Assembly: GCA_007694935.1 (NCBI GenBank)
Contig: REES01000082.1
Location: 1-64,000, forward strand
Direction of reading: 5' to 3'
DNA: 64,000 nucleotides
Source: Rhodospirillales bacterium
GTDB lineage: Bacteria > Pseudomonadota > Alphaproteobacteria > Rhodospirillales > Defluviicoccaceae
Shown here: piece after piece, positions 1-64,000 of the stretch
How the letters are laid out: each line of letters opens with the position of its first letter
How positions within the stretch are numbered: position 1 is the stretch's first letter
Notes under the pieces: generated by a model
The model's database searches: none
Seen by the model: only the letters and a program-made list of their open reading frames with translations
What the model was told of the DNA's origin: nothing
Made by a program: the position numbers and the translations under genes

Positions 1-75
1 TGGAGCGGGCGAAGGGATTCGAACCCTCGACTTCAACCTTGGCAAGGTTGCGCTCTACCCCTGAGCTACGCCCGC
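1..75 (-). tRNA. tRNA-Gly (anticodon GCC)
   Basis: Read on the minus strand this is a complete cloverleaf. The 7-bp acceptor stem GCGGGCG pairs with CGCCCGC, followed by discriminator U and an encoded CCA. The D arm starts GTAGCTCAG, the anticodon loop carries GCC between CCTT and AAGG, and the T arm is GAGGGTTCGAATCCC. GCC reads the glycine codons GGC and GGU. The gene begins at the window edge, so anything downstream of its 3' end is not visible. Confidence 0.97.
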
Positions 76-170
76 GCGGCACTGACGTCCGAAATGCGAA
101 GTTTAGGCGGTTGCGCCGGGTTTGCAAGCATCTCGTCACCCCGCCGCGCGGCGGCCGTTGCCGACCGGGC

Positions 171-968
171 TCAGGCCACCGAGGGCATGAATGCGGGGTG
201 GGCATGCAGCGCCGACTGGCCGCAGTCGGCGACCAGGCCGAAGCGGGCGAGCAGTCGGCGGCCGAGTTCCACCTGCCATGGCTCCGCCACCGGCGAAAAG
301 CGGACCGCCTGCACCAGGGTGCCCAGGGTCACCGGCACCCTCACCACCGGCCCGAGGCCGTTGGCGCTTCCGGCAGCGGGCGCGATGATGGCGCGAATCT
401 CCCGCTCCTCGCCGAACGCCCGGTGTTTCACCATCGCCTGTGCAATGGGGGACCAAGCCGCTTGCGCGCCCTCGGCATACTGGACCTGGCCGATCGACAC
501 CGTATGCCCGGCGTCGTCGCGGAGCGCATCGCGCAGCGCCCCGACCGTCGAGCACACCGCCACCGGCTTGCCGGCCGGGTGGTAAAGTCGCCAGAGACCT
601 GCCCGCTCTTCCTCGACCTGATGCCAGCAGCTCACCCAGCAGGTCTCCGCCAAAGGCATCCGTTTCAGCAGGGCGATCGCCTGCTTCTGTTCCATCTCGT
701 GGGCCTGTTGAACCCGCCACTGGTCCAGCTTGTTCCGGATCTCCGGCGGCGCGCCGCCGGCCGCGCGGAACACCTGCTCCGGCAGCACCGACTTGACATA
801 GTCCATCGCCGTGGCCTGGCCCTCGAACGGGTCGTCGAGGCTGTCCAGCCGGCTGAACGCGAGCGCCGCGGAGTCGAGCAGATCGACGAGGCCGGCGACC
901 GACATGAACCGCCAGATCGCTGCCGTCTCATCGGCCGGAAACGGGATGTCCGGATGTTGCTGCCACAT
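171..968 (-). CDS. DUF2971-like protein of unknown function
   Basis: This 265-residue protein has the layout I associate with the DUF2971 family. An N-terminal IWRFMSVAGLVDLL stretch is followed by DDPFEG near residue 46, then SCWHQ with WRLY around residues 107-121, and FGEEREIRAII in the last third. The family has no agreed biochemical role; members occur both as chromosomal orphans and near phage or defence genes. There is no signal peptide or membrane segment, so it is probably cytoplasmic. I chose the ATG at 968 because GGGAGG lies about ten bases upstream and the family similarity starts here; longer frames to 1157 add an unconvincing arginine/proline-rich leader. It is divergent from mepA across 291 bases and has no operon partner. 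Confidence 0.72.
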   Translation of the reverse strand: MWQQHPDIPFPADETAAIWRFMSVAGLVDLLDSAALAFSRLDSLDDPFEGQATAMDYVKSVLPEQVFRAAGGAPPEIRNKLDQWRVQQAHEMEQKQAIALLKRMPLAETCWVSCWHQVEEERAGLWRLYHPAGKPVAVCSTVGALRDALRDDAGHTVSIGQVQYAEGAQAAWSPIAQAMVKHRAFGEEREIRAIIAPAAGSANGLGPVVRVPVTLGTLVQAVRFSPVAEPWQVELGRRLLARFGLVADCGQSALHAHPAFMPSVA

Positions 969-1259
969 TGGCGGCTGCCTCCCTTGCACGCTGGTTCTGA
1001 TTGGACCGGCTGCCGGTTCTCCGGCAGTCCCCGGACCCGGCGGTGAACGCCCGTGGACGAGCCTTCGCCGGCCGGGATACACTTTCCGCCGCCGGACCAA
1101 CGGCCCGACTGGCGGAACTGTCATGCTAACGAAACACCACCTTGCGTGTGCACTCAAGCGATCTCTTACCGCGGCCGAATCATGCGGCGGCGACGCGGGT
1201 ATCCCCCTGGCGAAGAAACTTCCCGGACGTCACGGCAACCGGGATCCCGAAGGGAACCG

Positions 1260-2129
1260 ATGATGGCTGAAGGCAAGGTTCGAAGCGTTTTTGTCTTGGT
1301 GATGATGGTCATCTCGGCCGGGCTGGCCGGGCATGCCGCGGCCGGACCGGTGGACTGGGGCGGGGTTGCCGGTCCCACCCAGGGGAGCCCCCGCGTGTTC
1401 GGAGGGCATGCCCTCGGCTGCCTCGAAGGCGCGGTCGCACTGCCGCTGGATGGCCCCGGCTACCACGCCATGCGCCCGTCGCGGGAACGCTATTACGGCC
1501 ACCCCCGCCTGGTCGCTTTCGTCGAGGACCTCGGCCGGTACGCCCAGGCCAACGCCATCGGCCCAATCCTGGTGGGTGATCTGGCACAGCCGCGGGGCGG
1601 TCCCATGCGCACCGGCCACGCCAGCCATCAGACCGGCCTCGACGTCGATATCTGGTTCCGCCCTGCCCCCGCCGGCGGGATCAGCGATGATGCCCGGGAG
1701 ACGCTTTCCGCCGTGTCCATGGTGGCGGCGAATGGCAGGACGGTCGACCATTCGGTCTGGGGCGAGGCGCAGCGGCGACTGCTCAAGGCCGCCGCGACAC
1801 AGCCGGAAGTCGATCGCATCTTCGTCAATGCGGCAATCAAGCAGGCTCTCTGCGACAGCGAAGGCGGCGATCGGGGCTGGCTCCGCACGATCCGTCCGTG
1901 GTGGGGTCATGACTCCCACTTCCACGTGCGTCTGACCTGCCCGGCGGACAGCGCCGGCTGCGTGCAGCAGGCACCGCTCCCCGCCGGCGACGGCTGCGAT
2001 GCCTCGCTCGCCTGGTGGTTCACCGACGAAGCGCGCCAAGCCCTGGAAGACGCCCGCAAGGCACCGAGACGGGTGATCGGCCTGTCCGATCTGCCGCCGC
2101 AATGCCGCGCGGTGTTCGAGGGGACTTGA
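1260..2129 (+). CDS. mepA: Penicillin-insensitive murein endopeptidase MepA
   Basis: MepA is a periplasmic LAS-type zinc peptidase that cleaves D-Ala-meso-diaminopimelate cross-links in peptidoglycan, helping wall growth and recycling. The 289-residue product starts with a signal peptide (hydrophobic VFVLVMMVISAGLAG, Ala-rich cleavage region near residue 28). The zinc-binding motifs are visible: GHASHQTGLDVD around residues 119-130 and WWGHDSHFHVRL around 214-225, matching the family's HxxxxxxD and HxH patterns. The start is one of two tandem ATG codons at 1260/1263 behind AAGGGAA; the first is used here. Its 3' end converges on the efflux permease gene with only 18 bases between stops. Confidence 0.9.
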   Translation: MMAEGKVRSVFVLVMMVISAGLAGHAAAGPVDWGGVAGPTQGSPRVFGGHALGCLEGAVALPLDGPGYHAMRPSRERYYGHPRLVAFVEDLGRYAQANAIGPILVGDLAQPRGGPMRTGHASHQTGLDVDIWFRPAPAGGISDDARETLSAVSMVAANGRTVDHSVWGEAQRRLLKAAATQPEVDRIFVNAAIKQALCDSEGGDRGWLRTIRPWWGHDSHFHVRLTCPADSAGCVQQAPLPAGDGCDASLAWWFTDEARQALEDARKAPRRVIGLSDLPPQCRAVFEGT

Positions 2130-2147
2130 GACCGGTCGGCCGGAAGC

Positions 2148-5100
2148 CTACTCGCCCGCCGCCGGACGCTGTCGCCGATCGAGCTGCAAGTCGGCAAGCC
2201 GCTCGGCGATCGCACCAGCCGGGCGGGTGAACCGCGCCATCAGATCGTAGAGCACCGGCACCACGAACAGCGTCAGGATGGTCGCGAAGCCAAGGCCGCC
2301 GATGATCACGGTGCCGATGGCGGCACGGCTCTCCGCCCCGGCACCCGCAGCCAGCACCAGCGGCAGGGCGCCGAACACGGTGGAGATCGCGGTCATCAGG
2401 ATCGGGCGGAACCGCAGCTCGGAGCCGCGAATGATGGCATCCCGGACGGACAGACCCTCGTCCCGGAGCTGGTTGGCGAATGACACCACCAGGATGCCGT
2501 TCTTGGCCATCAGGCCGATCAGCAGGATCATGCCGATCTGGCTGTAGATGTTGAGCGAGTTGCCGGTCAGCAGCAGCGCGCCCAGGCCACCGGTGACGGC
2601 AAGCGGCACCGCCAGCATGATCACCAGCGGGTGGATGAAGCTCTCGAACTGCGCCGCCAGCACCAGGAACACGATGACCAGCGCCAGCGCAAACGTGAGG
2701 TAGATGGCACCTGACGTCTCCTTGAACTCCAGCGACTGCCCCAGGTATGTGATCCGCGATTGCGGCGGCAGCTCCTCGGCGGCGATGCGGTCGAAATAGT
2801 TGAGAGCGCTGCCGAGATCGTAGCCCGGCGCCAGGGACGCGGTGATGGTGACCGACGGCAACCGGTCGACCCGGTTCAACCGGGGCGGAGCGCCCACCTC
2901 CTCCGTGGTGACAAGACTGGTCAGGGGGATCAGGGTGCCGCCGCCGCTGCGGATGAAGATGTTCTCCAGGTTGCTCGGGCTCACCCGGTCTTCCGGCCGC
3001 GCCTGCACCAGCACATCGTACTCCCGGCCGCGGTCGATGTAGGTCCCGACCGCACGCGACGCGACCATGGTCTGCAGGGTCCGGGCGATCTGTTCCACCC
3101 CGATGCCAAGGTCGGCCGCCCGTTCCCGGTCGATCCGTACCAGCAGTTGCGGGCGGGTTTCCTGGTAGTCCGAGTCGACGTTGACGAGGCCCGGGTTCTC
3201 GCTGGCCCGCTCGAGGATGCGGTCGCGGTAGTCGCGGACGCTCGCGTAGTCCGGCCCGCCGATGACGAACTGCACCGGCTGGCGGAAGGCGCTTTGGCCG
3301 AGCCCCGGCGGATTGATGGCGAAGGCACGGACCCCCGGGATTTGCTGAAGGCCGGGAAACACTTCATCGACGATATCCTGCTGCCGGCGGTCGCGTTCGC
3401 TCCAATCCTTGAGCCGGACGATGGTGAAGCCGCGGTTGCCGATGCCACCCCAGCCGACGATGGAGAAAATCCGTTCGACCTCGCCGGTCTCGTCACGGTA
3501 CGGCCGCAGCACCGCCTCGACCGCCTCGACGCTGCGGAAGGTATGCTGCGGCGTGGTGCCCTCGGGCGCCCGACTCGGCACGATGAAAACGCCGCGGTCT
3601 TCCGTCGGCGCCAGTTCCTGGGGCAGCATCTGGAACAGCTGGAAGGACGCCCCGGCGGTGATCAGCGCGCCGGTGAGGACCAGCACCGGCGCCTTGAGTG
3701 CCTTCTCCAACAGCCAGCGGTAGCCGGCGGACAGCTGATCGAACCACCGCTCGGTCACGTTCAGCAGACGACCGCCGGAACTGCGCGGCTTCAGCCACTT
3801 GGAGCACAGCATCGGCGCCAGCGTCAGTGCCACCACGCTGGAGAAGGCGACGGCGGCGGCCAGCACGAAGCCGAACTCGGTGAACAGCCGGCCGACGTTC
3901 CCTTGCATGAACGAGATCGGCACGAACACCGCGATCAGTGCCAAAGTGGTGGCGACGATCGCGAAGGCGACCTGGCGCGCCCCGTTGAAGGCGGCCAGAA
4001 GCGGCGGCTCCCGCTCCTCGATCCGGCGCTGAACGTTCTCCACCATCACGATGGCATCGTCGACCACCAAGCCCACCGCCAGGATCAGTGCCAGCAATGT
4101 CAATACGTTGATGGAGAAGCCCATCGCCGCCATCACGGTGAATGCCCCGATCACCGACACGGGGATGGTGACGGCCGGAACCAGGGTCGCACGCACGGTG
4201 CGCAGGAAGACGAAAATCACCAGGATGACCAAGCCGACGGCGATGGCCAGCGCCCGCACCACCTCCTTGACCGCCTCGCGGACAAACACCGCCTCGTCAT
4301 AGTTGACCGCGATCTGCAGTCCCTCGGGGAGCGTTTCGGAAATCTGCTCCACCTCGGCGCGGACCAGGTCGGACACGGCGATGATGTTGGCCTGGGACTG
4401 GCGGATGACGCCGAGGCCGATGGCCTCGCGACCGTCGGCCCGGAAGATCGAACGCTCGTCCTCAACCCCCCGTTCCACCGTGGCGATGTCGCCGATCAAC
4501 ACCTTGTAGACACCGTCGCGACGGATCAGCAGGCGCTGGAACTCCTCCGGCTCCCGGAGCCGGCTGTCGGTGCGCACGGTGAATTCCCGGGTCAGGCTTT
4601 CCAGCCGACCCGCGGGCAGTTCCACGTTGCCCCGCCGGAGCGCCGTCTCCACGTCCTCGGCGGTGACGTTGCGCGCCGCCATGGCCTGCCGGTCCAGCCA
4701 GATGCGCATGGCAAAGCGGCGCTCGCCGCCGATGCGGATGCGCGCGACCCCTTCCAGCACCGACAACCGGTCGATCAGGAAGCGTTCGGCGAAGTCGGTC
4801 ATCTCCTGAGGCGACGATCGGTCGCTGGTCAGCGCCAGCCACATCATCGGCCGGGCATCGGCATCGGCCTTGCGTACGATCGGGGCATCCGCCTCATCGG
4901 GAAGGCGGCCCTGGATCCTGCCGATGGCGTCCCGCACATCGTTGGCGGCGGCGTCCACGTCCCGACTGAGAATGAACTCCACCGTGGTCTCGCCGCGCCC
5001 GTCACGGCTTTCCGACGTCATGTAGCGCACGCCGTCGACAGCGCTGATGGCGCTCTCGATCACCTCGGTGACCTCGGTGTCGACGATCTCCGGGGCAGCG

Positions 5101-5258
5101 CCGGTGTAGGTGGTCGTGACCGAAACCACTGGCGGGTCGATGTTGGGGTATTCCCGGACCGCGAGGCCCAGAAGTGAGCTGATGCCCAGCACCAGGATGA
5201 GCAGGCTCAGCACGGTCGCCAGCACCGGTCGCTTGATCGAGATGTCGGAGAGGATCAT
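2148..5258 (-). CDS. RND efflux permease (HAE1/AcrB type)
   Basis: This is the inner-membrane proton-driven pump subunit of a tripartite drug or toxic-compound efflux system. The 1036-residue length is right for the family. TM1 begins at residue 9 (IKRPVLATVLSLLILVLG), large periplasmic porter loops follow, and the TM4 region carries GLVVDDAIVMVEN near residue 400 with the paired Asp residues of the proton relay. The second half repeats the fold, with its own cluster of five TM segments before a C-terminal tail. It lies 39 bases downstream of its adaptor gene in one transcription unit. No TolC-type outer-membrane channel gene is nearby, so a shared one is presumably used. The substrate cannot be predicted from the sequence. 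Confidence 0.93.
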   Translation of the reverse strand: MILSDISIKRPVLATVLSLLILVLGISSLLGLAVREYPNIDPPVVSVTTTYTGAAPEIVDTEVTEVIESAISAVDGVRYMTSESRDGRGETTVEFILSRDVDAAANDVRDAIGRIQGRLPDEADAPIVRKADADARPMMWLALTSDRSSPQEMTDFAERFLIDRLSVLEGVARIRIGGERRFAMRIWLDRQAMAARNVTAEDVETALRRGNVELPAGRLESLTREFTVRTDSRLREPEEFQRLLIRRDGVYKVLIGDIATVERGVEDERSIFRADGREAIGLGVIRQSQANIIAVSDLVRAEVEQISETLPEGLQIAVNYDEAVFVREAVKEVVRALAIAVGLVILVIFVFLRTVRATLVPAVTIPVSVIGAFTVMAAMGFSINVLTLLALILAVGLVVDDAIVMVENVQRRIEEREPPLLAAFNGARQVAFAIVATTLALIAVFVPISFMQGNVGRLFTEFGFVLAAAVAFSSVVALTLAPMLCSKWLKPRSSGGRLLNVTERWFDQLSAGYRWLLEKALKAPVLVLTGALITAGASFQLFQMLPQELAPTEDRGVFIVPSRAPEGTTPQHTFRSVEAVEAVLRPYRDETGEVERIFSIVGWGGIGNRGFTIVRLKDWSERDRRQQDIVDEVFPGLQQIPGVRAFAINPPGLGQSAFRQPVQFVIGGPDYASVRDYRDRILERASENPGLVNVDSDYQETRPQLLVRIDRERAADLGIGVEQIARTLQTMVASRAVGTYIDRGREYDVLVQARPEDRVSPSNLENIFIRSGGGTLIPLTSLVTTEEVGAPPRLNRVDRLPSVTITASLAPGYDLGSALNYFDRIAAEELPPQSRITYLGQSLEFKETSGAIYLTFALALVIVFLVLAAQFESFIHPLVIMLAVPLAVTGGLGALLLTGNSLNIYSQIGMILLIGLMAKNGILVVSFANQLRDEGLSVRDAIIRGSELRFRPILMTAISTVFGALPLVLAAGAGAESRAAIGTVIIGGLGFATILTLFVVPVLYDLMARFTRPAGAIAERLADLQLDRRQRPAAGE

Positions 5259-5297
5259 CGGTCGCGTCCCGACCCCTGCTGCATCAGCAACGGAACC

Positions 5298-6416
5298 CTA
5301 GCTCGCGCCCGGGCCGGAGGCGGAGCCCTGAGGTGCATCACTGCGATCGGCCGTGAGCGTCCGTACCGGGCCGCCGTCGCGAACCCGGTCGACCCCTTCG
5401 GTGACGATGCGCTGGCCGGCCGAAACCCCTGTCCGCACCTCCACCTCGCCGGCTCGCCGCAGGCCCAAAACCACCTCTCGGCGGTGGGCATGGCCGTCCT
5501 CGACCACGAACACGAAATGGCGCTCTCCTTGGGAGACGACAGCTTCCTCGGCCAGGATGACGGCATCGCGCTCTTCAAGATCGACCCGAACGGCCATGAA
5601 CATGCCAGGACGCAAGCGGCCGTCGTCGTTGGGAAACTCGGCTTGTACCCGGACACTCCGGGTGGCGGGATCGATCCGGGAGTCGATACGGCTGATCGTG
5701 CCAATGAACTCGCGATCGGCGAACGCGGCCGTTTGCGCGGTCACCGGCAGGCCACCCACCAGCCGTCCGAAGAACCGTTCGGGAACCGAGAACTCGATGC
5801 GGATCACACCGATGTCGTCGAGCGTGGTGATCCGCTGGCCGGGGGAGACGAACGCACCGAGGCTGACGTCCCGCAGGCCGACGATACCATCGAACGGCGC
5901 CCGGATCTGGCGTTCGTACAATTCACTCTCGATCACCGCAACACGGGCGGTGGCGGCATCGAAAACGGCTCGCAGCTCGTCGACCCGCGCCTGCGAGATG
6001 TTCCGCGACCGCAGCAGCTGCCGAGCACGCTCGAGCTGCCTCTCGGCATCACCCCGTTGCGCCATCGCTTCGCGAAGCTCGGCCCGCTCCCGGGCGTCGC
6101 TCAACTCGATCAGGACGGTTCCGGCGGTGACCCCCGCGCCTTCCTGGAAGCCGATGGCGCCGACCCGGCCGGCCACCTCGGCCACCACCTCGACCGATTC
6201 CCGCGCCCGCGCCGTGCCCACCGCCTCGATCCGCTCGACCACCGTGTCGCTGCGCGCTTCCGCGACCATGACCGGCGCCGGCATGTTGCGACCGCCGCCG
6301 GCACCGCCAGCGGTGGCGTTCGGCGCGTCGTGACCGATGACCAGCCACAGCCCGACCGCTGCCGCCAGCAGCAGCAAGGCCCCGGTGATCTGCACAGCCA
6401 TCCCGCGTGATATCAT
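5298..6416 (-). CDS. RND efflux periplasmic adaptor subunit
   Basis: This membrane fusion protein bridges the RND permease to an outer-membrane channel. The 372-residue product has a single N-terminal membrane anchor (ITGALLLLAAAVGLWLVIG), then the lipoyl/hairpin part (VEAVGTARARESVEVVAEV around residues 60-80), a coiled coil rich in Arg and Glu (about 110-170), and beta-barrel segments including RAPFDGIVGLRDVSLG. No lipobox is seen, so it is anchored by the N-terminal helix. The ATG at 6416 has GGAG five bases upstream. It is the first gene of the efflux operon and is transcribed away from tetR. Confidence 0.92.
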   Translation of the reverse strand: MISRGMAVQITGALLLLAAAVGLWLVIGHDAPNATAGGAGGGRNMPAPVMVAEARSDTVVERIEAVGTARARESVEVVAEVAGRVGAIGFQEGAGVTAGTVLIELSDARERAELREAMAQRGDAERQLERARQLLRSRNISQARVDELRAVFDAATARVAVIESELYERQIRAPFDGIVGLRDVSLGAFVSPGQRITTLDDIGVIRIEFSVPERFFGRLVGGLPVTAQTAAFADREFIGTISRIDSRIDPATRSVRVQAEFPNDDGRLRPGMFMAVRVDLEERDAVILAEEAVVSQGERHFVFVVEDGHAHRREVVLGLRRAGEVEVRTGVSAGQRIVTEGVDRVRDGGPVRTLTADRSDAPQGSASGPGAS

Positions 6417-6510
6417 CCTGGCTCCGCTGCTGCTGATCGGGCGACCGTCACGCTCAGGGTACGGCGCCCAACGGGGATGCGATCAGCCGATCGGTCATGG
6501 CCGGATCGCG

Positions 6511-6539
6511 TTGACACTGCCGCTTTGCCTCCCTTATCT
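6511..6539 (+). promoter_or_regulatory. tetR promoter (-35/-10)
   Basis: TTGACA at 6511-6516 is followed by a 17-base spacer and TTATCT at 6534-6539. This is a near-consensus sigma-70 promoter pointing at tetR. The expected start point, about 6546, falls inside the palindrome at 6542-6556, as in many autoregulated TetR genes. Confidence 0.7.
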
Positions 6540-6541
6540 GA

Positions 6542-6556
6542 ACTATACGGTATAGT
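6542..6556. promoter_or_regulatory. Palindromic operator between efflux operon and tetR
   Basis: ACTATAC-G-GTATAGT is a perfect inverted repeat with 7-base arms and a one-base centre. It covers the predicted tetR start point and the -10 box of the divergent efflux promoter, so one bound repressor dimer could close both promoters. Its position and symmetry are direct observations; recognition by the adjacent TetR protein is inference. Confidence 0.72.
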
Positions 6557-6577
6557 GTTCCTGCAGGGGGACTTCAA
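6549..6577 (-). promoter_or_regulatory. Divergent efflux operon promoter (-35/-10)
   Basis: On the minus strand, TTGAAG (plus positions 6572-6577) is followed by a 17-base spacer and TATACC (6549-6554). Each hexamer matches four of six consensus bases. The -10 lies within the palindrome at 6542-6556, and the adaptor start codon is about 130 bases downstream. Confidence 0.5.
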
Positions 6578-6647
6578 GGCACGGCCCGGTGGCCGAGGTC
6601 GCGTTGGGCGCAGGTGTTCGGAGGTTGCCATCTCCAAAGCAGAGCTG

Positions 6648-7301
6648 GTGAAGGCGGGCGGATCGGATGTGCCGGCCGGTCGGGACCGCGGCAAGCGCCG
6701 CCGTATCGTCGAGGCGGCGACCGCCGTGTTCCTCGAGGTCGGCTTCGGCGATGCCAGCATGGACCGGATCGCCCAGGTGGCCGGCGTATCAAAGGTCACC
6801 ATCTACAATCACTTCGGCAGCAAGGACGTGTTGTTCGCGGCGATCATCACCGATCTCTGCGACCGACTGCTGGAACCGCTGACCGGGCTGCGGATGGAAG
6901 GCGGCTCCCCAGAACGCGTGCTGACCGACATGGCCCGGCGGGTGCTGGAGATGTGCCGCGACGACGCCATCATCTCTCTCTATCGCATCGTGGTTGCCGA
7001 GAGCCCCCGTTTCCCGGAACTGGGGGCGATGTTCTATCGGCTGGGGCCGGCACGGGCGGTGGCCAATCTGGCCGGCTGGCTCGCCGATCAGGACCGCGCC
7101 GGAATTCTTCGGATCGAAGACGCGGAAGCCGCCGCCGAGCAATTCCTGGGAATGGCACGGGCCCATTTCGACCTGCGCCGGCTGCTCGGCATCGCGGCCC
7201 CGGACGAGGATGCGGTTGCGGAAGCGCACGTCCACTCGGTCGTGGCCTCCTTCCTGCGCGCCCACGCCACACCGGCCGGGGCAGCGGCAGCCTCGCCCTG
7301 A
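6648..7301 (+). CDS. TetR/AcrR-family transcriptional regulator
   Basis: This protein is probably the local repressor of the divergent efflux operon. The N-terminal helix-turn-helix reads RRRIVEAATAVFLEVGFGDA followed by MDRIAQVAGVSKVTIYNHFGSK, a textbook TetR DNA-binding domain; the rest is a helical ligand/dimer domain. The start is uncertain. The reading frame is open from an ATG at 6477, but that codon precedes the predicted promoter and operator and would not be transcribed. I chose GTG at 6648 (217 residues, a normal family length). A second GTG at 6669 and a near-leaderless GTG at 6555 are alternatives, and no good ribosome site separates them. Confidence 0.85.
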   Translation: MKAGGSDVPAGRDRGKRRRIVEAATAVFLEVGFGDASMDRIAQVAGVSKVTIYNHFGSKDVLFAAIITDLCDRLLEPLTGLRMEGGSPERVLTDMARRVLEMCRDDAIISLYRIVVAESPRFPELGAMFYRLGPARAVANLAGWLADQDRAGILRIEDAEAAAEQFLGMARAHFDLRRLLGIAAPDEDAVAEAHVHSVVASFLRAHATPAGAAAASP

Positions 7302-7426
7302 CGCCTCGAAACAATCGAAATATTGAACAGCGCAGGGCGACATCGGCCGGAAACGCCGAGGCGATATCCTTGCCATCGTACGGTCCGCACGAAAGCGCTC
7401 CGGACGGGACCCAAGGAGGCATGACG

Positions 7427-7825
7427 ATGCGCGTGGCAGAGGTGATGCAGACCCGTTTCCCGATGATCGCTCCCGATGCAACGGTCAGTGAGGCCGCCAC
7501 CCGCCTGGCCGCGGCGGCGGTGTCGTGGCTGCCCGTGGTGGCGGACGGGCATGTCCTCGGCGCGGTCACCGATCGGGACCTGATCGTCGGCTGTGTCGCG
7601 GCCCGCCGGCGGCCGACCCGCACGCCGGTGGCCGAGATCATGTCATCGGTGCCGGGGATGGTGTCCTCGGATGGCGAGATCGCCGACGCAGCGGCGCTGA
7701 TGACGGCGCGGAGCACCGATTGGCTGGCGGTGTTGGACGGTGCGGGGATGCTGGCCGGCATGGTCGGCGCGACCGAGATCACCCTGGCCGGCCAGGGTTG
7801 GCAACCGAAGGAGCTTGCTGCGTAG
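7427..7825 (+). CDS. CBS-domain pair protein
   Basis: This is a 132-residue stand-alone protein made of two CBS motifs, the nucleotide-sensing pair found in many regulators. The first spans about residues 1-60 (VAEVMQTRFPMIAPDATVSE, then GAVTDRDLIVGCVA), the second about 68-128 (VAEIMSSVPGMVSSD, then LAGMVGATEITLAG). AAGGAGG is one base before an ATG at 7421 and seven bases before the ATG at 7427, so the latter is the better start. There is no catalytic domain. It would act by binding an adenosine nucleotide and contacting a partner that cannot be named from context. It stands alone between tetR and the convergent xthA. Confidence 0.82.
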   Translation: MRVAEVMQTRFPMIAPDATVSEAATRLAAAAVSWLPVVADGHVLGAVTDRDLIVGCVAARRRPTRTPVAEIMSSVPGMVSSDGEIADAAALMTARSTDWLAVLDGAGMLAGMVGATEITLAGQGWQPKELAA

Positions 7826-7852
7826 GGGCTGGTTGACACGTGCGGCCGCGGC

Positions 7853-8638
7853 TCAGCGGGAGGGGCCGGGCCGCAGCGTGCACCACACCGGGGTATGATC
7901 CGACGGCTTGTCCCACCCCCGCGGCGTGCGGTCGACGCCGGCATCCTCCAGCCGGTCGGCGGCTTGCGGTGACAGCAGCAAGTGGTCGATGCGAAGGCCG
8001 TGGTCGGCGGCAAAGGCGCGCCCCTGGTAATCCCAGTAGGTATAGCCGGGGGCATCGCCGTGGATGGCCCGAAGCGCATCGGTCAGACCGAGATGCAGGA
8101 TGCGGCGAAAGCCGGCCCGGCTTTCCGGTTGGGCCAGGGCATCATCCCGGAAGGCATCCGGATCCCAGACATCGCGATCATCGGGGATGACATTGTAGTC
8201 GCCCCCGAGAATGAACGCGTCCTCGCTCTCCAGCAGCGCCTCCGCGTGCCGGCGCAGACGGTCCAGCCAGGCAAGCTTGTAGCTGAACTTGTCGGAACCG
8301 ACCGGGTTGCCGTTGGGCAGATAGAGCGAGGCGACCCGGATGCCGTCGACGAACGCCTCCAGGTAGCGCGCCTGGTCGTCGTCGGGATGACCCGGCAGCG
8401 CGGTCCGCAGCACCTCGATGGGACGCTTCGCCAGGACGGCGACGCCGTTGTAGCCCCGCTGGCCGACGGTGGCGATGTTGAACCCCAGTTCCTCGATGGC
8501 TTCGGCCGGGAACGCCGCGTCCTGCACCTTGATTTCCTGAAGCAGGACGACATCCGGCGCCGCCTCCTTCAGCCAGCGGGTGAGCGCAGGCAGCCGGACC
8601 TTGATGGAGTTGACGTTCCAGGTGGCAATCTTGGTCAT
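7853..8638 (-). CDS. xthA: Exodeoxyribonuclease III (AP endonuclease)
   Basis: This enzyme cuts DNA at abasic sites and removes 3' blocks during base excision repair. The 261-residue protein has the exonuclease-endonuclease-phosphatase fold: TWNVNSIKVRLP near residue 5, the metal-binding Glu in LLQEIKV near residue 35, GGDYNVIPDDRDVW near 150, RIDHLLLS, and a final SDHTPVW with the catalytic Asp-His. The length matches XthA. It is transcribed in the same direction as nothing immediately upstream except erpA, 68 bases away. Confidence 0.95.
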   Translation of the reverse strand: MTKIATWNVNSIKVRLPALTRWLKEAAPDVVLLQEIKVQDAAFPAEAIEELGFNIATVGQRGYNGVAVLAKRPIEVLRTALPGHPDDDQARYLEAFVDGIRVASLYLPNGNPVGSDKFSYKLAWLDRLRRHAEALLESEDAFILGGDYNVIPDDRDVWDPDAFRDDALAQPESRAGFRRILHLGLTDALRAIHGDAPGYTYWDYQGRAFAADHGLRIDHLLLSPQAADRLEDAGVDRTPRGWDKPSDHTPVWCTLRPGPSR

Positions 8639-8706
8639 GCAGGCTGGTCGCGGCCCGGCGGTCGGACGGGCAAGGGGTGAACCGAGCGCAGTTGCGGGCG
8701 GAGGCC

Positions 8707-9072
8707 TCAGACCGAGAACGAGGTACCGCAGCCACAGGTCGAGGCCGCATTGGGGTTGCGCACGGCGAAATAGGATCCCATCAGGTCTTCGACGAAATCA
8801 ATCTCGGCACCCGCGAGCAGGCCCAGGGACACGTCGTCGACCACCACCGTGACGCCACCGCGCTCGAACAGATGATCGTCGTCGTTGCGCTGGTCGTCCA
8901 GGGAGAAGCCGTACTGGAAGCCCGAGCACCCACCCCCGGACACGGTCACCCGGAGCATCAGGTCGTCATCACCGTCCTGGTCACGCAGCGTCGCGATCCG
9001 ACGGATGGCAGCGTCGCTGAGCCCGATCGCGGCATGCTCCTCGTGACTGATGGTTTCAATCCTGTCGACCAT
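8707..9072 (-). CDS. erpA: Iron-sulfur cluster insertion protein ErpA
   Basis: ErpA is an A-type carrier that delivers Fe-S clusters to apo-enzymes. The product has 121 residues with the three conserved cysteines: C49 in GGGCSGFQYGF and C113/C115 in the C-terminal CGCGTSF. I placed the start at the ATG at 9072, which has GGAGG eight bases upstream; an in-frame GTG at 9081 would overlap that ribosome site. It is divergent from dgt, an arrangement common in alphaproteobacteria, which supports ErpA over other IscA paralogues. Confidence 0.93.
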   Translation of the reverse strand: MVDRIETISHEEHAAIGLSDAAIRRIATLRDQDGDDDLMLRVTVSGGGCSGFQYGFSLDDQRNDDDHLFERGGVTVVVDDVSLGLLAGAEIDFVEDLMGSYFAVRNPNAASTCGCGTSFSV

Positions 9073-9202
9073 GATCCGCACCTCCGACTGCCGGCGTTGG
9101 AACCGTCACAAATCTAGCGACGCACAGCGCTCGGCGAAAGGGCCGGGACCGGTTCCCGGTGCTGCAGTTGCGCGGGCCGATGGCGACGGCTACGGTCCCG
9201 AC

Positions 9203-10381
9203 ATGACCGATAGAGGACCCCCGGCGCCGTGGGCCTGCCGGCCGCGGGACAGCCGGGGTCGGCTGCATCCCGAACCCGAGAGCACCACGCGCACCTGCTT
9301 CCAGCGGGACCGTGACCGCATCATCCATTCGGCCGCGTTTCGCCGGCTGGAATACAAGACCCAGGTGTTCGTCAACCATGAGGGCGATTTCTTCCGCACC
9401 CGCCTGACCCACAGCCTGGAGGTATCGCAGATCGCCCGGTCCATTTGCCGCAGCCTCGGCCTGGACGAGGACCTGGCGGAGGCCCTGGCACTGGCCCACG
9501 ATCTCGGTCACCCGCCGTTCGGACACGCCGGAGAGGACGCCTTGCGCGAGTGCATGGAGCCGTTCGGTGGGTTCGATCACAACGCCCAAAGCCTCAAGGT
9601 GGTCACCCGGCTGGAGCGGCGGTACGCCGAGTTCGACGGCCTCAACCTGACCTGGGAGTCGCTGGAGGGGCTGGTCAAGCACAACGGGCCCCTGATCGGG
9701 GCAGCGCGGCCGCCGCTTCCGTTTGCCATCGCCGAGTATGTGGCCGGGCATGACCTGGAGCTCGGCACCTATCCTTCCGCCGAGGCGCAGGTGGCGACGC
9801 TTGCCGACGATGTCGCCTACAACAATCACGATATCGACGACGGCTTGCGCGCGGGCCTGTTCACAGTGGATGACCTCGGCGACGTTCCGCAGGTGGGTCC
9901 GGTGTTTGCCGCGGTGCGTCGCCGGTATCCGAATCTCGAGCCGTCGCGGCTCATCTACGAGTCGGTACGGCGGCTGATCACCCTCATGGTCGACGATTTG
10001 CTGGCCGAGACCCGGCGCCGGGTGGCCGACCTCAAGCCACGGAATCCGGACGATATTCGCGCCGCCGCAGGCCCGGTCGTCGCCTTTTCGGAAGGGATGC
10101 AGGCGAACGACCGTGCGCTGAAAAATTTCCTCTTTGAACACATGTATCGGCACTACAAGCTCAACCGCATGACCAGCAAGGCGAGACGAGCGGTGCGGGA
10201 GCTGTTTACGCTGCTGCTGCAAGAGCCCGGCTGTCTGCCGACCGATTGGCAGCGACGGGCTGGGCCGCCAGGCAGCCTGGAAACCGCCCGCGCCGTCGCC
10301 GACTACGTCGCCGGAATGACCGATCGTTTCGCGCTCGACGAACATCGGCGGCTGCTCGACGTTCAATCGAGAAGCTCATGA
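9203..10381 (+). CDS. dgt: dGTP triphosphohydrolase-like HD protein
   Basis: Members of this family hydrolyse dNTPs to deoxynucleoside and triphosphate. The 392-residue protein shows the metal-binding HD core: [15 protein letters not shown] around residues 67-81 and [14 protein letters not shown] around 104-117, with a further Asp in [12 protein letters not shown] near 210. This is the shorter dGTPase-like subfamily widespread in alphaproteobacteria rather than the about 500-residue E. coli Dgt, so substrate preference may be broader than dGTP. Its stop codon overlaps the argS start (ATGA), implying translational coupling at the head of the argS-to-tat run. Confidence 0.93.
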
Positions 10382-12153
10382 ACCTGTTCCGTCATTTCGA
10401 GCGTGCCGTGGCGGCCGCAGTGGATGCCCTCGCGGCGGAAGGCGCGTTGCCGCAGGGTCTCGATACGACCGCCATCAGTGTGGAGCCGCCGCGGGATCCC
10501 GGCCACGGCGACGTCACTACCAACGCGGCGATGGTGCTGGCGCGGCCGGCGAAGCGAAAGCCGCGCGACCTCGCCGAAGCGCTGGCGGGTCGTTTGGCAG
10601 AGCTCGATGCGGTCGACCGGGTCGAGGTCGCGGGTCCGGGCTTCATCAACCTGGGCCTGGCGCCGGGGTTCTGGTACGCCCGGCTTCGCGACGTCCTGGC
10701 CGCCGGCCCGTCGTATGGTGATTCGGCCCTGGGAGCGGGGCGGCCGGTGAACGTGGAGTTCGTCTCCGCCAATCCCACCGGTCCGCTGCATGTGGGTCAT
10801 GGCCGCGGCGCGGTGGTGGGGGATGCGCTCGCCGCACTGCTGGCCAAGGCGGGATGGCGGGTGACTCGGGAATACTATGTCAACGATGCCGGCGGGCAGG
10901 TGGACGGAATGGCCCGGTCCATCCACTTCCGCTATCTGATTGCCGTCGGCGCCCGCACTCAGGCCGATTTCGATCGCGCCCGGTCGGCCGGTGAACTTCA
11001 GTATGCCGGCGACTACCTCCAGAACGTCGCCGACGCGATCAGAGAGGAGGACGGCGCGCGCTGGGTCGACGCACCCGAGGCGGACTGGCTGCCGGTCTTC
11101 CGCCACCGCGGGGTGGCGGTGATGCTGGCCGACATCATGGCTTCCCTGGACCGTCTCGGAATCCGCTTCGACGTGGTGGCATCAGAACGGGCGCTGGTCG
11201 ACCGGGGCGACGTGCTCGAAGTGATCGAGGCTTTGCGGCAGGCCGGGCACATCTATACCGGCGTGCTGGAGCCGCCCAAGGGCAAGCTGCCGGACGATTG
11301 GGAGCCCAGGCCGCAAACCCTGTTCCGCGCAACCGCATTCGGCGACGACACCGACCGTCCGTTGCAGAAGTCGGACGGCAGCTGGACCTACTTCGCCTCC
11401 GACATCGCCTACCACCGTGACAAGTTTCGCCGCGGCTTCGCGACGATGATCGATGTCTGGGGTGCGGACCACGGCGGCTACGTCAAGCGGATGCAGGCAT
11501 CGGTCAAGGCGATCACCGGCGGCGCCGGGGACCTCGACGTCAAGCTCTGCCAGATGGTCAACCTGCTTGACCGGGGGCAGCCGGTGAAGATGTCCAAGCG
11601 TGCCGGCACCTACGTCACCCTGGACGAGGTGGTGGAGCGCGTCGGCCGCGACGTGTTCCGGTTCATGATGCTCACCCGCAAGAACGACGCCCAGCTCGAT
11701 TTCGATTTCGCCAAGGTGACCGAGCAGACGAAGGACAACCCGGTGTTCTATGTCCAGTATGCCCATGCGCGCTGCTGTTCGGTGATCCGCCATGCGGCCG
11801 CTGAACTGGGCGATGCGGTGGTGGCCGATTCGGCGCTGGAGAGCGCGGATCTTGCCAAGCTGACCGACGAGGGAGAGCTTGCCATCATCAAGACGATCGC
11901 ACAGTGGCCGCGCGTGGTCGAGAATGCCGCCACGGCACACGAGCCGCACCGCATCGCCTATTACCTGCAGGACCTTGCCTCGGCATTTCACTTGCTTTGG
12001 ACCCGAGGCAAGGATGACACCGAGCTCCGTTTCGTCACCGTCGCCGACAAACCGCTGACCCAGGCACGCCTCGCCCTGGTCCGAGGCGTCCAGCTGGTCG
12101 TCGCCTCCGGCTTGGCGGTCTTCGGTGTCCGCCCGGTTGAGGAGTTGCGTTGA
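10378..12153 (+). CDS. argS: Arginine-tRNA ligase
   Basis: ArgS is the class I synthetase charging tRNA-Arg. The 591-residue protein has the N-terminal Add-1 domain, the HIGH-equivalent HVGHGR near residue 140 (preceded by SANPTGPLH), the intact KMSKR signature near residue 404, and a helical C-terminal DALR anticodon-binding domain. The start ATG overlaps the dgt stop. The stop overlaps the next start (TGATG), so the three genes are likely translated from one message. Confidence 0.97.
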
Positions 12154-13007
12154 TGCCTGTCCATCCGGAACCTGATGACAGACCACGTACTGCCGATCGG
12201 GCGGCTGGTGGCGCCCGGTTCGGGATACGCGGTCGCTGGCTCGCACTGGCGGCGGCAGGGATCGCTGTCATCGCCTTGGTGATCTGGCTGGGTTCCGGCG
12301 ACGGCGATTCGCGGCTTCAGGATGGGAACCTGCCGGTGATCCGTGCCGATGGCGCGCCGGTGAAGGTCCGTCCCGAGGATCCGGGGGGAATGGTGGTGGC
12401 GCATCGTGACAAGCTCGTGTACCGGCGACTGGGGGATGACGCCGATGAGTTGCCGGTGGAGCGGTTGCTGCCGGAACCGGAGGAACCATTGCCGCCGCCG
12501 GCTCCGCAGCCACCCCCGCCGTTGGTGACGCTTCCCGATCGGCCCGCGGGCGATGAGGACGGCGACCCGTTCGGCGAAGGGCTGTCGATCCCGGCGGACC
12601 AATGGGACGACGCCGGGGAGCTTTCCGGGGACGATTCGTTGGGCGTGATGGACCCGCCGTCTCCCCCGCCGGCCGACACTTTGCCGCCAACGCCGCGGCG
12701 TCTGTCACCGGAAGCGGAAGCGGCGCAGGCGCTGTTGATGCCGTCGGGGGGTGGGCAGCATCGCATCCAGCTGGCATCGGTGCGGACCCGCGCGGACGCA
12801 GAGGCCGAGTGGCGACGCCTGAGCCGCCGCCACAGTGATCTTCTCGGCCACCTGTCGCCCGAGTATTCGTCGGCTGATGTGGGGGATCGCGGGGTGTTCT
12901 ACCGGCTGCGGGCGGGACCCGTGGGCGATGAGGGCGCCGCCCGGCGCTTGTGCGACGCCCTCGCCGGCCGCAACGTCGGTTGCCTCGTGGTCGGCGGTGG
13001 CGGCTGA
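12153..13007 (+). CDS. SPOR-domain membrane protein
   Basis: This 284-residue protein has one N-terminal transmembrane helix (WLALAAAGIAVIALVIWL, about residues 29-46) and a long proline- and acid-rich periplasmic linker. It ends in a SPOR domain of about 75 residues beginning at HRIQLASVRTRADAEAEW. SPOR domains bind glycan strands lacking stem peptides, as found at the division septum. The ATG overlaps the argS stop as TGATG. The pairing argS-SPOR-nagZ is a conserved alphaproteobacterial order, which supports a cell-wall or division role; the exact function is not established. Confidence 0.85.
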   Translation: MPVHPEPDDRPRTADRAAGGARFGIRGRWLALAAAGIAVIALVIWLGSGDGDSRLQDGNLPVIRADGAPVKVRPEDPGGMVVAHRDKLVYRRLGDDADELPVERLLPEPEEPLPPPAPQPPPPLVTLPDRPAGDEDGDPFGEGLSIPADQWDDAGELSGDDSLGVMDPPSPPPADTLPPTPRRLSPEAEAAQALLMPSGGGQHRIQLASVRTRADAEAEWRRLSRRHSDLLGHLSPEYSSADVGDRGVFYRLRAGPVGDEGAARRLCDALAGRNVGCLVVGGGG

Positions 13008-13008
13008 G

Positions 13009-14067
13009 ATGGGCGGGCGGCCGCCTCGCGCCATCGTGTTCGGATGCGGCGGCCCGGCGCTCACCGTTGCCGAACGACGGTTCTTCGCCGGGGCCGATCC
13101 TCTCGGCTTCATCCTGTTTGCCCGCAACTGCCTCGATCCGCAGCAGGTGCGGGCACTGGTGCAGGAACTGCGCGCCGCCGTCGGCCGCGACGCCGCCCCG
13201 GTCCTGATCGATCAGGAAGGCGGGCGGGTGGCGCGCCTGCGTCCGCCGCACTGGCGCGTGGCACCGGCCGCGAGCCGGTTCTCCGATCTCGCCCGAGGGG
13301 ATGCGGCTGCGGGCCAGGAGGCGGCTTGGCTCAATGCCCGCTTGCTGGCGGACGAACTGGCGGCGCTCGGAATCACGGTGGACTGTGCACCGGTGTTGGA
13401 CGTTCCGCAGCCCGGCGGCCATCCGGTGATCGGCGACCGGGCGGCCGGCGATACGGCGGAGCGAGCGGCGACCCTGGGCCGTGCCTGGTGCGAGGGGTTG
13501 CTCGCCGGCGGCGTCCTGCCGGTGATCAAGCACATCCCCGGCCACGGCCGGGCGACGGTCGACAGCCACGCCGCCTTGCCGGTGGTCGACGCCGACCGGC
13601 CAAGCTTGGAATCCGTCGACTGGGTGCCATTCCGGGCGCTGGCGGCGATGCCGTGGGCGATGACCGCCCATGTGGTCTACACCGCGCTTGATCCAGAGGC
13701 GCCGGCCACCACATCCACCAAGGTCATCGATGGCGTGATCCGGCGCGCCATTGGCTTCGATGGTGTGCTGGTGTCCGACGATCTCTGCATGGGGGCACTG
13801 GGGGGATCGGTGGGGGAACGTGTCGGCGCGGCCCTCGCTGCCGGCTGCGACATTGTCCTGCACTGCAACGGCGTGCTGGCGGAAATGGAAGCGGCGGCGG
13901 CGGCTTGCCCTGGTCTCACGCCGGCGGCACGGTATCGTCTGGAACGGGCCGAAGCGATGCGCGAACCGTCGCAACCGTTCGACCGGGCCGCGGCCCTCGC
14001 CCGGCTCGACGAACTGTTGGCGGCGCTGCCGGAACCACGGTCCGTTACGACCCAACAACCCGCCTGA
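13009..14067 (+). CDS. nagZ: Beta-N-acetylhexosaminidase NagZ
   Basis: NagZ is a cytoplasmic family 3 glycosidase that removes N-acetylglucosamine from anhydromuropeptides in wall recycling. The 352-residue protein shows LIDQEGGRVARL near residue 64, the family hallmark KHIPGHGRATVDSH near 174, and VSDDLCMGAL near 254 with the nucleophile Asp. No signal peptide is present, as expected. The start ATG is one base past the SPOR-protein stop. A frame opening further upstream overlaps that gene heavily and is not needed. Confidence 0.94.
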   Translation: MGGRPPRAIVFGCGGPALTVAERRFFAGADPLGFILFARNCLDPQQVRALVQELRAAVGRDAAPVLIDQEGGRVARLRPPHWRVAPAASRFSDLARGDAAAGQEAAWLNARLLADELAALGITVDCAPVLDVPQPGGHPVIGDRAAGDTAERAATLGRAWCEGLLAGGVLPVIKHIPGHGRATVDSHAALPVVDADRPSLESVDWVPFRALAAMPWAMTAHVVYTALDPEAPATTSTKVIDGVIRRAIGFDGVLVSDDLCMGALGGSVGERVGAALAAGCDIVLHCNGVLAEMEAAAAACPGLTPAARYRLERAEAMREPSQPFDRAAALARLDELLAALPEPRSVTTQQPA

Positions 14068-14076
14068 GATGTGGTC

Positions 14077-14772
14077 ATGAACCCGATGGTCAGCGAAATT
14101 TTGTTCCAGGCATCGGTCTGGGTCATTCCGGTGCTGGTGGCCATCACCTTCCACGAGGCCGCGCATGGCTGGGTCGCGCATCGTCTGGGGGATGACACCG
14201 CCTTCCGCCTCGGTCGGGTGACGTTCAATCCGTTCCGCCACATCGATACCTTCGGGACGATCCTGCTGCCTGCCCTGCTTCTGGTTCTGTCCGGTGGCCG
14301 GATGATGTTCGGCTATGCCAAGCCGGTCCCGGTGGACTTCTCGCGCCTGGGACATCCGCGCCGGGACATGGTGTGGGTCGCCCTGGCCGGGCCGGGAACC
14401 AACCTGATCCTCGCCGTGGCCGCCGCCTCGGCGATTCCGCTGGCCGCGCTGGCGCCGGATACGCTTGGCCAGTGGCTGGTCTACAACCTCTTCAACATGG
14501 TCTGGATCAACGTCCTGCTGGCGGTCTTCAACATGCTGCCGGTGCCGCCGCTGGACGGTGGCCGGGTGGCCGTCGGGGTGCTGCCGCGGTCGCTGGCCCT
14601 GCCGCTGGCCCGGCTGGAGCCGTATGGCTTCGCCATTATCATCGGCGGTATCTTCGTGCTGCCGTTCCTGGGGGCGCAGGCCGGGGTGGACCTCAATGTG
14701 TTCGGCACTCTGGTGCTGGTCCCCGCCCGGGAGATCAGCACCGTCATCCTCGCGCTGGTCGGGGTGCAATGA
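14077..14772 (+). CDS. Site-2 protease family membrane metalloprotease (M50)
   Basis: This polytopic protease of 231 residues has the zinc motif HEAAH at residues 26-30 inside the first hydrophobic region and the third ligand region NMLPVPPLDGGR near 150-163. Four to six membrane helices are apparent. It belongs to the compact bacterial site-2 protease group lacking PDZ or CBS domains, whose substrates are unknown. A GTG six bases upstream (14071) is an alternative start. Its stop overlaps the scpA start by four bases, so it is co-translated with the chromosome-segregation genes, although no functional link is known. Confidence 0.88.
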   Translation: MNPMVSEILFQASVWVIPVLVAITFHEAAHGWVAHRLGDDTAFRLGRVTFNPFRHIDTFGTILLPALLLVLSGGRMMFGYAKPVPVDFSRLGHPRRDMVWVALAGPGTNLILAVAAASAIPLAALAPDTLGQWLVYNLFNMVWINVLLAVFNMLPVPPLDGGRVAVGVLPRSLALPLARLEPYGFAIIIGGIFVLPFLGAQAGVDLNVFGTLVLVPAREISTVILALVGVQ

Positions 14773-15575
14773 GCCCCGCTTCGGGCCTTTCGAGGCCGGA
14801 ACCGACGGTGGCGGCGGGCACCTTCGTCGTCGACGTCGAGGGTTTCGAAGGCCCGCTCGACCTGCTGTTGACCCTTGCCCGCCAGCAGAAGGTCGACCTC
14901 AAGCAGGTATCGATCCTGGAACTCGCCGACCAGTATCTTGCGTTTGTCGCAAAGGCGCGGCAGGCGAGCTTGGACTTGGCCGCCGAGTACCTGGTGATGG
15001 CGGCGTGGCTGGCATTTCTCAAGTCACGCCTGCTACTGCCGGAGCCACCGTCGCCGGAGGAGCCTTCGGCGGAATCGATGGCGGAAGCGTTGGCTTTTCA
15101 GCTCGAGCGGCTGGAATCGTTCCGCGCCGCGGCGGCCCGCCTCGCGGCACGACCGAGGCTCGGCCGGGAGGTGTTCGCCCGGGGTGCGCCCGAAGCGGTG
15201 GAAACGACCACGGTTTCGGTGGTGAGCGCGCACCTGGGTGACCTGCTCAGCGCCTATGCCGCACACCTCTGCCGCCGGGAGCCGCGGCAGCTCCACATCG
15301 CTCCCTCGGAGCTGGATACCGTGGCCGCTGCACTGGATCGGCTGGAGCGGCTGCTGGGATCGGCCCCGGGATGGGAGGAGCTCCGGACCTTTCTGCCGCC
15401 GGAAACCGCAGAGGGCCTGCGTCGGGGCCGCCTCGGCGCCCGCGCCACCCTGGCAGCCACGTTCACCGCCAGCCTGGAGTTGGCGCGCCGCGGACGGTTG
15501 CGTCTCAGGCAGGCGCGGCCGTACGGTCCGATCTATCTCGTCCCTGCGCCGCCGGTCGAAGGCGACACGTCGTGA
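14769..15575 (+). CDS. scpA: Segregation and condensation protein A
   Basis: ScpA is the kleisin subunit that joins SMC heads and ScpB in the bacterial condensin complex. The 268-residue protein has the N-terminal SMC-neck-binding segment (FEGPLDLLLTLARQQKVDL, about residues 27-45), the AAEYLVMAAWLAFLKSRLLL helix and a C-terminal winged helix near the end. The start overlaps the upstream protease stop (ATGA) and the stop overlaps scpB (GTGA), so expression is tightly coupled. Confidence 0.94.
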   Translation: MSPASGLSRPEPTVAAGTFVVDVEGFEGPLDLLLTLARQQKVDLKQVSILELADQYLAFVAKARQASLDLAAEYLVMAAWLAFLKSRLLLPEPPSPEEPSAESMAEALAFQLERLESFRAAAARLAARPRLGREVFARGAPEAVETTTVSVVSAHLGDLLSAYAAHLCRREPRQLHIAPSELDTVAAALDRLERLLGSAPGWEELRTFLPPETAEGLRRGRLGARATLAATFTASLELARRGRLRLRQARPYGPIYLVPAPPVEGDTS

Positions 15576-16159
15576 GCGGCGTGGAGCCCTTGCACCAGCG
15601 ACTGGCCGAAGCCATCCTGTTCGCCTCGGCTGAGCCGGTGCCGGTGAAATCGCTTGTCGACCGGCTTCCGGCGGAATCGGACGTCACGGCCGTCCTGGCG
15701 GCGTTGGAGGCCGCCTACCGCGGCCGCGGCGTCAACTTGGTGAGGATCGGCGATGCCTGGGCGTTCCGGACCGCACCCGATCTGGCGCCGCTGCTGACGG
15801 AAGAGCGTCAGGTGCAGCGCCGGCTCTCGCGGGCGGCGATGGAGACGCTCGCCATCATCGCCTATCATCAGCCGGTCACCCGCGCCGAGATCGAGAACAT
15901 TCGCGGCGTGCAACTCAGCCGCGGCACCCTGGATTCGCTGTTTGAGCTTGGCTGGATCCGACCCAAGGGTCGGCGCGCCGCACCCGGCCGGCCGGTGACC
16001 TGGGCGACGACGACGGCTTTTCTCGATCACTTCGGGCTTGCCGGCCTTGACGATCTTCCCGGCATTGACGACCTCAAAGCAGCGGGACTGCTGGATGCGC
16101 GCCCGGCGATCCAGGTTTACGGCAACGCCGGTGAAACCGATGCGCCGGATGGTGACTAG
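15572..16159 (+). CDS. scpB: Segregation and condensation protein B
   Basis: ScpB is the winged-helix (kite) dimer that binds ScpA. The protein has 195 residues with two winged-helix domains; the signature ETLAIIAYHQPVTRAEIENI lies near residue 90 and GTLDSLFELGWI follows. The GTG start overlaps the scpA stop. A hydrophilic tail after residue 180 is not conserved in the family. Confidence 0.94.
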   Translation: MSGVEPLHQRLAEAILFASAEPVPVKSLVDRLPAESDVTAVLAALEAAYRGRGVNLVRIGDAWAFRTAPDLAPLLTEERQVQRRLSRAAMETLAIIAYHQPVTRAEIENIRGVQLSRGTLDSLFELGWIRPKGRRAAPGRPVTWATTTAFLDHFGLAGLDDLPGIDDLKAAGLLDARPAIQVYGNAGETDAPDGD

Positions 16160-16188
16160 GTTTGAACGTCAGTAGGGTGGCGGGTGCG

Positions 16189-16217
16189 TTGCGGCTCCCT
16201 CGGGTTTCTGCCATGAT
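16189..16217 (+). promoter_or_regulatory. Possible tatABC promoter
   Basis: TTGCGG at 16189-16194 and CATGAT at 16212-16217 are separated by 17 bases in the 98-base gap between scpB and tatA. The hexamers match three and four of six consensus positions. This is the only sizeable gap in the argS-to-tatC run, so an internal promoter here is reasonable but weakly supported. Confidence 0.32.
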
Positions 16218-16257
16218 CGGCTTAACGATGCTTCACGGACTTTAAGAGAACCGGTTA

Positions 16258-16515
16258 ATGGGTACCTTCAGCATCTGGCACTGGCTCATCGTTCTGGTGG
16301 TCGTGCTCATCCTTTTCGGCGGCAAGGGCAAGATCTCCCAGATCATGGGGGATGTCGGCAAGGGCCTGAAATCCTTCAAGAAGAGCCTGCGGGAGGAGGA
16401 TGGCCAAGCGGCCGAGGACGACGGTGCCGCGACCCCGCCCAAGGCATTGCGCGCCGGCGCGGACCAGAGCCTCGACTCGACGGTTCGGGAGCGGGACCAG
16501 GCCGCCAAGTCCTGA
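16258..16515 (+). CDS. tatA: Twin-arginine translocase subunit TatA
   Basis: TatA oligomerises to let folded twin-arginine proteins cross the inner membrane. The 85-residue protein has a short N-terminal transmembrane helix ([17 protein letters not shown]), the invariant Phe-Gly hinge, a basic amphipathic helix ([20 protein letters not shown]) and a charged disordered tail. The Tat complex is completed by the next two genes. Confidence 0.95.
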
Positions 16516-16537
16516 CCCGCCGGGGCAGGGCCTCTCC

Positions 16538-17044
16538 ATGCTCGATATCGGCTGGCCTGAGCTGTTCATCATCACCATCCTGGCTCTGATCGTCATCGGA
16601 CCCAAGGATCTGCCCAAGGCGTTGCGTGCCGTCGCCGTGGTGGTGCGAAAAGCCCGGGGCATGGCCCGGGAGTTCCAGAGTGGCTTCGACGAGATGGTGC
16701 GCGAGGCGGAGCTGGACGATCTGCGCCAGCAGGTCAAGAAGGCCGGCTCTCTGGATTATTCCGAGGCGCTGAAAAAGACCATTGATCCGTCCGGAAAACT
16801 CACCGAAGACTTCGATCCGCGAGAATTCAACCGCAAGATTCAGGACCGGCTGGCCGGGCGGGGGGAAGAGTTGCGGCCGCCGCCACGGATGTCACCAGCC
16901 GCTCCGCAAGCCGAGCCGCCACCGGCGGACAGTCCGGCGGACAGTAAGGACGGAGGGAATGTCGATCCCGGCCACGCCGAGCCGGCGGCGCCCTCCACGT
17001 CGGCCTCAATTCCGGATCGGGTCGCCGATCCGGCCGACCGGTAG
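16538..17044 (+). CDS. tatB: Twin-arginine translocase subunit TatB
   Basis: TatB forms the substrate receptor with TatC. The 168-residue protein begins with the TatB-type helix (MLDIGWPELFIITILALIVI) and the GPKDLPKALRAV amphipathic segment, then a long helical region and a proline/alanine-rich tail typical of alphaproteobacterial TatB. The Glu in the transmembrane helix (WPELF) distinguishes it from TatA. It starts 22 bases after tatA and ends 21 bases before tatC. Confidence 0.94.
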   Translation: MLDIGWPELFIITILALIVIGPKDLPKALRAVAVVVRKARGMAREFQSGFDEMVREAELDDLRQQVKKAGSLDYSEALKKTIDPSGKLTEDFDPREFNRKIQDRLAGRGEELRPPPRMSPAAPQAEPPPADSPADSKDGGNVDPGHAEPAAPSTSASIPDRVADPADR

Positions 17045-17065
17045 CGGCAGGAGCGGCGACGGTCC

Positions 17066-17869
17066 GTGGCCGAACAGGAACTCGACGACCGCAAGATGCC
17101 GCTGCTCGACCACCTGGTCGAGTTGCGCCAGCGCCTGCTCTACAGTCTGGCTGCGATCCTGGTGCTGTTCGTCGGCTGCTACTTCATCGCCGGTGACATC
17201 TATGCGTTTCTGGTCCGGCCCTTGGCCGATATCACCGCGGAGGCGGGCGGCGAGCGCCGGATGATCTACACCGCTCTCACCGAGGCGTTCTTCACCTACG
17301 TCAAGGTGGCCTTTTTCGCAGCGATGTTCCTCGGCTTCCCGGTGATCGCAACCCAGGTGTGGCTGTTCATGGCGCCCGGGCTCTACAAGCACGAAAGGCG
17401 GGCGTTCCTGCCTTTCCTGATCGCCACGCCCGTCCTGTTTTTCATCGGCGGGGCGTTCGCCTATTACGTGATCTTCCCGCTCGCCTGGGAATTCTTCCTC
17501 AGCTTTGAGACCGGCCCCGAGGCCGGGGCCCTGCCGATCCAGCTCGAGGCCAAGGTCGGCGAGTACCTGACCCTGGTGATGCGCCTGATCTTTGCGTTCG
17601 GGCTCTGCTTTCTGCTGCCGGTTGCCTGCACGCTGCTGGCCCGGGTGGGGATGATCAGTTCCGACGGCATGCGCCGGCATCGCCGCTATGCCATCGTGCT
17701 GGCGTTCGTCGCCGCCGCCATCCTGACCCCGCCCGACGTCATCAGCCAGATCGGCCTCGCCATCCCCACCATTCTGCTCTACGAGATCTCCATCCATGCG
17801 GTGCGCCTGATCGAACGGCAGCGGGCACGGGAGGACGCCGCGGCCGCAGCGGAGTCACCGGCGGAGTGA
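17066..17869 (+). CDS. tatC: Twin-arginine translocase subunit TatC
   Basis: TatC is the six-helix inner-membrane protein that recognises twin-arginine signal peptides. The 267-residue protein shows the conserved cytosolic start MPLLDHLVELRQRLLYS (residues 11-27), the first-loop Glu and Pro residues, YKHERRAFLPF near 107, and FVAAAILTPPDVISQ in the fifth to sixth helix region. GTG is the start, with CAGGAG upstream. Its 3' end overlaps the convergent glycosyltransferase gene by 15 bases. Confidence 0.96.
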   Translation: MAEQELDDRKMPLLDHLVELRQRLLYSLAAILVLFVGCYFIAGDIYAFLVRPLADITAEAGGERRMIYTALTEAFFTYVKVAFFAAMFLGFPVIATQVWLFMAPGLYKHERRAFLPFLIATPVLFFIGGAFAYYVIFPLAWEFFLSFETGPEAGALPIQLEAKVGEYLTLVMRLIFAFGLCFLLPVACTLLARVGMISSDGMRRHRRYAIVLAFVAAAILTPPDVISQIGLAIPTILLYEISIHAVRLIERQRAREDAAAAAESPAE

Positions 17870-19912
17870 CCTCGCCACAGCATTCTCCAGGAAATCTTCG
17901 AGGCCGCGGATGCAGGCTGGGTCCCGGTAGGCACGCTCGCGGCGTTCGATGACTCGCTTGGCCACGTCCTGTCGCCACTGCGGGTCTTTCGCCATCCGGA
18001 TGGCGAGAGCCACATAGTCATCCACCGAGTGGGCGACCAGGTCATCCATGCCGATCATGTTGAGGATCGCGGCGGTGTGGCGGCCACGGCCGCTCCATCC
18101 GGCATATCCGATCACGGGAACGCCGACGTTGAGCGCTTCCATGGTGGTGTTACACCCGGACCAGCCGATGCTGTCCAGGAATCCGTCGCACAGCGAGAGC
18201 GCGGTGGCAAAAGCGTCCATGCTCATCCTCGGCACCACGACGCAATGGCGCTGCCACTCCAGCCCGTCGTCGGCAAAGGCCGCCTGCATCCGGTTCTGAA
18301 AGGCCGCGGTTACGATTGCCGACGCGTTCTCGACGAACAGGAACTGGGCGTTTTCAACCTCCCGAGCTATTCGGGGGAACACCTGATCGTACGCTGGCAG
18401 GTATTTCGCGAGGTTCTGAACGGCCGCGAACACGACCGCGTGGTCGCCGAGACCAAGGTCCCTCCGGGTGGTGGCCAGCAACCGAACGGCGACCGGCTCG
18501 TATGCGACCGAGAGGTTGGGCAGGCGGACCAGCGTTTCGGTGTACTGGGTGTCCGCATCCGCCGGCTCCATCAGGTCGCTGCCGAGGAAGTAATCGACGG
18601 TGGGATATCCCGACGTCTCCGGATGGCCCCATGATGAGCACTGCACCGGGGCGAGCCGCAGCGCGGCAAGCGCGGCCACGGTGGGATCCATCCCGATCTC
18701 GGGGTAGATCAGCACATGCGGGTCATCACGCCGGATCAGTTGGGCCCACTCGGCGACCGTTCGCGGGCCGTGGACGAAGTGCTCGAACCGCGCGGCAGCC
18801 TCATCGGTAGCCGGATCCCGGTAGCCCTGGGTGTAGTAGCCATGGGTGACGAAACGACCTCGGTCCAGCCCCTCGAGCCAGCCCTTCACCGGCATCTTCC
18901 ATACCGAGTGGGTGTGAAAATGCCCGGAGACGAAGCCGACGCGGAGACGCCGGTCGACCCGCGACGCCGGACTGATCGGCCGATCCTGCCACTGCGGAAA
19001 CGCCGCGGCCATGATCCGGACGACCAGGTCGCCGTAGCGCCCCTGAAGCTCGCGATCGTTCTCACCCTGATAGGGCAGGTAGTAGGGCTGCATCGCACCG
19101 ACCGCGTCCAGAGCGCCCGCAAGCATCCGGGACGAAGATCCACTGAGGTAGGTGCTTCGGAGTTCATCGAGCGCCGCCGCATACTCCGCCCGTCGACGGT
19201 CGATTTCCGCTCCGTCGGCATAGACGATCTGCAGGCGGGCGAGGCAGCGCGCGAACCGCGCCGGGTGATGGGCCGGCTCCAGGGCAATCGCACGGTCGAA
19301 GGCGGCAACGGCATCGTCGGTGCGGTTCTGGTTGTACAGGCCGATGCCGAGCAGGTAGTGGCCATGGGCCATCTGCGGGCGCAGCGCGACCGCGCTTTGG
19401 CAGGCCGCCACCGCGTCTTCGAATTGCTTGAGGCCGATGCTGGTTTCGGCGAGGGCCATCCAGGCATCAAAGGCATCGGGCCGGAGACGGACGATATGAC
19501 GGAAGGCCGTCATGGCTTCGGCCTCCCGGTGCAAGGCGCGCAACGATTGTCCCGCCTGGAAATGCACTTCCAGCAGATCCGGACGAATGTCCAGCGCCCG
19601 CTGAAACGCATCGATCGCCTCGGCATGACGGTTGAGCCTGGCCAGGGCCATGCCGTGGTCGCAGTGGTAGGCGACATTCCGGGGATCGCCGTCGATCGCC
19701 CGGCCCAGCCACTGCAGCGCGTCGTGATGGTTGCCCTCAAACAGGTCTGTCACTGCCATCAAGTGGCAGGCGCGTGGCCGATCGCCGTGGATCTTCAAGA
19801 GGTCCTGGCACAGCCGGCGGGCTTCGGGAGTCCGCCTCGCCCGGACCAGCCGTGCGACACGGTCCAATTGCCGTTCCACATCCGCAGGTGCAGCTTTCGA
19901 CCTGGACGGCAT
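17855..19912 (-). CDS. TPR plus GT41 (SPINDLY/OGT-like) glycosyltransferase
   Basis: This 685-residue protein combines about six tetratricopeptide repeats (residues 5-270; for example AYHCDHGMALARLNRHAEAI, then ALDIRP and AIALEP) with a C-terminal family 41 catalytic region. The latter contains CSSWGHPETSGYPTVDYFLG, VVFAAVQNLAKYLP, and DSIGWSGCNTTMEALNVGVP, typical of SPINDLY-type O-linked GlcNAc or O-fucose transferases. Family members modify Ser/Thr on proteins; in bacteria some glycosylate flagellins or adhesins. A TTG at 19993 would extend the frame; the ATG at 19912 begins where repeat-like sequence starts and has GGAG upstream. No target gene is visible nearby. Confidence 0.85.
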   Translation of the reverse strand: MPSRSKAAPADVERQLDRVARLVRARRTPEARRLCQDLLKIHGDRPRACHLMAVTDLFEGNHHDALQWLGRAIDGDPRNVAYHCDHGMALARLNRHAEAIDAFQRALDIRPDLLEVHFQAGQSLRALHREAEAMTAFRHIVRLRPDAFDAWMALAETSIGLKQFEDAVAACQSAVALRPQMAHGHYLLGIGLYNQNRTDDAVAAFDRAIALEPAHHPARFARCLARLQIVYADGAEIDRRRAEYAAALDELRSTYLSGSSSRMLAGALDAVGAMQPYYLPYQGENDRELQGRYGDLVVRIMAAAFPQWQDRPISPASRVDRRLRVGFVSGHFHTHSVWKMPVKGWLEGLDRGRFVTHGYYTQGYRDPATDEAAARFEHFVHGPRTVAEWAQLIRRDDPHVLIYPEIGMDPTVAALAALRLAPVQCSSWGHPETSGYPTVDYFLGSDLMEPADADTQYTETLVRLPNLSVAYEPVAVRLLATTRRDLGLGDHAVVFAAVQNLAKYLPAYDQVFPRIAREVENAQFLFVENASAIVTAAFQNRMQAAFADDGLEWQRHCVVVPRMSMDAFATALSLCDGFLDSIGWSGCNTTMEALNVGVPVIGYAGWSGRGRHTAAILNMIGMDDLVAHSVDDYVALAIRMAKDPQWRQDVAKRVIERRERAYRDPACIRGLEDFLENAVARSLRR

Positions 19913-20103
19913 GGCTTGGACGGTCTCCGTTTCGATGGTGCCGTTCCGGGGCAAGGCCCCCGCAGGTATAGGCGCTGTTGCCCGGTGCCTCAAAGCGAAA
20001 GCCCGTGCAGGATGTGGCCGGACCCGGCGAGTGCGGCGTGGTTGACTTGCGTCCGGACAAACGCTAGCCGGATCATCGCACGTGAGATGAGGGAGCCTGC
20101 ATC

Positions 20104-21678
20104 ATGCTCGCCGGCGGGTTGGTGGCATGCGGTCATCCAGCAACGGCACAGGCCGCAGCGGCGGTGCTTGCCGAGGGCGGCAATGCCTTCGATGCCGCGC
20201 TGGCTGCCATGTGCGCCGCGACGGTGGCCGAGCCCATGCTGGCGTCACTGGGCGGCGGCGGCTTCCTGTTGGCGCGACCAAGCACCGGCCGCCATCAGGG
20301 GCAGAGCCTCGCCTATGACTTCTTCGTCCAGACCCCGCTGCATCGGCGCGACGATGGAGCCGAGGATTTCTTCCCGATCGACGCCGACTTCGGCCCGGCA
20401 ACCCAGCAGTTCCACATTGGCATCGGCGCCATCGCCACGCCCGGCGCCGTCCGGGGCCTGTTCGAAATCCACCGGGATCTCGGGTTCATGCCCCTTCGCC
20501 AAGTGCTCGAGCCGGCGGTAACGCTGGCCCGCGACGGCGTCCGCATCGATTCCATGCAGGCCTATGTCTTTGGTGTCCTGCGCGCCATGCTCGACAGCCG
20601 CGAGTCGATCCGGGTGCGCTTTACCCGCCCGGAACAGCCCGGCACGCCGCTGGCGGAGGGGGACGTGCTGCGCCTTCCGGAACTGGCCGATACCCTTGAG
20701 GTCCTGGCGATCGAGGGAGATGACCTGTTCTACCGCGGCGAAATCGCCCGGACGATCGCCGAGGAGTGCCGGACCGGGGGCGGACACCTGAGCCGGGAGG
20801 ATTTCGAGGCCTACCGGGTTGAGCGCCGGCGGCCGCTGGGTATCGATTTCTGCAACCATCAACTCTTCCTCAACCCGCCGCCGTCCGCTGGCGGTATCCT
20901 GATTGCTTTCGCCCTGGAGCTGTTGCGCGATGGCGGGTTCGGCGAATGGGGCTTCGGCACCGCGGCGATGCTTGACCGCTTGGCTCGCGTGCTGACCCTG
21001 ACCCAACGGGCCAGGGTGGAGAGCCGGCTGCATGAGCTGGACGCGGAGTCGGTCTCGGCAACACTGCTCGATCCCGCACTGCTGTCGCTCTACCGGCGCG
21101 AGGTGGCCGGGCAACCTTCGACCGCGCGGGGCACCACCCACATCAGCGTCGTCGATCGGGATGGGAATGCCGCCGGCCTGTCACTCAGCAACGGCGAGGG
21201 GTCCGGCTATGTGGTGCCCCAAACCGGCATCATCCTCAACAACATGCTGGGTGAAGAGGATATCAATCCCCACGGCCTGCGCCGTTGGCCCGAGAATGCG
21301 CGCATGAGTTCGATGATGGCGCCGACACTTGTTCTCGGGCGGGACGGATCGATCCTGGCTCTCGGATCGGGCGGCTCGAACCGGCTGAGGAGCGCCATAC
21401 TCCAGGTCCTCCTGAACCTCCTGGTGTTCCGAATGGCGCCGGAACAAGCCGTGGCCAGCCCGCGCCTGCACGTCGAGAGCGATCGGGTCAGCATCGAGCC
21501 CGGCTTTGCCGATGCGGCCGTGGCAGCACTGGCCCGGTCGATGCCCAAGGCTGAAATCGACCGATGGTCGGCACCGAACCTGTTCTTCGGCGGGGTCCAT
21601 GTCGCCTGCCGCGACGCCGCCGGCCGGCTGACCGGCGCCGGCGATGCCAGGCGCGGCGGCGCCGCGGTTCGGGCCTGA
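20104..21678 (+). CDS. Gamma-glutamyltransferase family protein
   Basis: These enzymes are Ntn hydrolases that cleave gamma-glutamyl bonds after self-processing. The 524-residue precursor has the usual N-terminal GGNAFDAALAAMCA motif near residue 27, the processing site with catalytic Thr in RGTTHISVVD near residue 342, and GSGGSNRLRSAILQVL in the small subunit. Unlike secreted GGT it has no signal peptide, so it probably acts in the cytoplasm and its substrate is uncertain. The ATG is preceded by GAGGGAG eight bases upstream. It is followed by purU at 32 bases, probably in one unit. Confidence 0.87.
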   Translation: MLAGGLVACGHPATAQAAAAVLAEGGNAFDAALAAMCAATVAEPMLASLGGGGFLLARPSTGRHQGQSLAYDFFVQTPLHRRDDGAEDFFPIDADFGPATQQFHIGIGAIATPGAVRGLFEIHRDLGFMPLRQVLEPAVTLARDGVRIDSMQAYVFGVLRAMLDSRESIRVRFTRPEQPGTPLAEGDVLRLPELADTLEVLAIEGDDLFYRGEIARTIAEECRTGGGHLSREDFEAYRVERRRPLGIDFCNHQLFLNPPPSAGGILIAFALELLRDGGFGEWGFGTAAMLDRLARVLTLTQRARVESRLHELDAESVSATLLDPALLSLYRREVAGQPSTARGTTHISVVDRDGNAAGLSLSNGEGSGYVVPQTGIILNNMLGEEDINPHGLRRWPENARMSSMMAPTLVLGRDGSILALGSGGSNRLRSAILQVLLNLLVFRMAPEQAVASPRLHVESDRVSIEPGFADAAVAALARSMPKAEIDRWSAPNLFFGGVHVACRDAAGRLTGAGDARRGGAAVRA

Positions 21679-21710
21679 TGCCGCGCCACTCGCGTCCAAG
21701 GTGATTGTTG

Positions 21711-22583
21711 ATGCCTGCTCCGCAGTCCACCGAGCCGCTCTATATCCTCACGATCTCGTGCCCGGATGCGGTGGGGATCGTCGCAGCCGTTGCCGGCTTC
21801 CTGGCCGATCGCGATGCCTTCATCACCGAGTCCACCCACTTCGGCGATGCCGTCACCAACCGCTTCTTCATGCGCACGGTGTTTGCACCGGGCGCCACCT
21901 CCCCCCCGCCGGACGGTTTCGCCCATGCCTTCTCCCGGATCGCGGAGCGGTTCGAGATGGTGTGGGGCCTGCACGAGGCGCACCGGCGGGAACGCGTCCT
22001 GATCATGGTGGGCAAGGCGGAGCACTGCCTCAACGACCTTCTGTACCGCTATCGCACCGGGGAACTGGCGATCGACGTGGCGGCGGTGGTCTCCAACCAT
22101 CCCGTGCTGGCGCCGCTTGCCGAATGGCATGGCGTGCCGTTCCATCACCTGCCGGTGACGGTGGAGACCCGCGCGGAACAGGAAGCCGCGCTGCTTCGCC
22201 TGGTTGCCGACCTGAGCGTCGATCTGGTGGTGCTGGCCCGCTACATGCAGATCCTGTCGCCGCCAACGTGCGAGCGACTGAAGGGCCGGTGCATCAACAT
22301 CCACCACTCGTTCCTGCCGGGCTTTCGGGGCGCACGCCCCTATCACCAGGCGCATGAGCGGGGGGTCAAGCTGATCGGGGCCACCGCACACTACGTAACC
22401 CCTGAGTTGGACGAAGGCCCGATCATCGAGCAGGCGGTGGAGCGGGTCGATCATTCATACGATCCCGATGCATTGGCCGCAGTCGGTCGAGACATCGAAA
22501 GCATCGTCCTTGCCCGGGCGGTCCGCCTGCACGTGGAACATCGGGTGCTGATCAACGGCCGGAAAACCGTTGTTCTCCGATGA
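21711..22583 (+). CDS. purU: Formyltetrahydrofolate deformylase
   Basis: PurU hydrolyses 10-formyl-THF to THF and formate, balancing one-carbon pools. The 290-residue protein has an N-terminal ACT domain (LYILTISCPDAVGIVAAVAG) and a formyltransferase-like domain. The catalytic set is present: INIHHSFLPGF near residue 195 and GATAHYVTPELDEGPIIEQ near 223-241. The ATG at 21711 has AAGGTG upstream; an adjoining TTG two codons earlier is less likely. Confidence 0.95.
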   Translation: MPAPQSTEPLYILTISCPDAVGIVAAVAGFLADRDAFITESTHFGDAVTNRFFMRTVFAPGATSPPPDGFAHAFSRIAERFEMVWGLHEAHRRERVLIMVGKAEHCLNDLLYRYRTGELAIDVAAVVSNHPVLAPLAEWHGVPFHHLPVTVETRAEQEAALLRLVADLSVDLVVLARYMQILSPPTCERLKGRCINIHHSFLPGFRGARPYHQAHERGVKLIGATAHYVTPELDEGPIIEQAVERVDHSYDPDALAAVGRDIESIVLARAVRLHVEHRVLINGRKTVVLR

Positions 22584-22633
22584 ATCTCAGGTATCGTCGC
22601 TCGGCTGTCGTCGCAAAGGGGCCCTTTTTAGGG

Positions 22634-22651
22634 TATATTCTACAGCTGTAG
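22634..22651 (+). promoter_or_regulatory. Possible -10 box and 12-base palindrome before the Crp-family gene
   Basis: TATATT at 22634-22639 resembles a -10 element and runs directly into the perfect palindrome CTACAGCTGTAG at 22640-22651, 41 bases before the regulator's ATG. No good -35 is found at the matching distance. A site at the expected transcript start suits autoregulation or control by another dimeric regulator. It does not match the FNR or CRP consensus. Confidence 0.4.
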
Positions 22652-22692
22652 TTGCAGTGCCGGTTCGCCGGCCGTCGAGAAGGACGCGAGCG

Positions 22693-23439
22693 ATGGAAGG
22701 CTCTGGCGCATCTCAGCATTCCACCTCCGAAAGCGGGACAGGCGGCACCCCTGCCACCGGCAGCGCCCTCTGCGGGTTCGACCTGTTCTCCGGTCTCGAC
22801 GCCGCCGCACTGGCCGATATCGAGCGCGCATGCAGCCGGAAGCGCTTCGCCCCGCAGGAGCAGATCATCGATCGGGACAGCCGGTCTCGGGACGTCTGCT
22901 TCGTGCTCAGCGGCAGGGCCCGGGTGGTCAACTACTCGCTGTCGGGGCGGGAGATCACGTTCGATGACATTCTGTCGGGGTCTTATTTCGGCGAGCTTGC
23001 CGCCATTGACGGGCGACCGCGTTCGGCATCGGTCATGGCGGTCGAGGAAACGGTGATTGCCCAGCTCTCACACCAGGTCTTCATGGACATCCTGGCGAAG
23101 CACCCGAAGGTGGCGCTCCACGTCATGGAGCGGCTCGCCCGCATCATCCGTTCCGCCGATGAGCGAATCATGGATTTGAGCACGCTCGCGGCTCAGAACC
23201 GTGTTCAGGGGGAGCTGTTGCGACAGGCCCACAACAGCATGGTCGATGCCACCACCGCCCGGATCACGCCCATCCCGCTGCATGCGGATATCGCAAGCCG
23301 TGTCAGCACAACGCGGGAGACCGTTGCTCGCGTCCTCAACGATCTGGCGCGCGCCGGGATCGTCAAGCGCACCAAGGGCGCATTGCTTATTCTGGATGTC
23401 CCGGAACTTGAGGCGATGGTCCAGGACATGCACGGCTGA
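22693..23439 (+). CDS. Crp/Fnr-family transcriptional regulator
   Basis: This 248-residue regulator has a cyclic-nucleotide-binding domain (about residues 35-150) with a good phosphate-binding cassette, YFGELAAIDGRPRSASVMA, which points to a cAMP- or cGMP-type ligand. The C-terminal winged helix carries RVSTTRETVARVLNDLARAG near residues 200-220. The cysteine cluster of oxygen-sensing Fnr is absent. The frame is open further upstream but the ATG at 22693 follows the promoter-like region. It converges on rpmG. Confidence 0.88.
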   Translation: MEGSGASQHSTSESGTGGTPATGSALCGFDLFSGLDAAALADIERACSRKRFAPQEQIIDRDSRSRDVCFVLSGRARVVNYSLSGREITFDDILSGSYFGELAAIDGRPRSASVMAVEETVIAQLSHQVFMDILAKHPKVALHVMERLARIIRSADERIMDLSTLAAQNRVQGELLRQAHNSMVDATTARITPIPLHADIASRVSTTRETVARVLNDLARAGIVKRTKGALLILDVPELEAMVQDMHG

Positions 23440-23451
23440 TCGGCGCGCATC

Positions 23452-23473
23452 GTCAGGACCAAGCTGGCCTGAC
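23452..23473. terminator. Possible bidirectional terminator hairpin
   Basis: GTCAGG-A-CC, loop AAGCT, GG-CCTGAC forms an 8-bp stem with one bulged A between the convergent crp-family and rpmG genes. There is no T-run on either strand, so rho-independent termination is doubtful. Confidence 0.3.
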
Positions 23474-23501
23474 CGCCGGAAGGATCGCGACGCGCCTGCC
23501 G

Positions 23502-23675
23502 CTATTTGATCTTGGCTTCCTTGAAAAGCACGTGCCGGCGCGCCACGGGATCGTACTTGCGGAACTCGAGCTTTTTCGTGGCCGTCCGAGGGTTCTTCTT
23601 GGCAATGTAGAAATATCCGGTATCAGCACTACTCACCAGCCGGATCAGCACCGTGTTTTGCTTGGCCTTGGCCAT
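23502..23675 (-). CDS. rpmG: 50S ribosomal protein L33
   Basis: L33 is a small large-subunit ribosomal protein. Translation gives 57 residues starting [20 protein letters not shown], with the invariant [21 protein letters not shown] core and a [10 protein letters not shown] end. The protein lacks the CxxC pairs of zinc-binding L33, so it is the zinc-independent type. GAGGA lies 11 bases before the ATG. Lying downstream of the S41 protease, rnr and topA is a common alphaproteobacterial arrangement. Confidence 0.95.
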
Positions 23676-23767
23676 GGCAGGATATCCTCAATGTGTTCTC
23701 GAAACAGCGCGATCACGGGTCGGAGAGCAATCGGCAGGACGGAAAAATAGCTCCGTCGGCCGTGCTG

Positions 23768-25294
23768 TCAAGGTGCGCCGCCACCCGCGACCTCCGCGAT
23801 TGCCGGACCCGGCAGTACGAACCGGCGGTAGGCAGCCGGCTCAGTCAGCAAGGCGCGGGCGATACGAACGTCAACATCGTTGGCGTGTCGCGCCGCCGGG
23901 CAATCCTTCCGTGAAGCGCCGGCGGGGACCGGCGACCGCATCAGCGCAGTCCTCAGCAGTCGATCGGTGTCCGGGCTGTCGATCGTCCCGAGGCCCGAGG
24001 TGCACAAGGTCGGGATCACGCCCTCGGCACCGATGATCCGACCCGAGGGCGACACCAGTCGCGACCACGTGAGCACCAGTTCGCCGTCGTTGGGCAGCGG
24101 CGACACCGTCTGCACGGTGCCTTTGCCGTAGGACGCGGTCCCGAGCACCACGGCACGCCCGCGATCCTTCAGCGCGGCAGCCACGATCTCTGCCGCCGAG
24201 GCGGAGCCGCCGTCCAGCAGCACCACCACCGGCGCACCGGCCAGCACGTCGTCATCGTCAGCCAGATACAACTGCCGGCTGTCGGGATGGCGGCCCTGGG
24301 TCATGACGATCCGGCCCCCGGCCAGGAACAGGTCGGCAACCAGGACCGACTGATGGAGCAGCCCGCCCGGGTTCCCCCGCAGATCCAGGACGACGCCGCG
24401 ACTCGCGTCGGCAAGATCACTGCCGAGGGCGAGTGCCAAGCTTCGGGCGGTGTCCTGGTTGAAGCCCGACACGGCGACGTAGAGGATCCCCTCATCATTG
24501 CTGAGCCGCACCGTCGGTAAGATGAAGTGGCTCCGATCGATATCGAAGCGAAGCGGTGCCGGTCGCCCTTCACGCAGCACGGTCATGCTCAGCCGGCTGC
24601 CCACCGGTCCCCGCAGGTGTGCCGACACCTGCCGCTCGGATGCGCCGGCGAGGTCGGTACCATCGATGTGGCTGATCCGGTCACGGACGCGGACCCCCGC
24701 ACGCTCCGCCGGCGAACCGGCCAGCACCTCGGTCACCACGGTGTGCCCGTCACGAGACTGGAACCGGATGCCGACGCCGCCGTAACCCTGCCGACGGGCG
24801 CGATGACCGACCGCCTGGTCGGCACTGGCGTAGCGGGAATGGCTGTCGAGGGACGAGAGGGTCCGTTTCAGCACGACGTCCAGGACCTGATCCTCCCCCG
24901 CGGACAATACCAGCGGCGAGGCGCTGCGCACCGCGGCGATGACGTCGGCGCTGGATGTGGACCAAGCGGCAACGTCGTCCCGTGCCGGAGCCGGAATACG
25001 GGCGACGACGGTGTCGGCCACCTGAACACCAAGCGCCGAGCCATGATCGACAACCTGCACTGCCGGATCCACCTCGGACAGGCCGGACAGCCCCTTGTGG
25101 ACCAACTCGGGCAGCGTGACCGGGTCCACATAGCGATCGAGGATGGTGGCGTACGCGGCCCGAAGCACTGCCGATGTCCGCGTACTGGCGTCGACCGAGG
25201 GCGACGTCGTCTCCAAAGGGCGGTCGGTCATCACGCCGCAGCCGGCGGTGATGAGCACCATAATCAGGATCAGCGATGGGATTCGTCGGATCAT
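23768..25294 (-). CDS. S41-family C-terminal processing protease, lipoprotein
   Basis: This 508-residue protease of the CtpA/Prc family carries a lipoprotein signal (LILIMVLITAGC, Cys19), so it is probably lipid-anchored in the envelope. A PDZ domain spans about residues 175-255 (GGVGIRFQSRDGHTVVTEVL start). The peptidase core has the catalytic Ser in DGGSASAAEIVAAALKDRG near residue 365 and the Lys in TASYGKGTVQTV near 391. Family members trim C-termini of envelope proteins or lytic enzymes. The substrate is not evident. It lies 75 bases downstream of rnr, the likely operon partner. Confidence 0.92.
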   Translation of the reverse strand: MIRRIPSLILIMVLITAGCGVMTDRPLETTSPSVDASTRTSAVLRAAYATILDRYVDPVTLPELVHKGLSGLSEVDPAVQVVDHGSALGVQVADTVVARIPAPARDDVAAWSTSSADVIAAVRSASPLVLSAGEDQVLDVVLKRTLSSLDSHSRYASADQAVGHRARRQGYGGVGIRFQSRDGHTVVTEVLAGSPAERAGVRVRDRISHIDGTDLAGASERQVSAHLRGPVGSRLSMTVLREGRPAPLRFDIDRSHFILPTVRLSNDEGILYVAVSGFNQDTARSLALALGSDLADASRGVVLDLRGNPGGLLHQSVLVADLFLAGGRIVMTQGRHPDSRQLYLADDDDVLAGAPVVVLLDGGSASAAEIVAAALKDRGRAVVLGTASYGKGTVQTVSPLPNDGELVLTWSRLVSPSGRIIGAEGVIPTLCTSGLGTIDSPDTDRLLRTALMRSPVPAGASRKDCPAARHANDVDVRIARALLTEPAAYRRFVLPGPAIAEVAGGGAP

Positions 25295-25369
25295 GGACTG
25301 GACATCCCGCGCCTTCTGACGCTTGTCACCCGGCGTTCAGAGGGATTGAACCGCCTTGGGTTCTGCAGA

Positions 25370-27586
25370 TCAAGGCTGCCGACCGCGCCGGCCGGCACGG
25401 GCCTTAACGTGGGGTCTCCGGCTGCCGATGTCGCCACCCTGAATGAGCTGAAGGATCAGACCGCCGGTAATCGGGTCGGCCTCCATCAGCCGGACCTGGA
25501 CCGTTTCGCCGAGGCGAAAGGTGAGGCCGGTCGCGCGTCCCACCAGGCTGTGGCGCATTTCGTCGTGCACGTAATAGTCATCGGGAAGACTGCGGATCGG
25601 CACCAGCCCGTCGCCGCCGCTGTCGTCCAGGGTGACGAACAGGCCGAACCGGGTGACGCCATTGATCCGGCCGGCGAAGGTGGCGCCAACCTTGGAGGCA
25701 AGGTATGCGGCAGTGAAGCGGTCGACCGCGTCCCGTTCCGCGGTGGCGGCGCGCCGCTCGGTGACCGAGATGTGCTCGCCCAGCTTCTCGAAATCGCCCG
25801 GCTCCTTGGGCAGGCCACCCCCGCCGAGACGCAGGCCCGCGATCAGCGCCCGGTGAACCAGCAGATCGGCATAGCGACGGATCGGCGAGGTGAAGTGGCA
25901 GTAGCGCCTGAGCGCCAGTCCGAAATGGCCGATATTCTGAGGCGAATACACGGCCTGCGCCTGGCTCCGCAGCACCACCTCATGGACGAGGTGGCCATAG
26001 GGTGTCTCCGCCGCGCGCTCCAGGACACGGTTGAATTGCGTCGCTCGGATCACCTGGCCGCGGGCGAGCTTGAGGCCGATGCTGTCCAGGAACCCCCGCA
26101 ATGCCTCCATCTTGGCAGCCGAGGGCTGATCGTGGACGCGATACATGCACGGCACTTTCGCCACTTCCAAGGTTTCCGCCGCGGCGACATTGGCGGCGAT
26201 CATGAACTCCTCGATCAGCTTGTGACTGTCCAGGCGGGTGCGGGTGCGGATTTGCTCGACGTTGCCGTCGTCGGTCAGCACCACCTGACGCTCCGGCAGG
26301 TCCAGTTCCAGCACGCCGCGCTGGCGGCGCGCCTTCGCCAGCGCCTGATAGGCGCCGAACAGGGGTGCGATCACCGGCTCCACCAGCGCAGCGGTGGCGT
26401 CATCGGGGTTGCCGTCCTGAGCCGCCTGCACCTGGGTGTAGGTGAGCCGCGCCGCCGAACGCATCACGGCGCGAACGAAGCGGTGCCGGATCAGGTTGCC
26501 GTCCCGATCGATCCAGAGGTGGGCGGCGAGGCACGGGCGGTCTTCGCCCGGCACCAGGGAGCACCAGCCGTTGGACAGCGCCGGCGGCAGCATCGGCACC
26601 ACCCGGTCCGGAAAATAGACCGAGTTGCCGCGCTCCAAGGCATCTTTGTCCAGCGGATCCCCGGGCCGCACGTACCAGGCAACGTCGGCAATGGCGACCA
26701 GGAGACGCCAGCCGCCGGCATTGCCGGGATCTGTATCGGGTTCGGCCCAGACGGCATCGTCGAAGTCCCTGGCATCGGCGCCGTCGATGGTGACCAGCGG
26801 CACCTCCCGCAGGTCATCGCGGCCATCCAGCGGCGCGACGGCCGCGTCCTCCGCCTGCTGCCACGCCTCGGCGGAGAATTTGGTCGGAATATCATGATCG
26901 TGAATGGTGATCAGGCTGATCGAGCGCGGCCCCTTGACGTCGCCGAGGCGCTCGACGATGCGGGCGTGCTTGGGGCCGAGCGGCCGGCCGCGGCGCACCT
27001 CGGCCCAGACCAGCTCGCCCGGAACAGCCCCCATGTCGGCACCGGGCACGACCAGGAAGTCCACCTTCTCTCGACGGTCGATCGACTTGATGCGGCCCTG
27101 GCCGTCGACAATGCGGTAGATGCCGAGGGCGCGAGGCGGCGCTGCCTGCAGCCGCCGGATCACCCGAGCCTCGTACGCGGCGGGCCCGACCTGGGTGAGC
27201 CGGGCCAACGCCCGTTCGCCCGGGCCCAGTGCCGCCGGGCCGCGACGTTCCGGCGCGACATAGATCATCGGCGGCGGGGCATCATGCTCCCAGGATTGCG
27301 GCCTTGCGAGGAGTTCGCCATCAGTGTCGGTGCCGGTTATCTCGATCACCGCCACCCGGGGCAGAGCCATCGGTTTCTCGTACCGGCGCTTGCCGCTGCG
27401 GCCGACCGCACCTTCGGCCTCCAGTTCCTTCAGCACGCGCTTCAGTTCCACCTTCTGATCGGCGTCGAGGTGGAACGCGCGGGCGATCTCCCGCTTGCTG
27501 ACCCGCTTGTCGCTGTCACGAATGAAATCGAGCAATGCCTGGCGGCTCGGGAACGCGACCTTCTTGGTGTTCCCGGAGGCACTCAT
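25370..27586 (-). CDS. rnr: Ribonuclease R
   Basis: RNase R is a processive 3'-5' exoribonuclease that degrades structured RNA. The 738-residue protein has an N-terminal winged helix (FIRDSDKRVSKREIARAFHL), cold-shock-like domains, the RNB catalytic centre TIDGADARDFDDAV near residues 267-280 with its Asp cluster, and a C-terminal S1 domain (FAGRINGVTRFGLFVTLDD). A basic tail ends the protein. It starts 15 bases past the topA stop. Confidence 0.95.
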   Translation of the reverse strand: MSASGNTKKVAFPSRQALLDFIRDSDKRVSKREIARAFHLDADQKVELKRVLKELEAEGAVGRSGKRRYEKPMALPRVAVIEITGTDTDGELLARPQSWEHDAPPPMIYVAPERRGPAALGPGERALARLTQVGPAAYEARVIRRLQAAPPRALGIYRIVDGQGRIKSIDRREKVDFLVVPGADMGAVPGELVWAEVRRGRPLGPKHARIVERLGDVKGPRSISLITIHDHDIPTKFSAEAWQQAEDAAVAPLDGRDDLREVPLVTIDGADARDFDDAVWAEPDTDPGNAGGWRLLVAIADVAWYVRPGDPLDKDALERGNSVYFPDRVVPMLPPALSNGWCSLVPGEDRPCLAAHLWIDRDGNLIRHRFVRAVMRSAARLTYTQVQAAQDGNPDDATAALVEPVIAPLFGAYQALAKARRQRGVLELDLPERQVVLTDDGNVEQIRTRTRLDSHKLIEEFMIAANVAAAETLEVAKVPCMYRVHDQPSAAKMEALRGFLDSIGLKLARGQVIRATQFNRVLERAAETPYGHLVHEVVLRSQAQAVYSPQNIGHFGLALRRYCHFTSPIRRYADLLVHRALIAGLRLGGGGLPKEPGDFEKLGEHISVTERRAATAERDAVDRFTAAYLASKVGATFAGRINGVTRFGLFVTLDDSGGDGLVPIRSLPDDYYVHDEMRHSLVGRATGLTFRLGETVQVRLMEADPITGGLILQLIQGGDIGSRRPHVKARAGRRGRQP

Positions 27587-27601
27587 CTGGGCTCTGGCTT
27601 G

Positions 27602-30334
27602 CTAGCGACGGGTGGCACGGCGGCGGGGCGCTCGGGTCTCAACCTCACTGCTGCTGTCGGCGGCCGTGGCCGAGCCGCTCCGGGACGACCTGCCCTTGCC
27701 GGTCGACTTGGAAGCCTTGCCACGGGCCGATGCCGGTGTGGCGGGATCAGCCTGCGCCGTGGCCGCCGACCGCTTTTTCGATGCTGCCGTCTTGCCGCGA
27801 CCACCCGCGCTACCGGTTCGGGACTCTTTCGCCGCCACGATCTCGACGGCGCGATCCAGGGTCAGGGTATCGGCATCGGTTCCCTTGGGCAGGGTCGCCC
27901 GGGTGGTGCCGTGGGCGACGTAGGGGCCGAACCGGCCCCGCCGCAGCACCACCGGCTTGCCGTCGGCGGGATGGGCCCCCAGGGTCCGTCCGGGCGGCTT
28001 CTTCCCCATGGCCTCGCCGATCAGGGTGATGGCGCGATTGAGGCCGATGCTGAGCACATCGTCATCCCCCTTCAGGGAAACCCACACATCGCCCATGTTG
28101 ATGAAGGGACCATATCGGCCAATTCCGGCGGTGATGGATTCTCCGGTTTCCGGATGCGTGCCGAGGGTTCGCGGCAGCGACAACAGCTTGAGGGCCGTGT
28201 CAAGGTCGATCTGTTCCGGTTCGGTACCGCGGTCGACGGAGACCCGCTTCGGCTTGGTCTTGCGCTTGCCCTCGCCTGTCGCCTCCCCGAGCTGAAGGTA
28301 GTACCCATAAGGGCCCTTCCGCAGGGTCACGGCAAGCCCGGTGGCCGGATCGGTGCCGAGGGTCTTGGGACCGATCTCCGCGGCCTTTGCGGTTTCGGCC
28401 TCGTCCCGGTTCATCGGCACCAGCGGCCGGGTGTAGCGGCAATCCGGATAGTTCGAACACCCGATGAAAGCGCCGAACTTGCCGATCTTGAGACTGAGCC
28501 GGCCCTCGTGACAGGCCGGACAGGCACGCGGATCGCTGCCGTCGGTATCCGGGAAGAAGTGTGGCCCGAGTCGCTGGTTGAGGGCTTCCAGAACGTCCTT
28601 GATGGCCAAGCCGCGGGTCTCCTCGACCGCGGTGCTGAAATCTCGCCAGAATTCCTGGAGAACATTCTTCCAGTCGATCCGCCCGGCGGAAACTTCGTCC
28701 AGCTTCGCTTCCATCTCGGCCGTAAACGTATAGGCCACGTAGCGTTCGAAAAAGCTGGTGAGAAACGCCGTGACCAGGCGCCCCCGGTCCTCCGGGATGA
28801 ACCGTTTGCTTTCCAGTCGGACGTACTGCCGATCCTGCAACACGCTGATGATTGACGCATAGGTGGAAGGCCGGCCGATCCCCAGTTCCTCCAACCGCTT
28901 CACCAGGCTCGCCTCGGTGAATCGGGGGGGCGGCTGGGTGAAGTGCTGTTCGGCATCGACCTTGAGCCGTTCCAGGTCCTGGCCGACACTGAGCTGAGGC
29001 AGGATCTGCCCCTCGCCATCCTCGTCACGGTCGGCGACGTCATCGCGTCCCTCCCGGTAAACCTTGAAAAAGCCGTCGAATGCAACGGTCGAGCCAGTGG
29101 CACGAAGGGTCACCTGCCGGTCGGGGGAAGCGATATCGACCGCAACCTGATCGAGGCGGGCGGATTCCATCTGGCTCGCCACGGTTCGCTTCCAGATCAG
29201 GGCGTAGAGCTTGGCCTGATCAGCATCGAGAAACCGCGCCATCTCGGCGGGGCGCCTCGCCACGTCGGTGGGCCGGATCGCTTCATGCGCCTCCTGCGCG
29301 TTCTTGACCTTGGTTTTGTAGACGCGCGGCGCCGACGGCAGATAGGGCGCGCCAAAGTCGCCTTCGATCAGAGCGCGGCACGCGCGCACCGCGTCCGGAG
29401 CCATCTGCACCCCGTCCGTCCGCATGTAGGTGATCAGGCCGACCGTCTCCCCGCCGACGGCAACCCCCTCATAGAGCCGCTGTGCCAGTTGCATGGTTCG
29501 GGTGGCACTGAAGCCGAGCTTGCGGGAGGCTTCCTGCTGAAGAGTCGAGGTGATGAAGGGCGGTGCCGGGTGGCGGCGCACCTGCTTGCGGTCGACTTTC
29601 GCCACCGCGAAGGTCCGCCGTTCCACCGCCGCCACCGCAGCCTTGGCGGCAGCTTCGTCAGGAAGATCGAACTTGTCGAGCTTGTTGCCGTCCAGATGGG
29701 TCAGGTTGGCGCTGACCCTGTGCTGGTCCGGGGTCTGGAACAGCCCCTTGACCGTCCAGTACTCGCGCGGGCGAAACTCCTCGATCTCCGTCTCACGCTC
29801 GCAGATCAGGCGCAGGGCCACAGACTGCACCCGCCCGGCCGACCGGCTGCCGGGAAGCTTCCGCCACAGCACCGGCGACAGGGTGAACCCGACAAGATAG
29901 TCCAGCGCCCGGCGGGCGAGGTACGCCTCCACCAGTTCCTGGTCCAACTCACGGGGCTGGGCGAACGCGGCGAGGATCGCATCGCGGGTGATCTCGTTGA
30001 ACACCACGCGCTTGATGTCGACGTTCTTTAGCGCTTTCCGACTTTCCAGGACGCGGGCGACGTGCCAGGAAATCGCCTCCCCCTCGCGGTCCGGGTCGGT
30101 GGCCAGGAACAGCCGTTCCGCGCCTTTCAGCGCCGAAGCAATCTCCTCGATGTGCTTGCGGGCCTTCGGATCGACCTCCCAGTCCATGGCGAAGTCGTTG
30201 TCGGGCTGCACCGAACCGTCCTTCGCGGGGAGATCGCGGACATGGCCATAGCTGGCGACGACCCGGAAGTCCTCCCCCAGGTATTTGTTGATCGTCTTGG
30301 CCTTGGCTGGTGATTCGACAACGACGACGTCCAT
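27602..30334 (-). CDS. topA: DNA topoisomerase I
   Basis: TopA relaxes negative supercoils by single-strand passage. The 910-residue protein begins with the TOPRIM domain (VVVESPAKAKTINKYLGEDF, then DPDREGEAISWH) and has the catalytic Tyr in LITYMRTDGV near residue 300. Four cysteines form a zinc finger near residue 600 (CPACHEG and CSNYPDC). At least three C-terminal repeats follow, each starting LGTDPATG, LGTHPETG or LGAHPADG, and then a Lys/Ser/Ala-rich tail typical of alphaproteobacteria. The ATG at 30334 is used because homology starts there, although the frame is open to 30430. Confidence 0.97.
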   Translation of the reverse strand: MDVVVVESPAKAKTINKYLGEDFRVVASYGHVRDLPAKDGSVQPDNDFAMDWEVDPKARKHIEEIASALKGAERLFLATDPDREGEAISWHVARVLESRKALKNVDIKRVVFNEITRDAILAAFAQPRELDQELVEAYLARRALDYLVGFTLSPVLWRKLPGSRSAGRVQSVALRLICERETEIEEFRPREYWTVKGLFQTPDQHRVSANLTHLDGNKLDKFDLPDEAAAKAAVAAVERRTFAVAKVDRKQVRRHPAPPFITSTLQQEASRKLGFSATRTMQLAQRLYEGVAVGGETVGLITYMRTDGVQMAPDAVRACRALIEGDFGAPYLPSAPRVYKTKVKNAQEAHEAIRPTDVARRPAEMARFLDADQAKLYALIWKRTVASQMESARLDQVAVDIASPDRQVTLRATGSTVAFDGFFKVYREGRDDVADRDEDGEGQILPQLSVGQDLERLKVDAEQHFTQPPPRFTEASLVKRLEELGIGRPSTYASIISVLQDRQYVRLESKRFIPEDRGRLVTAFLTSFFERYVAYTFTAEMEAKLDEVSAGRIDWKNVLQEFWRDFSTAVEETRGLAIKDVLEALNQRLGPHFFPDTDGSDPRACPACHEGRLSLKIGKFGAFIGCSNYPDCRYTRPLVPMNRDEAETAKAAEIGPKTLGTDPATGLAVTLRKGPYGYYLQLGEATGEGKRKTKPKRVSVDRGTEPEQIDLDTALKLLSLPRTLGTHPETGESITAGIGRYGPFINMGDVWVSLKGDDDVLSIGLNRAITLIGEAMGKKPPGRTLGAHPADGKPVVLRRGRFGPYVAHGTTRATLPKGTDADTLTLDRAVEIVAAKESRTGSAGGRGKTAASKKRSAATAQADPATPASARGKASKSTGKGRSSRSGSATAADSSSEVETRAPRRRATRR

Positions 30335-30369
30335 TCGCTCCGTCCGGATGGTGGAAAGCAGGATCGGGT

Positions 30370-31536
30370 TCAGCCGATCAGGGAAACCCGGTTGCCGGCG
30401 TGCCGTTCCAGCCGTCCCGCCAGTTCCCATTCGAGCAGCACCGCGGCGACGACGGCAGGCGACAATTGGCAGCTACGAACGATCTCGTCAACCGTGGCCG
30501 GCGCCGGCGACAGGGCCTCCGCGATCGCCGCCCGGACCTGCGGACCGCATTCAAGCTCGGGCATCCGCTCGGGAACCGCGCCCGGCGCGGTGTCCAGCGT
30601 ACCGCCGGGCTGCCGGTCGGCGACCCGGACCGGCGTTCCGGAATCCAGCGCGGGCAACGCGGGCAGGGCGCGAACGATGTCCTCGGCGGTTTCGGTGAGG
30701 ACGGCACCCTGACGGATCAAATCGTTGGCGCCGCGGGCGCGCGGGTCCAGCGGTGAGCCGGGGACCGCGAACACCTCTCGCCCCTGCTCCAGCGCCAGGC
30801 GGGCGGTGATCATGGAGCCGGAGCGAAGGGCTGCCTCCACCACCACCACGCCCAGGGCCGCCCCCGCGATCATCCGGTTGCGTCTCGGGAAATGGCGTGC
30901 CTGTGGCTGCGTTCCCGGCGGCATCTCGGAAATGACGGCGCCACCGCGATCGATGATGGCGCGATAAAGATCGCCGTTCTCCGCCGGATAGATCACGTCC
31001 GCCCCGCCGGCGACGGCGGCGACCGTGCCGGTGGGCAGAGCGGCCCGGTGGGCGGCGGTATCGATGCCGCGGGCGAGGCCGGATATCACGACGACACCGG
31101 CCTGGCCCAGTTCTGCGGCGAGGCGAGCGGCCATGCCGCGGCCGTTCACTGATGCGTTCCGGGTGCCGACCACGCCGATGATCGGCCGGGCGAGTACCGC
31201 GTGATCGCCCAGCACCGCGAGCAGCGGCGGCGCATCATCGACGTGGCCCAGCAGCGGCGGGTAGCCGGGTTCGCCGATGGCGACCAAGCGGGCACCGAGT
31301 GCGGCGAGCGCCGTCAGTTCCCGTTCGGCATCGGCCTTCGGGTAGGGGATCAAGGGGCGCGAGAGGCCGCCCCGGCGGGCAAGATCGGGCAGTGCGGCCA
31401 GGGCCTCGGCGGCAGACCCGAACCGCTCCATCAGTCGGCGAAAGGTCAGCGGTCCCACGTGATCGCTGCGGATCAGGCGGAGCCGGTGCAGCCGTTCTTC
31501 GTCGGTGATCTCAGTTTGGCTCATGGCCGCCACCAA
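30370..31536 (-). CDS. dprA: DNA-processing protein DprA
   Basis: DprA binds incoming single-stranded DNA and loads RecA during natural transformation. The 388-residue protein has an N-terminal SAM-like region, the Rossmann core with IGVVGTRNASVNGRG and VVISGLARGIDTAAHRAAL (about residues 130-175), FPRRNRMIAGAALGVVVVEA, and a C-terminal winged helix near 330-388. Start choice: GGAGGAGG is nine bases before a TTG at 31536, twelve before a GTG at 31533 and 21 before the ATG at 31524. The ribosome site therefore favours TTG; all three give nearly the same protein. Confidence 0.93.
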   Translation of the reverse strand: MVAAMSQTEITDEERLHRLRLIRSDHVGPLTFRRLMERFGSAAEALAALPDLARRGGLSRPLIPYPKADAERELTALAALGARLVAIGEPGYPPLLGHVDDAPPLLAVLGDHAVLARPIIGVVGTRNASVNGRGMAARLAAELGQAGVVVISGLARGIDTAAHRAALPTGTVAAVAGGADVIYPAENGDLYRAIIDRGGAVISEMPPGTQPQARHFPRRNRMIAGAALGVVVVEAALRSGSMITARLALEQGREVFAVPGSPLDPRARGANDLIRQGAVLTETAEDIVRALPALPALDSGTPVRVADRQPGGTLDTAPGAVPERMPELECGPQVRAAIAEALSPAPATVDEIVRSCQLSPAVVAAVLLEWELAGRLERHAGNRVSLIG

Positions 31537-31668
31537 GCAGTGTTCCTCCTCCCCACCTGGCTTCCGATCAATCCTTCACGGTCCCGTTGGTGATACGCCG
31601 ACTGCCCCGGCGTTGACCACAGGCTTTGCCAAACCGATGGCACGCGCCGCCAGCTTGCCGAGGCCGGT

Positions 31669-31953
31669 TCAGGCAACCCCGTCCCGGTCCCGGCGGGGCG
31701 GCAGCGGGTCGGAATCCCGTTCCTCGCCGAGGCTCATGATGCCGACACCCATACCGACGCTGCCAAAGGTCATGAACAGACCGAAGAACAACATGACGGA
31801 CGCCAGCAAGCCATGCCGCGACGTGGTGATCAGGGTGCCGAGGCCGGCAACGTCATAGTACAGAACCAGCGCGCCGAACAGCATGCCCCCCGCCGCCCCG
31901 GCAGCGAGATGCTTGAGTAGAAAGCCGATGGCATGACGGTGGACCGGCAGCAC
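31669..31953 (-). CDS. Small membrane protein of unknown function
   Basis: The predicted 94-residue product has two hydrophobic segments (LAAGAAGGMLFGALVLYY and VMLFFGLFMTFGSVGMGVGI) joined by a short loop (DVAGLGTLITTSRHG) and a charged C-terminal tail. Small proteins of this shape are common in alphaproteobacterial genomes; I know no function. GTG at 31953 is chosen because it follows GGAAAG and removes an arginine- and proline-rich leader. A TTG at 32025 overlapping the upstream CinA-like gene's stop is possible. Confidence 0.6.
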   Translation of the reverse strand: MLPVHRHAIGFLLKHLAAGAAGGMLFGALVLYYDVAGLGTLITTSRHGLLASVMLFFGLFMTFGSVGMGVGIMSLGEERDSDPLPPRRDRDGVA

Positions 31954-32021
31954 GGGCGTTGGCTTTCCAAGGTTACTGCAGAGCGAGATTGGGCGCCGTG
32001 GTTGCAGCGGCAACGCCACTT

Positions 32022-32774
32022 TCAAGGCTCGACCACAGGTTCCACCCCGATGGCACGAACGATGATCGCGATGTCAGTGACGGCAGCGTCCAGGCGCAGC
32101 GGATCGGTGCTGCGGGCGACCAAAGCGGTGCCCAGCCGGTTGTCGCGGACGAACGGGTAGCTGCCGATGCTCACCTCGGGGTGGTGCGCCTGAACCGTGG
32201 CCAGGGCCTCGGCGATGCTGCCTTCGGTGGCGAAGGCAGCGACCGTACGGGTGAGCAGCGGCCGGCCGCCTTCGAGCCGCGCCAACAGCCCTCCCACCAT
32301 CGCCTGCAGGATTCGTGGCACGCCCGGCAGCACGAACACGTTGCCGATGCGGAAGCCGGGGGCCTGGCTCACCGGGTTGTCGATCAGTTCGGCCCCGAGC
32401 GGCATGTCGGCCATGCGCAGGCGGGCCGGATTGAGGTCAGCCGGATCGTACTGACGTTGCAGCCGGCGCATGGCCTCGGCATGGCGGTGGAGCGGCAGGC
32501 CGAAGGCGCGGGCAATCGCCGCCGCGGTAATGTCATCGTGGGTGGGGCCGATGCCGCCGGTGGTGAAAACGTAATCCACCTGTGACCGGCAGGCGTTGAC
32601 GGCCCTGACGATGGCGTCCTCCCGGTCGGGGATTACCCGGGCTTCGACCACGCGGATGCCGGCCTGACCCAGCGCCTGGGCGAGGAACGCCAGGTTGGCA
32701 TCCTGGGTGCGGCCCGACAGGATCTCGTCGCCGATGAGCAGGACGCAGGCGGTAACGACCTTCGGTTCAGGCAT
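32022..32774 (-). CDS. CinA-like molybdopterin-binding domain protein
   Basis: This 250-residue protein has the MoaB/MogA-like fold: LLIGDEILSGRTQDANLAFL near the N-terminus and YVFTTGGIGPTHDDITAAAI near residue 70, followed by NVFVLPGVPRILQAM. It corresponds to the COG1058 part of CinA and lacks the C-terminal nicotinamide-nucleotide deamidase domain. In alphaproteobacteria such stand-alone proteins are often annotated as competence/damage-inducible; in related proteins this domain hydrolyses nucleotides such as ADP-ribose. It lies 45 bases downstream of fumC. Confidence 0.87.
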   Translation of the reverse strand: MPEPKVVTACVLLIGDEILSGRTQDANLAFLAQALGQAGIRVVEARVIPDREDAIVRAVNACRSQVDYVFTTGGIGPTHDDITAAAIARAFGLPLHRHAEAMRRLQRQYDPADLNPARLRMADMPLGAELIDNPVSQAPGFRIGNVFVLPGVPRILQAMVGGLLARLEGGRPLLTRTVAAFATEGSIAEALATVQAHHPEVSIGSYPFVRDNRLGTALVARSTDPLRLDAAVTDIAIIVRAIGVEPVVEP

Positions 32775-32819
32775 GCTTCCCCCAAGGGGCCGCGATGACG
32801 GCGCCGGTTGCGTCGCGTG

Positions 32820-34226
32820 TCACGACTCACGCGGCCCCAGCATCGCCTCCGGACGGACCCATTGATCGAACTGTTCGGGCGTCAGTAGGCCCAGCGCGAC
32901 GGCGGCTTCCTTCAGGGTGGTCCCGTCCGCGTGGGCCTTCTTGGCGATCTTGGCGGCGTTGTCGTAGCCGATGTGGGGGTTGAGGGCGGTGACCAGCATC
33001 AGCGACTGGTTGACGAGTTCAGCGATCCTGGTCCGGTTGGCCGCGATGCCGGTAACGCAGTTGCTGGTGAAACTGTCGGCGGCGTCGGCCAGCAACCGCA
33101 CCGATTGCAGCAGCGCGTTGATGATCACGGGCTTGAAGACGTTGAGCTCGAAGTGCCCCTGCGCCCCGGCGACGGTGATGGTGACGTGGTTGCCCATGAC
33201 CTGAGCGCACACCTGGGTGAGTGCCTCGCACTGGGTCGGATTGATCTTGCCCGGCATGATCGACGAGCCCGGCTCGTTGGCGGGCAGGATCAACTCGCCA
33301 AGACCGCTGCGGGGGCCCGAGGCCAGGAAGCGGATGTCGTTGGCGATCTTGTTGAGGGAGACCGCGACGACGTTGAGCGCACCCGACGCCTCCACCATGG
33401 CATCGTGGGCGGCCAGCGCTTCGAAGGTGTTTTCCGCCGGGACGAACGGCATGCCGGTGATGCGCGCGACCTCCCCCGCGAACGCTTCGGCAAAGCCCTT
33501 GCGGGCGTTGAGGCCGGTACCGACGGCGGTGCCGCCCTGGGCCAACTGCAGCACCCGCGGCAGCACGCCTTGAACACGGATGATCGCGTTGGCGAGCTGC
33601 TGGGCGTAGCCGGAGAACTCCTGCCCCAGGGTGAGCGGCGTCGCATCCTGGGTATGGGTACGGCCGATCTTGACGATATCCTTGAATTCCTCGGCCTTGG
33701 CGCCAAGCGCCAGGTGCAGGCCGCGCAGCGCCGGCAGCAGGCGGTTGTTGATCTCCTGCGCCGCGGCGATGTGCATGGCGGTGGGAAAGGTGTCGTTGGA
33801 GGACTGGCCGCGGTTGACGTCGTCGTTGGGATGGACCGGCGTCTTGCTGCCCACAGTGCCGCCCAACAGTTCGATGGCGCGGTTGGCGATCACCTCGTTG
33901 GCGTTCATGTTCGTCTGGGTCCCGGAGCCGGTCTGCCAGACCACCAAGGGGAAGTGGTCGGCGAGAGTGCCGTCGATCACCTCGTCGGCGGCGCGCACGA
34001 TGGCCTGACCGATCTCGTCGTCCAGCTCGCCAAGTGCCATGTTGGCGACGGCGGCGGCCTTTTTCTGCACGCCGAGGGCGCGGATCAGCGGTTCCGGCAT
34101 GCGCTCGGTGCCGATGCGGAAGTTCTGCAGCGACCGCTGGGTCTGCGCACCCCAGTAGCGATCGGCCGGCACGGCGATCTCGCCCATGCTGTCGGATTCG
34201 GCTCGGCTGGCGCGCTGTTCTTGCAT
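32820..34226 (-). CDS. fumC: Class II fumarate hydratase
   Basis: FumC interconverts fumarate and malate without an Fe-S cluster. The 468-residue protein carries the superfamily signature [15 protein letters not shown] near residues 318-332, the substrate segment [18 protein letters not shown] near 98 and the [14 protein letters not shown] stretch near 130. The ATG at 34226 has GGGAG seven bases upstream and removes five residues from the longest frame. Confidence 0.97.
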
Positions 34227-34346
34227 CACGCTCTCCCACACTGTGCCGGACCGCTGCCGCGGCGCCTTTGCATCAGAAAGGCAGCATCACGTGCCGACGC
34301 CAACCGCCCTCACGCTTTGCGGCGGCGGGCCGGCACGTGGCCGCGC

Positions 34347-34598
34347 TCACACGCGTTTCAGCAGCCCCACGACGAACAGCAAGACGATAGCGCCTATGGT
34401 GGCGGTGACAAGGGAGCCGATCAATCCACCTGCCTGAATGCCGGCAAAGGTGAACAGGAAGCCGCCGATGACGGCGCCGATCACGCCGACGACCATGTTT
34501 CCGAGCAAGCCGAAGCCGCCGCCCCGCATCAGGCGCCCGGCGATCCAGCCAGCGATCAGCCCGATGATCAAAAACAGTATGATTCCGACAGGGTCCAT
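34347..34598 (-). CDS. GlsB/YeaQ/YmgE-family stress membrane protein
   Basis: This 83-residue protein has three hydrophobic helices with the glycine-rich family pattern: GLIAGWIAGRLMRGGGFGLL, NMVVGVIGAVIGGFLF and a third helix ending in a basic KRV. Members are called transglycosylase-associated proteins and are often stress-induced, but no enzyme activity is established. GGAGG lies eight bases before the ATG, a strong ribosome site. Confidence 0.9.
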   Translation of the reverse strand: MDPVGIILFLIIGLIAGWIAGRLMRGGGFGLLGNMVVGVIGAVIGGFLFTFAGIQAGGLIGSLVTATIGAIVLLFVVGLLKRV

Positions 34599-34718
34599 GG
34601 ATGCATCCTCCTTCCGGGTGACCGACGCAGGTGTAGGTGCAACGGACGCGTCGGCACCATGGTAACAATCGGGAAGGCGTTGCGTTTCCAGGCTGACGGA
34701 TAACTTTTCGCGGTGGTC

Positions 34719-35243
34719 CTATGACTGGGGTTCAAGGCCGGCCCGGAATCGCTGCCAGTTGTGGACATAGTGCCGGGCGGCCTCGGCCGAGCGTTCGGTC
34801 TGCTCCGGCGTGACCGACTTGACCACCTTGCCGGGCGCGCCGAGGACAACGGAGCCGTCCGGGATCTCCCGTCCTTCCGGGATCACGGCCTTGGCACCGA
34901 CGATGCAGTTGCGCCCGATCCGCGCCCCGTTGAGGATGACACTGCCGATACCGATCAGGCTGCCGTCGCCGACGATGCACCCGTGGAGCATGGCCAGGTG
35001 GCCCACCGTGACGTTCGCTCCGATGGTGAGCGGATAGCCCGGATCCGTATGCAAGACGCAGTTGTCCTGGATGTTGGAGTTTTCGCCGATGACAATGGGT
35101 TCGTTGTCACCCCGCAGCACCGCGTGCCACCACACGCTCGCGTTGCGCTTGAGGATGACCCTGCCGATCACCACCGCGGTGGGCGCGATCCAGTAGTCAT
35201 CGGCTTCGGTTTCAACCCCCACACCATCCAGCGCGTATTTCAT
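34719..35243 (-). CDS. Gamma-class carbonic anhydrase-like protein
   Basis: This left-handed beta-helix protein of 174 residues is built of hexapeptide repeats ([43 protein letters not shown]). The three zinc-ligand histidines of gamma carbonic anhydrases are present at H65, H82 and H87. Many members of this YrdA/PaaY-like branch show weak or no anhydrase activity, so the reaction is tentative. GAGGA five bases upstream fixes the ATG at 35243; the frame extends further upstream without support. Confidence 0.88.
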
Positions 35244-35325
35244 TGGAGTCCTCATCCCGGTGACGTCAGCATGGTAGCGGCAGGCGATCGGGGCTGAGCC
35301 CTGCCGGGCGCGGCTGCCGATCCGG

Positions 35326-35766
35326 CTACCAGGAGCCGGTGTTCGCCATGCTCGCCCACGGCTCCCGCGGCGGCAGGGCCTCCCCCGTCTGCAGAAGCTC
35401 GATGGAAATGCCGTCGGGCGAGCGCACGAAGGCCATGCGGCCGTCACGCGGCGGCCGGTTGATGGTCACACCACCATCGCGGAGGCGCTGGCAGGCGGCG
35501 TAGATGTCATCGACCCGGAAAGCAAGGTGGCCGAAGTTGCGGGCGCCGGAGTACGCTTCCGGGTCCCAGTTGTAGGTGAGTTCCAGCATCGGCGCCTGCT
35601 CGGCCTGGGCCCTGTCGACATCTTCCGGTGCTGCGAGAAAAATCAGGGTGAAGCGCCCCTTTTCACTCTCGGTACGACGGATCTCTCTCAGGCCGAGCTT
35701 GTCGCAATAAAAATCGAGGCTCGCGTCCACGTCGCTGATGCGCACCATGGTATGAAGATACTTCAT
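35326..35766 (-). CDS. gloA: Lactoylglutathione lyase (glyoxalase I)
   Basis: GloA converts the methylglyoxal-glutathione hemithioacetal to S-lactoylglutathione. The 146-residue protein has the two paired beta-alpha motifs and all four metal ligands: H5, E62, H80 and E123. [20 protein letters not shown] at the N-terminus and [14 protein letters not shown] at the end are typical of the nickel-type bacterial enzyme. The active site is intact. Confidence 0.95.
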
Positions 35767-35932
35767 GGATCAGCTCCTTTCCCGTGGTCTGCCCCCGGCA
35801 ACCGCTTGGGCCTGAGGTAGCACCGGTGCGGCAGGCCGGCAACCGGCAACGGGAGACGACGCATCCCTCCAGTCACATGGAAGGGCTCGACACAAGCCCC
35901 TGCGGCGAACAGTACCCTGGTTCGGGATCCGC

Positions 35933-36841
35933 TCAGCGCCAGCAGCCGATGCGGGCAACGAACGGCCGGGCTCGGGCGAGCAGGTCTGTCCCGTCGGTGG
36001 CGGCGGCAACGGCAGCACCACCGGTGCTTCCGAACGGCACGTGATGGGTGCGCAGGAATGCCATGGCCGTGTCGCTCGGGACTGCGAAGCCTACGTTGCG
36101 AACGATCTCGCCGGTTCGGCGGTACACGCCAGGGGTGTTGATGGAAGCAAACACCACGCCGATGACGTTGCCGCTCCCGTCCAGGAGGGGGCCGCCGCTG
36201 TTGCCGCGTCGCACATCAGCGCGGAAGCGGATCACCCGGAAGGTCGGGGTGAGTTGCTCCATGCCGACCGCCTGTCCGTTGGTCAGCAAGGGGCGGATCG
36301 GGGCGATACCCTGGTCAGGATAGCCGACCAGGGCCACGGCGCCGGCGATCGAGCGGCTGCTGGCGAACCGGGCCACCGCGGCCGGCGTCAGGTCGACGTG
36401 CAGCAGAGCGAGATCGTTTCCGCTTTTGGTAGCCACCACCCGAGCAGCCGCGGATTCGCCGGACGTGGATGAGACCGAGACGACCTCACAGTTGCCGATC
36501 ACATGATGGTTGGTGAGCACCCAGCCGTCGCGATTGACGAAGAAGCCCGTCCCGATGCCATGCAGACGCTTGCCCGGTGCCACCGACGGCGAGGGATCGG
36601 TCAGCGCCCGCCTGATGTAGGCACGCCGGGCGGCTTCGATCTCGGCGGCTTCGGCGTCGGAGACGATGCGGCCCTGGCAGCGATCCCGCCGGGTCTTCTG
36701 GACGACATTCCGCTCGGGATCGTGGCAGTTGACGATCAAAGCGGTGGGATCGGCGGCCAGCGCCGCCCGGTCGCCCGGCCACACCGACGGTCCCGCGAGG
36801 ATCAGGGCGACAAGTACGCCAAAGAGCAATCGGGCCATCAT
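35933..36841 (-). CDS. Trypsin-like serine protease, exported
   Basis: This exported S1-family protease has 302 residues from the ATG at 36841, or 346 from an ATG at 36973 that has GAGG four bases upstream. The shorter form begins with a normal signal peptide (LLFGVLVALILAG, cleavage after ALAA). The catalytic triad is complete: H113 in VLTNHHVIG, D143 in SGNDLALL and S215 in RRGNSGGPLLDG. There is no PDZ domain, so it is not a standard DegP/HtrA. One Cys at each end (VNCHD, IGCWR) could form a disulfide. It is divergent from thrS. Confidence 0.82.
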   Translation of the reverse strand: MMARLLFGVLVALILAGPSVWPGDRAALAADPTALIVNCHDPERNVVQKTRRDRCQGRIVSDAEAAEIEAARRAYIRRALTDPSPSVAPGKRLHGIGTGFFVNRDGWVLTNHHVIGNCEVVSVSSTSGESAAARVVATKSGNDLALLHVDLTPAAVARFASSRSIAGAVALVGYPDQGIAPIRPLLTNGQAVGMEQLTPTFRVIRFRADVRRGNSGGPLLDGSGNVIGVVFASINTPGVYRRTGEIVRNVGFAVPSDTAMAFLRTHHVPFGSTGGAAVAAATDGTDLLARARPFVARIGCWR

Positions 36842-37047
36842 GGCCAGCCGTCCCGCAGTTGTAAGTTTTAATCTGGCCGCAAACCGGGTCCGGAGCAAGG
36901 CGGTGGATCGGGGTGACCGCGGGGCCGGGTCGCTTGGCAGGTCACCATGTTCTTGACTGATCGTGCCAGTCATCCTACCTCGGCCACTCTGACAGGGCTT
37001 GACACAGCCGTCTCTGTCACGACTCCCTCACACGAACCGGTGGAACG

Positions 37048-38988
37048 GTGGAACAACAACTGAGTACCGACGCCATTCGAATTGCTCTGCCGGACGGCAG
37101 CGTTCGCAGCTATGACGGGCCGGTGAGAGGCGACGAGATCGCCGCCGACATCGGTCCGGGCTTGGCCAGCGCCGCGCTTGCGATCCGGGTCGACGGGACG
37201 ATGCGGGACCTGGCCAGCGTGATCGATCGCGATGCCGAGGTCTCGATCGTCACCGGGAAGGACGCCGACGCGCTGGCGCTGCTCCGCCACGATGCGGCGC
37301 ATGTGATGGCGGAGGCGGTCCAGGAACTCTACCCGGACACCCAGGTGACCATCGGTCCCGCCATCGAGAACGGGTTCTATTATGACTTTGCCCGGTCCGA
37401 GCCGTTCACCCCCGACGACCTCGCCCGGATCGAGGAGCGGATGCGGGAGATTGTCGATCGGGATGAGGCGATCGTCCGTGAGATCTGGGACCGCGACGCC
37501 GCGATCGAGTTCTTCAAAAATCTGGGCGAGCACTACAAGGCACAGATCATCACCGACATCCCCGAGGGGGAGGCGATCTCGATCTACCGGCAGGGCCAGT
37601 GGCTCGACCTGTGCACCGGCCCGCACCTGCCCTCCACCGGCAAGCTGGGGAAGGCCTTCAAGCTGATGAAAGTGGCGGGCGCCTACTGGCGCGGCGATTC
37701 CCGCAACGAGATGCTGCAGCGGATCTATGGCACCGCCTGGGCCGACCAGAAGCAGCTCAAGGCCTACCTGCACATGCTGGAGGAGGCGGAACGCCGCGAC
37801 CATCGCCGCCTCGGCCGGGAGATGGGCCTGTTCCATGTCCAGGAGGAGGCGGCGGGGTCGGTGTTCTGGCACCCCAAGGGCTGGACCCTGTATCGGCTGT
37901 TGCAGAACTACATGCGGACCCGGCTTGAACATGCGGGCTACGTCGAGGTGAACACCCCGCAACTGGTGGACCGCAGCCTGTGGGAGCGATCCGGCCACTG
38001 GGAGAAGTTCCGGGAACACATGTTCACCGCCGAGGCCGAGGAGCGCATGCTGGCCCTCAAGCCGATGAACTGTCCCGGCCACGTGCAGATCTTCCGCCAT
38101 GGGGTCAAGAGTTACCGCGACCTGCCGCTGCGCATGGCCGAGTTCGGCGCCTGCCATCGCAATGAACCTTCCGGTGCGCTGCATGGTCTCATGCGGGTGC
38201 GCGCCTTCACCCAGGACGATGCCCACATCTTCTGCACCGAAGACCAGGTGACGGGGGAGACCGCGGCGTTCTGTGCGCTGCTTCAGAACGTGTATCGGGA
38301 CCTCGGGTTCGACGACGTCATCGTCAAGTTCGCCGACCGGCCGGCAAAGCGGGCCGGCTCGGACGAGACCTGGGATCGCGCCGAGCGGGCGCTCACGGAG
38401 GCCACCGCCGCGGCGGGCCTCGCCACCATCCCCAACCCCGGGGAAGGGGCGTTCTATGGGCCGAAGCTCGAGTTCGTGCTGCGTGACGCCATCGGCCGGG
38501 ACTGGCAGCTCGGCACGCTGCAGGTGGATTTCGTGCTGCCGGAACGCCTGGACGCGGTCTACGTTGGTGAGGATGGGCAGCGGCATCGTCCCGTGATGCT
38601 GCACCGGGCGATCCTCGGATCGTTCGAGCGCTTCATCGGCGTCCTGATCGAGCACCACGCCGGCCGGTTTCCCCTTTGGCTGGCGCCGGTCCAGGTTGTG
38701 GTTGCGCCGATCACCAACGATGCGGACGCTTACGCCGGTCAGGTGCAGGCCGCGCTGGCCGGCGCCGGACTGCGGACCGAAGCCGATCTTCGCAACGAGA
38801 AGATCAACTACAAGGTTCGCGAGCACAGCCTGGCCAAGGTGCCGGTGATCGCCGTGGTCGGTGCCAAGGAAGCCGCCGCCGGTACCGTCGCCCTCCGCCG
38901 TTTGGGGGGGGCTCAGCAAGAAATCCTTGCCCTGGAAGAGGCAGTTGCTACACTTCGGCAAGAAGCGGCAAGCCCGTTTTCGCGTTGA
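37048..38988 (+). CDS. thrS: Threonine-tRNA ligase
   Basis: ThrS is the class II synthetase charging tRNA-Thr, with an editing domain that removes mischarged serine. The 646-residue protein starts at GTG and has the N-terminal TGS domain (residues 1-65), the editing domain with [14 protein letters not shown] near 76, the class II core with [10 protein letters not shown] near 340 (zinc Cys) and HRNEPSG near 371, and the C-terminal anticodon-binding domain. It is followed by infC in the classic thrS-infC order after an unusual 436-base gap. Confidence 0.97.
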
Positions 38989-39424
38989 ACCCCAAGCCTA
39001 GCGTGCTGACGGTCCAATGGGGTGCCCACGCGAACGCCAACCGGGTAAGCCGGCCAAGCGAGGAAGGATCGAGTTGCCGGGTTGTCTCGCGGTGGTTGTC
39101 CGCACCGATACCGAGCGTCGCAGCGTGTGGCGAGACCGGGTACCATGCCGTCTTGGTGCCCGCGGTCCGGATCCAGCCACGCCAGGGGTTCAGCACACTC
39201 TGGCGCGTCCCGGCAATGCCCGGTGACCGCTTTGGTTCACGCCGTCACCGACGGCTGGAACCGCAACCTGGTCGAAAGCACGGCCGCCGCCAAGTGCCCG
39301 GTCGCGTAGATGCCGTCGTGACGTTCAGTGTCGCGTCATCCCCCGGAGCCTCTTCAACCTGCAATCCCCGGCCGCCGGGCAACCCGGGACCCGTCGCGGG
39401 GGAACGAAAAAAGGAGTCGCTACC
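38989..39424. other. Long gap between thrS and infC
   Basis: This 436-base stretch contains no convincing gene on either strand. Small open frames in it lack ribosome sites and coding character. It ends in a strong AAAAAAGGAG ribosome site for infC. An untranslated infC leader or internal promoter is plausible, but I cannot identify a known RNA motif or a clear terminator. Confidence 0.5.
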
Positions 39425-39961
39425 ATAGCCCGAGCACCGTTCATGCCGGCACCGGTCCGCGAGGGACCGCGTGTCAATGAGGAGATCAGGTCACACCAAG
39501 TCCGTGTCATCGGCGCCGATGGCTCCCAGTTGGGTGTGCTGTCCATCCAGGATGCCCTCGACGCCGCAGCCCAGGTGGGACTGGATCTGGTGGAGGTCGC
39601 ACCGGCTGCCGACCCGCCGGTCTGCAAAATTCTTGATGTCGGCAAGCTCAAATACGAAACCCAGAAAAAGAAGAGCGAAGCCCGCAAAAAGCAGAAGGTG
39701 ATCGAGGTCAAGGAGATCAAGATGCGTCCCTCGATCGACGAGCATGACTATCAGGTCAAGCTGCGCAACATGCGGCGCTTTCTCGACGACGGCGACAAGG
39801 TGAAAGTCACCATTCGGTTTCGTGGACGCGAACTTGCCCACCAGGACCTGGGCATGAAAGTCCTCGACCGTGTCCGCGATGAGCTCGACGAGCTGGTCAA
39901 GATCGAACAGCATGCCAAGATGGAAGGCCGCCAGATGGTCATGGTCATGGCGCCGCGCTGA
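39425..39961 (+). CDS. infC: Translation initiation factor IF-3 (AUA start)
   Basis: IF-3 binds the 30S subunit, prevents premature 50S joining and checks the start codon. The product is 178 residues if translation begins at ATA (39425). AAGGAG sits eight bases before this codon, and the resulting N-terminus [20 protein letters not shown] resembles other alphaproteobacterial IF-3. The first ATG (39443) would be 28 bases from the same ribosome site, too far. Both domains are present ([20 protein letters not shown], then [20 protein letters not shown]). Rare start codons on infC are known to support autoregulation by IF-3. rpmI and rplT do not follow. Confidence 0.93.
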
Positions 39962-40013
39962 CGGGCGGGGCAGCCAACCGAACCCAGGCGGCAGCCGGTC
40001 GACGCGGCACCGT

Positions 40014-41540
40014 TCAGGCGCGAATCCGCTTCATCCGTCGGCGCTGCGCCGATGAAGGCACGCCCATGGCATCCCGATATTTGGCGACGGTGCGCCGCGC
40101 GATCTGGATTCCTTCGCGGCCGAGCAGGGTGACGATGGTGTCGTCGGACAGCACGTCGTGCTCTGGCTCCGCGTCGATCAAGCCCTTGATGCGGTGCCGG
40201 ATCCACTCCGATGACTGTGGAACGGAGTCGGCCTGGCCGCCGATCGCCCGGCCGAAAAAGTACTTCAGCTCGAGTATGCCGCGCGGCGTTGCCATGTACT
40301 TGTTGGAGGTGACGCGGCTGATGGTGCTTTCATGCAGGCCCACCGCTTCGGCGATGTCTTTCAGGATCAGCGGCTTGAGGTAGCGAATGCCGCCCACAAA
40401 GAACGCTTCCTGCTGGCGGACTATTTCGGTCGCCACCTTGAGGATGGTGGTCGCACGCTGGTGCAAGGACTTCGCAAGCCAGTTGGCGGACTGAAAGCAG
40501 TCGTTGATGTAGCGCTTGTCGTCGGCTGACTTCGCGGCGCTGTTGATCCTCGCATAGTACTGATTGTTCACCAGCACCCGCGGCAAGGTATCGGTGTTGA
40601 GTTCGATCAGCCAACCGCCGCCCGGTTGCGGCCGCATGATAACGTCTGGCGTGACCGGGGCGGCAATCGCGCTGTCGAAGGCCAGACCCGGCTTGGGATT
40701 CAGCGAGCGGATCTCGCTCAGCATGTCGATGATGTCCTTACGGCTGACGTCGCAGGCCTTCGCCAGGGCTTCCGTATCGCCCAAGGCCACCAGATCCAGG
40801 TTGGCGAGGAGGGCCCGCATGGCGCCATCCAGTTCCTCCCGGTCCCTGAGTTGGAGGGCAAGGCACTCGGCCAACGAACGGGCAAAAATGCCGGGCGGGT
40901 CGAACTGCTGCAGGCGGGACAGCACCTCCTCCACGGCGCTGACATCACACCCGAAGGTAGTCGCCACCTCGGCCAGGTCGCCGATGAGGTAGCCGGCATC
41001 GTCCAGCATCTCGATCAGTTGAGTGCCGATGACCTGCTGAGCCGGATCAGGCAGGTCCACCGCCATCTGCCGGGTCAGGTGATCGCGGAGGGTCGTCGCG
41101 GTGGACAGGCGATCCTGCAGGCTGTCGAGGCCGTCATCGAAACCGCCGTCGCCACGCCCCCAGTCCCCGAACGCCTCGAAAGCCAGGGCGGAATCGGCAG
41201 GATCCCGGGCAGGGGTCACGTCGCCGGTCTCGAAGCCCAGGTCCTCGCCACTGGCCCCGACCTCCGACATCCGGCTTTCGGTGTCGGACAAGGCGCGGTC
41301 CAGCCCGCGCAGCGCGTTGGTATCGGCCTCAGCCTCGGCCGGCGCGGGGGCACCGCCCTCCTCGCCAACCGGGACGCCCGCATCGTCCCGTTCCAGCAGC
41401 GGGTTCTGCTCGACCTGCTGCTCGACGTACACGGCGAGCTCCATGTTGGACAGCTGCAGCAGCTTGATCGCCTGCTGCAACTGTGGCGTCATCACCAGGG
41501 TCTGGGATTGCCGGAGGTCCAGACGCGGGGTCAGCGCCAT
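40014..41540 (-). CDS. rpoN: RNA polymerase sigma-54 factor
   Basis: RpoN directs RNA polymerase to -24/-12 promoters and needs enhancer-binding ATPases. The 508-residue protein starts with the Gln-rich activator region (LRQSQTLVMTPQLQQAIKLL), followed by an acidic linker. The core-binding domain is in the middle and the RpoN box ARRTVAKYR lies near residue 480 in the C-terminal DNA-binding domain. It lies downstream of lptB, as in many proteobacteria; the usual hpf and ptsN genes do not follow, since infC is convergent. Confidence 0.96.
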   Translation of the reverse strand: MALTPRLDLRQSQTLVMTPQLQQAIKLLQLSNMELAVYVEQQVEQNPLLERDDAGVPVGEEGGAPAPAEAEADTNALRGLDRALSDTESRMSEVGASGEDLGFETGDVTPARDPADSALAFEAFGDWGRGDGGFDDGLDSLQDRLSTATTLRDHLTRQMAVDLPDPAQQVIGTQLIEMLDDAGYLIGDLAEVATTFGCDVSAVEEVLSRLQQFDPPGIFARSLAECLALQLRDREELDGAMRALLANLDLVALGDTEALAKACDVSRKDIIDMLSEIRSLNPKPGLAFDSAIAAPVTPDVIMRPQPGGGWLIELNTDTLPRVLVNNQYYARINSAAKSADDKRYINDCFQSANWLAKSLHQRATTILKVATEIVRQQEAFFVGGIRYLKPLILKDIAEAVGLHESTISRVTSNKYMATPRGILELKYFFGRAIGGQADSVPQSSEWIRHRIKGLIDAEPEHDVLSDDTIVTLLGREGIQIARRTVAKYRDAMGVPSSAQRRRMKRIRA

Positions 41541-41573
41541 GGTGAACCCTGCCTCACCGGGAATGCAGGCATG

Positions 41574-42365
41574 CTAGCGGCTGAAGCGCTCGCCAAGGTA
41601 GACGCGCCGCACGTCGGCGTTGCCGACAATGGCATCCGGCCCGCCTTCCATCAACAGCCGGCCGTCGTGCATGATGTACGCACGATCAATGACGTCGAGG
41701 GTTTCCCGGACGTTATGGTCGGTAATCACCACGCCGATGCCGCGATCCTTGAGGTGCGCGACAAGGCTTCGGATCTCATTGACCGCAATCGGATCGATGC
41801 CGGCAAACGGCTCGTCCAGCAGGATGAACTTGGGATTGGTGGCCAGCGCCCGGGCGATCTCCACCCGCCGCCGCTCGCCGCCGGACAGAGCCAGAGACGG
41901 AACACGGCGCAGATGGGTGATGGAGAATTCGGCGAGGAGCGCATCCAGCCGCGCCTCCCTCACGTCCCGGGAGGGCTCCACCACCTCGAGCACGGCGCGG
42001 ATGTTGTCCTCCACCGACAGGCCGCGAAACACCGATGCCTCCTGGGGCAGATAGCCGATGCCCAAACGTGCCCGCCGATACATCGGCAGCGAGGTGATGA
42101 CCTGCCCGTCGAGGATCACGTTGCCGTAATCAGGCTTGACCAAGCCGATGATCATGTAGAAGCAGGTGGTCTTGCCGGCGCCGTTGGGCCCGAGCAGGCC
42201 GACCACCTCCCCCCGGTGCACGGCGAGGCTGAGGTCCCGCACCACCAAGCGTCGGCGGTAGCCCTTGCCGATGTTGTGGGCGAAAAGCCCGCCCTCGCCT
42301 TCTACCACTTTCGGTAGCGTGGGGCCCGGCTCGCCCCTGACTGCTCGATCTTCGGCACTGGTCAT
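41574..42365 (-). CDS. lptB: LPS export ABC transporter ATP-binding protein LptB
   Basis: LptB powers extraction of lipopolysaccharide from the inner membrane together with LptF and LptG. The 263-residue protein has Walker [10 protein letters not shown] near residue 59, the [15 protein letters not shown] signature near 160, Walker [14 protein letters not shown] and the switch His in ITDHNV. An about 25-residue N-terminal extension is longer than in E. coli LptB. LptF and LptG are not in the window. Confidence 0.96.
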
Positions 42366-42392
42366 GGTGGAGGAATCATCCCCTCGAAGCCT

Positions 42393-43256
42393 TTAATTTT
42401 CCCTGCCACGTTCCGGCCCACGCTCGGGGTGGATCAGGCCCTGGACCTGCCGGCCCGCCGGGTCACCGGGACCGCAGCCGAAAAGCTGGCTCGTCCCGGC
42501 ATTCATGTCCACCTCGGCACGACACCCGTTAAGCTGGTTGCGGCCTCGGGTGATCCTCACGTCGCCCAGCAGCGACGCGGTTTCGACCTCCGCCAGGTAG
42601 ACGCCGCGATCGGCGAAAATCCGCTCCTCGGGCGTGCTGATGGCGACGTTATCGAACGCCTCCACCCGGCTCAGGCGCTGTCCTCCCTCCGCCGCCTCGG
42701 TCAGGTAAGCAACCAGGATGTCGGCGGTCAAGGTCCGGCCTTCCTGCTCGGCGCGGGCATTGCCCCGGGCCACCAGCATGTCTTGTAGCTGCCAGAATTC
42801 CATTTGCTCATCGGCGGTGATCCGTCCGTTCTCGGCGTCGACCCGAACCCGGCCGGGTTGCGCAGGATCGCGACTGCTCAGGATCAGGATGGCGCTGTCC
42901 AGGTCATAGACGCCACGGTCGGCATAGGCGGTCTCCTGCGGGGTGGTGATCACCACGTTGCCGGTTGCCACCAGCCGCCAGATCTCCGTCTCCCCTCCGG
43001 AGCCTTCACGATAGTGGGCGCTCAGGATATCCGCCTTGACCTCGAGATCGCCGCGGATGGCGCGGGCGTTGCCCCTGGCATGGACGACGGATTCGCTCTG
43101 CAGCCACTCGATGCCGTCATCGGCCAGGATCTCGAGGGGAAAATCGCCGGTCGCGCCCGTTTCGAACGGCAGCGCCTGGGCGCCGGCGCCGCGGTCGCCG
43201 AGGGCAATAACGGTCACGGTGATGAGGACCGTCAGGGCATTCAATACCGCGGTCAT
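42393..43256 (-). CDS. lptA: LPS transport periplasmic protein LptA
   Basis: LptA forms the periplasmic bridge carrying LPS to the outer membrane. The 287-residue protein has an N-terminal signal segment (TVLITVTVIALGDRGAGAQA) and two tandem OstA-type beta-jellyroll stretches (for example HARGNARAIRGDLEVKADIL and VARGNARAEQEGRTLTADIL). It is longer than E. coli LptA (about 185 residues). Its start overlaps the lptC stop by four bases. Confidence 0.9.
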   Translation of the reverse strand: MTAVLNALTVLITVTVIALGDRGAGAQALPFETGATGDFPLEILADDGIEWLQSESVVHARGNARAIRGDLEVKADILSAHYREGSGGETEIWRLVATGNVVITTPQETAYADRGVYDLDSAILILSSRDPAQPGRVRVDAENGRITADEQMEFWQLQDMLVARGNARAEQEGRTLTADILVAYLTEAAEGGQRLSRVEAFDNVAISTPEERIFADRGVYLAEVETASLLGDVRITRGRNQLNGCRAEVDMNAGTSQLFGCGPGDPAGRQVQGLIHPERGPERGREN

Positions 43257-43921
43257 CGCGTCTCAGCCTCCGACGGCGCGGCGGCGCCGACCCTTCCCAA
43301 TGCGCTGGGGAAGATGACGAGCCGCGCCTGACCGGTGAAATGCACTGAATCCCCGTCATCACCGACGCGGAATCCCTCCGCCGTGACCTCGCCGACCGGA
43401 CCCTGGCCCGTCACCGGCCGGGCTCCGGAAACCGTACTGTCGATCAGATCGACCTCCGCCTCGCTGCTCTCGAATTCGTACCCGCCATCATGGAACAGCT
43501 TGACCATGCCGCTCAGCTTCAAGGCCTTGCGATCGACCACGTACTCGCCCTGGTTGGCCCGCACCAGAACCCAGCTGCCGTTGCCGAGCAACATGTCGGC
43601 CTCGGGCGATTCCAGCAGCACGTTGGCATCGCCGGCACCGAGGTTGTGGACCGTGGTGGCGGTGATCTGGAACGGTCGATCCTCGCCATCGGCGCCGACG
43701 TAGCGGGCCTTGGTAAGGCTGGCCTCGCCGTGGCCGAGTTCACCGGCCGACGTCGCGTCCCATTGCCCCAGCCCGCTCACCAGATACGGCCACAGCAGAA
43801 CTGCCGCCATCAACATGACGGCGATGGCGGGGAGCAAGATCTTGAGTCCGCCGATCACCGTGGAACGGCAAGCCCACGGTCGCTCCACAGGATGTACGAC
43901 CGATGCGAGAAGATGTGCCAT
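43253..43921 (-). CDS. lptC: LPS export protein LptC
   Basis: LptC is the bitopic inner-membrane protein passing LPS from LptBFG to LptA. The 222-residue product has one N-terminal transmembrane helix (ILLPAIAVMLMAAVLLWPYL) and a periplasmic jellyroll (VRANQGEYVVDRKALKLSG). Identification rests on length, topology and the fixed kdsD-lptC-lptA-lptB order, since LptC sequences are poorly conserved. Confidence 0.9.
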   Translation of the reverse strand: MAHLLASVVHPVERPWACRSTVIGGLKILLPAIAVMLMAAVLLWPYLVSGLGQWDATSAGELGHGEASLTKARYVGADGEDRPFQITATTVHNLGAGDANVLLESPEADMLLGNGSWVLVRANQGEYVVDRKALKLSGMVKLFHDGGYEFESSEAEVDLIDSTVSGARPVTGQGPVGEVTAEGFRVGDDGDSVHFTGQARLVIFPSALGRVGAAAPSEAETR

Positions 43922-43982
43922 CAGCGACCGCCCGGAGGGAAACCCCCGGCTCTCCCCTGCGCATGTGGGCTGGCGTGAGGAT

Positions 43983-44972
43983 TCATGTGATGCCGGCCCT
44001 CAAGCAGTCATGGACATGGACGAGACCGACGGGGCAGCCGTCTTCGACTACGAACAGGTTGGTGATCTTGCGCGCGTTCATGATGCCGAGCGCCTCCCCG
44101 GCCAGGGCATCGGCGACGATGGTCGTGGGGGCCGCGGTCATCACCTCGCCGACCCGCCGGTTCAACAGATCCGGCGCCATATGGCGCCGCAGATCACCGT
44201 CGGTGACCATCCCGATCAGCCGGCGCCCGGCATCCACCACGCCGACACAGCCGAGGCTCTTGGCGGTCATGATGATCAGCGCCTCGGCCATCACCGTGTC
44301 GGCGGCGACCAGGGGAACCTCGTCCCCCGCGTGCATGATGTCGGCAACCCGAAGCAGCCGTCGGCCCAGCATGCCACCCGGATGCAGCCGCTGGAAATCG
44401 GCAGCGGAAAACCCGTTGCGCTCCAGCAGGGCGACGGCGAGGGCATCGCCCAGGGCCAGCATCATGGTGGTGGAGGTTGTGGGCGCGAGCCCCATCGGAC
44501 AGGCTTCCGCGGCGGGCGGCAGAACCAGTACCACGTCGGCGGTGCGGGCGAGGGTGCTGTCCGGCTTGGCGGTGACCGCCACCAGCGGGATGGCGAACCG
44601 CTTGACGTGGGCCAGCACCGCCGCCAGTTCCGATGTCTCCCCGGAATTGGACAGGGCGATCACCACGTCCCGGGCGGTGATCATGCCAAGATCGCCGTGT
44701 GCCGCTTCCGCCGGATGGACGAACAGCGCAGGCGTACCGGTGGAGGCCAAGGTGGCGGCGATCTTGTGGGCGACGTGACCGCTCTTGCCCATGCCGGTGA
44801 CGACCGCCCGCCCCTGCATGGCGGCGATGACGTCAAGGGCCCGGACGAACGCGCCGTCGATGCCGTCGGCCAGCTGATCGAGGCCCCGGGCTTCCAGGGC
44901 CAGCACCCGCCGGGCCGCCGCGACGTCGGCGGATCCGGCTGTACGGCGTTCTTGCGTGATTGACTCGGCCAT
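43983..44972 (-). CDS. kdsD: Arabinose-5-phosphate isomerase (KpsF/GutQ/KdsD family)
   Basis: This enzyme turns ribulose-5-phosphate into arabinose-5-phosphate, the precursor of Kdo in LPS. The 329-residue protein has an SIS sugar-isomerase domain (TGMGKSGHVAHKIAATLAST, then ALSNSGETSE) and two C-terminal CBS motifs (about residues 207-325). The location upstream of lptC supports a Kdo role. The ATG at 44972 follows a GTG in the same frame; longer frames run over rnd and are not credible. Confidence 0.94.
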   Translation of the reverse strand: MAESITQERRTAGSADVAAARRVLALEARGLDQLADGIDGAFVRALDVIAAMQGRAVVTGMGKSGHVAHKIAATLASTGTPALFVHPAEAAHGDLGMITARDVVIALSNSGETSELAAVLAHVKRFAIPLVAVTAKPDSTLARTADVVLVLPPAAEACPMGLAPTTSTTMMLALGDALAVALLERNGFSAADFQRLHPGGMLGRRLLRVADIMHAGDEVPLVAADTVMAEALIIMTAKSLGCVGVVDAGRRLIGMVTDGDLRRHMAPDLLNRRVGEVMTAAPTTIVADALAGEALGIMNARKITNLFVVEDGCPVGLVHVHDCLRAGIT

Positions 44973-45103
44973 CACCCGTGCCTGTTCATCCCCCGGGTGC
45001 CAAGGTAACCCGGTCGCCATCATGGCGCAAATGTGGCAACGCACCGCCGCGGCAAGGGCCGGCGCCGGGGGCCCCGTTCTCGAGCCGTCTCCGCCACTCT
45101 CAT

Positions 45104-45736
45104 CTAATACGCGAAGATGTCCTCGTCGGGCCAGCCTGCCAGGTCGAGTGCCGCGCGATGGGGCAGGAAATCGAAGCAGGCGCGGGCCAGCTCGACCCGG
45201 CCTTCCCGCTCCAGCATCACGTCCAGCTTGGCCTTGAGGGCGTGCAGGTGGGCGACGTCGCCGGCGGCGTAGCGACACTGCTCCTCGCTCAGGGAATCGG
45301 CCCCCCAGTCCGACGACTGCTGTTCCTTGGAGAGATCGATTCCCAGCAGCTCCCGGCACAGCTCCTTGAGGCCGTGGCGGTCGGTGTAGGTCCGCGCCAG
45401 CCGGGAGGCGATCTTGGTGCAATAGACCGGCTGGCAGGTGACGCCGAGATGGCGCTGCAGCACGGCAATATCGAAGCGGCCGAAATGGAACAGCTTGGTG
45501 ACGGCGCCATCGGTGAGCAGAGCCCTGAGGTTGGGCGCGGGGGTGCCAGCGGCGGGGCGGTCCTTCAGGACCTGCACCAGGTGGCAGGTGCCGTCCCCGG
45601 CGGAGAGCTGCACCAGACAAAGCCGGTCACGCTCGGGCTTCAGGCCCATGGTTTCGGTATCCACGGCAACAGCGCCGGCGAAGCGGATCCCGTCGGGCAG
45701 GTCGCCCCGGTGCAGGTGGATGGCGGCAGCGGTCAT
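45104..45736 (-). CDS. rnd: Ribonuclease D-like 3'-5' exonuclease
   Basis: This 210-residue DEDD-family exonuclease consists only of the catalytic domain: VDTETMGLKP near residue 25 (Asp, Glu), FHFGRFDIAVLQ near 88 (Asp), and YAAGDVAHLHAL near 167 (Tyr, Asp). It lacks the C-terminal HRDC domains of E. coli RNase D. This short form upstream of kdsD and the lpt genes is usual in alphaproteobacteria. GGAAC precedes the ATG. Confidence 0.9.
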   Translation of the reverse strand: MTAAAIHLHRGDLPDGIRFAGAVAVDTETMGLKPERDRLCLVQLSAGDGTCHLVQVLKDRPAAGTPAPNLRALLTDGAVTKLFHFGRFDIAVLQRHLGVTCQPVYCTKIASRLARTYTDRHGLKELCRELLGIDLSKEQQSSDWGADSLSEEQCRYAAGDVAHLHALKAKLDVMLEREGRVELARACFDFLPHRAALDLAGWPDEDIFAY

Positions 45737-45806
45737 CGCGGTTCCGGATGTCGGCCGAGCCCGGTCCCGGGGCTCAGCGGCTTGGCTCAGGGGTGGAACG
45801 GGATGG

Positions 45807-45893
45807 TGGTGCCCAGGAGAAGACTCGAACTTCCACGGCCTTGCGGCCACAGGTACCTGAAACCTGCGCGTCTGCCAATTCCGCCACCTGGGC
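45807..45893 (-). tRNA. tRNA-Leu (anticodon CAG)
   Basis: The minus-strand sequence forms an 87-base class II tRNA with acceptor GCCCAGG pairing CCTGGGC and an encoded CCA. The D region is TGGCGGAATTGGCAGACGC, the anticodon loop TTCAGGT holds CAG, and a long variable arm (TGTGGCCGCAAGGCCGTG) and the T arm follow. The long variable arm and A73 discriminator confirm leucine. It reads CUG, the commonest Leu codon in this high-GC genome. Confidence 0.97.
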
Positions 45894-46035
45894 AGGGGTG
45901 GATGCGCCCCGGGGCGCAGCCGTTAGGTAAGATCGGCGGGGCGCCGGTGTCAACGGCGAGGCGCCAAGCGGAGCGCGCTCCGCCCGGGCACCGCCCGTAG
46001 GACCGATCCCCTTGACCCCTTCGCTTCGGCTCCGC

Positions 46036-47091
46036 TCAGTCGGCCAAGGGATAGCCGAGCGCAGCGCGGTCGGTGACCGGTTCGCTCAGCAGTTGGCACA
46101 GACGCTCCAGGCGAGGCGCTTTCGCGGCGATCAGGATATCGGCCTTGCGCGTCAGCTTGGCGATGTTGGCGGAGGAGGCGTCGTCGAAATCATCGTTGGG
46201 GCCGTCGTCGCCCGGCCCGAAGCGATCAAGATCGGTCTGGAAGCGGAAGTAGCTGTCACGCTCGAAGATCTGCTTTAGCTGATAATGCACGGTGTCCTCG
46301 ACACCATCCATGATCACACTCAGGATTGGCCGGATCCAGCGGACCAGGCCCCAGTTGCGGGCATCCTCGTACGGAATCGGCCGTTCCAGTTCACCGGTGC
46401 CGAGCGACACGATGACGTAGCGGTCGGCGGCCGGGAAGATGCGCTTGGCACTGACGTAGGCGCACATCGCCGGATTGTTGGCGAACACCCCGCCATCCAC
46501 CAAGGCATAGCGTTCACGGCTGCCACTGCGAATCAGCGCCGGCTCGAAGTAGGTTGGAGCGGCCGAGGTCGCCCGGCAGATGTCGCGCAGGAAGAAGTCC
46601 CGGTCCCTGGCACGCTCGGGCGGCGTCGTCTCCTTGTCCAGTTCCCGCCCCTGCGCCTTCCAGCTTTTGAAGAAGTGGGGGTTGCGCCGCTCCAGGTCAT
46701 AGGCGGTCACCATGATATCGGTTCGGACCGATGACAGGAGAGCGTTGCCCAAGGTTTCCCGCAGGATCCGCTCAAGGTTGGCATGGGAGTACTTCTCGTC
46801 GGTCATTCCGCCCAAGGAGGTAAACCCCTTCCACAGGCTGCGGTGGAAGATCTCGCGCCCGCGGTCGCGGTAGAGCGCGACCAGGTCGGTCGCCGCGAAG
46901 ACCGGTCCGCCACCGTGCGGCAGGGACAGCCCGGCGGCCAGGATGCCGCCGGTGGACGTGCCGGCCACCAGATGGAACAAATCGCTGATTGGCTTCCCGG
47001 TTCGCCGTTCGATTTCGGCAAGCACCAGCGCCGGAATGATCCCGCGGATACCGCCGCCATCCAGTGACAGGATGCGTGCAGTCTTGGTCAT
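46036..47091 (-). CDS. Patatin-like phospholipase
   Basis: This is a lipid acyl hydrolase of 351 residues. The oxyanion motif DGGGIRG is at residues 11-17, the nucleophile S46 lies in GTSTGG and the catalytic Asp in DGGVFANNPA near residue 197. No signal peptide or membrane helix is visible. GGGAGG sits just before the ATG at 47091; the frame runs 24 codons further upstream without support. It resembles both housekeeping bacterial patatins and the CBASS effector CapV, but no cyclase or other CBASS gene is near. The 3' end faces tRNA-Leu. Confidence 0.88.
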   Translation of the reverse strand: MTKTARILSLDGGGIRGIIPALVLAEIERRTGKPISDLFHLVAGTSTGGILAAGLSLPHGGGPVFAATDLVALYRDRGREIFHRSLWKGFTSLGGMTDEKYSHANLERILRETLGNALLSSVRTDIMVTAYDLERRNPHFFKSWKAQGRELDKETTPPERARDRDFFLRDICRATSAAPTYFEPALIRSGSRERYALVDGGVFANNPAMCAYVSAKRIFPAADRYVIVSLGTGELERPIPYEDARNWGLVRWIRPILSVIMDGVEDTVHYQLKQIFERDSYFRFQTDLDRFGPGDDGPNDDFDDASSANIAKLTRKADILIAAKAPRLERLCQLLSEPVTDRAALGYPLAD

Positions 47092-47415
47092 ATCCCTCCC
47101 CTTCTTTCTGACGGCGGGCTCGGTTGGTTCCGCCGGACATGTTGACAATCCTAACGATAGCACGTCCGCACCCGAGGGTCCCGGAGCGTTATCCGGGGAC
47201 CAAGTAGGCTGCCCGGCCGTCGGGCGCCGCAGGTCGGCAAGTGCCCTGGGAAGCGTGACGAGACTGCCCTACCCCCAATCGGGCCTGCAAACCAGCCCGA
47301 CGTCGCCCTTGTGTTTTTTTCGCTGTCCACTTGTCGGGGTACTTGCCGTCGATGGTACCGCGGGCCCATTCCAAGCTCTCGACAAGGCCCTGCAACTTGC
47401 GGTACTGTCCTTGTC
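47092..47415. other. Intergenic region between patatin and XRE regulator
   Basis: This 324-base divergent spacer must hold the promoters of both flanking genes. A minus-strand frame at about 47189-47395 encodes a protein-like segment (LQGLVESLEWARG, then DGKYPDKWTAKK) that degenerates afterwards. I cannot assign it and do not annotate it as a gene. No clear operator palindrome was found. Confidence 0.4.
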
Positions 47416-47856
47416 ATGAGACGCATCGCCGCCGAATTAGGCCCCGATCCCATCGATCGCTATGTCGGTAGCCGCATACGGGGTCGCCGCGTTGGTCTGC
47501 GCGTCTCCCAGACCAAGCTGGGGCATGCCATCGGTGTCACCTTCCAGCAGGTCCAGAAATACGAAAGCGGGACCAATCGGGTCGGCGCCAGCAACCTGTA
47601 TCGGATTGCGCGCGCGCTCGGGGTTGACGTGTCCTTTTTTTTCGAAGGCCTGAACGCCGACACCCGTGGCGGCTCGGCACCGAGGATGGCGGCAGGTCTC
47701 GCCGACGTGCCGATGGCCGAGTTCGAGGGCCGGCCTGGCAGCAACCGCGAATCGTTCGAGTTGATGCAGAACTTTTTCCGCATCCCCGATCCCGATGTGC
47801 GAAAGCGGCTGTTGCAGCTGGTGCGCACCTTGGCGCACGGCGGCAACGGCGAGTAG
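47416..47856 (+). CDS. XRE-family helix-turn-helix regulator
   Basis: This 146-residue DNA-binding protein has an XRE/Cro-type helix-turn-helix (LRVSQTKLGHAIGVTFQQVQ followed by KYESGTNRVGASNLYRIARA, about residues 28-68), the form common in multi-copy alphaproteobacterial regulators. The C-terminal half (EFEGRPGSNRESFELMQNFF) likely mediates dimerisation. A frame opening at 47311 is ignored because the ATG at 47416 fits family length. Confidence 0.87.
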   Translation: MRRIAAELGPDPIDRYVGSRIRGRRVGLRVSQTKLGHAIGVTFQQVQKYESGTNRVGASNLYRIARALGVDVSFFFEGLNADTRGGSAPRMAAGLADVPMAEFEGRPGSNRESFELMQNFFRIPDPDVRKRLLQLVRTLAHGGNGE

Positions 47857-48060
47857 CCTTCCTCGCGCTCGCCAAACCCCTCTGAGCCCTGCAATTTTCC
47901 GAGACGCTCCCGATGAGGGGCGGGTGGTTGCGCTGCAACCTGACCTGTGTTGCCACCCTGCCGGGAGGCCCCGGCTGCGATCATTCCCCTGGCCATTGCC
48001 ACTGCGGCCTGTCGCGGTATCGTTTGCTGCCCCGTGCCGCTTTGCCAAGGTCCCCGCCCG

Positions 48061-49377
48061 GTGAATGCCGTCTTCTTCACTCTGGTTGCCGTCGCCTTCG
48101 TCGTTGCCGGTTATCGCCATCTGGCCATCGGCCAGCCGGATGCCGCCGGCCGCCTGCCGATGGAGGCCCTGTCGGCCGCTGTCATCGATGCCGCCGGCGG
48201 CGCGGTGACCCTGGCCATCGGATTGATCGGGGTGATGACCCTGTTCCTCGGGGTCATGAAGGTCGCCGAAGCCGGCGGCCTGCTGGTGATCATCGCCAAG
48301 GTGGTGCGGCCGCTGATGCAGCGGCTGTTCCCGGACATACCCCCGGACCACCCGGCCATGGGCGCCATCATCCTCAACGTTTCCGCCAATGCCCTCGGCC
48401 TTGGCAACGCCGCCACCCCGTTCGGCATCCGGGCGATGCAGGAACTGGACAAGCTCAATCCGGTCAAGGGCACGGCCAGCAACGCCATGGTCCTGTTCCT
48501 GGCCATCAACACCTCCGGCGTCACCCTGCTGCCCACCGGGGTGATGGCACTCCGCGCCGCCGCCGGCTCCACCGATCCCGCTGCAATCGTACCGACGACT
48601 TTGTTCGCCACCATCTGCTCGACCACTGCCGCCATCATCCTGGCCAAGCTGTTGCAGCGGCGATTCGCGGTCATTCCACCCACCGGCACCGACACCCCGG
48701 CCGTCGCGGCCCCCTCCCCGCCCGAACAGACGGCGGCGCCCGATGGATCGGAACCACTCCCGGCCTCTGCAAGCGCGGCCTACCCGCTCTGGGTCTCGTT
48801 CCTGGTGCTGGGCGGGATCTTCGCGCTGGTGCCGCTGACCATCGTCCATGGCCGGACGGTGGCACCGTGGGTGATCCCCGGCATCATCGTCGGCCTGCTG
48901 GGCTTCGGCGTCGCCAAACGGGTGCGCATCTACGAGGTGTTCGTGGACGGCGCCCGCGACGGCTTCCAGGTGGCGGTGCGGATCATTCCCTACCTGGTGG
49001 CGATTCTGGTGGCGGTCGCAATGTTTCGCGAGAGCGGCGCGCTCGCGGTGCTGATCACCCCGCTCGGCGCAGTGACCGAACTGGTCGGGCTGCCGGCCGA
49101 GGCGCTGCCGATGGCGCTGCTGCGCCCGCTGTCGGGTTCCGGTGCCTACGGCGTGCTCGCCTCCATCATCAACGACCCGGCCATCGGCCCCGACAGCTAC
49201 ACCGGCATCCTGGTCAGTACCTTTCAGGGCACCACCGAGACCACATTCTACGTGCTCGCGGTTTACTTCGGCGCCATTGGGGTCCGGCGCATGCGCCACG
49301 CCATACCGGCCGCCCTGGGGGCGGATGTGGTGGGCATCGCCGCCGCGGTGTTCATCTGCCTCACCCTGTTCGGCTGA
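48061..49377 (+). CDS. Fused spore maturation protein A/B-like membrane protein
   Basis: This 438-residue polytopic protein joins two nucleoside-recognition (Gate) domains. The N-terminal half matches SpmA-type sequence (NVSANALGLGNAATPFGIRA near residues 107-126). The C-terminal half matches SpmB (VAVRIIPYLVAILVAVAMFR, then RPLSGSGAYGVLASI and FQGTTETTFYVLAVYFGAIG). In Bacillus the two are separate spore-core dehydration proteins; in non-sporulating proteobacteria the role is unknown and may be transport. A central low-complexity Pro/Ala linker separates the halves. GTG is the start, with AAGG upstream. Confidence 0.87.
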   Translation: MNAVFFTLVAVAFVVAGYRHLAIGQPDAAGRLPMEALSAAVIDAAGGAVTLAIGLIGVMTLFLGVMKVAEAGGLLVIIAKVVRPLMQRLFPDIPPDHPAMGAIILNVSANALGLGNAATPFGIRAMQELDKLNPVKGTASNAMVLFLAINTSGVTLLPTGVMALRAAAGSTDPAAIVPTTLFATICSTTAAIILAKLLQRRFAVIPPTGTDTPAVAAPSPPEQTAAPDGSEPLPASASAAYPLWVSFLVLGGIFALVPLTIVHGRTVAPWVIPGIIVGLLGFGVAKRVRIYEVFVDGARDGFQVAVRIIPYLVAILVAVAMFRESGALAVLITPLGAVTELVGLPAEALPMALLRPLSGSGAYGVLASIINDPAIGPDSYTGILVSTFQGTTETTFYVLAVYFGAIGVRRMRHAIPAALGADVVGIAAAVFICLTLFG

Positions 49378-49471
49378 TGCCGGAAGCACAGTGCGCGGGA
49401 CCGGATCGGGGCCCCGGGATCGATCCGGATAGCCCCAGTCCTGCCGCGCGCCGTCTCGATGCCGAACCGCA

Positions 49472-50383
49472 TCAGCAGAAGCATGGGGCCGCCGCCTCCA
49501 GCTTCTGACGGGCGCCCTCCCGGATCGCGCCCACCGATTCCAGGAAATTCGGGTGGGTCATGCCGGAGCCGAGGAAGGTCCAGCGGTTGGCCTGGTGCTG
49601 AACGGTGGTGAACTCCGCCTCCTCCTCGTCCGTCATCCGCCGGCCGGTAGCCCGGACGAAGCTGCCGAGGTCGAACGCCACCTGCTGGTTGAGTCCCTGA
49701 TCGAGGAACCCGCCGATGGTGAGGTAGTCGTCCATGGCGCGGTCCACGTCGGGCGTGTCGCACCCCTCGGCCAGGGCTTCGACCATCAGGGTATCCAGCC
49801 GGGCATGCTGGGCCTCCTCCATCCAGTGATGGCGCAGCAGGCTCTTGAACTGGGTGTCGAGGTCGGTGTCGTCGTGGACGCTGTCGACATAGTGGCGCTG
49901 GGTCATCCATTCGATGTGCAGGATCACCAGAGCCACTGCCAACGGGTGATGGGACAGGACGAACCGGGCGATCGCGTCGGGCGGGCCGATCACATCGCAG
50001 GTCGTCCCGAAGCCCTCCTGGAATTCCCGCCGAAACCGCTTGAACAGGCGGATGTGCTTGGCCTCCTCCCCGGCGAACTGCAGCAGCGCCCGCATCCGTT
50101 CATCGTCACTGTCGAGCTGGGCGCGCGCGTGATCGAGGACGAACGGCAGAATGAACTGCTCCACGGTGCCGAACAGGTACAGGTAGCCATGCCCTCGGAT
50201 CTGGTTGAGCACCCGACGTTCCGACGGGGTCATGAAGCTGATGCCACGGGTACGGGCCAGGGACTCCGGCATGAACGGCTTGGCGTAGTCGAGGACCTTG
50301 TCGCCGCCGATGATGTCTTCGATCCGCCAGCTCACCTTCTCGGATGCGGAAGCGGCCGCAGCGTAGGTGTAATGGTGTTGCAT
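49472..50383 (-). CDS. AurF-like diiron oxygenase family protein
   Basis: This 303-residue all-helical protein has ferritin-like metal motifs: GEEAKHIRLFKRF near residue 105, HIEWMTQRHYVDS, and HHWMEEAQHARLD near 185. The spacing resembles the p-aminobenzoate N-oxygenase (AurF) group of diiron enzymes. The substrate is unknown; AurF itself oxidises an arylamine to a nitro compound. GGAGG lies seven bases before the ATG. It lies downstream of a class IV aminotransferase gene on the same strand after 131 bases, so a link in amine metabolism is possible but unproven. Confidence 0.7.
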   Translation of the reverse strand: MQHHYTYAAAASASEKVSWRIEDIIGGDKVLDYAKPFMPESLARTRGISFMTPSERRVLNQIRGHGYLYLFGTVEQFILPFVLDHARAQLDSDDERMRALLQFAGEEAKHIRLFKRFRREFQEGFGTTCDVIGPPDAIARFVLSHHPLAVALVILHIEWMTQRHYVDSVHDDTDLDTQFKSLLRHHWMEEAQHARLDTLMVEALAEGCDTPDVDRAMDDYLTIGGFLDQGLNQQVAFDLGSFVRATGRRMTDEEEAEFTTVQHQANRWTFLGSGMTHPNFLESVGAIREGARQKLEAAAPCFC

Positions 50384-50514
50384 CGTGTCGCCTCCTCGTC
50401 GCCTGATCGGGGCGGCGCGTTGCCGCCATGGTCACGAGGTTAGCGACACCGTGTTTCGCACGGATGTCGGTGGCACCGTCATCGCGTTTCGATTGTTGAG
50501 CGGCAGCGAAACAA

Positions 50515-51381
50515 TCAGCCGCCTTCCGCCCGCGCCCAATCGAAGTAAAGCCGCCGTGCCAAGCGGTAGATGGGGCCCGGCTGCAAGGCGCGGGTTTCCA
50601 GGCGGGTGCATGGCTGCACCTTGGCGTAGTTGCCGGTGGCGAACACCTCCTCGGCGCTGATCACCTCGACGAGGTTCACCGCGCGCTCCTCCACGGTAAT
50701 GCCGGCGCTCCGCAGCAGGGCGATCACCCGCTGGCGGGTGATGCCGTCGAGGAAAGTGCCATTGGGGGCAGGCGTGTGGACCACCCCGTCGGAAGCAAAA
50801 AACAGGTTGGTAAAGGCGAATTCGGCGACATTGGCCGCCGGATCGAGGACGATCGCGGAATCGAAGCCGCGGGCGCGGGCATCCGCGACCGCCCGGGCGA
50901 TGTTGGGATAGAGACAGGCGGCCTTGGCATCGGTTGGCGCCATGTCCCGCGCCGGCCGACGGAACGGCGAGATGCACGCTGAAAAACCCGTCGGCTCCGG
51001 CAACGGCGAAACCCGCAGGGTCAGCACGAAGCGGGTGCTGGCGGCCTCCGGCACCAGGAAACCCGATTCGGCGACGAACATGGGGCACACGTAGAGCGGC
51101 GTTCCCGCGGGAAAACGGGCGATGCCTTCCCGTGCCAATGCCTCGATGGTGGCGGCATCGACGCAAGGGTCGAGTCCCAGCGTCGTCGCCGAGGCGACGA
51201 CCCGGGCGGCGTGGCGGGCAAGGTCCGGACACACGCCGTCGAACGCCCGCGCGCCATCGAACACCGCCGAGCCCAGCCAGACCGCATGGCTGTCGGCAGC
51301 GAGGACGGCGGGGCTGCCGTCGTGCCAGCGGCCGTCAACGAAGGTCTGCCTGGACGCCCCGTCCCAACCTGCTTTGCCCAT
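50515..51381 (-). CDS. Class IV PLP aminotransferase (branched-chain type)
   Basis: This 288-residue fold-type IV enzyme resembles branched-chain aminotransferases: WLGSAVFDGARAFDG near residue 35, the PLP Lys in DAKAACLYPNIARAVADARA near 153, AEFAFTNLFF near 188 and EVFATGNYAKVQPCTR near 255. It is shorter than E. coli IlvE (309), and Leu/Ile/Val versus D-amino acid or aromatic specificity cannot be settled. GAGGAGG lies just before the ATG at 51381. Confidence 0.88.
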   Translation of the reverse strand: MGKAGWDGASRQTFVDGRWHDGSPAVLAADSHAVWLGSAVFDGARAFDGVCPDLARHAARVVASATTLGLDPCVDAATIEALAREGIARFPAGTPLYVCPMFVAESGFLVPEAASTRFVLTLRVSPLPEPTGFSACISPFRRPARDMAPTDAKAACLYPNIARAVADARARGFDSAIVLDPAANVAEFAFTNLFFASDGVVHTPAPNGTFLDGITRQRVIALLRSAGITVEERAVNLVEVISAEEVFATGNYAKVQPCTRLETRALQPGPIYRLARRLYFDWARAEGG

Positions 51382-51625
51382 GGGAACCTCCTCGCGGCAG
51401 CCGGCCAGAACGGCTCGGCAACTTGGCGCTATGACACCTGGAGCCTTAGGCCAACCGTCCGGACATTTCAAATGCGGGCTTTCGCCATGGCCGTCGCCGC
51501 CCCTACATTAACTTCTGATAATGCGCGCGGCCCCGATGCCGCCAATGCTCCGATGCCTGGGAGCGAGGTCCGAGGCATGGACGGCGGCAGCGTGCGCCCA
51601 CCCTGGCCATGAATGGCATTCGTGG

Positions 51626-52762
51626 ATGGCAATGTTCGGCGAGAGCTTCAGTCTTTTCCGGGTGCTTGGGTTCGAGATTCGCGCCAACGTGACGTGGCTG
51701 TTCCTCGCACTCCTCATCACTTGGTCGCTGGCGGCCGGTTTCTTTCCCTTTGTCTACCCTGACTTGGCACCGTCGACATACTGGCTGATGGCCCTGGTCG
51801 GCATGTTCGGGCTGTTCTTTTCGTTGCTGTTCCACGAACTGAGCCACTCGGTGGTGGCCCGGGCTTACGGCCTCCCGGTCGGCGGCATCACCCTGTTCCT
51901 GTTCGGCGGGGTCGCGGAGATGGAGGCCGAGCCCAAGACACCCAGGGTGGAATTCTGGATGGCCATCGCCGGACCGATTGCCAGCGTGGTCCTGGGCGTC
52001 GCCTTCTTCGTGGTGGCGGTGACCATGGAAGGGGTCGGGGTTCCGGAACACATCGCCGGGGTCGCCCGCTATCTTGGCTTCATCAACTTCCTGCTGGCGG
52101 TGTTCAATATGGTGCCCGGCTTCCCGCTGGACGGCGGCCGGGTACTGCGGGCGGCCTTGTGGCACTGGAAAGGCGACCTGCGCTGGGCGACCCGCTGGGC
52201 CTCCCTGATGGGTCAGGGTTTCGGCCTGCTGCTGGTGGCGCTCGGCGTCGTCAGCTTCCTCGGCGGCAATTTCATCGGCGGGATGTGGTGGTTTCTGATC
52301 GGCCTGTTCGTCCGGGCCGCCGCGTCCGCCGGCTACCAGCAGCTGCTGACCCAGCAAGCCTTGGAGGGAAAGACAGTGCGGCGGTTCATGACCACCGATC
52401 CGGTCATCGTTCCGCCCGAGGTGACCATCCGGCAGTTCGTCGAGGACTATCTCTATCATCACGATTTCGATGTGTTCCCGGTGGTGCGGGACAGCCGGCT
52501 GCTGGGGTGTGCGAGTCTGCGTCAGGTGAAGTCGGTCCCACAGGAGGAATGGGACCGCACCCGCGTCGGCGATGTCTGTCTCGACTGCGGCGAGGCCAAC
52601 ACCGTGGACGTCCGCACGGACGCCGGCGAGGCGCTCAACCGCATGCAGCGGACCGAGAACGGCCGGCTGATGGTGCTCGATGGCGACCGCTTGGTGGGCA
52701 TGCTCGTGCTCAAGGATTTCCTTCGATACCTGCAGATTCGTTCCGAGCTCAAGAAGGCCTGA
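51626..52762 (+). CDS. Site-2 protease with C-terminal CBS domains
   Basis: This 378-residue intramembrane metalloprotease has HELSH at residues 70-74, NMVPGFPLDGGR near 160-172, and about six membrane helices, then two CBS motifs (residues about 250-378; RRFMTTDPVIVPPEVTIRQF and LVGMLVLKDFLRYLQ). This architecture is found in bacterial and archaeal M50 proteins thought to sense nucleotides. A second ATG lies two codons on at 51632. It is the second site-2 protease in the window. Confidence 0.92.
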   Translation: MAMFGESFSLFRVLGFEIRANVTWLFLALLITWSLAAGFFPFVYPDLAPSTYWLMALVGMFGLFFSLLFHELSHSVVARAYGLPVGGITLFLFGGVAEMEAEPKTPRVEFWMAIAGPIASVVLGVAFFVVAVTMEGVGVPEHIAGVARYLGFINFLLAVFNMVPGFPLDGGRVLRAALWHWKGDLRWATRWASLMGQGFGLLLVALGVVSFLGGNFIGGMWWFLIGLFVRAAASAGYQQLLTQQALEGKTVRRFMTTDPVIVPPEVTIRQFVEDYLYHHDFDVFPVVRDSRLLGCASLRQVKSVPQEEWDRTRVGDVCLDCGEANTVDVRTDAGEALNRMQRTENGRLMVLDGDRLVGMLVLKDFLRYLQIRSELKKA

Positions 52763-52948
52763 TCGGCAGGCAACCTCCGTGCGCGAGCGCCAATCAGGGT
52801 TGTCAAGTTAAAAATTAGCCACTGCATCCCAAAAGTCACACACCGGGGCGGAAGGCCGATCTCCGGCCATCCAGCGATTGCTTCGCGGTCGTAGTGGGAT
52901 CATCTCGCAAACGCGGATCGTCTCCCCACGGCAGAAAAGGATTTCGCC

Positions 52949-53272
52949 ATGCCGATCCATGCGACCGTGGCGCCGCCGATGGCGGCGCTGCCGACAGACT
53001 TGATCGACCTTGTCGCCCTCAGCGACGAATGGGTACGGTTGGAGGGGCAGCGCGCCCGACTTGCCGACTCCGCCAGCCCCGCCGTATCCCTCGACTGGAT
53101 CGTTCGCCGCCAGGCGAGCATCCGCGACGCCATGCTGGGAACGCCGGCGGCGTCGCTGCACGATGTCGGTGCGAAGCACCGGGTCGCGACCGGTGCCGGC
53201 CACGCCGAGCGTGCAGATCATGACCTTCTCGAATCGGCGGAGGCCGACGTCATCCGGCTGTTCTACGGCTGA
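52949..53272 (+). CDS. Small conserved hypothetical protein
   Basis: The 107-residue product is mainly helical (DLIDLVALSDEWVRLEGQRA; IRDAMLGTPAASLHDVGAKH; DLLESAEADVIRLF). The pattern of a short N-terminal helix pair and an acidic end resembles small orphan proteins frequent in Azospirillum-like genomes. No motif gives a function. AAAAGGA lies eight bases before the ATG. It stands alone, ahead of a strong hairpin. Confidence 0.62.
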   Translation: MPIHATVAPPMAALPTDLIDLVALSDEWVRLEGQRARLADSASPAVSLDWIVRRQASIRDAMLGTPAASLHDVGAKHRVATGAGHAERADHDLLESAEADVIRLFYG

Positions 53273-53295
53273 TTCGCCACCCCGCTTCCATCAGT

Positions 53296-53322
53296 CCTCC
53301 GGCGCCACCGTGGCGCCGGAGG
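53296..53322. terminator. Perfect GC-rich inverted repeat (possible terminator)
   Basis: CCTCCGGCGCCAC, one base, GTGGCGCCGGAGG: a perfect 13-base-arm repeat starting 24 bases after the small gene's stop. As RNA it folds to an 11-bp stem with loop ACCGU. No T-run follows, so it may be an atypical terminator or an mRNA-stabilising hairpin. Confidence 0.5.
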
Positions 53323-53545
53323 CGATCGCGCCTGAAGCCGCTTTGACCTTTCGGTTGATATGCGGCATGATGGTGTTCGCGCGGATGGCGTGGCGCTCGC
53401 CGGGTCGGCCGGGCGCCCCACCGGTCCCCTCGACCTTCAACCGTGGCGCACCTTCAAAGGGGGGGTGAAGCCAGCAACTTAGTCTATCAGGCAAGCCCGC
53501 CGGCTTCGGGTCGGTCCGCTTCGCCCGCACCACAGGAGCTGCTCG

Positions 53546-54712
53546 ATGCGCGTTGCCATGTTGTCATCCGAATCCCTGCACTCGATCTCGTCCGGCGGGC
53601 TCGGCGTCCACGTGACCGAGTTGGCCGCCGGGCTGCAAAGGCGCGGGCACGACATGCACGTCATTACCCGTCGCAAGCACGACCAGAGTCACTACGACTG
53701 GATCGACGGTGTGCACTATCACCGGGTTGATCACGGCCTCAGTGACAACTTCGTGGAATGCATGGATTACATGTGCAAAGCCATGGCCCATCGCTTCCAC
53801 GAGGTCACCTCGATGGTCGGCAAGTTCGAGCTGCTGCACGCCCATGACTGGCTCAGCGCCAACGCCATGAAGTACTGCATGGACGCCTACGGCACGCCCG
53901 GTGTGCTGACCATGCACTCCACCGAATACGGCCGCGACGGCAACGTGTTCTTCGACGGCTTCGCCGCCTGGATCCGGGATGCCGAGGCCGCCGGCTGCCA
54001 CAACGCCACCGTGGTCATCGCCGTCAGCCACTTTCTCGCGGAAGAACTCCGGCGCATCTACCACGTTCCGGACGAGAAGATTCACATCGTCCCCAACGGC
54101 GTCAGCTATCACGCTTTCGACGGCTACATCGACCCGGCCGCGGTGAAAAGCCGCTACGGCGTCGCGCCATTGGTGCCGATGATCTTTTCGCCCGGCCGGA
54201 TGACCCTCCAGAAGGGCATGGACATGCTGGTGGAAGCGGTGCCAATGGTGCTCGGCTCCTATCCGGACGCCCGCTTCGTCATCGCGGGTGAGGGGCCGGA
54301 ACGGGACGCGGTGGTCCGCCGCGCCCATGAGGTGGGCGCGGCCGGGGCCATCGTGTTCCTGGAAACGGTGCCGCGCTGGCAGTACATCGACCTGATGCGC
54401 GCCTGTGACATCGTTGCCGTGCCCAGCCGCAACGAACCGTTCGGGATCGTCGTGCTGGAGGCCTGGGCGGCCGGCAAGCCGGTGGTGGCGACCCTCGCCG
54501 GCGGGCCGCGGGAATTCATCTGGCACGACGTCAACGGCTTCCTGGTCAACACCGACCCCGGCGGCCTCGCCCACGGCATCGGCTCGCTGCTGGCCGATCA
54601 CGATCATTGCCGGGCGCTGGGCGCCAACGGCCGCCGCGCGGTGGAGGACCGCTTCAACTGGGACAACGTCGCCGCCTATTCCGAGGGCGTCTATCGCATG
54701 GCGGTTCGCTAA
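53546..54712 (+). CDS. Family 4 glycosyltransferase
   Basis: This GT-B glycosyltransferase has 388 residues. The N-terminal acceptor domain contains the glycogen-synthase-like loop SSGGLGVHVTELAAGLQRRG (about residues 14-33) and LLHAHDW. The C-terminal nucleotide-sugar domain has SPGRMTLQKG near 215 and NEPFGIVVLEAWAAGKPVV near 296. Donor and acceptor are unknown. CAGGAG lies seven bases before the ATG. It is followed by an HpnL-like gene after 76 bases, and the adjacent opposing operon encodes an HpnA-like epimerase, so a glycolipid role is plausible. Confidence 0.9.
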   Translation: MRVAMLSSESLHSISSGGLGVHVTELAAGLQRRGHDMHVITRRKHDQSHYDWIDGVHYHRVDHGLSDNFVECMDYMCKAMAHRFHEVTSMVGKFELLHAHDWLSANAMKYCMDAYGTPGVLTMHSTEYGRDGNVFFDGFAAWIRDAEAAGCHNATVVIAVSHFLAEELRRIYHVPDEKIHIVPNGVSYHAFDGYIDPAAVKSRYGVAPLVPMIFSPGRMTLQKGMDMLVEAVPMVLGSYPDARFVIAGEGPERDAVVRRAHEVGAAGAIVFLETVPRWQYIDLMRACDIVAVPSRNEPFGIVVLEAWAAGKPVVATLAGGPREFIWHDVNGFLVNTDPGGLAHGIGSLLADHDHCRALGANGRRAVEDRFNWDNVAAYSEGVYRMAVR

Positions 54713-54788
54713 CAGCCTGATCGGGTGGCCGGCGGTCCGGCCCGGCCACCCGTTGCTCCCCGCGCCCGATTGGGTGCACTGTCGCGGC

Positions 54789-55787
54789 ATGTGGCGATCC
54801 TCCAAGGCCAAGCTGGCAGTCGCGGCGACATTCCTGCTGGGTCTCGGAGTCGCCATCGCCCTGATCGTCTGGAGCGGTGCCGACGCGGTGCTCACCACCC
54901 TCGCCGCCGGCGGCTGGGGCTTGGTCGGCATCGTTCCCTACTATCTGATCCCCCTGGCCGCCGCGGCGCTGTCGTGGCGGCTGCTGTTTCCGCCCGATGC
55001 GGTACCGCATTTTCGCGTCCTGTTGCAGGCGACCTGGATCGGCCTTGCCATCAACTGGCTGCTGCCGGTGGCGCAGCTCGGCGGCGAGGTGGTGAAGGCC
55101 CGGCTGGTGATGGGCCGGCACAGCCGCACCGCCCCGGCGGTGGCGAGCGTCGTGGTCGACCAGACCCTGCAGATTGCAAGCCAGGTCGTCTACGCCCTGG
55201 CCGGGGTGGTCCTCCTGCTGGTCCTGGTGGCCGGCCAGGGGGCGTTCAGCATGGCCGCGCTCGGGTTCGCCCTGCTTCTCGCGATCGGGCTCTACGCCTT
55301 CTACCGCGTTCAGCGCCTCGGCATGTTCGGCGTGCTTGCCCGGGCGGTGCAGCGCTTTACCCGCAGCGACCAAGCCGGCCGCGCGGCGGAGCGGGCAGAC
55401 GATCTGGATCGTCGCGTCACCGAGGTCTACGGCCGCCGGCCGCGCCTGGGCGCGGCCCTGGCCTGGCGGCTGGCCTTCCGCGTCGCGACCGTCGGCGAGA
55501 TCTGGCTGGCGCTCTGGCTGATGGGCCATCCCGTCAGCCTTGCCGAAGCGATGATCCTGGACAGTCTGGGCCAGGCGGTGCGCTCGGCCGCGTTCGCCAT
55601 TCCCGCCGGAATCGGCGCCCAGGAGGGCGCGTTCGTGGCGATCAGCGTCGCACTGGGCCTGCCCCCCCAGGCCGGCATCGCCGTCGCCCTGGCCCGCCGC
55701 TTTCGCGAACTGGCGGTGGGTGTGCCGGCCCTGGTCGCCTGGCAGGTGACCGAAGCCCGGGCCCTGCGGGGACCGGAACCACGCTGA
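54789..55787 (+). CDS. HpnL-like lysylphosphatidylglycerol synthase-type membrane protein
   Basis: This polytopic protein of 332 residues has about eight hydrophobic helices and belongs to the LPG-synthase transmembrane/UPF0104 superfamily. The conserved segments are SWRLLFPPDAVPHFRVLLQA near residue 59, NWLLPVAQLGGEVVKARLV near 95 and AFAIPAGIGAQEGAFVAISV near 269. The nearest named group I recall is HpnL, found with hopanoid genes. A flippase or lipid-binding role is inferred. Its stop abuts the convergent hpnA-like gene with no spacer. Confidence 0.78.
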   Translation: MWRSSKAKLAVAATFLLGLGVAIALIVWSGADAVLTTLAAGGWGLVGIVPYYLIPLAAAALSWRLLFPPDAVPHFRVLLQATWIGLAINWLLPVAQLGGEVVKARLVMGRHSRTAPAVASVVVDQTLQIASQVVYALAGVVLLLVLVAGQGAFSMAALGFALLLAIGLYAFYRVQRLGMFGVLARAVQRFTRSDQAGRAAERADDLDRRVTEVYGRRPRLGAALAWRLAFRVATVGEIWLALWLMGHPVSLAEAMILDSLGQAVRSAAFAIPAGIGAQEGAFVAISVALGLPPQAGIAVALARRFRELAVGVPALVAWQVTEARALRGPEPR

Positions 55788-56777
55788 TCATCGGGGCAGG
55801 GGCTTCTTGAGCATACCCTCGGCAGCGAGCCACGCCACCGTGTCGGCCAGGGTCTCGTGGAGGGGCCGGAGATCGATGCCGAGGTCGGAGAGCGGACGGG
55901 CCAGCTCCGGCGCGGCCGGGCGGCGGGTCAGCCGCACGCCGCTGAGGGGCGCCGTGGGCGGCTTCCGGGTGATGAAGTCGGCCACCATCTCGGAAACCGC
56001 AGCGGCAGCAAGTGCCACCGGGTACGGCACCTTGAACCGGGGCATGGCGAGGCCGGTCACTTGCCCCAAAGTGGCGAGCACCTCCGACAGCGGCAGCGGC
56101 GGGCTTCCCAAAAAGTACCTTCGGCCCGGTCGTCCGACCTCGGCCGCCCGCAGATGCCCGCTGGCAACATCCCGCACGTCCGCGAGACTCACCGGGAAAT
56201 CGACGAAGGCCGGGGTGGTGCCGTTGACGAAGTCGCGGATCATGCGGGTCGGCGGCGTGCACGATCGGTCCCCGGGACCCAGCGGCAGGGTCGGGTTGAC
56301 GATCACCACCTCCTGGCCTCGCTTGGCCGCAGCCATGGCGGCCTCCTCGGCCAGAAACTTGGACCGGCAGTAGGGACCCGGCATGTCGTCCAGGGTGGGC
56401 AGCGCGACGGTCGACCGCTGCCGCAGGGGGTAGAACAGGATCGCGCCGGTGGAGGTATGCACCACCCGCTTCACGCCCGCCTCGGCCGCGGCCGCCAGCA
56501 CCACCTCGGTGCCGTGATGGTTGACGGCCTCGTAATCCGCCTTGTTGGGGATCCAAAGGCTCGGAATGCCGGCAACATGGAAGACCCGCTCCACCCCCGC
56601 CATGGCGCGCCGCACCGTATCCCGATCGGTGACCGACCCGGTGACGGTCTCGACCCGGTCCGGAAGGCCTTCGAATGGCGCAATGTCCAGCACCCGGACA
56701 CGCCGACCCTCCCGGACCAGCGCGGCAACCACATGCCCGCCGATGAAGCCGCCGCCACCGGTGACCAGATCGGTCAC
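55788..56777 (-). CDS. HpnA-like NAD-dependent sugar epimerase/dehydratase
   Basis: This 329-residue extended short-chain dehydrogenase has the NAD motif TGGGGFIGGHV at residues 6-16 and YCRSK near residue 135 as the catalytic Tyr-x3-Lys. HTSTGAILFYP and WIPNKADYEAVNHHG resemble the hopanoid-associated sugar epimerase group (HpnA). Substrate is unknown. GTG is the start; it overlaps the upstream PON-like gene's stop by four bases. No squalene-hopene cyclase gene is in the window. Confidence 0.83.
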   Translation of the reverse strand: MTDLVTGGGGFIGGHVVAALVREGRRVRVLDIAPFEGLPDRVETVTGSVTDRDTVRRAMAGVERVFHVAGIPSLWIPNKADYEAVNHHGTEVVLAAAAEAGVKRVVHTSTGAILFYPLRQRSTVALPTLDDMPGPYCRSKFLAEEAAMAAAKRGQEVVIVNPTLPLGPGDRSCTPPTRMIRDFVNGTTPAFVDFPVSLADVRDVASGHLRAAEVGRPGRRYFLGSPPLPLSEVLATLGQVTGLAMPRFKVPYPVALAAAAVSEMVADFITRKPPTAPLSGVRLTRRPAAPELARPLSDLGIDLRPLHETLADTVAWLAAEGMLKKPLPR

Positions 56778-57970
56778 GGCCGTCGCGCCGAGGCTTGGGC
56801 CTCCGCCTCCCCGGCGGCATAGCGGCAGACGGCGAGCCCGGTATCGGTCACCGAGCCCATGATCAGCCGGTCGTCGTAGACGGCGGCCACGGTTGCCGCG
56901 GACAACAGCGGTGGCTGTTCCCGCGAGCGGTAGATCTGCTGCACCGAACCGTCGCGAGGATCAACCCGGACGACGTGGCTCGGGGCGATGGCGCCGGGCC
57001 ACCAGCGATAGCGATAGAGGGCGAGGCGGAACAGGGACGGATGGGACGCGGCGAGAAGCCCGCCGGCACCATCCCACATCAGGTTGTCAGGCCCGGTGCC
57101 GAGCCGGAACACCGCATCCGGGGCTTCCGCGGGCGCTTCCTGCAGACGGTCGCGGCGAAATACCAGGATGGCGTTGGCCCGGGTGGCGGCGACGTAGAGG
57201 TGCTCATCATTCACGGCCAGGCCGTTGGCGAATCGGATGCCTTCCGCCACGGTGGTGATGCGTGGGCCGTCCTCACCGCCCTCCAGGACAACCCGCACCA
57301 CGGAAGCCCGGTCCAGTCCCGCCACCAGTTCCAGCCATCTGCCCCGGGCCGAACAGGCCCCGGTATCGTTGCTGACATAGAAGCGGTCGGATGCGACGCC
57401 GACGATGCCGTTGGCCTGACACACCAAAGGCCCCTCGACGGTGAGTCGGTGGTGCAATGCCGTGCCGTGGACATCGAACACCTCGATCGAAGGGTCCATC
57501 ACCCACCGGGGGCGCCGGCCATCGCCGCCGTCGCGCACATAGCGCCGGTTGACGACGAACAGGGTGCGGCGGCCATCGTCGCCGACAAACAGGTCGATCC
57601 CGTGGGGATGAAATGGCCGATCCGCCTTGAACGCCCGGGCGGCATCGACCACCGTCGCCTGCCCGCCGGTGAGGGACGACGCGTCCAGCGCCAGCCAGTA
57701 GAGGCCACCTTCCGGCAGATCATCCGCCCCGGTCCTGGCCGCAGCCTCAACCTGCCAGCGGTCCTGCGCCGGCAGCCAGGCGATCCCGGCCTCGCGATCC
57801 ACGGCCAGATCCTGGACCCCGGCGATCGGCCGGCCCGTGACGGAATCGGTCAGCAGCAGACGGCGACAATCCGAGGCGAGTTCTGTCTCGGCAGCACCGT
57901 GATCGCCGCAGCCGGCGAGCATCATTGCCCCGGCCATGGCGATCGCCGCCCATGCATGCCGTCCCGGCAC
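56774..57970 (-). CDS. Paraoxonase/SMP-30-like beta-propeller lipoprotein
   Basis: This 398-residue protein has a lipoprotein signal (MAGAMMLAGC, Cys21) and a six-bladed-propeller sequence resembling paraoxonase-type arylesterases/lactonases: QANGIVGVASDRFYVSNDTG, AEGIRFANGLAVNDEHLYVA and TGPDNLMWDGAGGLLAASHP carry the Asn/Asp positions that hold calcium in PON1. An active lactonase is inferred, not shown. It starts six bases after the sulfotransferase stop, and its stop overlaps the hpnA-like start, so the three form one operon. Confidence 0.8.
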   Translation of the reverse strand: MPGRHAWAAIAMAGAMMLAGCGDHGAAETELASDCRRLLLTDSVTGRPIAGVQDLAVDREAGIAWLPAQDRWQVEAAARTGADDLPEGGLYWLALDASSLTGGQATVVDAARAFKADRPFHPHGIDLFVGDDGRRTLFVVNRRYVRDGGDGRRPRWVMDPSIEVFDVHGTALHHRLTVEGPLVCQANGIVGVASDRFYVSNDTGACSARGRWLELVAGLDRASVVRVVLEGGEDGPRITTVAEGIRFANGLAVNDEHLYVAATRANAILVFRRDRLQEAPAEAPDAVFRLGTGPDNLMWDGAGGLLAASHPSLFRLALYRYRWWPGAIAPSHVVRVDPRDGSVQQIYRSREQPPLLSAATVAAVYDDRLIMGSVTDTGLAVCRYAAGEAEAQASARRP

Positions 57971-57976
57971 GGGCCT

Positions 57977-59077
57977 TCAGGCCGGAGCAAGGGCGACGTC
58001 GGGCCGGCCGTAGCCCCAACGCTCCAGGAATGCCCCCCAGCGGCCCTCGACCTTGGCCAACATGTCATCGGTATAGGCGAACCGGTTTTTGCGATAGCCG
58101 GCGATCCCGGCCAGGTAGCGCTCGTACTCGGGACGAACGGCCGCGAACGCGCCGAGGTCGAGCGAGCCGTAGACCCGGGCAAGCTCGGCGATCGGATCAC
58201 GCTCGAGGTCCTCGTAGCGGATCTCGACGAACACGTCTTCAGGCAGGCCGTCACTGTCGGCGATCACGGCCTGCATCATCCGGTCGTAGGTCGCCAGGAT
58301 GAGTTCGTCGATCGCGAGGCCGTCATAGTCCTGCAAGGCGAACTGCTCCAGCAGTTTTTCGAAGAAATTCTGCATGGACCGAAAAACTTCGTAGGGGTTG
58401 CGATAGACGTGGATGAATCGCGCATCCGGAAAGATTTGCCGGATCATGGCGATCCGGGCCGTATAGACCGGGTTCTTGATCACCAGGCGACGTTGATCCT
58501 GGTCGAGCCAGACCTTATGCAGGAAATAAACGAATGCCCGCTGCCACGCGGCGATCTCCTCGGCGGAACATCCGTCAAGAAATACCCCGCGATTGAAGTT
58601 GCGCCCGAAATTACGAGGAAAGTACAACCCATGATAAAACGACAGCGGCGTCATGTTGGCCAGCGCCACCTCGTCTTCCTGCGGCGAATCCGGCTTGACC
58701 GGAATGGAATCGATGTATCGGTCGCGCGGCAACGCCCGCTCCAGCATCGGCCGGCATAGCGCGACCAGTCCCAGCAGATCCCAGGGCAGTCCGGCCGCCA
58801 GTGGCGAGACATAGCCGAAGCCGCCTTTGCTAAGGATATTGTAGAGATGGGTGGTGCCGCTCCGCCAGTGGCCGACGACGAACACCGGCGCCGGCATCGG
58901 CCCGGCCCGGCGCAGCCGGCGCGCCACCACGACCTTTTCCGCCGCCGACAGCGGCCAGCGTCCCAGCGCGGCGGCCACGGCGGTCGCGGCTTGCGGCATA
59001 CGCCGGGGCGATACCCCGCCATTCTCCCAAATCACCCGGACCAAGGTGGCGAGGTTGCTGCCGCTGAGGGGGTGCAT
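57977..59077 (-). CDS. Sulfotransferase family protein
   Basis: This 366-residue enzyme likely transfers sulfate from PAPS. The 5'-phosphosulfate loop reads VGHWRSGTTHLYNIL at residues 68-82, and the 3'-phosphate motif is YRNPYEVFRS near residue 223. It resembles bacterial carbohydrate/lipid sulfotransferases of the Sulfotransfer_3 type. The ATG at 59077 excludes a 20-residue leader. It is the first gene of the three-gene minus-strand operon with the PON-like and HpnA-like genes. Confidence 0.88.
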   Translation of the reverse strand: MHPLSGSNLATLVRVIWENGGVSPRRMPQAATAVAAALGRWPLSAAEKVVVARRLRRAGPMPAPVFVVGHWRSGTTHLYNILSKGGFGYVSPLAAGLPWDLLGLVALCRPMLERALPRDRYIDSIPVKPDSPQEDEVALANMTPLSFYHGLYFPRNFGRNFNRGVFLDGCSAEEIAAWQRAFVYFLHKVWLDQDQRRLVIKNPVYTARIAMIRQIFPDARFIHVYRNPYEVFRSMQNFFEKLLEQFALQDYDGLAIDELILATYDRMMQAVIADSDGLPEDVFVEIRYEDLERDPIAELARVYGSLDLGAFAAVRPEYERYLAGIAGYRKNRFAYTDDMLAKVEGRWGAFLERWGYGRPDVALAPA

Positions 59078-59267
59078 GGCGTCGTTCCGTCTGGTCCCGC
59101 GTTGCTTCTGTGACGTTGGTACGCCGCCTTCCCGCAACCTCTCCTAACCCGCCGGGAGCGGCTTTGTCACGCACGAACCCGACACCGGCCGCACCAAGCA
59201 CCACCCGGCGCCGGGTTCGCCGCGCCTGCCCAAGCAGCCTGCCACGATCCCGCCTCGCCGGTTCCGT

Positions 59268-59296
59268 TTGCACGCCCCGAGCCGTTCTGATATAAA
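59268..59296 (+). promoter_or_regulatory. Possible bacteriohemerythrin promoter
   Basis: TTGCAC at 59268-59273, a 17-base spacer and TATAAA at 59291-59296, set in a notably AT-rich stretch (59289-59347) unlike the surrounding sequence. The -35 matches only three of six bases. Confidence 0.4.
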
Positions 59297-59347
59297 CAAT
59301 CCAGAACATTTTATCCGATACACCTCAACCGGGTAGATTTTTGATTG

Positions 59348-59800
59348 ATGAAACTCTCGATTGACGATTACCCCTTCGGTTCAAGGCAATCAGATGTGCC
59401 AATCTTCGGGGTTCGGGAAATCGATGCAGATCATCTCGACCTTCAGAATCATTATCGTGCACTCCTCCGTGCCCTTCGCGATGGCAAGGGCGTGACCGCG
59501 TTCGGTCTCAGCTTTTACAGCTTTCTACGCCGACTGCGTCAGCATTTTGAGAGCGAAGAAGTACTCATGAAACGAATCAACTTTCCGGATCGAAAAGCGC
59601 ACAAGGCAGAGCATGACAAGCTGATGGCCGACGCTGAAGATTTCTTGTCAAGCGTCCTGAGCCGATTCGAGAAGTATGACTGCTCCGCGGTAGCCAAGTA
59701 TTTTGGCTACTGGTTGCTCGACCATGTTGATCATTATGACCGTGCCCTTGCTCTGTCTTTGCAGCAGGCCGAGCATGAGGAGCGTGCCGCCGTCGTATGA
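59348..59800 (+). CDS. Bacteriohemerythrin
   Basis: This 150-residue four-helix protein binds oxygen at a non-heme diiron centre. All seven canonical ligands are visible: H29 (IDADH), H66 and E70 (RQHFESEE), H85 and H89 (HKAEH), H126 and D131 (WLLDHVDHYD). Such proteins store or sense oxygen, often in microaerophilic or motile bacteria. A TTG one codon upstream is an alternative start. Base composition is lower in GC than its neighbours by eye (near half rather than about two thirds), suggesting later arrival. Confidence 0.93.
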   Translation: MKLSIDDYPFGSRQSDVPIFGVREIDADHLDLQNHYRALLRALRDGKGVTAFGLSFYSFLRRLRQHFESEEVLMKRINFPDRKAHKAEHDKLMADAEDFLSSVLSRFEKYDCSAVAKYFGYWLLDHVDHYDRALALSLQQAEHEERAAVV

Positions 59801-59863
59801 CGGCAGCGGTCGCAATCCACTTTCCCTCTCCGCATCGCCGGGACGATCGCCTATACTCCCGTG

Positions 59864-60589
59864 ATGCTGATGCGTCGGGAGTGCCAATCGGGAACGGAGA
59901 GCGCTCGAATACCGGGTGAGATCGGTATCGAGGTGGTCTTCGATCCGGCATGTCCCTGGTGTTACATCGGCAAGCGGCGGCTGGAGCACGCCCTGGCCGA
60001 GCGTCCCGGGCTGTCGTGTCGGATCGGCTGGTGGCCGTTCCTCCTGCATCCGGAACTGCCGCCCGATGGGGTCGAGCGGCGGACCTACCTCAATCGCCGA
60101 TTTGGCACGGACGCCCGGGTCCGCCGGGTGTTCCGCGCCATCACCGATGCCGGCCAATCCACGCGCATCGATTTCGCCTTCGATCGGATCGGCCGAACAC
60201 CCAATTCCCTGGACGCCCATCGTCTCGCGCGCTTTGCAGGGTCCCAAGGCCGCACTGCCGCGACGGTGGAGGCGTTGTTCCATGGCCACTTCGAGGAAGG
60301 TCGGAACATCGGCGATCGCGATGTGCTCGTCGGCATCGGCGCCGCCATCGGTCTCGATCCCGCCGCGGTCACCGCCCACCTCGACAGCAATGCCGACGTC
60401 GCCGCCATCTACCGCGAACACGTGCGAGCGCAGCGATTCGGGATCGCCGGCGTTCCTGCCTTCGTGTTCAACGGCACGCTGGTGATCTCCGGCGCTCAGG
60501 AGCCGCGGGTGCTGGTACGCATGCTCGATGTCGCACGGGAATACGCACTCGCCGCGGCCGATACCGCCCGCGCGCTGTCCGACCGTTAG
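59864..60589 (+). CDS. DsbA/FrnE-like thioredoxin-fold oxidoreductase
   Basis: This 241-residue protein has a thioredoxin fold with helical insert: the redox site DPACPWCYIGKRRLE (C30, C33) and the cis-Pro loop GIAGVPAFVFNG near residue 190. It fits the cytoplasmic FrnE/DsbA-like group rather than periplasmic DsbA, since no signal peptide is present. Reaction unknown. A GTG one codon upstream (59861) and an ATG at 59870 are alternatives. Its 3' end overlaps the convergent lipoprotein gene by four bases. Confidence 0.9.
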   Translation: MLMRRECQSGTESARIPGEIGIEVVFDPACPWCYIGKRRLEHALAERPGLSCRIGWWPFLLHPELPPDGVERRTYLNRRFGTDARVRRVFRAITDAGQSTRIDFAFDRIGRTPNSLDAHRLARFAGSQGRTAATVEALFHGHFEEGRNIGDRDVLVGIGAAIGLDPAAVTAHLDSNADVAAIYREHVRAQRFGIAGVPAFVFNGTLVISGAQEPRVLVRMLDVAREYALAAADTARALSDR

Positions 60590-61320
60590 CGCCCAATCAG
60601 CCCGTCCTCGGTGACGGTGAGATTGAACGTGGAGTGGCGCTGGCGGACGTTCGGGTCAGCCTCCCCGAAGATGTCGAAGAGGGACAGGTGCCGGGGCGGA
60701 TTCACCGGGATGCCGGTCGGATCCCAGCCCAGCAGCAACTCGGGAAAGCGCGCCCGGTCGAATCGCGCCGACGGCCAGCGATAGGCATTGAAGGCGATCT
60801 CGCCATCGATGCAGGCGGTCCCGATCCAGAAGAAATCCTCCGAGGTCAGCCGAAGCCGCCGCGGCGGCGGCTCAAAGAATGCACCGGCCGCCAGGGCGTT
60901 GCGCAGGCTTTCGATGTCGTTGGGCGAGAGCGTGGTGTCGACGATGGTGCCCCGCCAGGGTGCGAAGACATCCGCCGGACGAGCGAGGAAGACCCGCCCG
61001 AGATGAGGCGGGCCGATCACGCGGCTGGTCAGGGTGAAGTCGCGCCCGTCGGCGCTGGGCACGATGTCATACGTGCGCACATGCTGGACAAAGACAGCGT
61101 TGTAGACGAAGCGGTAGCGATCCGGCGCGCCGGGGATGCACGCGGCCCGGATGTCGTCCCCGTTCAGGTAGCTGAACCAGGTGAACTTGCGGACGACCGG
61201 GTTGGTGTCGATCCCGGTTGCGGTACAGGCGGTTATCAGCAGGGATGCCACCATGGCCAACACCGCCCGACCGACCGGGCTGCGCAGCTTTCGACTGGCA
61301 TGACCGCGCTGTTCCATCAT
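60586..61320 (-). CDS. Lipoprotein of unknown function
   Basis: This 244-residue protein has a lipobox (SLLITAC, Cys32) behind a basic N-terminus. The mature part is mixed beta sequence with no motif I recognise (for example TWFSYLNGDDIRAACIPGAP and FPELLLGWDPTGIPVNPPRH). Its ATG at 61320 overlaps the mfd stop by four bases, so it is co-translated with mfd although a DNA-repair role for an exported lipoprotein is not obvious. Confidence 0.8.
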   Translation of the reverse strand: MMEQRGHASRKLRSPVGRAVLAMVASLLITACTATGIDTNPVVRKFTWFSYLNGDDIRAACIPGAPDRYRFVYNAVFVQHVRTYDIVPSADGRDFTLTSRVIGPPHLGRVFLARPADVFAPWRGTIVDTTLSPNDIESLRNALAAGAFFEPPPRRLRLTSEDFFWIGTACIDGEIAFNAYRWPSARFDRARFPELLLGWDPTGIPVNPPRHLSLFDIFGEADPNVRQRHSTFNLTVTEDGLIGR

Positions 61321-64000
61321 CCGGCCCTCCGCGTCGGTTCGGTCCTGCCGGCAACCGTTTTGGTCTTGGCATCGCCGACCCCGGCCGGGGCCAGCTCGGA
61401 TCCGCCGAGTGCAATCTGCGCCAGCTTCCTCACCAGGTAGCGCACTCCGGCCAGCCGGTCCCCCGGCGTCTCCCAGCTTCGCCGGTACACCAGCTTGTGG
61501 TCCGGCCGCAGCTTGGTGGAGGTGGCGTTGGCGGCGATGAAGCGCACCAGGCCCGCCGGGTTGGCGAAGGTATCGCCCCGAAACGTCACCACCGCCCCCT
61601 TTGGCCCGGCATCCACCTTGTCGATCCCGGCCCGCCGGCACTGCTGTTTGATCGCGATCACCTGCAGCAGGTTCTCCACCTCGTCGGGCAGCGGGCCGAA
61701 CCGGTCGATCAACTCAGCGGCGAAGCCCTCCAGCTCCTGCGCCGTGGTCAGATCCCCGAGCCGCCGGTAGAGCCCCAGCCGTACCCCAAGGTCGGCGACG
61801 AAGGCGTCCGGGATCAGCACGCTCAGCCCGATGGCGAGCTGCGGGCTCCATGCCTCCTCGGCCGGTCGGCCGTCGTCGCCGCCGCGGGCCTCGGCCACCG
61901 CCTCTTCCAGCATCTGCTGATACAGTTCGATGCCGACTTCGCGGATGTGCCCCGACTGCTCCTCGCCCAGGAGGTTGCCGGCGCCACGAATGTCGAGATC
62001 GTGACTGGCCAAGGTGAAGCCGGCACCGAGCGCGTCCAGGGTCTGCATCACCTCCAGGCGCTTTTGCGCCGCCGGCGTGATCTTGCGGCGCGGCGGCAGA
62101 GTCAGGTAGGCGTAGGCCCGGGTCTTGGAGCGCCCGACCCGGCCGCGAAGCTGATAGAGCTGGGCCAAGCCGAACATATCGGCCCGGTGGATCACGATGG
62201 TGTTGACCGCCGGCAGGTCAAGGCCGGACTCGACGATGTTGGTGGACAGCAGCACGTCATAGCGGCCGTCGTAGAAGGCGCTGATGGCCGCTTCCAGGTC
62301 CTTGGGCGCGAGGCGGCCATGGGCAGTGATGACCTTGACCTCGGGCACCAGTTCGGCCAGCGCCTTGGCGACGTCGTCCAGGTCCTCGATGCGAGGGCAG
62401 ACATAGAACGTCTGGCCGCCGCGATAGCGCTCCCGCAGGATCGCTTCGCGCACCACCACCGGATCAAACGGCAGCACAAAGGTGCGCACTGCCAAGCGGT
62501 CCACCGGCGGGGTGGCGATCAGGCTCATCTCCCGCACCCCGGACAGCGCCATCTGCAACGTGCGGGGGATCGGTGTGGCGGTCAGGGTGAGCACATGCAC
62601 ATCCTCCCGCAACCGTTTCAGCGCTTCCTTGTGGGCCACCCCGAAGTGCTGCTCCTCGTCGACGATCAGCAGGCCGAGATCGCGGAATCGGATCCCGCGA
62701 GCCAGCAAGGCGTGGGTGCCGATCACGACATCGATCGCGCCATCGGCGAGGCCGGCCTTGACCGCACGCGCCTCCTTGGCGGAGACCAGCCGGGAGAGCT
62801 GACCGATCTTCACGGGATAGCCGGTGAAACGGGCGCGGAAGGTCTCGAAATGCTGGCGGCTCAGCAGTGTAGTCGGCACCACCACCGCCACCTGCCGGCC
62901 CTCAAGCGCGGTCACGAAGGCCGCCCGCAGTGCCACCTCGGTCTTGCCGAAGCCGACATCGCCGCAGATCAGCCGGTCGGTGGGGCGCCCGCCGGCAAGA
63001 TCGGTCAGGGTATCGTCGATGGCCCGCGCCTGATCATCGGTCTCGGCGAACGGGAAGCGGGCGCAGAACTCGGCGTAGGCGCCTTCCGGCGGCATCATCA
63101 CCGGCGCCTGACGCAGGCTGCGCGACGCCGCCACCCGGATGAGCTCATCGGCCATGGCACGGATGCGCGCCTTCATCCGGGCCTTGCGCGCCTGCCACTG
63201 CGCACTGCCCAGGCGGTCGAGCTGAACCCCGGCGGTCTCCGAGCCGTAGCGGCCGATGACGTCGATGTTCTCCACCGGCAGGAACAGCCGGTCGTTGCCG
63301 GCGTAGCGGATGCGCAGGCAATCATGCGGCGCGCCCGCCACCGAGATGGTTTCCAGCCCCTCGTAGCAGCCGATGCCATGCTCGGCATGGACCACCAAGT
63401 CGCCCGGCGAGAGCGCCGAGGCCTCGGCAATGAAATTCTCCGGCTTCAGCCGCTTGCCGGTGCGGCGGACCAGGCGGTCACCGAGGACGTCCTGCTCTGC
63501 GATCACGGCGAGGTCGCGGGCGACGAACCCCTGTTCCAGCGGCAACACCACCACGCTGGTCACGTCGGTCACGCCGGCGGTCACCTGCGCCCAGGTGTCC
63601 ACCGCCGCCGCACGGATGCCGTGTTCCGCCAGGATGGCGCGCAGGCGGTCCCGAGCCCCCGTCGAGGTTGCGGCGATGACGGTAAGGCGCCCGGCTTCCC
63701 GGTGCTCGGCCACTCGCCCGGCCAGGGCATCGAAGACATTGACGTCACCACGGCGGCGCGCCTCGGCGAAATCGAGTCCGGGGCGCCCGCCCGCATCCAC
63801 CGTGCCATCCGTTCCGCGTACCGCGTCGGCAGGCGCCGCAAAGGGCAAAAGAGTTCCGACCGGTCGCGACGCGAGACGACGCTGCCAGTCAGCGGCATCC
63901 AGGAACAGGCGCTCGGGCGGCAGCGGCCGGTAGGGCGCGCCACCACCGGTGATGGCGGACGCCGGGGCGGCGAGGCGTGCGGCATAGTACTCGGCAATCA
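61317..64000 (-). CDS. mfd: Transcription-repair coupling factor Mfd (5' end cut by window)
   Basis: Mfd removes stalled RNA polymerase from DNA damage and recruits UvrA. About 893 residues are visible, and the frame stays open to the window end; a full protein is about 1150, so roughly 250 N-terminal residues lie outside. Seen in order are the RNAP-interacting domain (LSPGDLVVHAEHGIGCYEGL), Walker A GDVGFGKTEVALR near visible residue 345, the DEEQHFG box near 447, the TRG region (RGAGNLLGEEQSGH) and the C-terminal regulatory domain. A TTG at 63848 is internal, not the start. Confidence 0.95.
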   Translation of the reverse strand, partial: IAEYYAARLAAPASAITGGGAPYRPLPPERLFLDAADWQRRLASRPVGTLLPFAAPADAVRGTDGTVDAGGRPGLDFAEARRRGDVNVFDALAGRVAEHREAGRLTVIAATSTGARDRLRAILAEHGIRAAAVDTWAQVTAGVTDVTSVVVLPLEQGFVARDLAVIAEQDVLGDRLVRRTGKRLKPENFIAEASALSPGDLVVHAEHGIGCYEGLETISVAGAPHDCLRIRYAGNDRLFLPVENIDVIGRYGSETAGVQLDRLGSAQWQARKARMKARIRAMADELIRVAASRSLRQAPVMMPPEGAYAEFCARFPFAETDDQARAIDDTLTDLAGGRPTDRLICGDVGFGKTEVALRAAFVTALEGRQVAVVVPTTLLSRQHFETFRARFTGYPVKIGQLSRLVSAKEARAVKAGLADGAIDVVIGTHALLARGIRFRDLGLLIVDEEQHFGVAHKEALKRLREDVHVLTLTATPIPRTLQMALSGVREMSLIATPPVDRLAVRTFVLPFDPVVVREAILRERYRGGQTFYVCPRIEDLDDVAKALAELVPEVKVITAHGRLAPKDLEAAISAFYDGRYDVLLSTNIVESGLDLPAVNTIVIHRADMFGLAQLYQLRGRVGRSKTRAYAYLTLPPRRKITPAAQKRLEVMQTLDALGAGFTLASHDLDIRGAGNLLGEEQSGHIREVGIELYQQMLEEAVAEARGGDDGRPAEEAWSPQLAIGLSVLIPDAFVADLGVRLGLYRRLGDLTTAQELEGFAAELIDRFGPLPDEVENLLQVIAIKQQCRRAGIDKVDAGPKGAVVTFRGDTFANPAGLVRFIAANATSTKLRPDHKLVYRRSWETPGDRLAGVRYLVRKLAQIALGGSELAPAGVGDAKTKTVAGRTEPTRRAG

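Follow-up and report, generated by a model that had tools for sequence, protein, structure and literature searches.

Within the window, by which we mean the whole stretch of 64,000 nucleotides that was analysed, two short runs of genes converge. What do they make, and do they make it together? A preliminary description had read the five genes as one pathway assembling, moving and sulfating a sugar-lipid. The genes are as follows.

53546..54712, plus strand: GT4 glycosyltransferase (Pfam PF00534 and PF13439, with NCBIfam)
54789..55787, plus strand: HpnL family membrane protein, LPG_synthase_TM (PF03706; TIGR03476)
55788..56777, minus strand: HpnA-like extended SDR (Epimerase/3Beta_HSD in Pfam; TIGR03466; SDR tree)
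56774..57970, minus strand: PON-like six-bladed propeller lipoprotein (PON1 match in PDB; fold of the AlphaFold model)
57977..59077, minus strand: PAPS-type sulfotransferase (ST), first gene of the cassette (Sulfotransfer_3, PF13469)

All five open frames were found where that description had placed them. A gap of 76 bases lies between the GT4 and HpnL-type genes; the stop of the SDR gene abuts that of the HpnL gene with no spacer (0 bases); the PON-like gene overlaps the SDR start by 4 bases and follows the ST gene after 6 bases. Since the sister genome of the genus has all five genes in unchanged order, at 71 to 92% identity, this layout is not due to chance. A tRNA scan reported two tRNAs, which have no bearing on the five genes.

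How far the association extends was judged from 80 ST loci, the best 80 of at least 582 relatives, with PON and SDR search models made from those loci and seeded with the window's proteins. A PON gene follows the ST gene in 59 of these best 80 loci, on the same strand in all 59, and an SDR gene lies near it in 73. The minus-strand trio, proposed earlier as a unit, is thus a conserved and widespread cassette. PON is not universal in ST loci: among the 21 of the best 80 lacking an adjacent PON gene, 13 genomes gave no PON match at E 1e-15. The plus-strand genes behave otherwise. GT4 adjoins an ST of the cassette type in a single locus of the best 80 of at least 582, and that one in the same genus; it was present in 3 of 41 searched genomes, the window's own included, and the third of these (G008) lacks both an ST and a PON of the cassette kind, as well as any HpnL within the 7 kb before GT4 or the 3.7 kb that follow it up to the contig end. 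GT4 is therefore probably a neighbour outside the cassette. The HpnL-type protein scores 290.1 bits against TIGR03476 (cut-off 195.65) and so belongs to HpnL, and its gene adjoins such an ST in 3 of the best 80 loci; it is tied loosely to the cassette and is probably part of a wider hopanoid system. In relatives, then, the five genes are partly scattered: GT4 is separable and HpnL loose, and the three minus-strand genes are mostly kept as a group.

The names HpnA and HpnL had hinted at hopanoids, and here the preliminary description was borne out, the linkage being kept in relatives. At least one of SHC (squalene-hopene cyclase), HpnB, D, E, G, H, N and M lies within 10 kb of the ST in 54 of the best 80 of at least 582 loci; among the 42 of these that span at least 19 kb, 35 have one or more core hopanoid genes and 28 have three or more. 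Individually, HpnG was found near the ST in 30 of the 80, HpnH in 28, HpnN in 22, HpnM in 17 and SHC in 17, by blastp at E 1e-15 and half coverage, which may undercount. In one single-contig genome (G407) the order is HpnN, ST-PON-SDR, HpnB, HpnD, HpnE, SHC, HpnG, HpnH, and in Azospirillum brasilense Sp 7 the cassette sits inside the hopanoid cluster. The window's genome also has SHC and hpn genes, HpnH among them, with an HpnG match just under cut-off; its SHC cluster is on a different contig from the cassette. SHC is nearly universal in this order (19 of 21 searched genomes), in which the ST occurs at E 1e-20 in 4 of 100 relatives, and the presence of SHC in this one genome was therefore rejected as proof of a hopanoid link. 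HpnCDE near the ST was likewise rejected, because hpnCDE also serves carotenoids.

An SHC match was found in 25 of 25 tested ST genomes (24 over cut-off), hand-picked from the best 80 of at least 582 loci and mostly named isolates and distant phyla; they include Cyanobacteriota, Planctomycetota, Verrucomicrobiota, a Bacteroidia MAG and a halomonad. HpnH was found in 23 of the 25. Among 385 genomes of the class, SHC is present in all 11 with the ST, which span 6 families (one ST being a fragment at a contig end), versus 92 of 374 without it (Fisher p 3.3e-7, kinship ignored).

The ST has a Sulfotransfer_3 domain (PF13469, E 9.8e-34, 117.9 bits against a cut-off of 27). Two blocks, GHWRSGTTHLYN and RNPxxVFxS, are conserved in it and its relatives (10 aligned) and are presumably the PAPS-binding loops. 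By eye it has no signal peptide, and it is taken as cytosolic for that reason. Structure comparison places its fold closest to STF9 and STF1 of Mycobacterium.

Searches of Pfam and NCBIfam at E 0.001 gave no match for the PON-like protein; against PDB it finds PON1 (E 7.8e-13). Its AlphaFold model (pLDDT 91.6) is a six-bladed propeller to which Foldseek ranks PON1 nearest (E 9.2e-22, probability 1.00), and the ten best fold matches are all PON1 entries. A lipobox, LAGC, seen by eye, leads us to read it as an exported lipoprotein. The calcium ligands of PON1 are E53, N168, N224, D269 and N270, together with D54 and D169. Among 36 aligned PON-like proteins, N168, N224, D269, N270 and D54 are kept in all 36, E53 in 34 and D169 in 29. 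The window copy and its counterpart in the sister genome have Q at the E53 position and G at the D169 position, which puts the activity of this genus's protein in doubt.

HpnA (TIGR03466) is known as a "hopanoid-associated sugar epimerase" of unknown function. Against this model the SDR scores 302.7 bits, below the cut-off of 367.65, and four further cassette SDRs score 286 to 354 bits. In a quick tree of 122 SDRs (SH-aLRT support), the 74 cassette rows fall in a clade of their own with 8 others (support 100), and canonical HpnA, represented by the 30 best scoring among 80 genomes over the cut-off, forms one clade (support 99) that leaves all cassette rows outside. The tree took in 3 of the 7 SDRs of the window's own genome and omitted rows below 230 residues, as well as L042, L049, L052, L218 and L219, which lie outside the 80 loci or are repeats. 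On scores and placement, the cassette SDR is a member of an HpnA sister clade and not a canonical HpnA. It seems to stand in for the latter: in the class set of 385, canonical HpnA over cut-off occurs in 0 of 11 genomes with the ST versus 76 of 92 with SHC and no ST (p 6.5e-8, kinship ignored). A role as sugar epimerase was set aside, as that label stems from the model, and the best PDB match, 3wj7, is a "putative oxidoreductase".

We consider it probable, from linkage and family membership, that ST, PON-like protein and SDR form a hopanoid-tailoring cassette in which the ST sulfates a hopanoid; the acceptor is more likely a hopanoid than a glycolipid. Against this stand the placing of cassette and SHC cluster on separate contigs in the window's genome, and the occurrence of a related ST in C30 carotenoid operons. 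The latter opens an alternative that we hold unlikely: the ST would sulfate a C30 carotenoid made from squalene, and its link with hpn genes would reflect the common origin of the two lipids in squalene supplied by HpnCDE. Runs of crtI-crtI-acyltransferase-glycosyltransferase in A. oryzae and A. ramasamyi end in an ST that is 43 to 47% identical to that of A. brasilense, and A. brasilense Sp7 makes its carotenoids from squalene through hpnCDE (PMC13274349). However, HpnG, HpnH, HpnN, HpnM and SHC, which also lie near the ST, are not known to be needed for carotenoids, and SHC was present in every ST genome tested. Moreover, the five genes of one carotenoid run (L235) had no match in 11 checked ST loci, four of them short, and a 97/96 branch separates the cassette STs from three carotenoid-type STs in an ST tree with long outgroup branches. 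In that tree L135 (PON, no SDR) was labelled as a full cassette, L033 was left out, and the positions of two very distant rows, L021 and L022, carry no meaning.

Sulfate might also serve as a leaving group on a hopanoid, for elimination or dehydration of the side chain without a stable product, as in olefin synthesis by ST-thioesterase pairs. Sulfate-activated elimination is known from curacin and from the Synechococcus olefin synthase, and the ST domains of both are among the fold matches, the latter (4gox) also by sequence; yet the three cassette genes include no thioesterase or decarboxylase and the nearest folds are the mycobacterial ones, which makes this very unlikely. Very unlikely, too, is the idea that the cassette acts on some other component of the envelope and is simply carried along with hopanoid clusters. 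Sulfotransfer_3 enzymes are diverse, and a PON-family match is present in 36 of the 374 genomes of the class that lack the ST, but hitchhiking is hard to square with SHC co-occurrence in distant phyla and with the missing canonical HpnA. The joint assembly, movement and sulfation of a glycolipid by all five genes, as first described, has full synteny in both genomes of the genus in its favour; given a GT4 that is so seldom next to the ST and occurs in G008 without the cassette, and an HpnL adjoining it in three loci of the best 80 of at least 582, we now regard it as highly improbable.

If the acceptor is indeed a hopanoid, a possible order of events can be outlined. SHC, HpnH and HpnG, by a known pathway, give a ribose-tailed hopanoid, which would be the starting lipid. 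The SDR may then alter the redox state of the tail, for example from ribosylhopane to a lactone or an alcohol, and the cytosolic ST, judging from its family and linkage, would transfer sulfate from PAPS onto a hopanoid hydroxyl, giving an anionic hopanoid. HpnN-type transport might take this lipid outward; in the periplasm the exported PON-like protein could then act on the lipid, the simplest reaction being to open a lactone. This transport and PON action together are the weakest step. In two Verrucomicrobia with ST and SDR, HpnH is absent, and a ribose tail therefore cannot be the acceptor there. It is conceivable, if doubtful, that the full scheme amounts to an undescribed and widespread hopanoid branch, leading to anionic hopanoids that carry both sulfate and a carboxylate from a lactone opened by the exported paraoxonase.

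Hopanoids are bacterial counterparts of cholesterol, and find use both as molecular fossils and as models for how sterols function. Were the branch real, hopanoids with sulfate and carboxylate would be a bacterial counterpart of cholesterol sulfate, and could escape both Rohmer degradation and positive-ion methods; such overlooked lipids would explain species that have hopanoid genes and seemingly lack the usual polyols. In PMC12583986, three species with hopanoid polyol genes yielded no Rohmer degradation product, two of them being A. brasilense Sp 7 and Skermanella aerolata 5416T-32, and we found the ST in both. For A. brasilense Sp 7, however, the same paper reports adenosylhopane as the sole hopanoid polyol derivative detected and explains the missing products by its not yielding any; this suffices, so that sulfation is not needed there. 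In Skermanella aerolata, UHPLC-MS detected hopanoid polyols in intact form, and some of them were of a cyclitol-ether type (PMC12583986); the ST of this species has no PON or SDR within 10 kb, and its neighbour in the ST tree is a second ST copy of another genome (G443).

That 2025 study of more than 6000 alphaproteobacterial genomes states that the functions of HpnA, HpnB, HpnL and HpnM are still elusive and that no further candidate genes were evident near hpn clusters (PMC12583986). The ST-PON-SDR cassette, found in many hpn clusters, is a candidate beyond the known hpn genes. In the open-licence PMC literature we found no publication on sulfated hopanoids among the matches listed, nor one joining paraoxonase, sulfotransferase and hopanoid; PMC5472815 mentions hopanoid, sulfotransferase and HpnA. 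A sulfated hopanoid, should that be the product, would represent a novel class of anionic lipids in membranes; the reading of missing hopanoids in cultures and sediments would change, and the role of the HpnA group could be tested directly in a soil bacterium that is tractable.

Several known systems resemble parts of the cassette. PON1 (1v04) has its fold and most metal ligands in common with the PON-like protein, and both are exported; identity is 23%, and Arg replaces His134 in 35 of 36 PON-like proteins. PON1 has one disulfide, whereas the PON-like family has a second invariant cysteine pair, and the window copy, unlike PON1, has lost two acidic ligand positions. STF9 and STF1 (2z6v, 2zq5), the closest solved folds to the ST, are 17% identical to it. 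The carotenoid-operon STs (L235, L237; A. oryzae and A. ramasamyi) share with the cassette ST an operon for a squalene-derived lipid; unlike in the cassette, no PON or SDR is annotated in the stretch examined. HpnA (TIGR03466) is the best NCBIfam match of the SDR, over its full length, but the SDR is usually paired with an ST. A further parallel is the hpn cluster itself (HpnA-HpnN): many relatives have the same genes around the cassette, and both SDR and HpnL are similar to hpn families. It differs in that canonical HpnA is missing from all 11 class-set genomes with the ST, and in that the ST and PON-like genes of the cassette are not part of the hpn gene set described in the excerpted text of PMC12583986.

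Comparison with relatives shows that the conserved unit at this locus is a trio of genes rather than all five. The genes are:

53546-54712, plus strand, GT4 gene
54789-55787, plus strand, HpnL-type gene
55788-56777, minus strand, HpnA-like reductase (SDR)
56774-57970, minus strand, paraoxonase (PON)-like lipoprotein
57977-59077, minus strand, sulfotransferase

The window sequence contains all five open frames with the strands, gaps and overlap that the preliminary description had given them, and profile searches uphold its family calls for GT4, HpnL, the HpnA-like SDR and the sulfotransferase (Sulfotransfer_3). The HpnL-type protein scores 290.1 bits against TIGR03476, over the cut-off of 195.65, and the SDR 302.7 bits against the HpnA model TIGR03466, below its cut-off of 367.65. 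The PON-like label is sound as well: by sequence, the PDB protein it matches best is PON1 (7.8e-13), and a fold search with an AlphaFold model (36 sequences, mean pLDDT 91.6) returned PON1 entries as its ten best hits, then strictosidine synthases. The N-terminus carries a lipoprotein signal, LAGC, as judged by eye. At the positions that we take, with their PON1 numbering, to be metal ligands, 36 aligned members all keep D54, N168, N224, D269 and N270, and E53 is found in 34/36 and D169 in 29/36; the two members from the window genus, the window protein included, have Q at the E53 position and G at the D169 position.

Relatives of the sulfotransferase were listed from a collection of 84,980 species genomes. 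In the loci of the best 80 of these 582 relatives, HpnL lies near the sulfotransferase in 3 and GT4 in 1, so that the proposed five-gene unit does not stand; the minus-strand trio does, with an SDR of the same kind close by in 73 loci and a PON-like gene close by in 59. Every one of these 59 PON-like genes follows the sulfotransferase on its strand (59/59). The SDR does likewise in 55 loci; in 17 it lies upstream and divergent, and 1 locus has another arrangement. All five genes are retained in the genus' other genome. GT4 was found in 3 of 41 genomes searched, counting that of the window; the third (G008) was searched and lacks a cassette-type sulfotransferase and PON, and neither the 7 kb preceding GT4 nor the 3.7 kb between GT4 and the contig end on its other side contains an HpnL. 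HpnL adjoins the sulfotransferase in a halomonad (L136, 7756-11122), where it converges with the SDR as it does in the window; a Phycisphaera MAG (L077, 8850-11086) has HpnL directly preceding the sulfotransferase. A cassette in a record titled Oceanobacillus sp. HTM 045 (L130) clusters with rows from Paracoccaceae and other Alphaproteobacteria in the SDR tree and the sulfotransferase tree alike, and is probably a contamination.

The PON-like partner is common, not universal. As a control we drew 385 genomes from the Alphaproteobacteria, of which 11 have the sulfotransferase (E 1e-20) and 103 the squalene-hopene cyclase, SHC (E 1e-100). PON adjoins the sulfotransferase in 8 of these 11, and PON-family matches at E 1e-20 occur in 36 of the 374 sulfotransferase-negative genomes. 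In one genome (G073) the sulfotransferase is next to the SDR, and a PON lies on a different contig. Where no PON adjoins the sulfotransferase (21 loci), 8 genomes encode a family member at another site, in three cases equal in strength to cassette PONs; the other 13 lack one at E 1e-15.

What ties the trio to hopanoids is its linkage in relatives. The SHC gene that the preliminary description had suggested looking for elsewhere in the genome is present, on a contig other than the window's, in a cluster where HpnB, D, E, H and N all exceed their cut-offs and HpnG falls slightly below (184.0 bits against 187.1). This alone carries little weight, because a search of 21 genomes around the window genome found SHC in 19, whereas the sulfotransferase (E 1e-20) is in 4 of 100 relatives. 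Among the best 80 of 582 relatives, however, at least one core hpn gene lies within 10 kb of the sulfotransferase in 54 loci, and three or more in 43; for the 42 loci of at least 19 kb, the counts are 35 and 28. Genome G407, a single contig, has the cassette within its hpn cluster, and in genome G194 the cassette leads directly into SHC, HpnG and HpnH. A test of 25 host genomes, picked from the 80 so that distant phyla and named isolates were covered, gave an SHC match in every one (24 exceed the cut-off) and HpnH in 23, the remaining two being Verrucomicrobia (L133, L134). These two have adjacent sulfotransferase and SDR genes, with cyclase genes present and no HpnH; the acceptor there therefore cannot be an HpnH-made ribose-tailed hopanoid. 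In the control sample, SHC accompanies the sulfotransferase in 11/11 genomes, versus 92/374 others (p 3.3e-7, a value that overstates independence, because the 11 represent 6 families and one sulfotransferase is a contig-end fragment).

None of these 11 genomes has a canonical HpnA over its cut-off; of the 92 remaining genomes with SHC, 76 do (p 6.5e-8). A quick tree built from 122 SDRs, with SH-aLRT support values, places the 30 sampled canonical HpnA in one clade (support 99) and the 74 cassette SDRs in its sister clade (support 100) together with 8 further rows: 6 without a sulfotransferase nearby, 1 beside a PON without one, and 1 distant. The cassette SDR thus seems to replace HpnA. Cassette-type SDRs with no sulfotransferase or PON nearby occur in L200 to L205, with HpnM and HpnN close by in L202; in L207 (6459-8539) a PON-like gene directly precedes such an SDR, with no sulfotransferase adjoining, in a genome also carrying canonical HpnA and SHC.

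The main rival explanation is that the sulfotransferase sulfates a carotenoid. In its favor, a related sulfotransferase comes last in a crtI-crtI-acyltransferase-glycosyltransferase run on plasmids of Azospirillum oryzae and A. ramasamyi (L235, 7962-9074; L237, 5962-7104), gene content that suggests sulfated C30 glyco-carotenoids. These enzymes match the A. brasilense sulfotransferase at 43-47%, and in a tree of 88 sulfotransferases a branch with support 97/96 parts the three carotenoid-type from 82 cassette-type members. Given the crtI-containing runs, the wider group may act on squalene-derived lipids. Among solved structures, the window sulfotransferase is nearest in fold to Mycobacterium STF9 and STF1.

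The hopanoid pathway upstream of the steps proposed for the cassette is known. If the cassette tailors hopanoids, the SDR would alter the hopanoid side chain, the sulfotransferase would then most likely add sulfate to a hopanoid hydroxyl in the cytosol, and the PON-like lipoprotein would act on the lipid once exported, with a lactone in the tail derived from ribose as a possible substrate. What the analysis shows is the linkage, the co-occurrence, the absence of canonical HpnA and the folds; the acceptor, the sequence of the steps and the reaction of the PON-like protein are inferred. Our search of open-licence papers found none joining paraoxonase, sulfotransferase and hopanoid and none naming sulfated hopanoids, and among the titles listed for related open-licence literature none describes such a cassette or lipid.

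Passages of a study of hopanoid chemistry (PMC12583986) term the functions of hpnA, hpnB, hpnL and hpnM elusive, the enzyme converting ribosylhopane to bacteriohopanetetrol not established, and further candidate genes near hopanoid clusters not evident. They also report that Rohmer degradation yielded no product from three species that carry genes for hopanoid polyols, namely Microvirga massiliensis, Azospirillum brasilense Sp 7 and Skermanella aerolata 5416 T-32. For M. massiliensis and S. aerolata the authors suggest detection limits; the Sp 7 result they attribute to adenosylhopane, the sole polyol derivative detected there. The two of these species that we searched, Sp 7 and S. aerolata, both carry the sulfotransferase, a match that we regard as a lead rather than a test. 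It stands alone in S. aerolata, a species in which UHPLC-MS did detect polyols, and in Sp 7 the gene order is SDR, HpnM, sulfotransferase, PON, HpnN, SHC, HpnG, HpnH.
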